This document shows positions 1 through 37,186 of a stretch of DNA of 37,186 nt, piece by piece. A program made the position numbers and the translations under genes. Every line of letters starts with the position of its first letter. Within the stretch, counting starts at the first letter, position 1. Below the pieces are notes generated by a model. That model saw only the letters and a program-made list of their open reading frames with translations. It made no database searches and had not been told where the DNA came from. Source of the stretch: Flavobacteriaceae bacterium (GTDB lineage Bacteria; Bacteroidota; Bacteroidia; Flavobacteriales; Flavobacteriaceae); the NCBI GenBank assembly GCA_002690805.1, contig NZFW01000010.1, positions 1 through 37,186 on the forward strand, written 5' to 3'.

Positions 1-726
1 AGTTCTTAGTGAAAGTCCCAAATCGTATTTGTTTTGATAACTAACAAAATTTGTTATATCAGTACTAAGTGGAAGACCTTTAACTTTTCTAAACATTAAA
101 CTAGGCTTTAAACTAAAATTCTCATTAATAGAAAACTCTGATCCTCCTCCTATATAGGTATGTACCCTGTCCTTTGCAGTGACAGCTAAATCATCTTTTC
201 TTTTGGTATTAAAGAGTCTAGGCAATGAAAAACTGAACCAATGATTATCTCGTTTAGCATATAATCCAACTCCAATGTTGGGATTAAAACTTGAAATTGA
301 AGTTTGACTTGGATCAGGTATGTTTGAATATGTAGTTAAATTACTTGGATCTGAGCTATAAAAATTACCTCCAGCTTTTAACCCAAGATACATTGTTGTT
401 TTTTCCTCAACCTGTAATCTATATGAAAAATCAATATATGCAAATGTTTGCTTTTCTATAAAAATTTTATCTGACACTAATGAAATACCTAATCCAACAT
501 TATTTTTCATTGGTCTTGAATAAGAAAGCGCAAGTGTTCGTGGAGCTCCCTCTAATCCAACCCATTGATTTCTATCTAAAATTGTAATTAGATCCCCCTC
601 TTGTGATCCTGCAAAAGCAGGATTAATTACATTCATATTATATTGATAAAGTGTATAATAGGATTCTTGCTGCGCAAAAAGCACAAGTGAGAAAAAGTAT
701 AGTGAGTATCTAATTATGTTTTTCAT
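1..726 (-). CDS. PorP/SprF family type IX secretion membrane protein (3' end beyond window)
   Basis: I translated this by hand from the ATG at 726; 242 codons stay open to the left edge, so the C-terminus is missing. The N-terminus is a signal peptide (MKNIIRYSLYFFSLVLFAQ). It is followed by the hallmark start of the PorP/SprF family, YTLYQYNMNVINPAFAGSQ, then DRNQWVGLEGAPRTLALSYS. Alternating aromatic/polar stretches with glycines follow, as in an outer-membrane beta-barrel. Family members are usually about 300 residues, so some 60-80 are probably lost. PorP/SprF proteins belong to the Bacteroidota type IX secretion and gliding machinery, and many genomes carry several paralogues beside adhesin genes. 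Which paralogue this is cannot be told from the window. It lies 23 bases after a 25-codon ORF and the TPR/HTH regulator gene, all on the same strand, which suggests one transcript. Confidence 0.85.
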   Translation of the reverse strand, partial: MKNIIRYSLYFFSLVLFAQQESYYTLYQYNMNVINPAFAGSQEGDLITILDRNQWVGLEGAPRTLALSYSRPMKNNVGLGISLVSDKIFIEKQTFAYIDFSYRLQVEEKTTMYLGLKAGGNFYSSDPSNLTTYSNIPDPSQTSISSFNPNIGVGLYAKRDNHWFSFSLPRLFNTKRKDDLAVTAKDRVHTYIGGGSEFSINENFSLKPSLMFRKVKGLPLSTDITNFVSYQNKYDLGLSLRT

Positions 727-749
727 TTCTTTAATTTTAACTATATATT

Positions 750-827
750 TTATTTTTTTAACATTAAAAAAAGAGCAATTACAATTAGTATGGTTAATAA
801 AATTTCTAAAAATTGTTTTAAGCTCAT
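750..827 (-). CDS. Candidate 25-aa single-helix membrane peptide
   Basis: This very short ORF starts with ATG at 827 and stops with TAA at 750-752. The translation begins MSLKQFLEILLTILIVIALF and ends with Leu-Met-Leu-Lys-Lys. It is one uninterrupted hydrophobic helix with positive charge at the C-terminal end. It fills the gap between the TPR/HTH gene (stop at 836, 8 bases before) and the PorP/SprF gene (start at 726, 23 bases after), all on one strand. That spacing is what a co-translated small gene would show. In AT-rich DNA a short hydrophobic ORF can arise by chance, so this is a candidate only; I do not recognise a family. Confidence 0.4.
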   Translation of the reverse strand: MSLKQFLEILLTILIVIALFLMLKK

Positions 828-835
828 TTTATAAA

Positions 836-2545
836 TTATATTGACATTATAACAGAATTTAAATTTTCTGATTTTAATAGTTTTAACTTTTTTCCCAATC
901 GATACCTTTGAGTTTCAACTGTTCTAATTGATACTCCAGTTATTTGGGAAATTTGATTAGTACTTTGATTCATTTTTATATAAGCACAAAGTCGAAGATC
1001 GTTTTGCGATAATTTTCCGTACTTTAAGACAATTGTTTTAAAGAAATTTGGATAAACCTCAGTGAATTGACTCTCAAAATTTTTAAATATTTTTTCTGAT
1101 CCAATTATTTTATTTATTTCTTTCTCAATTTTTAAAGCTGTTCTTTCATTTTCAATATTTTCTTTACCCTTAATGATTTTCTGCTTCAAACTATCAAGAG
1201 AAGTATTTCTTTGAGCTATAAAGTTTGTTTTACTGACTAATTCTAATTTCTTTTTATCTAATTGATTTTTTGTAAGTTTTTGTTCAAACTCAAGTCTAGT
1301 GTTTCTTTCCTTTTGATAATTATAGTTTATTCTGATTGTTACTAATGAAAAAAACAAGATTACTAATCCAATAATAAGTATGTATAAATAAGTGTTATAG
1401 GTAATTTTATTTTGATTTAACTCACTTTGCTTTTCAGTTAATAATATTTGTGTCTCTAGATTTGAAAATTTACTTCTAATGTTTAAAGATCCTGACAAAC
1501 CACTGATTTTAATTAAGGAATCTTTTACTTTAATAAGATTCTGATAATCATTTCTATTCAAATAAACACTTTCTAAAATTCTATAATTTTCTTTTTTTTG
1601 ATTAAATCCCAATGAAGATTTAGATAAATTTTCAATAGCAATTCTCTCAGCGCTATTATAATCCTCAAGACCAAGATAACATTTTGAGATAAAGGAATTC
1701 ACTCCAGGTAATTCATCAGGAAAGTCTTTTAATAGAGTCTTTGCTCTGTTAAAGTAATCTAGTGCAATTTGAAATTCATTTTCAATGAAATATCTTTCAC
1801 CAAATTGATGTATTACATATGAGTAATTTCTATGAAAATATATAGATTCATGATTTTTAGAGGAATTAATTTTTTCATAAAGAATTGCCGCTTTACTGTA
1901 ATATTCATTAGCTTTAAATTTATTATTGGTATTCAAATACAAATTGACAAGTTGTGCATATGAATACATTTCCCCATCTATGTCTTCTATTAATTTTCTG
2001 CTTTTAAGAATTTTAAGATACAGTTTCTCAGTTAAATTATAATCTTTCTCAAGAGAAGCAAAGAGGCCAAGATTTCCATAGACTGTATTTAGTCCAATTT
2101 GTTTGTTTCTTTCATCATCTAATAAAAGAAAATTTTTTTCTGCTTCTAAAGTTTTTTGTTTAGCATTTTTAATATCATCAATAGCAAAGTATAAATTACT
2201 AATGTTTAATAGCACCCATGGAGGAGATTCTATTTTCTTTTCTATTAATTCAGATTTTGGAATGAGTTGATATGACTTTAGAGCTTCTGAAAAATATGAT
2301 AAAGCCTCGGCGTATAATTTTTTATTTGTAAGGAGTTGTCCTATTAGGTTATATGTTGAAACTAACTCTCTATTTGGATTAACAATATCTGCTGTTTTAA
2401 GAACCTCAAACCCAAAATCTAATGCTTTGTTTGGATTCAATTCAAGATGCTTTACTATTGAATCATTTAAGGACTTATGGAAAGATTTTTCAATCTGTGC
2501 AGAACCAAAGACGATACTTAAAAAAATAATTGTTTTATAAAACAA
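836..2545 (-). CDS. TPR-repeat, membrane-spanning regulator with C-terminal LuxR-like HTH
   Basis: The protein has 569 residues. A short hydrophobic signal-like N-terminus (FYKTIIFLSIVFGSAQ) is followed by tetratricopeptide repeats to about residue 350. A single transmembrane helix lies at about 387-407, then a Lys/Glu-rich coiled coil, and at about 515-555 a helix-turn-helix containing SQITGVSIRTVETQRYRLGK. This TPR/transmembrane/HTH layout is common in Bacteroidota: the repeats face the periplasm and the DNA-binding domain the cytoplasm, giving a one-component sensor; the signal is unknown. The start must be TTG (2543-2545): an in-frame stop lies 27 bases upstream with no ATG or GTG between, and no early internal ATG fits. 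It precedes a 25-codon ORF and a PorP/SprF gene on the same strand, so those could be its targets or partners (inference). Confidence 0.8.
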   Translation of the reverse strand: MFYKTIIFLSIVFGSAQIEKSFHKSLNDSIVKHLELNPNKALDFGFEVLKTADIVNPNRELVSTYNLIGQLLTNKKLYAEALSYFSEALKSYQLIPKSELIEKKIESPPWVLLNISNLYFAIDDIKNAKQKTLEAEKNFLLLDDERNKQIGLNTVYGNLGLFASLEKDYNLTEKLYLKILKSRKLIEDIDGEMYSYAQLVNLYLNTNNKFKANEYYSKAAILYEKINSSKNHESIYFHRNYSYVIHQFGERYFIENEFQIALDYFNRAKTLLKDFPDELPGVNSFISKCYLGLEDYNSAERIAIENLSKSSLGFNQKKENYRILESVYLNRNDYQNLIKVKDSLIKISGLSGSLNIRSKFSNLETQILLTEKQSELNQNKITYNTYLYILIIGLVILFFSLVTIRINYNYQKERNTRLEFEQKLTKNQLDKKKLELVSKTNFIAQRNTSLDSLKQKIIKGKENIENERTALKIEKEINKIIGSEKIFKNFESQFTEVYPNFFKTIVLKYGKLSQNDLRLCAYIKMNQSTNQISQITGVSIRTVETQRYRLGKKLKLLKSENLNSVIMSI

Positions 2546-2584
2546 AACTAATTTTTTACAGACGAAACAATTTTAAATAAAGAA

Positions 2585-2740
2585 TTAAACTGATGAAGTT
2601 TGATTTTTTCTTTTTGCCTTTCTTTTAAAAAATTTTTCTTTTTCAATCAAAAATTGCTCACGTGTGTATGTTCTACCATTACAGTAAATGGACCTAACAC
2701 CCTTAGGAAAGTCATTATAAAATAAGTATTCACCTATCAT
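2585..2740 (-). CDS. Small hypothetical protein, 51 aa
   Basis: The ORF starts with ATG at 2740 and ends with TAA at 2585-2587. The translation starts MIGEYLFYNDFPKGVRSIYC and continues through NGRTYTREQFLIEKEKFFKR to a strongly basic tail (KAKRKNQTSSV). Its mixed composition, with Gly, Pro, Cys, Tyr and charged residues, looks more like a real protein than chance translation of AT-rich DNA. It has no signal peptide or membrane helix. It lies 39 bases upstream of the TPR/HTH gene on the same strand and is separated by 110 bases from the lipoprotein gene before it. I do not recognise a family. The basic C-terminus could bind nucleic acid, but nothing proves that. Confidence 0.45.
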   Translation of the reverse strand: MIGEYLFYNDFPKGVRSIYCNGRTYTREQFLIEKEKFFKRKAKRKNQTSSV

Positions 2741-2850
2741 TATATAAATTTAAGCAACTAATTTAAAAAATACAATTAAATATAGTGAATTTAAAACTAC
2801 GTCATTACTACTACGTTACATTATTATTGCTTTTAAAAAAAATACAATTA

Positions 2851-3240
2851 TTACTCACAAACATTAATATCGATTGCCTTCTCAGGCGTTGGTCTATATG
2901 CCATACATACCATACATAAATTGTCAGTTGGGACATTTATTATATCAAAATAAAATTCTTCTCCCTCTTCTATATCTGGAGGAAAATCACAATAATTGGA
3001 AAGTCTAAAAACATTGTTATAAACCTTACCACTCATCTCATCAGTCCATTCATTTTCTACAAGGTCTGAAATTGGACCTCCATCAACTAGTTCAATAACA
3101 TAATTAAAACAAATGCCTTTAATTGCAAGTTTTGCTTTATAAGGATATTCCTCTGAACAAGGAGTCTCATTCATTTCCTCTTTACATGTGGATAAGGTAG
3201 TTAAAGTCAAAATGATTAAAAAATACTTTATGATCCTCAT
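2851..3240 (-). CDS. Cysteine-rich lipoprotein, unknown function
   Basis: The protein has 129 residues. The N-terminus is a type II signal peptide ending in the lipobox LSTC, so Cys19 should be lipidated. The mature part holds six more cysteines (28, 44, 84, 109, 112, 128), enough for three disulphides, and is acidic. It is therefore probably a compact, disulphide-stabilised periplasmic or surface lipoprotein. Its ATG overlaps the parC stop by four bases (ATGA, 3237-3240), so it is likely translated from the parE-parC transcript. A functional link with topoisomerase IV is not implied; the coupling may only reflect a compact genome. I do not recognise the family. Confidence 0.7.
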   Translation of the reverse strand: MRIIKYFLIILTLTTLSTCKEEMNETPCSEEYPYKAKLAIKGICFNYVIELVDGGPISDLVENEWTDEMSGKVYNNVFRLSNYCDFPPDIEEGEEFYFDIINVPTDNLCMVCMAYRPTPEKAIDINVCE

Positions 3241-5831
3241 AAATCAAGTGTGATTTGAGAATCTTCATTACTTAAAAGAATTTCATCATTGACTTCAATC
3301 TCTTCAGCAACTATTTCTGAATCATCAACTGTATATGGTAAGCTTTCTTTAAGAGTAACAGATTTAATCTTCTTATCGGAAAGCTGGTTTCCTATAGCCT
3401 TAATTCCCTTAATACTGATAAACTCTTCTGCATTTACAAGTATTGATTTAGGAGCATCCTCTCCCCTTTTTTGTTTTGTAAAATTAATTTCTAAAATTGG
3501 TCTACCTTCTGTTGTAACAAATAAAAGCTGAGTCTTTTCCTTAATAAAAACTTCTTCCTTATTTGAATTTTCTATTAAAAATCTTTTTAAAAATGATCTA
3601 TTTTTTACAGGATCAAAATAAACTGCAGTAATGGGTTTAGAAGGAATCCATTTCTCTAAAATTAATTGTTCTTTATCAAAATGAAGAGTTAATTCAGGAG
3701 TCATTACTTTCACAATAGAATTTCCAGTAACCTCAAGCAACTTATCTTCTCCTTTAAAAGCTCCTAGAAGTTTTCCACGTCCATCAGTATTTAATCTTTG
3801 CACAGTGGTGTCAATCCATATATCTCTTGGTTTAAGTGTTGATTTTCCTTTTACTTTGAGCTCTACCCCATTTTTACGTATGGTATATTTTGTTACAATA
3901 TTTCCTTTTGAATTTCTTCCTTTAATAATATAGTCAGCAAAATCTAAATCCCATTTTAATTTTTTAATGCTTCCAGTATTTCTTAAATTAATTGAAACAA
4001 TTTCGGCCTCACCATTTGGATTTGCTGAAAAATAAACTACTTCAGAATTTGATTTTTCTTGAGTTAGATCATATAGCTTATCTCTTGTAACTCCACTTAC
4101 AGGAAAACGCTTAATAAAATATGTTCCTTGTTTTCCATCTCGATAAATCATGTTATAGATGGTTCTTTTGTCTTTGCGCTTGAATACAGCAGCATGAATA
4201 ATATTTTTTTCAATAAAAACCTTAGTATCAACTTTTACAACCTGCATGAGACCAGATTTGGTAAACACAATTACATCATCTATATCAGAACATTCGCATA
4301 CAAACTCATCTTTTCTAAGCCCAGTCCCAACAAATCCTTCATCTCTGTTAATATATAGTTTTTGATTTCTAACAACTACTTTCTTTGCATCTACATCGTC
4401 AAAAGTGGTAATCTCAGTTTTTCTTTGTTTATCCTTACCATAAGTTTTTAATAGATGATCGAAGTATCTTATGGAATAGTCAATTAAATGGTTTAAATTA
4501 TTTTTTACTTCACTAATGTCTCCCTCCAAAGAATCAATTTTCTGTTGCGCCTTATCAATATCAAATTTTGAAATTCTTTTTATACGAATTTCGGTTAGTT
4601 TAACAATATCATCTTCTAAAACAGGTCTTTTTAGTTTACTAATATGAGGCTTTAAACCCTGATCTATAGCATTTATAACAGCTTCCCATGTTTCTACCTC
4701 TTCAATATCTCGATAAATCCTATTTTCAATAAAAATTCTTTCTAGTGACGCTGAATGCCATTGATTTTCCAACTCTTCTAACTGAACTTCAAGTTCGTTT
4801 TTCAATAATTCAACTGTATTATCAGTCGAAATTCTTAGCATTTCTGATACTCCGATAAAAGAGGGTTTATTATCAATAATTACACAGCTGAGAGGTGAAA
4901 TAGATGATTCACAATCAGTGAATGCAAATAAAGCATCAATTGTTTTATCAGGAGAAATACCAGGGGGAAGATAGATTAATATCTCAACATTTTCTGCAGT
5001 ATTATCTTCAATTTTTTTAATTTTAATTTTACCTTTATCATTGGCTTTCAGTATGTTATCAATTAATGATGAAGTGTTGGTTGAAAAAGGAATCTGATCT
5101 ATTACTAAAGTGTTTTTATCACGCTGAGTAATAGATGCTCTAACACGGATCTTACCTCCTCTCATCCCATCATTATAATTCTCAACATCAATTGATCCGC
5201 CTGTTTGGAAATCAGGATAAATTTTAAAGGATCTTCCTTTTAAATAACTAATTGAAGCCTTAATAAGTTCGTTGAAGTTATGTGGTAATATTTTTGTCGA
5301 TAATCCAACAGCGATACCTTCTGCTCCTTGTGCTAAAAGCATAGGAAATTTAACGGGAAGATTAACTGGCTCTTTTTTTCTACCATCGTAAGATAATTGC
5401 CAATCAGTTACTTTAGGACTAAAAACAACCTCTAGGGCAAACTTTGAAAGTCTTGCTTCGATATATCTTGAAGCCGCTGCCCTATCTCCAGTTAATATAT
5501 TACCCCAGTTCCCTTGCATGTCAATCAAAAATTCTTTTTGACCGATTTGAACCATGGCATCTGATATACTCGCATCACCGTGAGGGTGATATTGCATGGT
5601 ATGACCCACAATATTCGCTACTTTATTATACCTACCATCATCTAAATCTTTCATGGAATGGAGAATTCTTCGCTGAACAGGTTTGAAACCATCTTCAATT
5701 GCAGGAACTGCTCTTTCTAAAATAACATAAGAGGCGTAATCTAGAAACCAATCTTTATACATTCCTGTTATTTTAACAAGTGTATCCGAATTATTTTCAG
5801 AATCTAAAAAGCTATTCTCTTCTTTAATCAT
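3237..5831 (-). CDS. parC: DNA topoisomerase IV subunit A
   Basis: The 864-residue protein is the DNA-cleaving and rejoining subunit of topoisomerase IV, which decatenates daughter chromosomes; it works as a ParC2ParE2 tetramer. The N-terminal breakage-reunion domain shows [11 protein letters not shown] (48-58), [13 protein letters not shown] (82-94) and the catalytic tyrosine in [11 protein letters not shown] (Tyr123). The coiled-coil tower follows, and roughly residues 490-840 form the beta-pinwheel C-terminal domain. No clear gyrase-type GyrA box is visible, which fits topoisomerase IV rather than gyrase. Position 87, equivalent to quinolone-contact Ser83 of E. coli GyrA, is Ala, while the acidic partner Asp91 is kept. 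The gene overlaps parE by four bases (5828-5831) and is followed by an overlapping lipoprotein gene. Confidence 0.95.
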
Positions 5832-7678
5832 TCTACAGGATCTAATTCAACTTTTAGGTTTTCTATAATAAATTTTTGTCTCTCTTGTGTATTTTTACCC
5901 ATGTAAAAGCCTAATAACTCCTCACTGGTAACAGACCTGTCGAGCATAACAGGGTCTAATCGGATATCTTCACCTATAAAAAATTTAAATTCATCAGGAG
6001 AAATTTCACCAAGCCCCTTGAACCTTGTTATTTCTGGATGACCTCCTAATTTTTCTATAGCTTCAAGTCTTTCTTTTTCAGAATAACAATAAAATGTTTC
6101 TTTTTTATTTCTTACACGAAATAATGGAGTTTGAAGAATGTACAAATGTCCTTCTTTTATCAGTTCAGGAAAAAATTGTAAAAAAAATGTTATTAATAGA
6201 AGTCTAATATGCATTCCATCCACATCAGCATCAGTTGCAATGACAATATTATTATATCGAAGATCTTCCATACTTTCCTCAATATTAAGGGCAGCCTGAA
6301 GTAAATTAAACTCTTCATTCTGATATACAATTTTCTTTGTCATACCAAAAGTGTTTAATGGCTTCCCTCGAAGGCTAAATACAGCTTGGGTATTTACATC
6401 TCTTGATTTTGTTATAGAACCTGAGGCAGAATCCCCTTCTGTAATAAAAATTGTTGATTCTAAACGTCTATCTTTTTTTAAATCACCCAGATGTACCCTA
6501 CAATCTCTAAGCTTTTTATTGTGTAAGCTTGCTTTTTTTGCACTCTCCCTTGCTAATTTTCTTATTCCAGATAATTCTTTTCGTTCTTTTTCAGCTTGCA
6601 TTATTTTACGCTGTAAAAATTCTGCAGTTTCAGAATTCTTATGCAGATAATTATCTAATTGAGTTGTTAAGAAATCAATTATATAGCTCCTTACAGTAGG
6701 AAAATCACCACCCATCTCTGTGGAACCTAATTTTGTTTTTGTTTGTGACTCAAAAACAGGCTCCATTACCTTTATACTTATTGCAGAGATAATTGATTTT
6801 CTAATATCAGAAGCATCATAGTTTTTGCCAAAAAACTCTCTTACGGTTTTAACGATACCCTCTCTAAAAGCTGATTGATGAGTACCTCCTTGAGTTGTAT
6901 TTTGTCCATTAACAAAAGAATGGTATTCCTCACTATACTGAGTTTTACTATGGGTAATAGCAACTTCTATATCCTCGCCTTTCAGATGAATGATTGGATA
7001 TAATAAATCTGATTCGTTAGACTGATCTTCTAAAAGATCTTTTAGTCCATTTTCAGAATAAAATTTTTCACCATTAAGTGTTATAGTTAAGCCTGGATTT
7101 AAGTAAACATAATTTCGAAGCATCTTCTCAACATATTCAGTACGATACTTATAATGCTTAAAAATTAAAGAATCAGGAACAAACTCTACCAAAGTTCCCT
7201 TTCTTTTGGTGCTAGGTAATTCTGAAGGATTATCAACTAATTCACCTTGTTCGAAAAAAGCTGATTTCATGTTATTATCTCTATGAGAAGAAACTTTAAA
7301 ATAAGAGGACAATGCATTTACGGCTTTAGTTCCAACACCATTAAGACCTACCGATTTTTTAAAAGCTCTAGAGTCATATTTTCCTCCAGTATTCATTTTA
7401 CTTACAACATCAACAACCTTACCCAAAGGAATTCCTCTTCCATAGTCTCTGACTTTAACCCTACTATCCTCAATAGATATTTCAATTGTCTTTCCAGCTC
7501 CCATAACATACTCATCAATACTATTATCAAGCACTTCTTTTAACAATATATATATACCATCATCTGGAGAAGATCCATCACCAAGCTTCCCAATATACAT
7601 ACCAGGTCGCATTCGAATATGCTCTTTCCAGTCAAGAGATCGAATATTTTCCTCTGTATATTGTGATTTATTAATCAT
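5828..7678 (-). CDS. parE: DNA topoisomerase IV subunit B
   Basis: This is the ATPase subunit of topoisomerase IV, 616 residues. The GHKL ATP site is complete: [11 protein letters not shown] (Glu48 activates water, Asn52 binds magnesium), DYGRGIP (78-84) and [14 protein letters not shown] (111-124). The transducer domain carries QTKTKLGS (312-319), with the ATP-contacting lysine. The TOPRIM domain has EGDSASG (414-420) and DADVDG (483-488) for metal binding during strand passage. The C-terminal part is short, as usual for ParE. The order parE then parC with a 4-base ATGA overlap implies translational coupling and equal subunit amounts. The 128-base upstream gap must hold the promoter; I saw only a weak TATCTTTA near-match at the -7 position there. 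Confidence 0.96.
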
Positions 7679-7806
7679 ATGAAAGGGTTAAAGATAACCG
7701 TTCAGATGCCAATTTAATTGGTCACTTAGTGTAAAAGTATTAACAATTAATTGATCTTTTTTGTTGAAAAATTGAAAAATATAATAATATTTTCAAAATC
7801 CGTTCA

Positions 7807-8901
7807 CTAAACATTAAATCGGAAATGCAATACATCTCCATCCTGAAGTACATAATCCTTTCCTTCAACTCTAATTTTTCCAGCTTCTTTTACCTTTAAC
7901 TCACTACCAAAATTGACTAAGTCTTCAATTGAAATAACTTCAGCACGAATAAATCCCTTTTCAAAATCAGTATGAATAACTCCTGCAGCCTGAGGAGCAG
8001 AAGCCCCGACTGGGATTGTCCATGCCCTAACTTCTTTTTCTCCAGCTGTGAAATAAGTTTGTAAGTTCAAAAGACTGTATGTAGATCTTATAAGTTTGGA
8101 AGATCCAGGCTCTTTCAAACCAATATCATTTAAAAACATTTCGCGCTCTTCAAATGAATCTAGTTCATTAATGTCAGCCTCAATAGAAATAGCAAGAAAT
8201 AATATTTCTGCATTTTCATCAGAGATGGAGCCTCTAATCTTTTCAACATAGGAGTTACCATTTACAGCATCCGCCTCTGATACATTACAAACATAAAGAA
8301 CAGGTTTATCAGTAATTAACTGAAGAGGCTTAATAAACTCAATTCTTTCCTCTTCTGAGAAATCAAGCCCTCTAACGTTTATAGATTTTTCAAGAGCTTC
8401 TTTAATTCTAAAAAGTACCTCTAACTCTTTTTGAGCTTCTTTATTTCCGGTTCTTGCAGATCTTGATACTTTTTCAATTTTTTTTTGAACTGCCTCCAGG
8501 TCTTTGAGCTGTAGCTCAATATCTATTGTTTCTTTATCTCTTAGAGGATCAACTGATCCATCAACATGAACAATGTTATCATCATCGAAACAGCGGAGAA
8601 CATGAAGAATGGCGTCAGTCTCTCTAATATTTCCAAGGAATTGATTACCTAAACCTTCTCCTTTACTTGCTCCTTTAACTAAGCCTGCTATATCAACAAT
8701 TTCAACAGTTGCAGGAATAATTCTTTGTGGGTTTACTATGTTAGATAATTGAGATAGTCGTTGATCTGGAACATTAACTATACCTATATTGGGTTCAATT
8801 GTACAAAACGGAAAATTAGCACTTTGTGCTTTTGCATTTGATAAACAATTAAATAATGTTGACTTTCCTACATTTGGAAGACCTACAATTCCTGCTTTCA
8901 T
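7807..8901 (-). CDS. ychF: Redox-regulated P-loop ATPase YchF (OLA1 family)
   Basis: The protein has 364 residues, the normal YchF length. The N-terminal G domain has GLPNVGKS (7-14), the conserved NFPFCTIEPN around residue 29, and DIAGLVKGASKGEG from residue 70. The C-terminal TGS domain ends in the typical GDVLHFRFNV. YchF/OLA1 proteins bind ribosomes, hydrolyse ATP rather than GTP despite their Obg-like fold, and in other bacteria act in stress and translation control; the reaction in vivo is unsettled. The gene starts three bases after the stop of the ferredoxin gene, so both are probably read from the promoter at 9278-9308. Confidence 0.96.
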   Translation of the reverse strand: MKAGIVGLPNVGKSTLFNCLSNAKAQSANFPFCTIEPNIGIVNVPDQRLSQLSNIVNPQRIIPATVEIVDIAGLVKGASKGEGLGNQFLGNIRETDAILHVLRCFDDDNIVHVDGSVDPLRDKETIDIELQLKDLEAVQKKIEKVSRSARTGNKEAQKELEVLFRIKEALEKSINVRGLDFSEEERIEFIKPLQLITDKPVLYVCNVSEADAVNGNSYVEKIRGSISDENAEILFLAISIEADINELDSFEEREMFLNDIGLKEPGSSKLIRSTYSLLNLQTYFTAGEKEVRAWTIPVGASAPQAAGVIHTDFEKGFIRAEVISIEDLVNFGSELKVKEAGKIRVEGKDYVLQDGDVLHFRFNV

Positions 8902-8904
8902 ATA

Positions 8905-9255
8905 TTATTCTTGGTGTAAAAACTTTTGTTTGGAAAGAAGTTCAACTTCTGATTCAACTACATCTTCATCTGGGATACAACAATCAACAGGACAAACTGC
9001 TGCACATTGAGGTTCATCATGAAATCCTTTACACTCAGTACATTTATCTGGAACTATATAATAGAATTCATCTGATATTGGCTTTTGAATAGTTTCAGAA
9101 TCTGAAGTTGTTCCATTTGGCAAAACAAAAGAGCCTTCAAGAGCTGTACCGTCTTTAAATCTCCATTCGTCAGCACCTTCGTAAATAGCAGTATTTGGAC
9201 ATTCAGGTTCGCATGCACCACAATTAATACAATCATCAGTTATAATAATCGCCAT
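8905..9255 (-). CDS. 2x[4Fe-4S] dicluster ferredoxin
   Basis: I start this at the ATG at 9253-9255, giving 116 residues ([20 protein letters not shown]...). The open frame extends 11 codons upstream, but those residues are atypical of the family and would cover the promoter. Cluster motif one is C9-x2-C12-x2-C15-x3-C19-P. The second set is C72, C75, C84, C88-P and C92/C93, with the spaced C-x2-C-x8-C-x3-C pattern of Allochromatium-type dicluster ferredoxins. A loop of about 45 residues separates the halves. It is a small soluble electron carrier; its partner is not evident here. The acyl-CoA reductase next to it is divergent and is expected to use NADPH, so a direct redox partnership is speculative. 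Confidence 0.93.
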
Positions 9256-9269
9256 AACAATTTTGTTTT

Positions 9270-9277
9270 TACATTTG
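9270..9277 (+). promoter_or_regulatory. -7 promoter element for acyl-CoA reductase gene
   Basis: TACATTTG matches TAnnTTTG and would start transcription near 9283, about 30 bases before the ATG at 9313. No TTG lies at the ideal distance upstream, so this may be weaker than the opposing promoter. Its last base directly abuts the opposing -7 element at 9278-9285. Confidence 0.4.
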
Positions 9278-9308
9278 CAAAAGTACATCCTATATCTCTA
9301 TCCTACAA
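9278..9308 (-). promoter_or_regulatory. Bacteroidota-type promoter for ferredoxin-ychF
   Basis: On the minus strand TTG (9308-9306) is followed by a 20-base spacer and TACTTTTG (9285-9278). This matches the flavobacterial consensus TTG-N17-23-TAnnTTTG. Transcription should start near 9272, leaving a leader of about 16 bases before the ATG at 9255. The -33 element sits just ahead of the start of the divergent acyl-CoA reductase gene. Confidence 0.65.
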
Positions 9309-9312
9309 ACTA

Positions 9313-10326
9313 ATGAACTTAAGACAAAGAAAAATTCAGTCATTAAAAAAACTAGGTAAATGGTTTATGGATTTAGAGCTTAATAAAATCACAGCTGAGT
9401 TACTAAATAAAATTCAATCTAATAATGGTTGGTTCACTAAATGGAATTTGATTACTGCTTCTAATGCCTGGGGGAAAGCCTTAAACGATATTGATATTGA
9501 TTTATGGCTTAAAAATTATGATTCAGCTAAAAGTTCTAAAAAAATAGGGATGATTTTAGCTGGTAACATTCCTTTTGTAGGACTTCATGATGTTTTAAGT
9601 GTTTGGTTTATGGGCTATAAAGGACATGTTAAACTCTCTAGTAAGGACCTTTATCTGTTACCACTAATTATTAATTTTTTAGAAAATGATTGTCCAGAAA
9701 CCAAGGGACAAATTGTTTTCATAAATGATAAACTTGAAAATCTTGATGCAGTGATTGCAACTGGAAGTGACAATTCAGCTAGATATTTTGATTATTACTT
9801 TAAAAATATTCCAAATATTATTAGAAAAAATAGAACTGGAGTTGCAGTAATTAATGGGACTGAGAGTAAAGATCAAATCAAATCATTAGGTTATGATATT
9901 CTTGCACATTATGGTTTAGGATGCAGGAATATCTCTAAATTATTTATTCCCAAAAATTATGATTTAAATTTAATTTTTGGAGGTCTATTTGAGTACTCAA
10001 CTGTTATGGAATCTATTAAATACGTAAACAATTATGATTATAATAAAGCCGTTTTTTTAATGAGCGAATTTAAATTCCTAGATAATGGATTTTTTATGTT
10101 AAAAGAAGATTCCAGGTTTAGTTCACCCCTTGCAAGTGCTTTTTATACTGAATATGATTCTGTTAAAAATTTAAATATTATCCTAGAAGAAAATAAAAGT
10201 AGAATACAATGCATAGTATCAAATGAAAACAAGAAAAATCATATACAATTTGGAGAGGCTCAAAACCCAAAACTATATGAATATGCTGACGGAATTAATA
10301 CTTTTGATTTTCTTGAAAAATTATAA
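9313..10326 (+). CDS. Acyl-CoA reductase, LuxC-like
   Basis: The 337 residues match the acyl-CoA reductase (LuxC, PF05893) family in layout. The nucleotide-binding-like segment is LAGNIPFVGLHDVL (82-95), and HYGLGCRNISKLFIP (199-213) holds Cys204 as the probable acyl-accepting nucleophile. LuxC enzymes reduce activated fatty acids to aldehydes with NADPH. No luxD, luxE or luciferase genes are nearby, so this is not a light-producing cluster. Stand-alone homologues beside serC are frequent in flavobacteria, where the physiological substrate is, as far as I know, unestablished. It is somewhat shorter than Vibrio LuxC (about 480). The gene is divergent from the ferredoxin gene and 103 bases ahead of serC. 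Confidence 0.75.
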   Translation: MNLRQRKIQSLKKLGKWFMDLELNKITAELLNKIQSNNGWFTKWNLITASNAWGKALNDIDIDLWLKNYDSAKSSKKIGMILAGNIPFVGLHDVLSVWFMGYKGHVKLSSKDLYLLPLIINFLENDCPETKGQIVFINDKLENLDAVIATGSDNSARYFDYYFKNIPNIIRKNRTGVAVINGTESKDQIKSLGYDILAHYGLGCRNISKLFIPKNYDLNLIFGGLFEYSTVMESIKYVNNYDYNKAVFLMSEFKFLDNGFFMLKEDSRFSSPLASAFYTEYDSVKNLNIILEENKSRIQCIVSNENKKNHIQFGEAQNPKLYEYADGINTFDFLEKL

Positions 10327-10429
10327 TTAATTGATTTACTAACAATTTAGGAATAAGTGTGTTTAAAAAATTAAACAAGAACAGTAATATTAATCTTCTA
10401 ATTACTGATATTTGCATTTTAAATTTTTA

Positions 10430-11497
10430 ATGAAAAAACATAATTTTAGTGCAGGACCCTCAATTCTTCCTAAAGAAGTACTAGAAGATGCCTCAAAATC
10501 AGTTTTAGAATTAGATAATATAGGCCTTTCATTAATCGAGATATCTCACAGAAGTAAAGAGTTTATATCAATAATGGAGGAAGCTACCGCTAGGGTTCTT
10601 AAAATCACAGAGCTTCAAAATAAAGGATATAAAGCTATTTTTGTTCAAGGCGGTGCTAGTCTTCAATTTCTTATGACGGCATATAATTTATTAGAAACTA
10701 AGGCCGCATATATAAATACCGGTACATGGTCAGTTAAGGCAATAAAAGAAGCTAAATTATTAGGAAGTGTTCTTGAAATATCATCCTCGCAGGATAAGAA
10801 TTATAATTACATTCCTGAAATGAATAATATCCCTAATGACATTGATTATCTGCATATTACAACTAATAATACAATTTTTGGAACTCAATACAAGTCTTTT
10901 CCTGATTGCTCTCCACCTCTAATTGCTGATATGAGTTCAGATATTTTTTCAAGAAAAATTGACTTTTCAAAATTTGATTTATTTTATGCTGGAGCTCAAA
11001 AAAATATGGGGCCTGCTGGAGTAACTCTTGTTGTTATTAAAGAAAGTTTATTAAATAAAGTTTCAAGAAAAATACCTACAATGTTAAATTATAGCTCCTA
11101 TATTAAAGCAGATAGTATGTTAAATACTCCTCCTGTTTTTGCTGTTTATACAACATTATTAAATCTCAGATGGATTGAATCACAAGGTGGAATTAATAAG
11201 CTTGAAAAAAGAAATCTTAAGAAAGCAGAATTACTCTATGCTGAAATCGATAGAAATAGCTTTTTTAATGGTTTTGCAGAAGTTAAAGACAGAAGTCACA
11301 TGAATGTAACGTTTACCTTAAATAACGAAAACCTTTCAGATGATTTTAATAAAATATGGGAAAACAATAATATAAGCGGAATAAAGGGTCATAGATCTGT
11401 TGGAGGATACAGGGCATCAATTTACAACGCATTACCAATTGAAAGCATTAATGTGTTAATTAATTGTATGCAGCAATTTGAAAAACTTAATAAATAA
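10430..11497 (+). CDS. serC: Phosphoserine aminotransferase
   Basis: I choose the ATG at 10430, giving 355 residues beginning MKKHNFSAGPSILP; the frame is open to a TTG at 10412, but the family starts at this motif. SerC converts 3-phosphohydroxypyruvate and glutamate to phosphoserine with pyridoxal phosphate, and also serves pyridoxine synthesis in some bacteria. Visible signatures are the phosphate-site GGASLQF (74-80), Trp100 (TGTW), which stacks on the cofactor, and the Schiff-base lysine in YAGAQKNMGPAG (Lys191). The C-terminus has the substrate-binding GHRSVGGYRASIYNA. It is followed after five bases by serA, so the two form a serine operon. Confidence 0.96.
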   Translation: MKKHNFSAGPSILPKEVLEDASKSVLELDNIGLSLIEISHRSKEFISIMEEATARVLKITELQNKGYKAIFVQGGASLQFLMTAYNLLETKAAYINTGTWSVKAIKEAKLLGSVLEISSSQDKNYNYIPEMNNIPNDIDYLHITTNNTIFGTQYKSFPDCSPPLIADMSSDIFSRKIDFSKFDLFYAGAQKNMGPAGVTLVVIKESLLNKVSRKIPTMLNYSSYIKADSMLNTPPVFAVYTTLLNLRWIESQGGINKLEKRNLKKAELLYAEIDRNSFFNGFAEVKDRSHMNVTFTLNNENLSDDFNKIWENNNISGIKGHRSVGGYRASIYNALPIESINVLINCMQQFEKLNK

Positions 11498-11502
11498 AAC
11501 CT

Positions 11503-12453
11503 ATGAATATTCTTGCAAATGATGGAATTTCTGAATCAGGTGTAAAAGCACTTAAAGACTTTGGATATAATATTATAACAACCAATGTAGCACAAGAACA
11601 ACTCATTGAATACATTAATCAAAACTCTATTGATGGCCTATTAGTCCGATCTGCTACAACTGTGAGGAAAAATTTAATTGATTCATGTCCAAATTTAAAA
11701 TTAATAGGGCGTGGTGGAGTTGGAATGGATAACATAGATGTTGAATATGCTCGTAAAAAAAATATTCATGTAATTAATACTCCAGCAGCATCATCTGCCT
11801 CGGTAGCTGAATTGGTTTTTGCTCACCTTTATGGAGGTGTCAGGTTTTTATATGATTCAAACAGAAATATGCCATTGGAGGGTGAAACTAATTTTAAAGA
11901 TTTAAAAAAACGTTATTCTAAAGGGATTGAATTAAGAGGAAAAACAATAGGAATCATTGGATTTGGAAGAATTGGTCAAGAAGTTGCAAAAATAGCTTTG
12001 GGTATTGGCATGAAAGTTATTGCATGTGATAATTTCTTGGATGAAACTGTAATTAAGCTTAAATTCTTTGACAATAATTCTGTTTCATTTAAAATCAAAA
12101 CGGTTTCAAAAGATGAAGTTTTTAAAAAAGCTGATTTCATAACCCTTCATGTTCCTGCACAAAAAAAATATGTGATTGATAAGAAAGAGTTTAATCAAAT
12201 GAAGAATGGCGCAGTGTTAATAAATGCAGCACGCGGAGGTGTAGTAAACGAAGTAGCTTTAGTTTCTGCTCTTGATTCAGGTAAAATTCTTTTTGCAGCC
12301 CTCGATACCTTTGAAAATGAACCAAAACCCGAAATCAAATTACTAATGCATCGTGATATATCTCTTACGCCCCATATAGGTGCTGCTACTAATGAAGCTC
12401 AAGATAGAATTGGGGAAGAGTTGGCTAATCAAATAAATAACTTACTTAAATAA
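11503..12453 (+). CDS. serA: D-3-phosphoglycerate dehydrogenase, short form
   Basis: The 316-residue protein is a D-2-hydroxyacid dehydrogenase that oxidises 3-phosphoglycerate with NAD, the first step of serine synthesis. The Rossmann motif GFGRIG is at 153-158 and the catalytic triad Arg244 (NAARGG), Glu273 and His291 (PHIGAAT) is intact. GRGGVGMDNID (69-79) is typical of SerA. The protein ends right after the substrate domain and lacks both the intervening domain and the ACT domain, so serine feedback of the E. coli kind is not expected. The assignment over other hydroxyacid dehydrogenases rests on these motifs and on the position immediately downstream of serC. Confidence 0.92.
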   Translation: MNILANDGISESGVKALKDFGYNIITTNVAQEQLIEYINQNSIDGLLVRSATTVRKNLIDSCPNLKLIGRGGVGMDNIDVEYARKKNIHVINTPAASSASVAELVFAHLYGGVRFLYDSNRNMPLEGETNFKDLKKRYSKGIELRGKTIGIIGFGRIGQEVAKIALGIGMKVIACDNFLDETVIKLKFFDNNSVSFKIKTVSKDEVFKKADFITLHVPAQKKYVIDKKEFNQMKNGAVLINAARGGVVNEVALVSALDSGKILFAALDTFENEPKPEIKLLMHRDISLTPHIGAATNEAQDRIGEELANQINNLLK

Positions 12454-12458
12454 ATATT

Positions 12459-12770
12459 TTGTTTAAAAAATTAAAAACAAAATGGGGGATTGAGTCCAAC
12501 TTTCAGCTCATTATAATTTTTATTGTTTTTGGACTAACTGGATCTGCCAGTGTTCGTTTTGGAGAACCTGTTTTAAGTTTTTTTTCTATCACACCTGATT
12601 TATTCAAAGATTTTTCACTTGGCTATGCTATATACTTTATATTAAGATTGGTCGTAATCTTTCCTATTTACCAAATATTACTGATATTTTTTGGTACGAT
12701 TTTTTTTCAGTTTAAGTTTTTTTGGGAGTTTGAAAAAAAGATTTTAAAAAAAATGGGGATTAAAATCTAA
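12459..12770 (+). CDS. DUF6787-like small membrane protein
   Basis: The protein has 103 residues. It starts with TTG at 12459, five bases after serA; translation begins FKKLKTKWGIESNFQLIIIF after the initiator, like Bacteroidota proteins I know as DUF6787, often annotated loosely as diacylglyceryl transferase-like. Two or three hydrophobic segments are visible (about 17-33, 54-72, 74-88), and the C-terminus is lysine-rich. No enzyme motif is present. It appears to be the third gene of the serC-serA operon. Its stop overlaps the end of the convergent msrA gene by four bases. Confidence 0.65.
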   Translation: MFKKLKTKWGIESNFQLIIIFIVFGLTGSASVRFGEPVLSFFSITPDLFKDFSLGYAIYFILRLVVIFPIYQILLIFFGTIFFQFKFFWEFEKKILKKMGIKI

Positions 12771-13303
12771 TTTTTTATAATAAAATTCTCATAGTTTTTT
12801 ATAAACTTTTTAATTTTTGGAGAAATTATCGCTTGACAATATGGATGTTGATTATTTATCTCAAAGAAGGCCATGTGTTCCTTTTCAGCTCTATAAAAGG
12901 TAGAGATAGGAGAAATTTCTGTTACGATTGGATTTTTAAATAAAGATTTATTTTTTATTTTATCTAATACCTTACTGATAATTTCTTTTTCATTTTTAGA
13001 ATTATAAAAAATTGCAGATCGGTATTGAGTTCCAATATCGTTTCCTTGTCTATTAATAGTTGTAGGATCATGAGTAGTGAAAAATATTAAAACTAATGTT
13101 TCATATGAAATTGTCGAGGACTCATAAACAACTTCAACTCCTTCAGCATGCCCTGTATGTCCCATACACACTTCTTTATAACTAGGGTTCTTAATATTAC
13201 CCCCAGTATATCCAGGAGTAACTTTGATTACTCCATTTATTCTTGAAAAAATTGCCTCTGTACACCAAAAACAACCTGCAGCAAAGTAAGCTCTACTCTT
13301 CAT
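12767..13303 (-). CDS. msrA: Peptide-methionine (S)-S-oxide reductase
   Basis: The 178 residues carry the MsrA signature AAGCFWCTEAIF, with Cys11 as the catalytic nucleophile and Cys14 close by. Other conserved blocks are VTPGYTGG, YKEVCMGHTGHAEGVEVVY and FFTTHDPTTINRQGNDIGTQYRS. MsrA repairs methionine-S-sulphoxide in oxidised proteins using thioredoxin. The protein has no signal peptide and no fused MsrB domain, so it is a cytosolic stand-alone enzyme. It converges on the DUF6787 gene with a 4-base overlap and diverges from the LolD-like ABC gene, 95 bases away. Confidence 0.95.
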   Translation of the reverse strand: MKSRAYFAAGCFWCTEAIFSRINGVIKVTPGYTGGNIKNPSYKEVCMGHTGHAEGVEVVYESSTISYETLVLIFFTTHDPTTINRQGNDIGTQYRSAIFYNSKNEKEIISKVLDKIKNKSLFKNPIVTEISPISTFYRAEKEHMAFFEINNQHPYCQAIISPKIKKFIKNYENFIIKN

Positions 13304-13398
13304 GATTTATATTTTTATCAAAAATAATTTTAATAAAAATTATATAAAAGTATAACAGTGTAAATATTTTGGTTAAAAAGAATTAATTTTATAAATGT

Positions 13399-14064
13399 AT
13401 GATTAAAGCAAATTCTATATATAAAACATATAATGGACTCGAGGTTTTAAAAGGCATTGACCTGCAAATTAATAAAGGTGAAATAGTTTCTATAACAGGC
13501 CCATCTGGAGCTGGAAAAACAACCTTACTAGAAATTTTAGGAACTTTATTATCTCCTGATATAAAAAACAAACCAACTTTAGAGATTAATGGGACTCAAA
13601 TATCTTCTTTAAATAAAAAAAATATAGCAAAGTTTAGAAATGAACATTTAGGATTTGTTTTTCAATTTCATGAACTTTTACCTGAATTTAATGCTCTGGA
13701 AAATGTTTGTTTACCTGGATGGATTGGTAAAAAAGACAATAAACAAACTAAAAATAGAGCAAAAGATTTATTAAGCCAACTTGGTCTCCATAATCGTTTA
13801 AATCATTACCCACACTCTCTATCAGGTGGAGAGCAACAGAGAGTTGCAGTGGCTCGTGCACTAATAAATAATCCAAAAATAATTTTTGCTGATGAACCAA
13901 GTGGTAATTTAGATTCAGAACGAGCAAATGAACTACACGAACTTTTTTTTAAAATCAGAAAGCAAACTGATTGTACATTCGTTATTGTAACTCACAATGA
14001 AATTCTAGGTGACAAATCCGATCGAAAAATCTTAATAAAGGATGGTTTAATTTTTAATGAATAA
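13399..14064 (+). CDS. ABC transporter ATP-binding protein, LolD-like
   Basis: The 221-residue ATPase has all motifs: Walker A GPSGAGKT (34-41), Q-loop Gln89 (FVFQF), signature LSGGEQ (141-146), Walker B IIFADE (161-166) and switch His199. NEHLGFVFQFHELLPEFNALENV places it in the LolD/MacB/FtsE-like group. LolD powers release of outer-membrane lipoproteins through LolCE; the membrane partner is not in this window. An orphan location is usual for lolD in Bacteroidota, so LolD is likely but MacB-type export cannot be excluded. The last eight bases overlap the next gene (14057-14064), indicating translational coupling. Confidence 0.85.
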   Translation: MIKANSIYKTYNGLEVLKGIDLQINKGEIVSITGPSGAGKTTLLEILGTLLSPDIKNKPTLEINGTQISSLNKKNIAKFRNEHLGFVFQFHELLPEFNALENVCLPGWIGKKDNKQTKNRAKDLLSQLGLHNRLNHYPHSLSGGEQQRVAVARALINNPKIIFADEPSGNLDSERANELHELFFKIRKQTDCTFVIVTHNEILGDKSDRKILIKDGLIFNE

Positions 14065-14818
14065 AAACGAAATTCACTCATTTTTAATTGAAAAAGCAAA
14101 TTTCTATGAAAATCCTATTTTCATCGATACTGATCCAATACAAATTCCTCACCAATTTAGTAAAAATGAAGATATTGAAATTGTTGGATTTTTAACGGCC
14201 ATAATTGCCTGGGGAAATAGAAAATCAATAATTAAAAGTGGAAATAAAATTATTGAGATACTTGAATATTCTCCATTAGATTTCATTTTAAACCATAGTA
14301 ATAATGATTTAAAATCATGTAAGTATTTTGTTCACAGGACCTTTAATGGAAATGATTTAATTTATTTTATTAAAAAGCTTAACGAAATATATAAATCCAA
14401 TAAAAACCTAGAAAATTATATTTATAAGCCAAACTCAAGTATTTCCAAAATTCAAACTTGTTTTCATGAAAATTTCTTTAAAACCATTATTGAAAAGAGA
14501 ATTCAAAAACATATCGCAAACCCAATGAGAGGATCTGCAGCTAAAAGAATGAATATGTTTTTTAGATGGATGGTAAGGTCAAGTAAAGGAGGTGTTGATT
14601 TTGGAATTTGGAAAAAATTTAAATCTTCTCAACTCTCCTGTCCTTTAGATGTTCATTCTGGTAATGTTGCTCGAAAACTTGGAATATTAAAAAGAAAACA
14701 AAATGATGCAAAAGCAGTTTGTGAACTTGACATATTTTTAAAAAAAATTATGCCTAATGATCCAGTTAAAATAGACTTTGCTCTATTTGGATTGGGAGTT
14801 CACGAAAAGTTTAAATAA
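14057..14818 (+). CDS. TIGR02757 family (DUF2400) protein
   Basis: The protein has 253 residues and matches the TIGR02757 family in length and in the conserved segments IVGFLTAIIAWGNRKSI, FVHRTFNGNDL, RMNMFFRWMVR and DVHSGNVARKLGI. It has no signal peptide or membrane helix and is probably cytosolic. The layout, helices ending in a D-x-H-x-G-N-x-A-R segment, resembles helix-hairpin-helix DNA glycosylase-type folds, but I cannot show activity and the family has no established function known to me. It is translationally coupled to the LolD-like ATPase upstream. Confidence 0.75.
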   Translation: MNKNEIHSFLIEKANFYENPIFIDTDPIQIPHQFSKNEDIEIVGFLTAIIAWGNRKSIIKSGNKIIEILEYSPLDFILNHSNNDLKSCKYFVHRTFNGNDLIYFIKKLNEIYKSNKNLENYIYKPNSSISKIQTCFHENFFKTIIEKRIQKHIANPMRGSAAKRMNMFFRWMVRSSKGGVDFGIWKKFKSSQLSCPLDVHSGNVARKLGILKRKQNDAKAVCELDIFLKKIMPNDPVKIDFALFGLGVHEKFK

Positions 14819-14859
14819 TATATAGTTTCAATAAAATCATATCTGTCATACTTTTTTAC

Positions 14860-14867
14860 TAGTTTTG
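14860..14867 (+). promoter_or_regulatory. -7 element upstream of the dihydroorotase-like gene
   Basis: TAGTTTTG matches TAnnTTTG and lies 31 bases ahead of the ATG at 14899, a normal distance. No clear TTG stands 17-23 bases upstream. It suggests that the dihydroorotase-like and esterase genes form a unit separate from the ABC/TIGR02757 pair. Confidence 0.35.
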
Positions 14868-14898
14868 ATAAAAATTAAATAGAGCTATTTTATTGCCT

Positions 14899-16155
14899 AT
14901 GAAAATTTTGCTCAAAGATGCAACAATTATAGATCACAGTAATCCATTACACTGTGAGTCAGTTTCCCTTCTTATTGAAAATGGTATTATAAAACAAATA
15001 GATAAAAATATTAGTACTCAAACTGATATTGTTGTTAGTGATAATAATCTTCATGTTTCCAGAGGTTGGTGGGATGTTTCTGTTTCATTTGGAGAACCCG
15101 GTAATGAAGAGCGAGAAACAATAGAAAATGGTTTAGTCGTTGCTGCTAAATCAGGTTTCACTTCAATTGGATTGAACCCAGATGTGTTTCCTTTTTCAGA
15201 TAATCATGGTGCCATAAGTTACCTAATTAATAAAAGTAAGGGTAATACAACAAATATTCATCCTGTTGGTTGCTTAACAAATTCCTCAAATGGTAAACAA
15301 ATAGCATCACTTTATGATATGAAAGAAGCCGGAGCTATTGCGTTTGGAGATTATAAATTCTCGACTGAAGATTCTAATTTACTTAAGATTGCCTTGGAAT
15401 ATTCACAAAGCTTTGACGGAATTATCAGTTCATACCCGCTAGATGCTAAAGCTGCTAGTAATGGAATAATTCATGAGGGGCCAACAAGCACAAGGCTGGG
15501 ACTTAAAGGTTTTGGTTCATATGCTGAAAGTAGCAGGATTTTTAGAGACATTAAAATTTTAGAACATACTGGCGGTAGACTTCATTTTTCATTCGTTAGC
15601 TCAAAAGAATCAGTAAAATTGATTGAAGTAGCAAAACAAAAAGGTCTCAATGTTTCATGTTCAACAGCACTTCCACATCTTTTGTTCACAGACCAAAATA
15701 TTGATAACTTTAATTCTGATTTTAAATTTTTTCCTCCACTTAGAACTATGGAAGATAAATTAGCCTTGAGAGAAGGCTTACTTTCAGGAGTAATAGACTG
15801 CGTAACAGCAATGCATGAACCTAGAAATATTGAAATTAAAAATTTGGATTTTTTTTCTGCAAGCGATGGAAGTATTGGGCTAGAATCATTCTTTCCACTA
15901 TTGAATACGATCTTTCCAATCGAAAAAACAATTCAGTTTTTAACTAGGGGTAAATCAATATTTGGAATTGATGACAATAAAATTAAGGTTGGAAGTTTAG
16001 CTAACATAACAATGTTTAATCCCGATAAAAATGGAGTTTTTAAAAATGAGGATATTTTATCAAAATCAAGGAATTGTTCTTATATAAATCATCAATCAAA
16101 AGGTTATGTTGTTGGAAGTTTGAATAATGGTATTTTATCAATGAGAAATAAATAA
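14899..16155 (+). CDS. Dihydroorotase homologue lacking the metal site (pseudoenzyme)
   Basis: I choose the ATG at 14899 (418 residues, MKILLKDATIID...) over a TTG six bases earlier. The fold of type I dihydroorotases is clear along the whole length: GEPGNEERETIENGL, NPPLR-like FFPPLRTMEDKLALREGL, and GLESFFPLL. The zinc ligands are gone. The usual D-x-H-x-H-x-R-E-P-G reads D-V-S-V-S-F-G-E-P-G (Ser61, Ser63, and Gly for Arg). HVST reads FVSS, TPHH reads ALPH, and the catalytic Asp motif DHAPH reads MHEPR. So it should not hydrolyse dihydroorotate. The frame is intact, so it is kept for another role, perhaps structural with aspartate carbamoyltransferase, as for inactive PyrC homologues elsewhere (inference). 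The esterase gene follows after five bases. Confidence 0.85.
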   Translation: MKILLKDATIIDHSNPLHCESVSLLIENGIIKQIDKNISTQTDIVVSDNNLHVSRGWWDVSVSFGEPGNEERETIENGLVVAAKSGFTSIGLNPDVFPFSDNHGAISYLINKSKGNTTNIHPVGCLTNSSNGKQIASLYDMKEAGAIAFGDYKFSTEDSNLLKIALEYSQSFDGIISSYPLDAKAASNGIIHEGPTSTRLGLKGFGSYAESSRIFRDIKILEHTGGRLHFSFVSSKESVKLIEVAKQKGLNVSCSTALPHLLFTDQNIDNFNSDFKFFPPLRTMEDKLALREGLLSGVIDCVTAMHEPRNIEIKNLDFFSASDGSIGLESFFPLLNTIFPIEKTIQFLTRGKSIFGIDDNKIKVGSLANITMFNPDKNGVFKNEDILSKSRNCSYINHQSKGYVVGSLNNGILSMRNK

Positions 16156-16160
16156 CATTC

Positions 16161-16814
16161 ATGAATTTACCTTCATTCCCGCTTGTATATAAAATCAAAC
16201 AATCCAATTCTACAAAAGAAAAAAAACCATGTTTGATTCTACTCCATGGTTATGGCAGTAATGAAGATGATTTATTTAGTTTTGCACCTTACTTACCAGA
16301 GGAGTATACTGTCTTATCATTTAGAGCACCTATAGCCTTAAGTTTTGGTGGATATGCCTGGAGTAATATACACGAACACTTAGAAAATAAGTTTACTGTG
16401 ATTAAAGAGGCTAATGAATCACTAATGCTAATTGAAGAATCAATTAAATTATCGATTACTAAATTTAGTTTAGATGAAAAAGATATTAGCTTAATTGGAT
16501 TTAGCCAGGGATGTGTATTAAGCTGGGCAATGGCTATCAATAAACCGAACTTAATAAGAAGAGCGATTGCATTAAGTGGCTATATAGTCCCAGAACTATT
16601 AAAAGTTTCAGTAGATAATATTAATAATTTATTAATTTTTAATTCACACGGAATATCAGATCAAATAATTCCTATCATTAAAGCAAGAGAAAGCTATAGT
16701 TTAGTTAAAAAAAATAATCCGAAAATTACGTACAAAGAATATAATGAGGGGCATGGAATTAATCAAGACAATTTCTCTGATTTTTTATTTTGGATAAAAA
16801 ATACTTCTATTTAG
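16161..16814 (+). CDS. Serine carboxylesterase/phospholipase, alpha/beta hydrolase
   Basis: The 217 residues belong to the carboxylesterase/phospholipase group (YpfH and acyl-protein thioesterase-like). The oxyanion segment is ILLHGYGSNEDDLF (26-39). The nucleophile Ser115 sits in GFSQG (113-117), and the rest of the triad is likely Asp167 in SHGISDQIIP and His198 in EGHGI. There is no signal peptide, so it should be cytosolic. Substrates are probably short-chain or lipid-like esters, but specificity cannot be read from the sequence. It lies five bases after the dihydroorotase-like gene and its end overlaps the convergent gene at 16807-16814. Confidence 0.85.
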   Translation: MNLPSFPLVYKIKQSNSTKEKKPCLILLHGYGSNEDDLFSFAPYLPEEYTVLSFRAPIALSFGGYAWSNIHEHLENKFTVIKEANESLMLIEESIKLSITKFSLDEKDISLIGFSQGCVLSWAMAINKPNLIRRAIALSGYIVPELLKVSVDNINNLLIFNSHGISDQIIPIIKARESYSLVKKNNPKITYKEYNEGHGINQDNFSDFLFWIKNTSI

Positions 16815-17292
16815 GATAAATAAAATGTTCAATTGTTTTGAAATTAATGCCACTTTCATCAATACTATATTTTATTAATAGTTCTCCCCATAAGGTTCCA
16901 TCTGAAAAGTTTGCAATTATCCATTTATGATTTAAAACCTTTACTTGATTTATTAAAAATTTTCCATTCATATCATCGTAGGGGATAATTAAATTTTTAT
17001 TCTTAGAAATATTTGTATCATATAATTCATCCTTAATTATTGAGACGATATTGTCATCATATTCTTCTCCTAAAGAACTCAAAGCTTTATAATTTCCGAA
17101 TAATGAAAAAGAAATTTCTTCCTCTATTTGATTTTCTAAGTTTTCCTTTTGTTCTTTCAGAATGTTAATTGAGTTTTCTTTTTCATTCAATAAAGCTTCT
17201 TCTCTTTCTAAAATTCTTCCAGAATTAACAATTTGAAATATTAAAATCAGTGAAACAAATACTAACAAATATGTAATAATTTTATTTTTCAT
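16807..17292 (-). CDS. Membrane-anchored coiled-coil protein, unknown function
   Basis: The protein has 161 residues. An N-terminal hydrophobic helix (about 5-22, ITYLLVFVSLILIFQIV) anchors it. A Glu/Lys-rich coiled coil covers about 27-60, and a globular C-terminal part of about 85 residues contains WIIANFSDGTLWGELLIKY. The layout resembles small inner-membrane proteins with a periplasmic domain, but I recognise no family and see no catalytic motif. It lies 12 bases downstream of the MBL-fold hydrolase gene and is probably co-transcribed with it. Confidence 0.7.
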   Translation of the reverse strand: MKNKIITYLLVFVSLILIFQIVNSGRILEREEALLNEKENSINILKEQKENLENQIEEEISFSLFGNYKALSSLGEEYDDNIVSIIKDELYDTNISKNKNLIIPYDDMNGKFLINQVKVLNHKWIIANFSDGTLWGELLIKYSIDESGINFKTIEHFIYPK

Positions 17293-17304
17293 AACACAAT
17301 TAAA

Positions 17305-18072
17305 TTAACATGAAATACATAAATTATCATATGCAAGAAAAACATTATCAGGAAGTTTTTTACTCACATCATCATGTAGGCCCATTAGATTACTAATATG
17401 AATTAAATATGTTTTTTTTGGTTTTAACTCATTTATGAGAATGAGTGCTTCTTCTAGATTTAAATGAGATGGATGAGATTCAACTCTTAAGCAACTTAAA
17501 ATTAATACATCAAGATTTCTAAGTTTTAATTTCGATTTATAATTAATAGTTTTAATATCAGTCATATATGCAATATTTTCAACTCTATATCCTGTCACGG
17601 GTATTTTATCATGCATTGCTTTTATTGGATTAACCCACTTCCCTGATAGCTTAAAACTTTCATTTTCTTTAATAATTATTGAATTAACTGATGGTGCTCC
17701 AGGGTATTTATTTTTGTCATTAATTATGTAGTCAAATCTTTTATTTAGATTTTTATAAACATCAATAGTTGAATATATATTAATTGAACCCTGACGAAAA
17801 AAAAAAGGTCTAATATCATCAAAGCCAGCTGTATGATCAGCATGTGAATGAGTGAAAAGAATTGCATCAAGAGTATCTATGGGATTTCTCAAAATTTGTT
17901 GCCTAAAATCTGGACCGCAATCAATGACATGATTTTTATTATTCCAACTCATTAATAAAGAACATCTTAATCTTTTATCCTTAAAATTACTACTTAAGCA
18001 TACTGGATTTTGACTTCCTATTACAGGTATACCCTGAGAAGTTCCAGTACCTAAAAAAATTAATTGAATCAT
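17305..18072 (-). CDS. MBL-fold metallo-hydrolase, PhnP-like
   Basis: The 255-residue protein has the metallo-beta-lactamase fold: LGTGTSQGIPVIG (7-19), metal motif HSHADH (75-80, THSHADHTAGFDDIRPF), IDCGPDFR (50-57) and MTDIKTI for the bridging aspartate. The start LGTGTSQGIP and the FDDIRPF block are typical of PhnP/RNase Z-related phosphodiesterases that Bacteroidota carry outside any phosphonate operon. The natural substrate is probably a phosphodiester, but it cannot be named. The C-terminal motif reads HISNLMGLH, with an Asn where relatives I recall often have His. The -7 element lies only seven bases before the ATG. Confidence 0.85.
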   Translation of the reverse strand: MIQLIFLGTGTSQGIPVIGSQNPVCLSSNFKDKRLRCSLLMSWNNKNHVIDCGPDFRQQILRNPIDTLDAILFTHSHADHTAGFDDIRPFFFRQGSINIYSTIDVYKNLNKRFDYIINDKNKYPGAPSVNSIIIKENESFKLSGKWVNPIKAMHDKIPVTGYRVENIAYMTDIKTINYKSKLKLRNLDVLILSCLRVESHPSHLNLEEALILINELKPKKTYLIHISNLMGLHDDVSKKLPDNVFLAYDNLCISC

Positions 18073-18079
18073 ATTAAAT

Positions 18080-18111
18080 CAAAGGTAAATATTTGCGTAT
18101 AAATAAAACAA
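18080..18111 (-). promoter_or_regulatory. Bacteroidota-type promoter for the MBL hydrolase
   Basis: On the minus strand TTG (18111-18109) is followed by 21 bases and TACCTTTG (18087-18080), a full match to TTG-N17-23-TAnnTTTG. The predicted start of transcription, around 18072-18075, falls at or within a few bases of the ATG (18072). The mRNA may therefore be leaderless or nearly so. Confidence 0.55.
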
Positions 18112-18143
18112 TCTTTGTAATTTTATGACAAATAATAATACTT

Positions 18144-19607
18144 ATGTCAATTGAATTAAGTGGCGACCGCCCTTTTGAAAATAGACCTTCAATCGAAGCA
18201 AAAGCATTAAGAATTAATCTTAATGAACATATTTACGGCACTTTTGCTGAAATTGGTGCAGGTCAAGAAGTAGCAAGACATTTTTTTAGAGTTGGAGGCG
18301 CATCCGGAACAATTGCAAAAACAATTAGCGCTTATGACAAAAGTTTTAGTGATAACATTTACGGGGAAGAAAATGATGGGAGATATGTTACCGAAACGAG
18401 ACTCAATAAAATGCTTGATCATGAAATAGGCTTATTAGAGGATAGAATTTCAAGAAAAGATCATCCGAACAAACTCTTTTTTACTCTAGCAAATACAGTG
18501 GCTACAATTGATTATGCAAAAAAATTTAAAGGACATGGATGGATGGGAATTAGATTTCAAACTTCTGATAAAGAAAAATATAGTGAAATCAGTCTTCATT
18601 TTAGATTCCATCATCAAGAAGCTAAGTTACAACAAGAGGTTTTAGGCTTGATGGGTGTAAATCTTGTTTATGGTGCTTTTTACAAAAATAACGACCCAAA
18701 AAAACTTTTAAAATATCTTTATGACCACATTGATAATGACGGGATTAATAAAGGTTTCCTTCCTGTTGAAATTGATACTATCAATTTTTCAGGTTCCGTC
18801 TTTAAAAATGTAGATAATAGATTAATCAGCTTAGAATTAGTAAAGTTAGGTATGACTGATGCGGTAATGTTTAATCCAGAAGGTAATAACATTTTGCCAG
18901 CAAGAGTTTTGTACAAAAAAAACATATTAGCGTTGAGAGGAAGTTTTAGGCCTGTTACTAATGTCAATATTGATATGTTTGATAAATCATACAAAGTGTT
19001 TTTAAATGAACCTAATGTAGATGAGGATAAAACAGAAGTAATTTTTGAAATCACTCTATCGAATTTAATGTCTGAAGGAGAAATTGACGAAAAAGATTTT
19101 ATGGACCGAGCGTTGCTTTTATGTTCATTAGGGCACACAGTAATGATATCTAATTTTAAAGAATATTATAAACTAGTTGATTATTTCTCAAATTATACTA
19201 CAAGTCAACTTGCTTTGTCAATGGGAGTTAATAGTTTTGTTGAAATTTTTAATGAAGAATACTACAAAGACCTGAGTGGTGGTATTTTAGAAGCATTTGG
19301 TAAGTTATTTTACAACAATTTAAAAGTATACTTATACCCAAATAGAAATGAAAATGGTGAAATCATAAATAGTAATAATCTTAAACTACATCCCAGAATG
19401 AAAGAATTTTATAAATTCTTTAAATACAATGGAAAAGTCGTTGATATTTTTGATTTTGAGGAGGAGAATTTATCTATTTTTTCAAGGGAAATTTTACAAA
19501 AGATTAAAAATCATGAATCTGGATGGGAAGAAAAACTACCTGAAGGTATTGCTGAAATGATCCTTAAAAATAAAATGTTTGGTTATCTACCCGAATCAGA
19601 CAGATAA
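18144..19607 (+). CDS. Conserved cytosolic protein of unknown function, 487 aa
   Basis: The protein is long, soluble-looking and regular in composition, with no signal peptide and no membrane helix. I recognise the family by its N-terminus, FENRPSIEAKALRINLNEHI then YGTFAEIGAGQEVARHFFR. In databases such proteins are sometimes labelled nicotinate-nucleotide adenylyltransferase or TonB-dependent receptor. Neither label is supported here: there is no H-x-G-H nucleotidyltransferase motif and no barrel or plug. Dense invariant-looking patches include FRVGGASGTIAKTISAYDK, FNPEGNNILPARVLYKK, ALRGSFRPVTNVN and LALSMGVNSFVEIFNEEYY, which suggest an enzyme with an undefined active site. It is monocistronic, divergent from the MBL hydrolase gene and convergent with bcp, one base apart. 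Confidence 0.75.
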   Translation: MSIELSGDRPFENRPSIEAKALRINLNEHIYGTFAEIGAGQEVARHFFRVGGASGTIAKTISAYDKSFSDNIYGEENDGRYVTETRLNKMLDHEIGLLEDRISRKDHPNKLFFTLANTVATIDYAKKFKGHGWMGIRFQTSDKEKYSEISLHFRFHHQEAKLQQEVLGLMGVNLVYGAFYKNNDPKKLLKYLYDHIDNDGINKGFLPVEIDTINFSGSVFKNVDNRLISLELVKLGMTDAVMFNPEGNNILPARVLYKKNILALRGSFRPVTNVNIDMFDKSYKVFLNEPNVDEDKTEVIFEITLSNLMSEGEIDEKDFMDRALLLCSLGHTVMISNFKEYYKLVDYFSNYTTSQLALSMGVNSFVEIFNEEYYKDLSGGILEAFGKLFYNNLKVYLYPNRNENGEIINSNNLKLHPRMKEFYKFFKYNGKVVDIFDFEEENLSIFSREILQKIKNHESGWEEKLPEGIAEMILKNKMFGYLPESDR

Positions 19608-19608
19608 T

Positions 19609-20058
19609 TTATAGTATTTGTGAAGCATGATCTTTAGTGGTTACTTTGTCAATTACTCGTTGAATAATTCCACTTTCATTTATAATAAATGTTATTCTAT
19701 TAATCCCCTCATACTCTTTTCCTCTAAACTTTTTTGGACCCCAAACTCCAAAGATTTTAATTATATTGTGATCTTCATCAGATAATAATGAAAAAGGAAA
19801 ATCAAATTTTTTTGAAAAACTAAGCTGATGTTTAACGCTATCCGCACTTATACCTATAATATTATATCCTGCTTTTTTTAGATCAGAATAGTGATCCCTG
19901 AGATTGCATGCTTGAGCAGTACAGCCAGGAGTATTTGCTCTTGGATAGAAAAAAACAACAAGTTTTTTGCCAATGAAGTCAGAAAAATTAATCATCTTAT
20001 TGTGCTGATCAATCGCAGAAAATTCAGGTACTTTATCACCAACTTTTAATATATTCAT
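19609..20058 (-). CDS. bcp: Thioredoxin-dependent thiol peroxidase (peroxiredoxin Q)
   Basis: The 149-residue peroxiredoxin has the Bcp/PrxQ signature FFYPRANTPGCTAQACNLRD, with peroxidatic Cys46 and resolving Cys51 five residues apart on the same helix, the atypical two-cysteine arrangement. It reduces hydrogen peroxide and organic hydroperoxides in the cytosol at the expense of thioredoxin. The length and the absence of a signal peptide are normal. The gene is divergent from nth with 36 bases between the starts, so both promoters share a very small region; this pairs peroxide removal with repair of oxidised bases. Confidence 0.95.
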   Translation of the reverse strand: MNILKVGDKVPEFSAIDQHNKMINFSDFIGKKLVVFFYPRANTPGCTAQACNLRDHYSDLKKAGYNIIGISADSVKHQLSFSKKFDFPFSLLSDEDHNIIKIFGVWGPKKFRGKEYEGINRITFIINESGIIQRVIDKVTTKDHASQIL

Positions 20059-20094
20059 ATTTTGATTTTATTTAACTAAATAACAAAAAATCAA

Positions 20095-20733
20095 ATGAAC
20101 AAAAAAGAAAAAGTACATTTCGTTATCAAAAAACTTGATGAGCTATATCCAAAAGTTCCAATACCTCTTAATCATTCGGATCCATATACTCTTTTAATTG
20201 CTGTATTATTATCAGCACAAAGTACAGATAAAGGTGTAAATAAAGTAACACCTCTACTTTTTAGTAGGGCCAGTACTCCCTATGAAATGGTATTATTAAG
20301 TATTGAAGAAATTAGATCAATTATCAGACCAGTTGGCTTATCTCCAATGAAATCAAAAGGAATTTATAAATTATCAGAAATCCTTATAAATGATTATAAT
20401 GGTATGGTTCCAGCAAATCTTGAAGCTCTTGAAAAACTTCCTTCAGTTGGTCATAAAACAGCAAGCGTTGTCATGGCACAAGCATTCGGAATTCCTTCAT
20501 TTCCCGTTGATACTCATATACATAGACTAATGTTTAGGTGGGGCTTTTCAAATGGAAAAAATGTGAAGCAGACAGAAAAAGATGCAAAAAGACTTTTTCC
20601 TAAAGAAAAATGGAACAAACTTCATTTACAAATTATTTGGTATGGCAGAGAATATTCACCTGCAAGGGCATGGAATATTGAAAATGATATAATAATGAAA
20701 AAAATTGGACGTAAATCTTTATTAAAATCTTAA
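20095..20733 (+). CDS. nth: Endonuclease III-type DNA glycosylase without Fe-S cluster
   Basis: The 212 residues align with Nth over the helix-hairpin-helix and catalytic parts: LPSVGHKTASVV (115-126) with catalytic Lys121, and FPVDTHIHR (136-144) with catalytic Asp139. It removes oxidised pyrimidines and nicks the abasic site. The C-terminal C-x6-C-x2-C-x5-C cluster of E. coli Nth is replaced by GREYSPARAWNIENDIIMKK, and the whole protein contains no cysteine. The fold is otherwise complete, so I regard it as an active cluster-free Nth, a form I believe is shared by related flavobacteria. The gene is divergent from bcp; its stop region overlaps the end of a small convergent ORF. Confidence 0.92.
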   Translation: MNKKEKVHFVIKKLDELYPKVPIPLNHSDPYTLLIAVLLSAQSTDKGVNKVTPLLFSRASTPYEMVLLSIEEIRSIIRPVGLSPMKSKGIYKLSEILINDYNGMVPANLEALEKLPSVGHKTASVVMAQAFGIPSFPVDTHIHRLMFRWGFSNGKNVKQTEKDAKRLFPKEKWNKLHLQIIWYGREYSPARAWNIENDIIMKKIGRKSLLKS

Positions 20734-20840
20734 TTTTTTTTTAAGTTATTTTTAAAGGATAATGAAAACTCTAAAATTTTCTTTATAACTTTTGGACTGG
20801 GTCCTTGGTTCTCTTTTATTTTCGATGAAAAATTAATCAT
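20730..20840 (-). CDS. Candidate 36-aa protein downstream of the sigma factor
   Basis: The ORF starts with ATG at 20840 and ends with TAA at 20730-20732. The translation begins MINFSSKIKENQGPSPKVIK and ends in an amphipathic basic helix (KILEFSLSFKNNLKKN). It follows the ECF sigma factor gene by 50 bases on the same strand and overlaps the nth stop by four bases. The GPSPKVIKKILEFS segment reminds me of short conserved proteins in flavobacteria, but I cannot name a family. It is too small to be a classical membrane-bound anti-sigma factor. Confidence 0.35.
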   Translation of the reverse strand: MINFSSKIKENQGPSPKVIKKILEFSLSFKNNLKKN

Positions 20841-20890
20841 ATTACTTCATGAGTATATGATATTTAACGCACAATAATGTAATTTATTAT

Positions 20891-21487
20891 TTACTTGATA
20901 AGTGAAATATTATAGCTTTCAACAAGCTTTCTCAAATTTATAATTGCATATCTCATTCTTCCTAGTGCTGTATTTATGCTAACATTTGTTAAGTCAGCAA
21001 TTTCTTTAAAACTCATGTCCTTGTAAAACCTCATAAGTAATACTTCTTTTTGGTCTTCAGGAAGCTCTAAAATCAGCTTTTGAAGATCAGCAATTATTTG
21101 ATCATCAATAAGACTATTTTCAGCATTAAGTGAACCATCAGAAATTAATTTAAAAATATCATAATCTTGATTGTTTTCAAAAATTGGAATTCTATTTTTT
21201 TTTCTGAAATAATCAATTACTAAATTATGAGCAATCCTCATCATCCACGGAAGAAATTTACCTTCTTCATTATAAACTCCTCTTTTTAAAGTTTTAATTA
21301 TCTTAATAAATGTATCTTGAAAAACATCATCAGCAATATCTTTATTTAAAACTTTAGAGTATATAAAATTATATAATCGAGTTTGATGTTTTTTTATTAA
21401 AAACTCTAATGCAGATTCATTACCCTTGATATAGTCACTGATATAATTGGCATCTTGTTGTGATGATAAGATTGTTCCCATAAGCAT
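20891..21487 (-). CDS. ECF-type RNA polymerase sigma factor
   Basis: The 198 residues contain sigma region 2 (about 25-95; DIADDVFQDTFIKII and WMMRIAHNLVIDYFRKK) and region 4 (about 135-190; LPEDQKEVLLMRFYKDMSFK and then EIADLTNVSINTALGRMRYA), whose helix-turn-helix reads the -35 region. It is a group IV sigma-70. The frame offers two close starts, ATG at 21487 and two codons later. No anti-sigma gene with a transmembrane helix is adjacent; only a 36-codon ORF follows. This stand-alone type, with the NTALGRMRYA helix, is common in flavobacteria, and its targets are unknown. The gene is divergent from uvrA. Confidence 0.92.
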   Translation of the reverse strand: MLMGTILSSQQDANYISDYIKGNESALEFLIKKHQTRLYNFIYSKVLNKDIADDVFQDTFIKIIKTLKRGVYNEEGKFLPWMMRIAHNLVIDYFRKKNRIPIFENNQDYDIFKLISDGSLNAENSLIDDQIIADLQKLILELPEDQKEVLLMRFYKDMSFKEIADLTNVSINTALGRMRYAIINLRKLVESYNISLIK

Positions 21488-21630
21488 TACTTATTATAAA
21501 AGTTAGAATTTATATAATTTAAAAGTAATGTTGTGCTATAGGCATTTCATTTAGACAAGTAAATTTACAAAAATTATTCTTCAAAAAAAAAATGGAATAA
21601 AACATTTAGTAAAAACGATCATAAAAATTG

Positions 21631-21638
21631 TAAATTTG
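21631..21638 (+). promoter_or_regulatory. -7 promoter element of uvrA
   Basis: TAAATTTG fits TAnnTTTG exactly and lies 16 bases before the uvrA ATG at 21655, giving a leader of about 10 bases. No good TTG at -33 is visible. The region between the sigma factor gene and uvrA is otherwise AT-rich with long A runs. Confidence 0.45.
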
Positions 21639-21654
21639 AAGCTTTTAATTTTTA

Positions 21655-24432
21655 ATGAATAAACCATCATATCATAATCCAAAGTCTTACATAACCATAA
21701 AGGGCGCTCAATTACATAATTTAAAAAATATTAACGTAGTAATTCCCAGAAACAAAATGACAGTAATAACCGGTCTTTCGGGATCTGGAAAATCATCACT
21801 TGCATTTGACACTTTATATGCTGAAGGACAAAGAAGATATGTTGAAAGTTTATCTTCCTATGCTAGACAATTTATGGGTAGATTAAACAAGCCAAAAGTT
21901 GACAAGATTCTTGGGATTTCACCTGCAATTGCAATTGAACAAAAAGTAAATATCTCTAATCCAAGGTCAACTGTTGGAACTAAAACTGAAATTTACGAAT
22001 ACCTAAAGTTATTATATTCAAGAATTGGTGTTACCTACTCTCCAGTTTCAGGAAAAGTAGTAAAAAAAGATACTGTAAATAATTTAGTTGATTATGTAAG
22101 AAAATTAAATCAAGGAGACAAACTTCTTTTACTTTCACCAATTAACAAAAATGATAGATCATTAAAAGAAAAGATAAACCTTTTATTTCAACAAGGTTAT
22201 GCGAGAATTTATGTTGATAATAAAATTATAAGAATTGATCCTGATAAACCACCTAAATCCTCTTTTAAACTTATTGTTGATCGTGTGATTGTAGATGATA
22301 GTGAAGAGTTTTATCAACGGTTTGCAGATTCTGTTCAAGTTGCCTTTCATGAAGGTAATGGGAGATGCCTTTTGAAGAACTTACAGTCTAATAAAATTAT
22401 AGAGTTTTCTAATAAGTTTGAGCTTGATGGAATGGAGTTCTTGAGTCCAAATATTCATTTATTTAGCTTTAATAACCCTTATGGGGCATGTAAAAAATGT
22501 GCAGGATATGGAGATATAGTTGGGATAAATCCTGAACTTGTAATTCCAGATACTTCAAGATCTATATATGAAGAGGCCATAGTGCCTTGGAGAAGTACAG
22601 GGTTTAAAAAATTTTATTCAAAACTAATTAAATCAGCAGATGATTTTAAATTTCCAATTCATAAACCCTATTATAAATTAGATGATACTGAGAAAGAAAT
22701 ACTTTGGAGTGGAAATAAGTTTTTTACTGGTATAACAGGTTTTTTTAAAAAAATTGAAGCAAAAAATTACAAAATTCAGAATAGAGTTCTTTTGTCAAGA
22801 TATAGAGGAAAAACCAAGTGCAGCGAATGTAAAGGGAGCAGGTTACGAGAAGAAGTTAATTACATAAAAATTGGAGGCAAAAGTCTTCCTGATTTGATTA
22901 ATTTACCAATAAAAGAAATAATTTATTTTTTTAAAAATTTAAAAATCAGTAACACTGATCAAAATATTTCATCAAGAATTTTGACTGAAATCAAAAGCAG
23001 GATAAATATTTTGAATGATTTAGGTCTTGATTACCTTACATTAAATAGGAAATCCAATACATTGTCTGGAGGAGAATCCCAAAGAATTAATATTGCAGTT
23101 TCACTTGGAAGCTCTTTGGTTGGTTCAATGTATATATTAGATGAGCCATCAATAGGTCTTCATTCTCAGGACAATGAACGTTTAATTAAGATATTAAAGC
23201 GACTCAGAGATATTGGCAATACAGTAATTGTCATTGAGCATGATGAAAAAATAATGAGTGCTGCAGATAAAATTATTGATATGGGTCCCGAAGCTGGTTC
23301 GTTTGGTGGTGAAATTGTAGCAACTGGAAATTTCAAAGAAATTATAAAATCCGAAACTTTAACAGGTAAATACTTAAGTGGAGAAATGAAAATTGAAGTT
23401 CCTAAAAAACGAAGAAATACAAAAAAATGGGTAACGATTAAAGGGGCTAGAGAAAATAATCTTAAAAACATAACTGCAAATTTTCAATTAGGAGGGCTTA
23501 CAGTTGTTTCAGGTGTTTCAGGAAGTGGAAAATCAACTCTTGTAAAAGATATTTTATATCCAGCTTTATTAAGAAATTTTGAAATATACTCAATCAAACC
23601 TGGTCAATTTTCTTCATTAGTTGGTGACTATAAGTTACTTAAGAGTGTTGAGTTTATTAATCAGAATCCGATAGGAAGATCTTCCAGATCAAATCCTGTA
23701 ACTTATATCAAAGCTTTTGATGATATTCGTAATATTTTTTCAAATCAAAATCTATCAAAAAATAGAGGCTATAAACCTAAACACTTTTCATTCAATGTAG
23801 ATGGTGGTCGTTGTGAAACTTGCAAAGGCGAGGGAGTTGTCACAATTGAAATGCAGTTTATGGCTGATGTACTTTTAGAATGTGAGTCTTGCAAAGGGAA
23901 AAGATTTAAAGATGAAGTAAGAGAGGTCAAGTACAATAATTTTTCTATTGATCAAATATTAGATTTAACCATTGATGATGCATTAAAACTTTTTAGTTTA
24001 AATGGAGAAAATAAATTAATTAGCAAACTAAAGCCTCTAAGCGATGTTGGATTAGGCTATGTGACTCTTGGCCAATCTTCAACAACCTTATCAGGTGGAG
24101 AAGCACAAAGAATAAAATTAGCCTCTTTCATTGCTAAAGGAGAAACTAAAGATAAAGTTCTTTTTATATTTGATGAACCTACTACTGGCCTTCACTTCCA
24201 TGATATAAAAAAATTATTAATATCATTTAACAGATTATTAGATAACGGCCATACAATTGTAGTTGTCGAACATAATTTAGATCTAATAAAATGTGCCGAT
24301 CACTTAATTGAATTAGGGCCTAAAGCAGGAAAAGAAGGTGGAGAAATAGTTGCTCAAGGTCCACCAGAAAAAATTATTGATTTCAAAAATTCTCCAACTT
24401 CAAAATACTTAAAAATAAAATTATCAACTTAA
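21655..24432 (+). CDS. uvrA: Excinuclease ABC subunit A
   Basis: The 925-residue protein is the damage-recognition ATPase of nucleotide excision repair, which loads UvrB on distorted DNA. Two ABC modules are intact: Walker A GLSGSGKS (40-47) and GVSGSGKS (about 619-626), signatures LSGGESQR (about 470) and LSGGEAQR (about 812). Zinc modules are seen as CKKCAGYGD (about 279) with CSECKGSR (about 389), and CETCKGEG (about 720) with CESCKGKR (about 743). Length is normal (E. coli 940). The end overlaps the convergent flippase gene by nine bases, so no terminator lies between them. There is no uvrB or uvrC in the window. Confidence 0.97.
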   Translation: MNKPSYHNPKSYITIKGAQLHNLKNINVVIPRNKMTVITGLSGSGKSSLAFDTLYAEGQRRYVESLSSYARQFMGRLNKPKVDKILGISPAIAIEQKVNISNPRSTVGTKTEIYEYLKLLYSRIGVTYSPVSGKVVKKDTVNNLVDYVRKLNQGDKLLLLSPINKNDRSLKEKINLLFQQGYARIYVDNKIIRIDPDKPPKSSFKLIVDRVIVDDSEEFYQRFADSVQVAFHEGNGRCLLKNLQSNKIIEFSNKFELDGMEFLSPNIHLFSFNNPYGACKKCAGYGDIVGINPELVIPDTSRSIYEEAIVPWRSTGFKKFYSKLIKSADDFKFPIHKPYYKLDDTEKEILWSGNKFFTGITGFFKKIEAKNYKIQNRVLLSRYRGKTKCSECKGSRLREEVNYIKIGGKSLPDLINLPIKEIIYFFKNLKISNTDQNISSRILTEIKSRINILNDLGLDYLTLNRKSNTLSGGESQRINIAVSLGSSLVGSMYILDEPSIGLHSQDNERLIKILKRLRDIGNTVIVIEHDEKIMSAADKIIDMGPEAGSFGGEIVATGNFKEIIKSETLTGKYLSGEMKIEVPKKRRNTKKWVTIKGARENNLKNITANFQLGGLTVVSGVSGSGKSTLVKDILYPALLRNFEIYSIKPGQFSSLVGDYKLLKSVEFINQNPIGRSSRSNPVTYIKAFDDIRNIFSNQNLSKNRGYKPKHFSFNVDGGRCETCKGEGVVTIEMQFMADVLLECESCKGKRFKDEVREVKYNNFSIDQILDLTIDDALKLFSLNGENKLISKLKPLSDVGLGYVTLGQSSTTLSGGEAQRIKLASFIAKGETKDKVLFIFDEPTTGLHFHDIKKLLISFNRLLDNGHTIVVVEHNLDLIKCADHLIELGPKAGKEGGEIVAQGPPEKIIDFKNSPTSKYLKIKLST

Positions 24433-25878
24433 ATATTTTTTAATTTGTTGATTAATATCCTTCGATAGTCCTAAGAATTGACTTAAAATAGCATACAAGC
24501 AAATTATTAATAATGACCTTAAACCAAGGTTTATAAAGGAAGAATATTCTAAGTTAATTTCTTTAAGAATGAAATAAACTACAATAATCAACAACAAAAT
24601 CTTTAAAGTTTGGAATGAGTATGGATGAATTTTTAAACCATAAGCTATAAGAATTAACTTCATGGTGTTTATAAATATAATAACAAAGAGAGTTGCATAT
24701 GCTGCACCAATCACTCCATATTTTGGAATTAAAATCAAATTTAAACCAACCGCAGTAGTAGCAGATATAACTGAAAACCAAAAAATATAGTGATAATATT
24801 TAGAATTAGTAATTATATTATTTAAACAACCTATGGACATGGAAAACAACTTACCTATCGAAACAACACTAACTACACTAATAGCTGATGCATAAAGGGG
24901 TTGATTGACGAATTTATAAAAATCACCTGTGTTAAGGTTGATTAATAAAAATAAAAAACCTGAAACTAAAAATAAGTTATTACTACTTTTCTTTAAAAGT
25001 CTTATTAAATATTTTTTATCATTAGAATTAATTGCTTTAGACACCAGAGGACTTACTATTTGAAACATTGCTCTTCCAGGTGCTTCGATTACAGCTGCTA
25101 TAAATAAAGCTACACTGTAAAAGGCAACATCATCAGATGTAATTAATGAAGCTATCATAGATTTATCAATATCTAAAATAACACTTGATGCAGCACCTGA
25201 TAAGAAGATTAAAAAACTATAAAAAATGATTTTTAAATAAGACGTAGGGAGTTTAAAAGTTATTTCTGGACTGTAGACAATAAGACTGTATATTATTATA
25301 AAAATAAGCCTTAAATAGTAGCCTATAATTAAAGAATAAATAAAAATTTCAAAATTTATATAATCAAGTGCATATAGGGTTAATAATAAAAAGTTCAAAA
25401 GTCTAGGGTAAAACTCTTTTAAGAAATTTCCAAAAACCGAAACTAATTGTACTCTCAACCAACTATAAAATATTTCAAAATAAGATGTTGAAATAGCAAT
25501 CAAAATAATTACAAACGCATATGTACTCAGAAGTGGTTCTTTAGAAGAAATATTTGAAACCAAAGACGTTGAAAAAAAATACAAATAGAAAAATATTAAA
25601 GAAAGAATTAAAAGTGGAGACCAAATAGAAAAAATCAATAAGCTATCTCTTTCCTTTTTATTATTAAATGAGCTATAATACTTTATAATTGCATGCTGTA
25701 ATCCAAATGAAATAAAAGGCTGAACCAAATTTGAGTATGCTAAAAGAGCTATCACTACTCCTTGAAATCTACTCCCCATGAAATTTGGATACATATAAAG
25801 GGTATTTACTGCCCCTAAAAAAAAAGCTAATCCAATACTAAGTAAATTATAAAAAGTTTGTTTAGCTACAACACCCAT
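24424..25878 (-). CDS. Polysaccharide flippase, Wzx/MATE-like membrane protein
   Basis: The protein has 484 residues and about 12-14 hydrophobic helices. It begins MGVVAKQTFYNLLSIGLAFF, typical of the oligosaccharide flippase (MOP superfamily, PF01943/PF13440) entry helix. The charged DIDKSMIASLITSDDVAFYS segment and the GVIGAAYATLFVIIF helix near the C-terminus also fit Wzx-type proteins. These flip lipid-linked sugars across the inner membrane. Its ATG overlaps the stop of the YfhO gene by one base (TAATG), so the two are translationally coupled. No glycosyltransferase or polymerase cluster is visible, so the exact glycan is unknown. Confidence 0.85.
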   Translation of the reverse strand: MGVVAKQTFYNLLSIGLAFFLGAVNTLYMYPNFMGSRFQGVVIALLAYSNLVQPFISFGLQHAIIKYYSSFNNKKERDSLLIFSIWSPLLILSLIFFYLYFFSTSLVSNISSKEPLLSTYAFVIILIAISTSYFEIFYSWLRVQLVSVFGNFLKEFYPRLLNFLLLTLYALDYINFEIFIYSLIIGYYLRLIFIIIYSLIVYSPEITFKLPTSYLKIIFYSFLIFLSGAASSVILDIDKSMIASLITSDDVAFYSVALFIAAVIEAPGRAMFQIVSPLVSKAINSNDKKYLIRLLKKSSNNLFLVSGFLFLLINLNTGDFYKFVNQPLYASAISVVSVVSIGKLFSMSIGCLNNIITNSKYYHYIFWFSVISATTAVGLNLILIPKYGVIGAAYATLFVIIFINTMKLILIAYGLKIHPYSFQTLKILLLIIVVYFILKEINLEYSSFINLGLRSLLIICLYAILSQFLGLSKDINQQIKKYLS

Positions 25879-28301
25879 TATTTAAAATTTGATTTTAATC
25901 TTTTGCTATACATAAATAGTAATAAAATTAAGGTAAATAATGAAATACTTATATATCTAATATTTGTACCAAATTCTACTACTTTTGGAGAAAACTCAAA
26001 AGAAATAATATGTTTACCACTTGGAACTTTTAGGGCTCGAAGAACATAATTAACCCTGTAATGAGGAACAATTATTCCATCAATTTTAGCTTCCCACCCA
26101 TTTGGATAATACATTTCAGAAAACACAACAACTTGATTTGAATTGCTATTAAAACTGTATTTTAATGCATTAACGGATTCTTCAATTAATTGAACTTTTG
26201 ATTGATAATCAATATTTTTTTCGATAGTTAATGCATTAGCAGCATCTTGATCTTCAATTATAGCATGCTTTTTCAAATCGATTCTTTTAAGAGTTTTAAG
26301 TACATCGTCAGCAGAGTTGACCTTAATTATTGAATCAACAATCCATGCATTTCCTTGGGCTTCTTCATTTATTAATGGGGAAAGTCCCTCTTTAGACTCA
26401 TATAAAACATATTTAACATTTAGAATATTTAAAATTTCAGGAAGCTCATTGTAATTAAAAAATTGATAAAGCTCCTGAAACCTTCTAGGCTTTGCTCCGT
26501 GATACCCTCCAATAGAATTATGGAAATAAGCTGTTCTTCCACCAGTCAAACTTAATTTAGGCTCATATACTCTATACCGGGTCTTATCTTTTAAAATAGT
26601 TTTATCAGCATTTGTAATTCTAAATGGAGACTCTATCTTAGATTTATTAACAAAACGATTCCAATCCAAATAACGAAATGCAACACCTCCAAGATCGTAT
26701 GTAGTAATTCCAAAAAAGAGAACTAATGCAATATTTTTTTTAATTCTGTTAAACTTAAAGATTGAGAATATAAAACATACTAATGAAATTAAAATTATTC
26801 CTCTTATAATATCTTCCTTAAAAACTATTTCTCTAGCATAAATTATTTGTTCTAAAATTTGATCACCATAAGCCTCTAAAAGCCTTGAGTCAATTGGACT
26901 TTTAAATGAAAAAGCACCAATAAACTTGAAAAACAATAAAGATATTAGCATGCACAACAAAATAATTGCAGATTTAAAAAAAGCTTTAAAGTATTTATTG
27001 GGCTCAGAAAGAATTTTTTCAAGTCCAAGTACTGCTAGAATAGGAATGCAAAGCTCCAAAATTACTTGAACAGATGAAACAGCTCTAAATTTGTTATATA
27101 AAGGAATATTAAAAATAAAAAAATCAGTTATGAGTGGTAGGTTTTTACCCCACGAAAGAAATAATGATAAAATTGATGCAGTAACTAAAGCATTTCTTAG
27201 AGGTCCTTTCAAAATTATAGCTGCAAAAAATGCAAATAAGAAAACAACTATACCTATGTAAGCTGGAGCTTCAAGAATTGGCTGAGAGCCCCAATAAGTC
27301 GGAACAGAAGATGTAAAGTCTCTCGATTGACTCTTTGAAATACCTTTTTTTACTAAAAATTCATATAATTCAGAATCTGAACCTAAATTTTCTCTAGAAC
27401 CTCCACCCTGTATTCTTGGAATAATTAAGCTCAAAGATTCAAAAATACCATAACTATATTCAGTTATATAATCATAATCTAAACCATTTGATTTAATTTT
27501 TTTACTACCATCAAGATTTAACTCTAGTTCAGACCCATTACGAGTACTGAATTTTGAATATTCTGAAGTAGCTAAAAGAGGAGTTGCATTTAATCCTAAC
27601 GATAACAAACCACTAACTGAAAATAAACCTATACCCTTAAAAAAAACTTTAAAGCTTTTATTCTTGTATGCGTCTATAAAATAAAATAAGGCTAATAACA
27701 CTAGTATAAATAACAAATAATAGGACATCTGGTAGTGGTTTGCTCTTATATTTAAACCAAGACCTAGCACACTAACTATAAAGCCTTTGAGCCACTTTTT
27801 ATTAATTAGTAATAAAAAACCTGCGACTGCAAGTGGCATGTAAGCTAATGCGATAGCTTTTGTATTATGACCAACTTGAAGTATAATTAATAAATAGGTT
27901 GATAATCCAAAAGCGAAGGAACCAAAAACTGCGATTCTCCAGTCAACTGGTAAAACCAGAAAAAGCACATATGAGGAAAATAGATACAGAAATAATATGT
28001 AAGAGGGGCGTGGCAATAGCTTAAATAAATCATGAATAAAACCTAAAAAATCTGCTGGATACTTTGCCCCTAATTGGTAAGTAGGCATACCACCAAATGC
28101 ATTATCTATCCAATATGTTTCCTTTTGACCATTTTCGGCTCTGTATTCTTTAATTTGTCTTGACATACCAGAGTATTGAACTATGTCTGATTGAAGTAGT
28201 TTTTTACCAGAAAGAGATGGATAATAAAATAATTGTGCGAAAAAAGCAAAGCATAAAATTACAAGAACATGCTTATATAGATAATTATTCAATATCTTCA
28301 T
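25878..28301 (-). CDS. YfhO family polytopic membrane protein
   Basis: The 807-residue protein has about 12 or more transmembrane helices and a large extracytoplasmic region from roughly 560 to 780. YfhO-family signs are SDIVQYSGM and NAFGGMPTYQLGAKYP in the first loop, VGHNTKAIALAYMPL, the region around FRAVSSVQVILELCIP, and near the C-terminus VVFSEMYYPNGWEAKIDGI, then PHYRVNYVLRALKVPSGKH. YfhO proteins are GT-C-like; the Bacillus and Listeria members are implicated in glycosylating lipoteichoic acid. Bacteroidota lack that polymer, so the acceptor here is unknown. It lies between DUF4834 (17-base overlap upstream) and the flippase gene (1-base overlap downstream). Confidence 0.88.
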   Translation of the reverse strand: MKILNNYLYKHVLVILCFAFFAQLFYYPSLSGKKLLQSDIVQYSGMSRQIKEYRAENGQKETYWIDNAFGGMPTYQLGAKYPADFLGFIHDLFKLLPRPSYILFLYLFSSYVLFLVLPVDWRIAVFGSFAFGLSTYLLIILQVGHNTKAIALAYMPLAVAGFLLLINKKWLKGFIVSVLGLGLNIRANHYQMSYYLLFILVLLALFYFIDAYKNKSFKVFFKGIGLFSVSGLLSLGLNATPLLATSEYSKFSTRNGSELELNLDGSKKIKSNGLDYDYITEYSYGIFESLSLIIPRIQGGGSRENLGSDSELYEFLVKKGISKSQSRDFTSSVPTYWGSQPILEAPAYIGIVVFLFAFFAAIILKGPLRNALVTASILSLFLSWGKNLPLITDFFIFNIPLYNKFRAVSSVQVILELCIPILAVLGLEKILSEPNKYFKAFFKSAIILLCMLISLLFFKFIGAFSFKSPIDSRLLEAYGDQILEQIIYAREIVFKEDIIRGIILISLVCFIFSIFKFNRIKKNIALVLFFGITTYDLGGVAFRYLDWNRFVNKSKIESPFRITNADKTILKDKTRYRVYEPKLSLTGGRTAYFHNSIGGYHGAKPRRFQELYQFFNYNELPEILNILNVKYVLYESKEGLSPLINEEAQGNAWIVDSIIKVNSADDVLKTLKRIDLKKHAIIEDQDAANALTIEKNIDYQSKVQLIEESVNALKYSFNSNSNQVVVFSEMYYPNGWEAKIDGIIVPHYRVNYVLRALKVPSGKHIISFEFSPKVVEFGTNIRYISISLFTLILLLFMYSKRLKSNFK

Positions 28302-28494
28302 AATCTATATATTCTCCTAATTTATCGGACTTCCCACTCTTATTCTTATTTCTGTTTTGATTAGCACTATTTGAATTACGTGAAGCTTTCCTTGAAATAT
28401 CACGTAATAACCAGCCCAGTATTAAGGGACTCAAGCGTCTAATAACGTATGAGATAATAAAAATGAAAAGTAAAATCTTAAGTAAGGAGCTCAA
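28285..28494 (-). CDS. DUF4834-like small membrane protein
   Basis: The 69-residue protein has one N-terminal hydrophobic stretch (about 4-30), a basic asparagine-rich linker, and the conserved ending GEYIDYEDIE, which is how I recognise DUF4834. The start is TTG at 28492-28494: an in-frame stop lies a few codons upstream without ATG or GTG. The product is probably an inner-membrane protein with a cytosolic tail. Its last 17 bases overlap the YfhO gene, so it is likely coupled to it, and it heads the DUF4834-YfhO-flippase operon. Function is unknown. Confidence 0.75.
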   Translation of the reverse strand: MSSLLKILLFIFIISYVIRRLSPLILGWLLRDISRKASRNSNSANQNRNKNKSGKSDKLGEYIDYEDIE

Positions 28495-28516
28495 AACACA
28501 ATGATTAAATTAATAT

Positions 28517-28524
28517 CAAATTTA
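28517..28524 (-). promoter_or_regulatory. -7 promoter element of the DUF4834-YfhO-flippase operon
   Basis: TAAATTTG on the minus strand matches TAnnTTTG. Transcription would start near 28511, leaving about 17 bases before the TTG start at 28494. No TTG is seen at a suitable -33 distance, so this is a partial match. Confidence 0.4.
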
Positions 28525-28605
28525 GAAAAAATAATAGATAAGATTGTTAATTAAGCCAATCCATAATTTTATATTTTATAAAAAAATCGAATTATATTGC
28601 GTAAT

Positions 28606-29673
28606 ATGTTTCGGATTAAAAACCTACAGTTATTACTAATTTTCTTTTTTGTCACAGAAATTGTAAAATCTCAATATACTGATCAAATTAATTCGAATCG
28701 TCCAGGTTATTCAATTGGTGCCTTTTCAGTAGGTAAAGGAGTGATTCAAATCGAAACAGGATTTGAAATTAGAAATTATAAACATGATGGTTTTAACCAA
28801 AGTTCTATAAATGGAACTGTAGGTTTTTTATCGCTTCGATGGGGTTTTTTATTTGAACAATTGGAACTCACTTATGACGGTTCATACATGTTCGATAAAT
28901 TCACAAATAAATTATCAAACATTCCTACTGAAACAAAAAGAAGTGGTTTTTTGCAAAATTTTTTAGGATTAAAATATTTAATCTATGATCCATTTAAAAA
29001 AGAAGAAAAAGTAAATGTTTACAGTTGGAAAGCCAATAATGGATTTAAATTGAAGCATTTAATTCCAGCAATATCGATAACTGTTGGAGCTAATTTTGAT
29101 CCATTTAGTGAAGATAATCCATATCCTTATGGTGACTTATTTGGTACTTTTTTTAGACCAATATTTTTTCAAAATTTATTTTATATAGCTCCTAGTCCAA
29201 CACCACTAACTTTAATGGGAACTATTGCAACACAATCTCACTTTTTAGGAACCTGGGTTTTTGTAACAAATTTTTCATTAAAAAGATTTTTATCAGAATA
29301 CCTAGAAAAAACATACATAATTACTTTAACGCATACATTTAACCCTTTGTGGTCAGTATATATTGAAAACCAGGGTGTTTTTTCCGAAAGGTATTCTGAT
29401 AATATTTTTAGAGCAGGAGCAGCATATTTAGTTGGTGATAATCTTCAAATAGAGGGAACTATTGGAGGGAATACAAAAACAACACCTAATTTTATTTCTA
29501 TAAATGCTGGAGTGTCATACAGGCTTGATTTTCATAAAGATTTTAAAAATCCTGAAAAATTAGAAAAGAAAAGATTAAAAAAAGAAGAAAAAGCAAATAA
29601 AAAAAGTACTAAAAAATTTCAAAAACAAGAGAAAAAGAGAAATAAAAATGCAAGAAAAAAACCTAAACAATAA
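28606..29673 (+). CDS. Outer-membrane beta-barrel transporter-like protein with Lys-rich tail
   Basis: I choose the ATG at 28606 (355 residues) rather than the TTG nine bases earlier, because it gives a clean signal peptide (MFRIKNLQLLLIFFFVTEIVKSQ). The mature part starts YTDQINSNRPGYSIGAFSVG, a start seen in Bacteroidota proteins of the PF13557-like outer-membrane transporter group. It continues with alternating hydrophobic strands ending at FISINAGVSYRLDFH. After that barrel-like end comes a tail of about 42 residues, roughly half Lys/Arg (KKRLKKEEKANKKSTKKF and more). Substrate is unknown. The GNAT gene follows eight bases after the stop. Confidence 0.7.
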   Translation: MFRIKNLQLLLIFFFVTEIVKSQYTDQINSNRPGYSIGAFSVGKGVIQIETGFEIRNYKHDGFNQSSINGTVGFLSLRWGFLFEQLELTYDGSYMFDKFTNKLSNIPTETKRSGFLQNFLGLKYLIYDPFKKEEKVNVYSWKANNGFKLKHLIPAISITVGANFDPFSEDNPYPYGDLFGTFFRPIFFQNLFYIAPSPTPLTLMGTIATQSHFLGTWVFVTNFSLKRFLSEYLEKTYIITLTHTFNPLWSVYIENQGVFSERYSDNIFRAGAAYLVGDNLQIEGTIGGNTKTTPNFISINAGVSYRLDFHKDFKNPEKLEKKRLKKEEKANKKSTKKFQKQEKKRNKNARKKPKQ

Positions 29674-29681
29674 CTTTGTAT

Positions 29682-30818
29682 ATGAATTCATCTATCATAA
29701 TTAAAGAAGTTATTAGTGAGGAGGATCTTAAAGATTTTGTTCAATTTCCATTTAGTTTATATAAAGATCATCCATACTGGGTTGGGCCTATTATCAATGA
29801 AGAACTTGAGACGTTGAATAAAAAGAAAAATCCAGTTTTTCAAAATGCAATTGCTAATTATTTTTTAGCATATAAAAATGGATTAATAGTTGGAAGAATT
29901 GCTGTAATTATTAATTGGATAGAAGTTAATGAAATAAAAAAGTCTAAGGTTCGTTTTGGTTGGTTTGATTTTATTGATGATATAAATGTTTCAAAAAAAC
30001 TTCTTGAAAAAGTCGTTTTAATCGGAAAAAAAAACAATTTAAAACATATTGAAGGACCTGTAGGATTCTCAAATATGGATAAGGCAGGGATTCTAATTAA
30101 AGGCTTCGATGAACTAAACACCATGATTACATTATATAATTATCCATATTATTCTGAACATTTAAAAAAACTAGGTTATCAAAAGCTAGCTCAATGGGTA
30201 GAATATGAAATAAAAATTTCGTCTTTTGAAAAATCACCAGAAAAAATTAGAAAATTTTCAAAATTAATTTTAGATCGATATTCACTTAAGATTCTTAATT
30301 TTAAATCAAACAAAGAAATCTTACCATATGTTGATCAAATGTTTGATTTACTTGGAAAAACATATGATAAACTTCAAACTTTTGTTCCAATTCAACCTTA
30401 TCAAATAAATTATTATAAAGAAAAATATTTCAGATATATTCATCCCGAATTTATTAAATGCGTTGTTGATAATGAAAATAATCTTATTGCTTTTTTAATA
30501 ACCATGCCTTCGTTTTCAAAAGCATTAAAAAAAATTAATGGAAAACTTTTTCCTTTTGGGTTTTTAAGAATTTTATGGGCACAAAAGTTTATTAAAAAAG
30601 TATCCCTGTATTTAATTGGCGTAAGGCCTGATTATCAAAATAAAGGAGCTATTGCTATCATAATGAATGAGCTTCAGAAAACTTTTAATAAATACAATAT
30701 AAAAGTTGTAGAAACTAATCCTGAATTAGAGGAAAACACTCCAATTCAAACTTTATGGAAGAATTATGAACATCGTCTTCATAAAAAGCGAGCAACCTAT
30801 ACCAAGTCAATAGAGTAA
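29682..30818 (+). CDS. GNAT-fold N-acetyltransferase-like protein, 378 aa
   Basis: I start at the ATG at 29682, six bases after an in-frame TTG. The C-terminal half has a GNAT acyl-CoA loop at about 310-325, YLIGVRPDYQNKGAIAIIMN, matching the V-R-P-x-x-Q-x-K-G pattern. The N-terminal half (FPFSLYKDHPYWVGP, EGPVGFSNMDKAGILIKGFD) matches a Bacteroidota family I know only as uncharacterised acetyltransferase-like proteins. The sequence EGPVGFS is conserved there and suggests a second substrate site. No signal peptide is present. It lies between the barrel gene and mnmE, with 31 bases before mnmE. Acceptor unknown. Confidence 0.7.
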   Translation: MNSSIIIKEVISEEDLKDFVQFPFSLYKDHPYWVGPIINEELETLNKKKNPVFQNAIANYFLAYKNGLIVGRIAVIINWIEVNEIKKSKVRFGWFDFIDDINVSKKLLEKVVLIGKKNNLKHIEGPVGFSNMDKAGILIKGFDELNTMITLYNYPYYSEHLKKLGYQKLAQWVEYEIKISSFEKSPEKIRKFSKLILDRYSLKILNFKSNKEILPYVDQMFDLLGKTYDKLQTFVPIQPYQINYYKEKYFRYIHPEFIKCVVDNENNLIAFLITMPSFSKALKKINGKLFPFGFLRILWAQKFIKKVSLYLIGVRPDYQNKGAIAIIMNELQKTFNKYNIKVVETNPELEENTPIQTLWKNYEHRLHKKRATYTKSIE

Positions 30819-30849
30819 TTTAACCTTTTAAAAGTTTTATTTTTACAAA

Positions 30850-32238
30850 ATGTTATCTGAAAATACAATAGTCGCATTAGCATCTCCTCAGGGTACAGGA
30901 GCTATTGGTGTTATAAGAATATCAGGTTCTGAATCTATTTCAATTGCTTCAAAATGTTTTGAATCATATAGAGGCATAAAATTAATTGATCAGTCCTCTC
31001 ATAAATCATTTCTAGGTTGGATTAAAGATGGAGATCAAATAATTGATAAAGTATTAATTACAATTTTTAAGGGCCCAAATTCGTATACTGGAGAAGATAT
31101 TATTGAAATTTCATGTCACGGTTCAAAATATATACTTCAAGAAATTCTTCATTTAATAATTAAGAATGGAGCTGAACCGGCTAAGCCAGGTGAATTTACA
31201 CTAAGAGCTTTTTTAAACCAAAAGATGGACTTAACTCAAGCTGAGGCAGTTGCTGATCTAATTTCATCTGAATCTAAAGCTGCACATGAATTAGCTATCA
31301 ATCAGATTCGAGGAGGTTATTCTAAGAGTATTAAAGAATTAAGGAAAAAACTGATTCATTTTGCATCAATGATTACTCTTGAGCTTGATTTTTCAGAAGA
31401 AGATGTTGAATTTGCGGATAGAAAAGAATTTTTAAAACTTTTAAATGAAATAGAACAACAATTAAAAGATTTATCTGAATCATTTGCATACGGAAGCGTT
31501 ATAAAAAACGGTGTCCCAGTAGCAATACTAGGAAAACCAAATTCTGGAAAATCCTCTCTCTTAAATGCTCTACTTAACGAAGATAAAGCTATAGTGTCTG
31601 ATATTGAGGGTACTACTCGAGACAGCATTGAAGACACTTTAATAGTTGAAGGAATTCAGTTTAGATTTATTGATACCGCAGGTTTAAGAGAAACAAAGGA
31701 TTCAATTGAATCAATTGGTGTTAAACGAGCTATTGAAAATGCAAAAAAAGCAAATATTTTATTATACTTATATGATATTACTGATACAGATTATAAAAGC
31801 ATTTTAGATCAGCTAAAAACAATATTGTCGTTTAATAAAAAAACCATACTAGTTCAAAATAAAATGGATCTTTCCATAGATGATAAGAAAATAAGAACTC
31901 TAATCAAGGATGAATTTCCCCTCCTACCTCCTGCTCTACCAATAATAACTCATAAAAAGGAATCAATTGACAGATTAAAAATTGAATTAATTGAAACTGT
32001 AAATAAGATGTCCAATGCGAGTGAAACTATAGTATCTAACGTTCGCCACCACTCATCCCTACAGAGTGCCCTAAAAGATATAATACTAATTAAAAAAGGA
32101 ATGAAAAACAAAATATCTGGAGACCTTCTATCTGTAGACTTAAATTCTGCAATTCAATCACTTGGGGAGATAACTGGCGACATAAATACTGATGATATTT
32201 TAGGAAACGTATTCCAGAATTTCTGTATCGGGAAATAA
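30850..32238 (+). CDS. mnmE: tRNA uridine-5-carboxymethylaminomethyl(34) synthesis GTPase
   Basis: The 462-residue protein works with MnmG to modify U34 of certain tRNAs, using a folate derivative and potassium-stimulated GTP hydrolysis. The N-terminal folate domain shows ALASPQGTGAIGVIRISG (9-26) and SCHGS. The G domain is inserted in the helical domain with G1 GKPNSGKS (228-235), G2 TTRD (255-258), G3 DTAG (275-278) and G4 NKMD (337-340). The C-terminus ends FCIGK with the catalytic-site Cys459. The last codons form the sequence used elsewhere as an integration site by SGI1-type elements, and a recombinase remnant lies just beyond. Confidence 0.97.
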   Translation: MLSENTIVALASPQGTGAIGVIRISGSESISIASKCFESYRGIKLIDQSSHKSFLGWIKDGDQIIDKVLITIFKGPNSYTGEDIIEISCHGSKYILQEILHLIIKNGAEPAKPGEFTLRAFLNQKMDLTQAEAVADLISSESKAAHELAINQIRGGYSKSIKELRKKLIHFASMITLELDFSEEDVEFADRKEFLKLLNEIEQQLKDLSESFAYGSVIKNGVPVAILGKPNSGKSSLLNALLNEDKAIVSDIEGTTRDSIEDTLIVEGIQFRFIDTAGLRETKDSIESIGVKRAIENAKKANILLYLYDITDTDYKSILDQLKTILSFNKKTILVQNKMDLSIDDKKIRTLIKDEFPLLPPALPIITHKKESIDRLKIELIETVNKMSNASETIVSNVRHHSSLQSALKDIILIKKGMKNKISGDLLSVDLNSAIQSLGEITGDINTDDILGNVFQNFCIGK

Positions 32239-32256
32239 TTACGTTTCATTATCCTT

Positions 32257-32300
32257 CCTTTTAGCGCCCTAAAGGTCTGATTTTGTGCATGTTATGTGCA
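32257..32300. other. Hairpin and TGTGCAT direct repeat between mnmE and the recombinase remnant
   Basis: CCTTTTAG-CGCC-CTAAAGG (32257-32275) can form a seven-pair stem with one bulged base. It is followed by two copies of TGTGCAT with an 11-base period (32284-32290 and 32295-32301). Such repeats beside an integrase scar could be recombinase arm or core sites, but chance cannot be excluded and no second end of an element is visible. Confidence 0.3.
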
Positions 32301-32544
32301 TAACTAAGTTTTTAATCTTCCTTATTCTACCCATGAGAATAATAAACTTCAAAAATGGGCTGGAATGTCAGGTGTAAAAAAGACAATTACTCCTCATTGT
32401 GGACGAGCTACATTTGCCAATTTGTTTATAAAGATTCCAGCATATAATATTATAGATTTAATGAAAATTATGGGACATAAAGAGGTCAAAACTAGTCTAT
32501 GTTATATTGGACACAAGTCTATTGGAAATGACTCAAGTAATTAG
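32294..32544 (+). pseudogene. Tyrosine recombinase (phage-type integrase) C-terminal remnant
   Basis: No intact gene lies here, but the frame ending at the TAG at 32542-32544 reads HENNKLQKWAGMSGVKKTIT, then PHCGRATFANLFI, then IIDLMKIMGHKEVKTSLCYI. This carries the signature of a tyrosine recombinase C-terminus: H-x-x-R (HCGR), G-H (MGHKEVKTS) and the final tyrosine position in CYIG. About 10 residues upstream the similarity moves to another frame (KFLIFLILP, 32306-32332), which implies a frameshift near 32330. The N-terminal three quarters are absent. It lies 55 bases after the mnmE stop, in the same orientation, and is a degraded integrase left by an element once inserted at mnmE. Confidence 0.7.
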
Positions 32545-32594
32545 AAAATTTCCTAAGGTATTGAATTAGATTATATACAATACGTATGACTCTT

Positions 32595-32628
32595 AAAACC
32601 CTCTGAAGTATTTATTTTAGGGGGTTTT
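32595..32628. terminator. Bidirectional rho-independent terminator
   Basis: AAAACCCTC (32595-32603) pairs with GGGGGTTTT (32620-32628), a nine-pair stem with one G-T pair and a 16-base loop, T-rich on both outer sides. It stands between the mnmE/recombinase remnant (plus) and the lipoprotein gene (minus, ending at 32641), so it can stop both transcripts. Confidence 0.6.
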
Positions 32629-32640
32629 ATTATCCTATAA

Positions 32641-33222
32641 TTATTTTGTGTTAAAAACACCCATTGCAAATCTATAATTTTTTTTCTCAGATTTATATAA
32701 ATCTAATTTATCAAGAGCAAGTGTGTCCTTATTTAGGACAATTTCAAATAAATTTATTTCATCATCATCCATTTGATATTTTTTCATGAGCAAAGAATTA
32801 TCTTTTATTTCAGAAATAAATTTTCCTAACTCCTTTACAATAATTTTTTTATTCTGCCCCATAATTCCAATCATCAATTCAAGAGAATCGTTTACATTAG
32901 TACTATTAAAATCCAAATCAGCTTTCATTAACTTACCTACTTCTTCTCCCACATACATATAACCCCTCATTGCACGAATGTCATCTGCATTATTAAACCA
33001 TAAAAAACCTCCGGTGTCATCCATCCAAAGCTTAGTTGAATATCCATCTTCACCCTTGTCTTCAAGCACATCAGATATATATAAAATTCCTTCTACATTA
33101 ACTATTCTATCATTAGGAGTATAATCAGTATCAAGCATTACCCACTGTCCAGCAATTGGATTGTCTGGACCACCACATCCGATTAATAGAACTAAACCTA
33201 AAACAAATAATAATTTTTTCAT
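32641..33222 (-). CDS. Lipoprotein, possibly lipocalin-like, 193 aa
   Basis: The signal peptide MKKLLFVLGLVLLIGC ends in the lipobox LIGC, so Cys16 should be lipidated; the GGPDN after it fits surface or outer-membrane sorting. The mature part begins IAGQWVMLD, a G-x-W start like that of small lipocalin-like domains, then alternating strand-like segments (GILYISDVLED, FLWFNNADD). Similarity to a lipocalin is only suggestive. No catalytic motif is visible. It lies 23 bases downstream of a two-helix membrane protein gene on the same strand, likely one operon, and ends at the terminator at 32595-32628. Confidence 0.65.
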   Translation of the reverse strand: MKKLLFVLGLVLLIGCGGPDNPIAGQWVMLDTDYTPNDRIVNVEGILYISDVLEDKGEDGYSTKLWMDDTGGFLWFNNADDIRAMRGYMYVGEEVGKLMKADLDFNSTNVNDSLELMIGIMGQNKKIIVKELGKFISEIKDNSLLMKKYQMDDDEINLFEIVLNKDTLALDKLDLYKSEKKNYRFAMGVFNTK

Positions 33223-33245
33223 AGTTTTTATTTTGAGTGGTTTAT

Positions 33246-33431
33246 TTAATTTTTCTTATAGTTAATAAACCAATTTTTAATTTTTTCCATATTTGGAGCA
33301 AGCCAAACAAAGTAGAAGAAAAAGCAAAGCCCAATTGCGTTTAAATATTCAGCATTTAAGATGCTATAAATTATTAATACTATCATTGCTATTCCTAAAA
33401 TATAACCAACAACAATCCAAGGTTTACTCAT
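33246..33431 (-). CDS. Two-helix small membrane protein, 61 aa
   Basis: The short protein has two hydrophobic helices (about 5-26 and 31-46), with a basic C-terminus (KIKNWFINYKKN). The helices contain GYILGIAMIVLIIYSIL and AIGLCFFFYFVWL. No family is recognised. It precedes the lipoprotein gene by 23 bases and is probably co-transcribed. The position in a possible former insertion region behind mnmE raises the chance that both are accessory genes, but their base composition looks like the rest of the window. Confidence 0.6.
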   Translation of the reverse strand: MSKPWIVVGYILGIAMIVLIIYSILNAEYLNAIGLCFFFYFVWLAPNMEKIKNWFINYKKN

Positions 33432-33544
33432 TTACTAAATGTAGTCATTTAAACTAACAATCATAAATTAATGTATATTATATTTAGATTAAAAATTAAA
33501 TACATCAATTACAATAATAGACCATCTAGATTTATTTATTTAGT

Positions 33545-33552
33545 TAAATTTG
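33545..33552 (+). promoter_or_regulatory. -7 promoter element of the ubiE-menF-menD operon
   Basis: TAAATTTG matches TAnnTTTG and stands 16 bases before the ATG at 33569. No TTG is seen at -33. The same octamer and spacing occur upstream of uvrA. Confidence 0.45.
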
Positions 33553-33568
33553 ACCTTTCGTTTTTTAA

Positions 33569-34285
33569 ATGAAGCCGTATAATAATAAAAATTCGCCAAA
33601 AAAAAGTCAAATAAGAACAATGTTCAACTCCATTTCTGGAGAATATGATTTTTTAAACAAATTAATGACTTTTGGAAGCGATACAATTTGGAGAAAAAAG
33701 ATTTATGAAATTGCAAAGAAATCTGATCCCAAAAAAATTCTTGATATAGCAACAGGAACAGCTGACATTGCATTGGAATTATCCAATATACAAAATGCGC
33801 AAGTTGTTGGTATCGACATTTCAGAAAAAATGTTAAAAGTTGGCGAAGAAAAAATATCAAAAAAAAGATTGATGTCAAAAATACATTTACAAATAGGAGA
33901 TGCTGAAAACATTGACTACCCAGACAAATATTTTGATATAATTAGTATTGGATTTGGGGTAAGAAACTTTGAAAATTTAAGAATTGGTTTGAAGGAAGCT
34001 TTTAGAGTTTTAAAAAAAAATGGTAAAATAATTATTCTTGAAACATCTGTTCCTAAAAATATAATTGTAAGATTTTTTTATAAAATATTCACAAGAATTT
34101 TTATACCCACTCTTGGTAAATTTTTCTCTGAAGACAAAGCTGCTTATAGTTACTTACAAAAATCTGCTGAAAAATTTCCTTCAGGTGAAGATTTTGTTTT
34201 AATTCTTCAAACTATTGGATTCAAAAACGCTAACATTCAGGAACAACTGTTTGGTGCAACATCAATTTATACTGCTGAAAAATAA
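33569..34285 (+). CDS. ubiE: Demethylmenaquinone methyltransferase
   Basis: The 238-residue SAM-dependent methyltransferase (UbiE/MenG family) performs the last step of menaquinone synthesis. The SAM site is ILDIATGTADIALEL (57-71), followed by VVGIDISEKML and GDAENIDYPDKYFDIISIGF. The family block GVRNFENLRIGLKEAFRVLK and the late SEDKAAYSYLQKSAEKFPSG are complete. In a Bacteroidota genome with menF and menD next to it, its product is menaquinone rather than ubiquinone, so menG is an equally valid name. The menF start follows directly after the stop without a gap, which suggests coupled translation. Confidence 0.95.
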   Translation: MKPYNNKNSPKKSQIRTMFNSISGEYDFLNKLMTFGSDTIWRKKIYEIAKKSDPKKILDIATGTADIALELSNIQNAQVVGIDISEKMLKVGEEKISKKRLMSKIHLQIGDAENIDYPDKYFDIISIGFGVRNFENLRIGLKEAFRVLKKNGKIIILETSVPKNIIVRFFYKIFTRIFIPTLGKFFSEDKAAYSYLQKSAEKFPSGEDFVLILQTIGFKNANIQEQLFGATSIYTAEK

Positions 34286-35353
34286 ATGGACTTCAACATT
34301 AAATTAAATAAAATCTCAAATGAGAATTTTTTCAATAATCTTAAATTTTATCATAAACAAAATACACCATTTATAGCGTACAGAAAAAAACAATCCAACG
34401 ATTTACATTGCCATGTCGATGAAAAACCAATAGAATTAAGGTCAATTAGCAATGTTAGATGTGGATTTGTATTCATGCCATTTGATAAAAACAATACTGG
34501 CTATCAACTTGGATTGGAGCATTCTTATATTACCAAGTTAAATCCCAAAATGAGCTCAAACTTGATCTATCCATCAGTTGAAAATTTTATTGATTATAGT
34601 AATCAAAAGAAAGAATATATTAAATGTGTTAATCAAATTAAAGGAAAGCTTGACCTTAATTTTTCAAAAGTAGTATTTACACATATTTTTGAGCTGGAGC
34701 AAAAGGAAATAAATCCGATTCGGTGTTTTAAAAATCTTTTGAATTTAAATTTGGATGCATTATGTTATTTGTTTTTTCATCCTGATATAGGATTTTGGTT
34801 AGGCGCAAGTCCAGAAACTTTAGTGAATTTTGATGGTAACAACTTGGAAACTGTTGCACTTGCCGGTACAAAAAAAATAGAACTTGAAAAATGGTCTTTG
34901 AAAGAAACTCAAGAGCAAAAAATAGTTGAAAAGTATATTCTGGATAAGCTTAAACCTGTCTCTAAAATAATTAATACTACAAAAACAGAAACTATTAAAG
35001 CTGGGAATATTGAACACCTCAAGTCAACAATTACTGCAAAAACAAAATTATCACCAGCGAAACTAATTGACATAATACATCCAACCCCAGCAGTCTGTGG
35101 GTTTCCTTTTGAAAAAGCTGTAAAAGAGATAAACGAAATGGAAAAACATGATCGTTCTTATTACACAGGCTATCTGGGACTTGTCAATAAAAAGTACTGT
35201 GAGACCTATGTTAATTTAAGATGCGCTAGAATTAAAAATGGAAAAGCCACTCTATATTCTGGTGGAGGTATTACAAAAGATAGCGTAGCCGAATCTGAAT
35301 GGAATGAAATTGTTTCCAAGTCCGGAACAATTTTAAAAACATTTTTCAATTAA
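34286..35353 (+). CDS. menF: Isochorismate synthase
   Basis: The 355-residue protein belongs to the chorismate-utilising family. The C-terminal catalytic half shows GFWLGASPETLV, ETVALAGTKK, HPTPAVCGFP, RSYYTGYLGLV, VNLRCARI and YSGGGITKDSVAESEWNE. It converts chorismate to isochorismate, the entry reaction of menaquinone synthesis. The length is nearer to the short single-domain forms than to TrpE or PabB, and there is no lyase fusion. Isochorismate synthase is chosen over anthranilate or aminodeoxychorismate synthase because ubiE and menD flank it, 0 and 33 bases away. Confidence 0.93.
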   Translation: MDFNIKLNKISNENFFNNLKFYHKQNTPFIAYRKKQSNDLHCHVDEKPIELRSISNVRCGFVFMPFDKNNTGYQLGLEHSYITKLNPKMSSNLIYPSVENFIDYSNQKKEYIKCVNQIKGKLDLNFSKVVFTHIFELEQKEINPIRCFKNLLNLNLDALCYLFFHPDIGFWLGASPETLVNFDGNNLETVALAGTKKIELEKWSLKETQEQKIVEKYILDKLKPVSKIINTTKTETIKAGNIEHLKSTITAKTKLSPAKLIDIIHPTPAVCGFPFEKAVKEINEMEKHDRSYYTGYLGLVNKKYCETYVNLRCARIKNGKATLYSGGGITKDSVAESEWNEIVSKSGTILKTFFN

Positions 35354-35386
35354 TATGGAAATTCATTAGTAAATTTGTGAAGAATT

Positions 35387-37159
35387 ATGTTACCTGTAAT
35401 CCCCTCTGCTCAAACCCTGATTCTTTACCTTCAAAAGTATGAAATTACAGATGTGGTTATCTCTCCAGGTTCCCGAAATGCACCACTAGCCATTGGATTT
35501 GCCTCTAATAAAAGCTTTAATTGCTATAGTATAATCGACGAAAGATCGGCAGGGTTTTTTGCGATTGGAATTGCACAGCAAAAGAAGCTACCTGTTGTTC
35601 TTTTATGTACCTCAGGCTCTGCGATTCTCAATTACTATCCAGCTGTATCTGAAGCATATTACAGTGAAATCCCTTTAATTGTTTTATCTGCTGATAGACC
35701 ACAATACAAAATCGGTATTGGTGATGGACAGACAATAAACCAAACAAAAGTTTTTGAAAAAAATATCTCTTACTCAGATAGCTTGATTCAGGATGTTACA
35801 CATCAGACTGAAGAAATTCTAAAAAGTAACAGACAAAGCTTATTAAATAAAGACTCTAATTCAAATTTAATTTTAGATTCACAAAAAGAAATACAAAAGA
35901 AAAATCAAGAAACAATAAAAAAAATCATTTTAAACTGTTTAAATCTAAATAAACCTGTTCATCTAAATATTCCATTTGAGGAGCCATTATATAATTTTAT
36001 TGAAAACCCAAATATTAAAATTCCAAATGTCGAGCAAATTCTATTCGATATTGTTGAAGAGAAAGTAAATTATGCCTCTCTTCAAAAAAACTCTAAAGTA
36101 CTTGTCTTAATTGGATGTCTTAACCCCGGTGTGTTGTCCACAGAAACAGTCAAGTGTTTGGCTAAAAATAAAAAATTTGTTGTTTTAACTGAAACTACAT
36201 CAAATATTTATCACAAATGTTTTTTTAATAACATTGATAAATTAATAGCTCCCATAGAGCATCTAGATAACAAAATTGAGGTTTTTAAAAGTCTTAAACC
36301 TGAACTGCTGATTACGATTGGAGGAATGGTAGTATCAAAAAAAATAAAAACTTTTTTAAGAAATTCTACAAACATCAAACATATTCATCTAGGGACTAAA
36401 AATGCTAATGACACTTACTTCAAAAATGTTTCGCAACTAAAGGTTGATCCCAACAAATTTTTTTCAAAGTTTTCTTCATCAGAAAGCCAAATCTCGAACT
36501 ATTATGTTGATTGGGAAAAAATTCTATCTAAAAGAGAAATTGCACACAAAAAGTTTATAAAAAAAATACAATTTTCCGATTTATTAGCATATTCTTTAAT
36601 AGTAGATAAAATTCCGAAATACACTCAAATTCAAGCAGCAAATAGCTCAACAATAAGATACTTACAACTTTTTAAAATGAGGTATAATAATGTTATGTAT
36701 TGCAATAGAGGAACGAGTGGAATCGACGGGTCTACATCTACAGCTGTTGGCGCTTCTGTTGTTAGTTCAGACCCTGTTTTATTAATCACTGGTGACTTGA
36801 GTTTTTTTTATGATGTAAATGGATTATGGAATAATTACGTGAGTCCAAATTTTAGAATAATAATTATTAATAATGGTGGTGGTGGAATTTTTAGGATTCT
36901 TCCAGGATTTCAAAATACAAAATTATTTACCAAATACATTGAAACAAGCCAAAACCTAAAAGCAAAACAAATTGCCAAACTTCATGGATTCACCTACCAA
37001 AACAAAAAAACAAAGTTAGGTTTAAAACTAGCACTAAAAAGTTTTTTTAAGACTTCATCAAAACCCAAAATATTAGAAATTTCCACTAACTCTGAAATCA
37101 GCTCTGATACATTAAAATCCTACTTCAAATTTTTGTCAAAGTCAGATTCGGATCGTTAA
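35387..37159 (+). CDS. menD: SEPHCHC synthase (menaquinone pathway)
   Basis: The 590-residue enzyme joins isochorismate with the succinyl semialdehyde unit made from 2-oxoglutarate, using thiamine diphosphate. The N-terminal ThDP domain has VVISPGSRNAPLAIGF (23-38), catalytic Glu52 in DERSAGF, and SGSAILNYYPAVSEAYY. The magnesium-binding domain shows GDLSFFYDVNGLWN and IIINNGGGGIFRILPG. It is longer than E. coli MenD (556); a polar, low-complexity stretch at about 143-178 (NRQSLLNKDSNSNLILDSQK) looks like a linker. The gene is third in the ubiE-menF-menD cluster; menB or other later genes may follow beyond the window. Confidence 0.95.
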   Translation: MLPVIPSAQTLILYLQKYEITDVVISPGSRNAPLAIGFASNKSFNCYSIIDERSAGFFAIGIAQQKKLPVVLLCTSGSAILNYYPAVSEAYYSEIPLIVLSADRPQYKIGIGDGQTINQTKVFEKNISYSDSLIQDVTHQTEEILKSNRQSLLNKDSNSNLILDSQKEIQKKNQETIKKIILNCLNLNKPVHLNIPFEEPLYNFIENPNIKIPNVEQILFDIVEEKVNYASLQKNSKVLVLIGCLNPGVLSTETVKCLAKNKKFVVLTETTSNIYHKCFFNNIDKLIAPIEHLDNKIEVFKSLKPELLITIGGMVVSKKIKTFLRNSTNIKHIHLGTKNANDTYFKNVSQLKVDPNKFFSKFSSSESQISNYYVDWEKILSKREIAHKKFIKKIQFSDLLAYSLIVDKIPKYTQIQAANSSTIRYLQLFKMRYNNVMYCNRGTSGIDGSTSTAVGASVVSSDPVLLITGDLSFFYDVNGLWNNYVSPNFRIIIINNGGGGIFRILPGFQNTKLFTKYIETSQNLKAKQIAKLHGFTYQNKKTKLGLKLALKSFFKTSSKPKILEISTNSEISSDTLKSYFKFLSKSDSDR

Positions 37160-37186
37160 ATAAAGCCTTATATTTATCAAAAAAAT

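Follow-up and report, generated by a model that had tools for sequence, protein, structure and literature searches.

Directly behind mnmE in the window (the whole stretch of 37,186 nucleotides that was analysed, from Flavobacteriaceae bacterium; assembly GCA_002690805.1, contig NZFW01000010.1) lies a degraded tyrosine integrase gene. Very probably it is a scar left by an integrative mobile element whose target site was the 3' end of mnmE. As such the scar is ordinary, a normal end of an integrated island: it is a pseudogene, and both the type of gene and the type of site are known. Moderately interesting is the site, which, judged by sequence comparison, is an integration hotspot in the Flavobacteriaceae.

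The integrase remnant and its intact counterpart

mnmE (trmE/thdF; 30850 to 32238, plus strand) is an intact host gene of 462 aa (Pfam MnmE_helical, E = 6.7e-48; TrmE_N, E = 6.4e-40), and its 3' end is the target site. The following 402 bp (32239 to 32640) are the longest internal stretch without an intact gene in the ORF table of the window, as the preliminary description had noticed. Here, an open frame on the plus strand (32308 to 32541; 78 aa), whose translation includes TPHCGRATFANLFIKIPAYNIIDLMKIMGHKEVKTSLCYIG, carries TPHCGR (HxxR), MGHKEVKT, which is the GHKxxKT/GHxxxxT motif of tyrosine recombinases, and a Tyr in LCYIG. The search of the frames with PF00589 that had been proposed did give a match in this frame (E = 0.0078; profile positions 112 to 166 of 172), but with 16.5 bits it stayed below the cut-off of 27.1 bits, as expected for a fragment spanning about a third of the profile. 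PHROG 216 (integrase; phage integrase family) matched with E = 4.7e-10, and the nearest solved structures were IntI4 and XerA, with weak scores. Taken alone, these profile matches are suggestive of an integrase.

The identity of the remnant was settled by an intact homologue in the same genus. The metagenome-assembled genome JAQWSK01 (G052) encodes a complete integrase of 377 aa directly behind its own mnmE (G052:C5:1762-2892; L039), which scored 36.8 bits with PF00589. The remnant was 95.6% identical to this protein over 68 residues, and at the DNA level 259 of 266 aligned columns (97%) were identical over 32313 to 32579 of the window. The integrase 3' fragment (32313 to 32579, plus strand) thus comprises roughly the last 84 of 377 codons and some bases after the stop codon, and the alignment to the G052 gene places about 293 of the 377 residues, all N-terminal, among the missing part; the identity to G052 ends just beyond the integrase stop codon. 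The same alignment revealed a +1 frameshift after the codon of the active-site Tyr, with one extra base around 32512 (TTGGACACAAG versus TTGGAACAAG in G052). The former C terminus, TSLLEMTQ.IRKFPKVLN, is still readable in the other frame (32465 to 32569), and by comparison with the homologue the frameshift is real. The preliminary description had spoken of a degraded tyrosine recombinase with an apparent frameshift and no N-terminal part, and the motifs, PHROG 216 and the G052 gene bear this out. It had located the frame 55 bases past mnmE and within 32239 to 32594; the remnant does lie directly behind mnmE and inside this interval, but its homology begins only 75 bases past the mnmE stop codon (32238) and ends at 32579.

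When the remnant was aligned with 34 full-length relatives, the C-terminal catalytic motifs (HxxR, GHxxxxT, Tyr) were present. A complete tyrosine recombinase gene also has a core-binding domain, box I and a catalytic Lys; all three are absent here, and the frameshift follows the Tyr. By its sequence, the remnant is therefore a pseudogene of the tyrosine recombinase family and no working member of it. The rest of the integrase was also sought elsewhere in the window genome; the complete PF00589 proteins there were limited to two, each of about 300 aa and neither with the N terminus belonging to the remnant. Genome contigs searched with the intact G052 integrase gave a match solely in its own metagenome-assembled genome, neither the intact integrase nor the left-end repeat had a match among viral contigs, and phage records contained only distant integrases with less than 30% identity.

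The presumed attachment site and the borders of the scar

The presumed attachment core (32221 to 32252, plus strand) consists of the last 18 bases of mnmE (FCIGK*) and the following bases common to G052, TTACGTTTCATTAT; immediately beyond the mnmE stop codon, the window genome and G052 are identical, and every occupied locus begins with this 3' end. When the window and its genome were searched for a further mnmE end (attR), none was found, and the best matches in the window were no better than those of shuffled sequence. No recognisable attR in the window thus marks how far the lost element extended.

The old left end contains a candidate arm-type direct repeat with a period of 11 bp, TTTTGTGCATGTTATGTGCATAAC (32281 to 32304, plus strand); at a lag of 11, 8 of 9 positions agree, a level reached by 2.3% of shuffles. 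Short repeat pairs with a period of 11 bp were found between mnmE and the integrase in many intact loci, and their sequences vary by element: the window has TGTGCAT repeats, whereas G052 has TGTGGA repeats, TTTGTGGACTATATGTGGATA. Since the integrase tails of the window and G052 are nearly identical but their left ends are unlike, the scar is probably composite and would derive from two tandem elements at the mnmE hotspot that were fused by a deletion. The case for a tandem origin depends on 74 bp of the left end that found no counterpart elsewhere in 397 family genomes; tracing the left end (32216 to 32316) in these genomes gave matches confined to the mnmE end, barring a few weak short ones. 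Tandem integration is reported for SGI1 (PMC2297512).

On the right, an inverted repeat with T/A runs (32594 to 32629; 17-nt arms, 82% complementary, 2-nt loop) is probably a terminator that separates the remnant from the converging gene of a predicted lipoprotein of 193 aa (32641 to 33222, minus strand), which matched no family above the Pfam cut-off. The genes beyond the remnant, for the lipoprotein and a two-helix membrane protein, had been proposed as possible cargo or older neighbours. Searches of six congeners and of 396 other family genomes gave no homologue of the lipoprotein, so that it is no older neighbour common to the genus. It is possibly left-over cargo, but no attR lies beyond it to mark it as part of the element; the two-helix protein, too, may or may not be cargo.

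Origin of the scar and competing explanations

How the scar may have arisen can be outlined from these data. The integrase would have recombined the circular form of the element with the terminal ~18 bases of mnmE, and the mnmE 3' end would have been rebuilt from the attP copy of the element, leaving mnmE intact. Later deletions would have taken about 293 integrase codons, everything to the right of the integrase and the attR repeat, and a +1 frameshift would then have struck the residual frame, so that neither excision nor integrase activity would remain. The mnmE genes of the window genome and G052 are only 76% identical at the DNA level, whereas the integrase fragments are 97% identical, which argues for a recent horizontal arrival of the element rather than common descent with the chromosome; most likely, the element reached the window genome in this way. 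An integrated element that was lost and left its integrase end behind had already been proposed, and this proposal gains support from the G052 gene, from the integrases of other congeners and from putative attL/attR pairs in eight family members. Behind mnmE, one congener has an intact integrase of the same type; in further congeners, and in about one in four of the family members sampled, this position holds other intact integrases.

The window genome is a draft of 38 contigs with 74% completeness, the site is variable among relatives, which favours mis-joins, and a different metagenome-assembled genome matches the fragment at 97% identity. Each of these facts would fit an assembly chimera, in which the metagenome assembler joined the integrase tail of an element from another organism to the contig. 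This is nevertheless improbable: the fragment lies inside the contig, whose end is about 5 kb away, the sequence shared at the left border amounts to a few bases only (AATCTT) and the right border is abrupt, which is too short for a k-mer join, and seven differences from the G052 copy, including the frameshift, argue that the fragment is not simply DNA of that organism.

Integrases of similar length behind mnmE in many genera, together with flanking genes common to the integrases of one group, could also be read as a solo integrase that is inherited vertically beside mnmE and decayed in this lineage, with no mobile element involved. However, the types at the site are only ~30% identical within one genus and one genome is without any, the remnant is much closer to the G052 integrase than mnmE is to its counterpart, and attL/attR repeats at eight loci as well as relaxase-type genes behind the integrase at several make such inheritance very improbable. 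It is scarcely conceivable that the remnant is a small functional gene whose product would act by itself in DNA binding or regulation: its 78 codons are open and the first ATG lies at 32365, giving a frame of 59 to 78 aa, but the product would have neither a core-binding domain nor box I nor the catalytic lysine, a frameshift alters its C-terminal end, and the short form was conserved in no genome searched, nearly all matches lying in frames of 290 to 450 aa. The scar of an integrative element thus remains the preferred reading.

The mnmE 3' end in the genus and the family

Within the genus, full-length integrases were found behind mnmE not only in G052 but also in G151 and G152, where they are intact and of another type (65% identical to each other, 29 to 30% to that of G052); the contigs of G052 and G151 end inside the element, which cuts the element limits there. 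G150 has no integrase behind mnmE, and the drafts of the other two congeners contain no mnmE. The mnmE-ubiE interval, whose comparison had been suggested earlier, is not conserved: the upstream neighbours of ubiE differ in G052, G152, G149 and G153, and in G151 ubiE lies at a contig end. The elements of G151 and G152 have in common an HTH_17 protein of 77 to 78 aa (L040 3753-3989; G151 C36, L084), possibly an excisionase or a regulator. The canonical arginine of box I is absent from the integrases of G052, G151 and G152, which have TALPHKECR or TGQAHEECR in its place; TGxR is present in 30 of 31 other full-length mnmE-linked integrases compared, and G004 has SGLR. In CTnDOT-type integrases, the first arginine is missing and is substituted by one further downstream (PMC8138268). 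By analogy, the R of ECR may be a candidate substitute for the missing arginine.

Across the family, 139 genomes had a clear mnmE. In at least 35 of them, among which are the window genome and G052, the gene is directly followed on its own strand by an integrase of this broad type; the number is a lower bound, since relatives of one integrase only were sought. In eight of these genomes (G031, G071, G073, G083, G107, G113, G118 and G138), the mnmE-end pattern TTYTGYATHGGNAARTA occurs again on the contig, in the same orientation and 16.5 to 49.6 kb downstream, and the reversed pattern, used as a control, gave 7 scattered hits across all 39 genomes. Such repeated mnmE 3' ends are what attL and attR sites would be expected to show. 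The intact relatives have the domains Phage_int_SAM_5 and Phage_integrase, with Arm-DNA-bind_5 in G118, and behind the integrase of G118 follow genes for an HTH_17 protein, a DUF5906/VapE-like (primase-like) protein, a Toprim/zinc-finger protein, a NikA-like mobilisation protein and a relaxase. Integrases of several types occupy the site (for example, L107, L111 and L115), and a quarter or more of the family genomes sampled have one there. Further broken integrases right behind mnmE were seen in G018 (L129; frames of 63 and 128 aa) and in G100 (L123; 108 and 281 aa); thus, the scar in the window is not alone.

SGI1 and related gammaproteobacterial islands integrate at the 3' end of trmE/mnmE (PMC8409611, PMC6531882, PMC5704250). 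Going by the published descriptions, they resemble the element considered here in having a tyrosine integrase, in targeting the trmE/mnmE 3' end and in leaving mnmE intact. Unlike the host here, a flavobacterium, the hosts described for SGI1-type islands are Gammaproteobacteria, and these islands need IncA/IncC helper plasmids; furthermore, the window keeps only a degraded integrase tail, whereas related intact islands carry a MobA/VirD2-like relaxase and a NikA-like protein. The integrases of CTnDOT, NBU1 and Tn4555 belong to the IntCTnDOT subgroup, Bacteroidetes integrases with an arm-binding domain, in which the SGI1 integrase is also classed (PMC8138268). The intact relatives have Phage_int_SAM_5 and Phage_integrase, and in G118 also Arm-DNA-bind_5, so that they may be comparable; the remnant retains the C-terminal part only. 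CTnDOT and NBU1 use other target sites, which for NBU1 is a Leu-tRNA gene (PMC8138268). Bacteroidetes integrative and mobilizable elements (IMEs) encode their own relaxase, and the same source lists trmE as a target of gammaproteobacterial IMEs (PMC5704250). Intact elements at the mnmE site, such as that of G118, resemble canonical Bacteroidetes IMEs in having an integrase, an HTH protein, a mobilisation protein and a relaxase; in the window, the HTH, mobilisation and relaxase genes are all absent and the integrase is reduced to its tail.

It is likely that unrelated mobilizable islands repeatedly enter the mnmE hotspot of the Flavobacteriaceae, in the genus of the window by integrases without the canonical box I arginine. 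This would be SGI1-like targeting in another phylum, of which no description was found: the literature covered, which was partial, contained no report of an element integrated at trmE/mnmE in Bacteroidetes or Flavobacterium. The end of the gene at which SGI1 inserts in Gammaproteobacteria would then be a heavily used landing site in the Flavobacteriaceae as well, where a single genus has two or more integrase types. The mnmE 3' end would provide a constant position at which the mobilizable islands of flavobacteria, marine ones and others, can be found, dated and compared, even in draft genomes.
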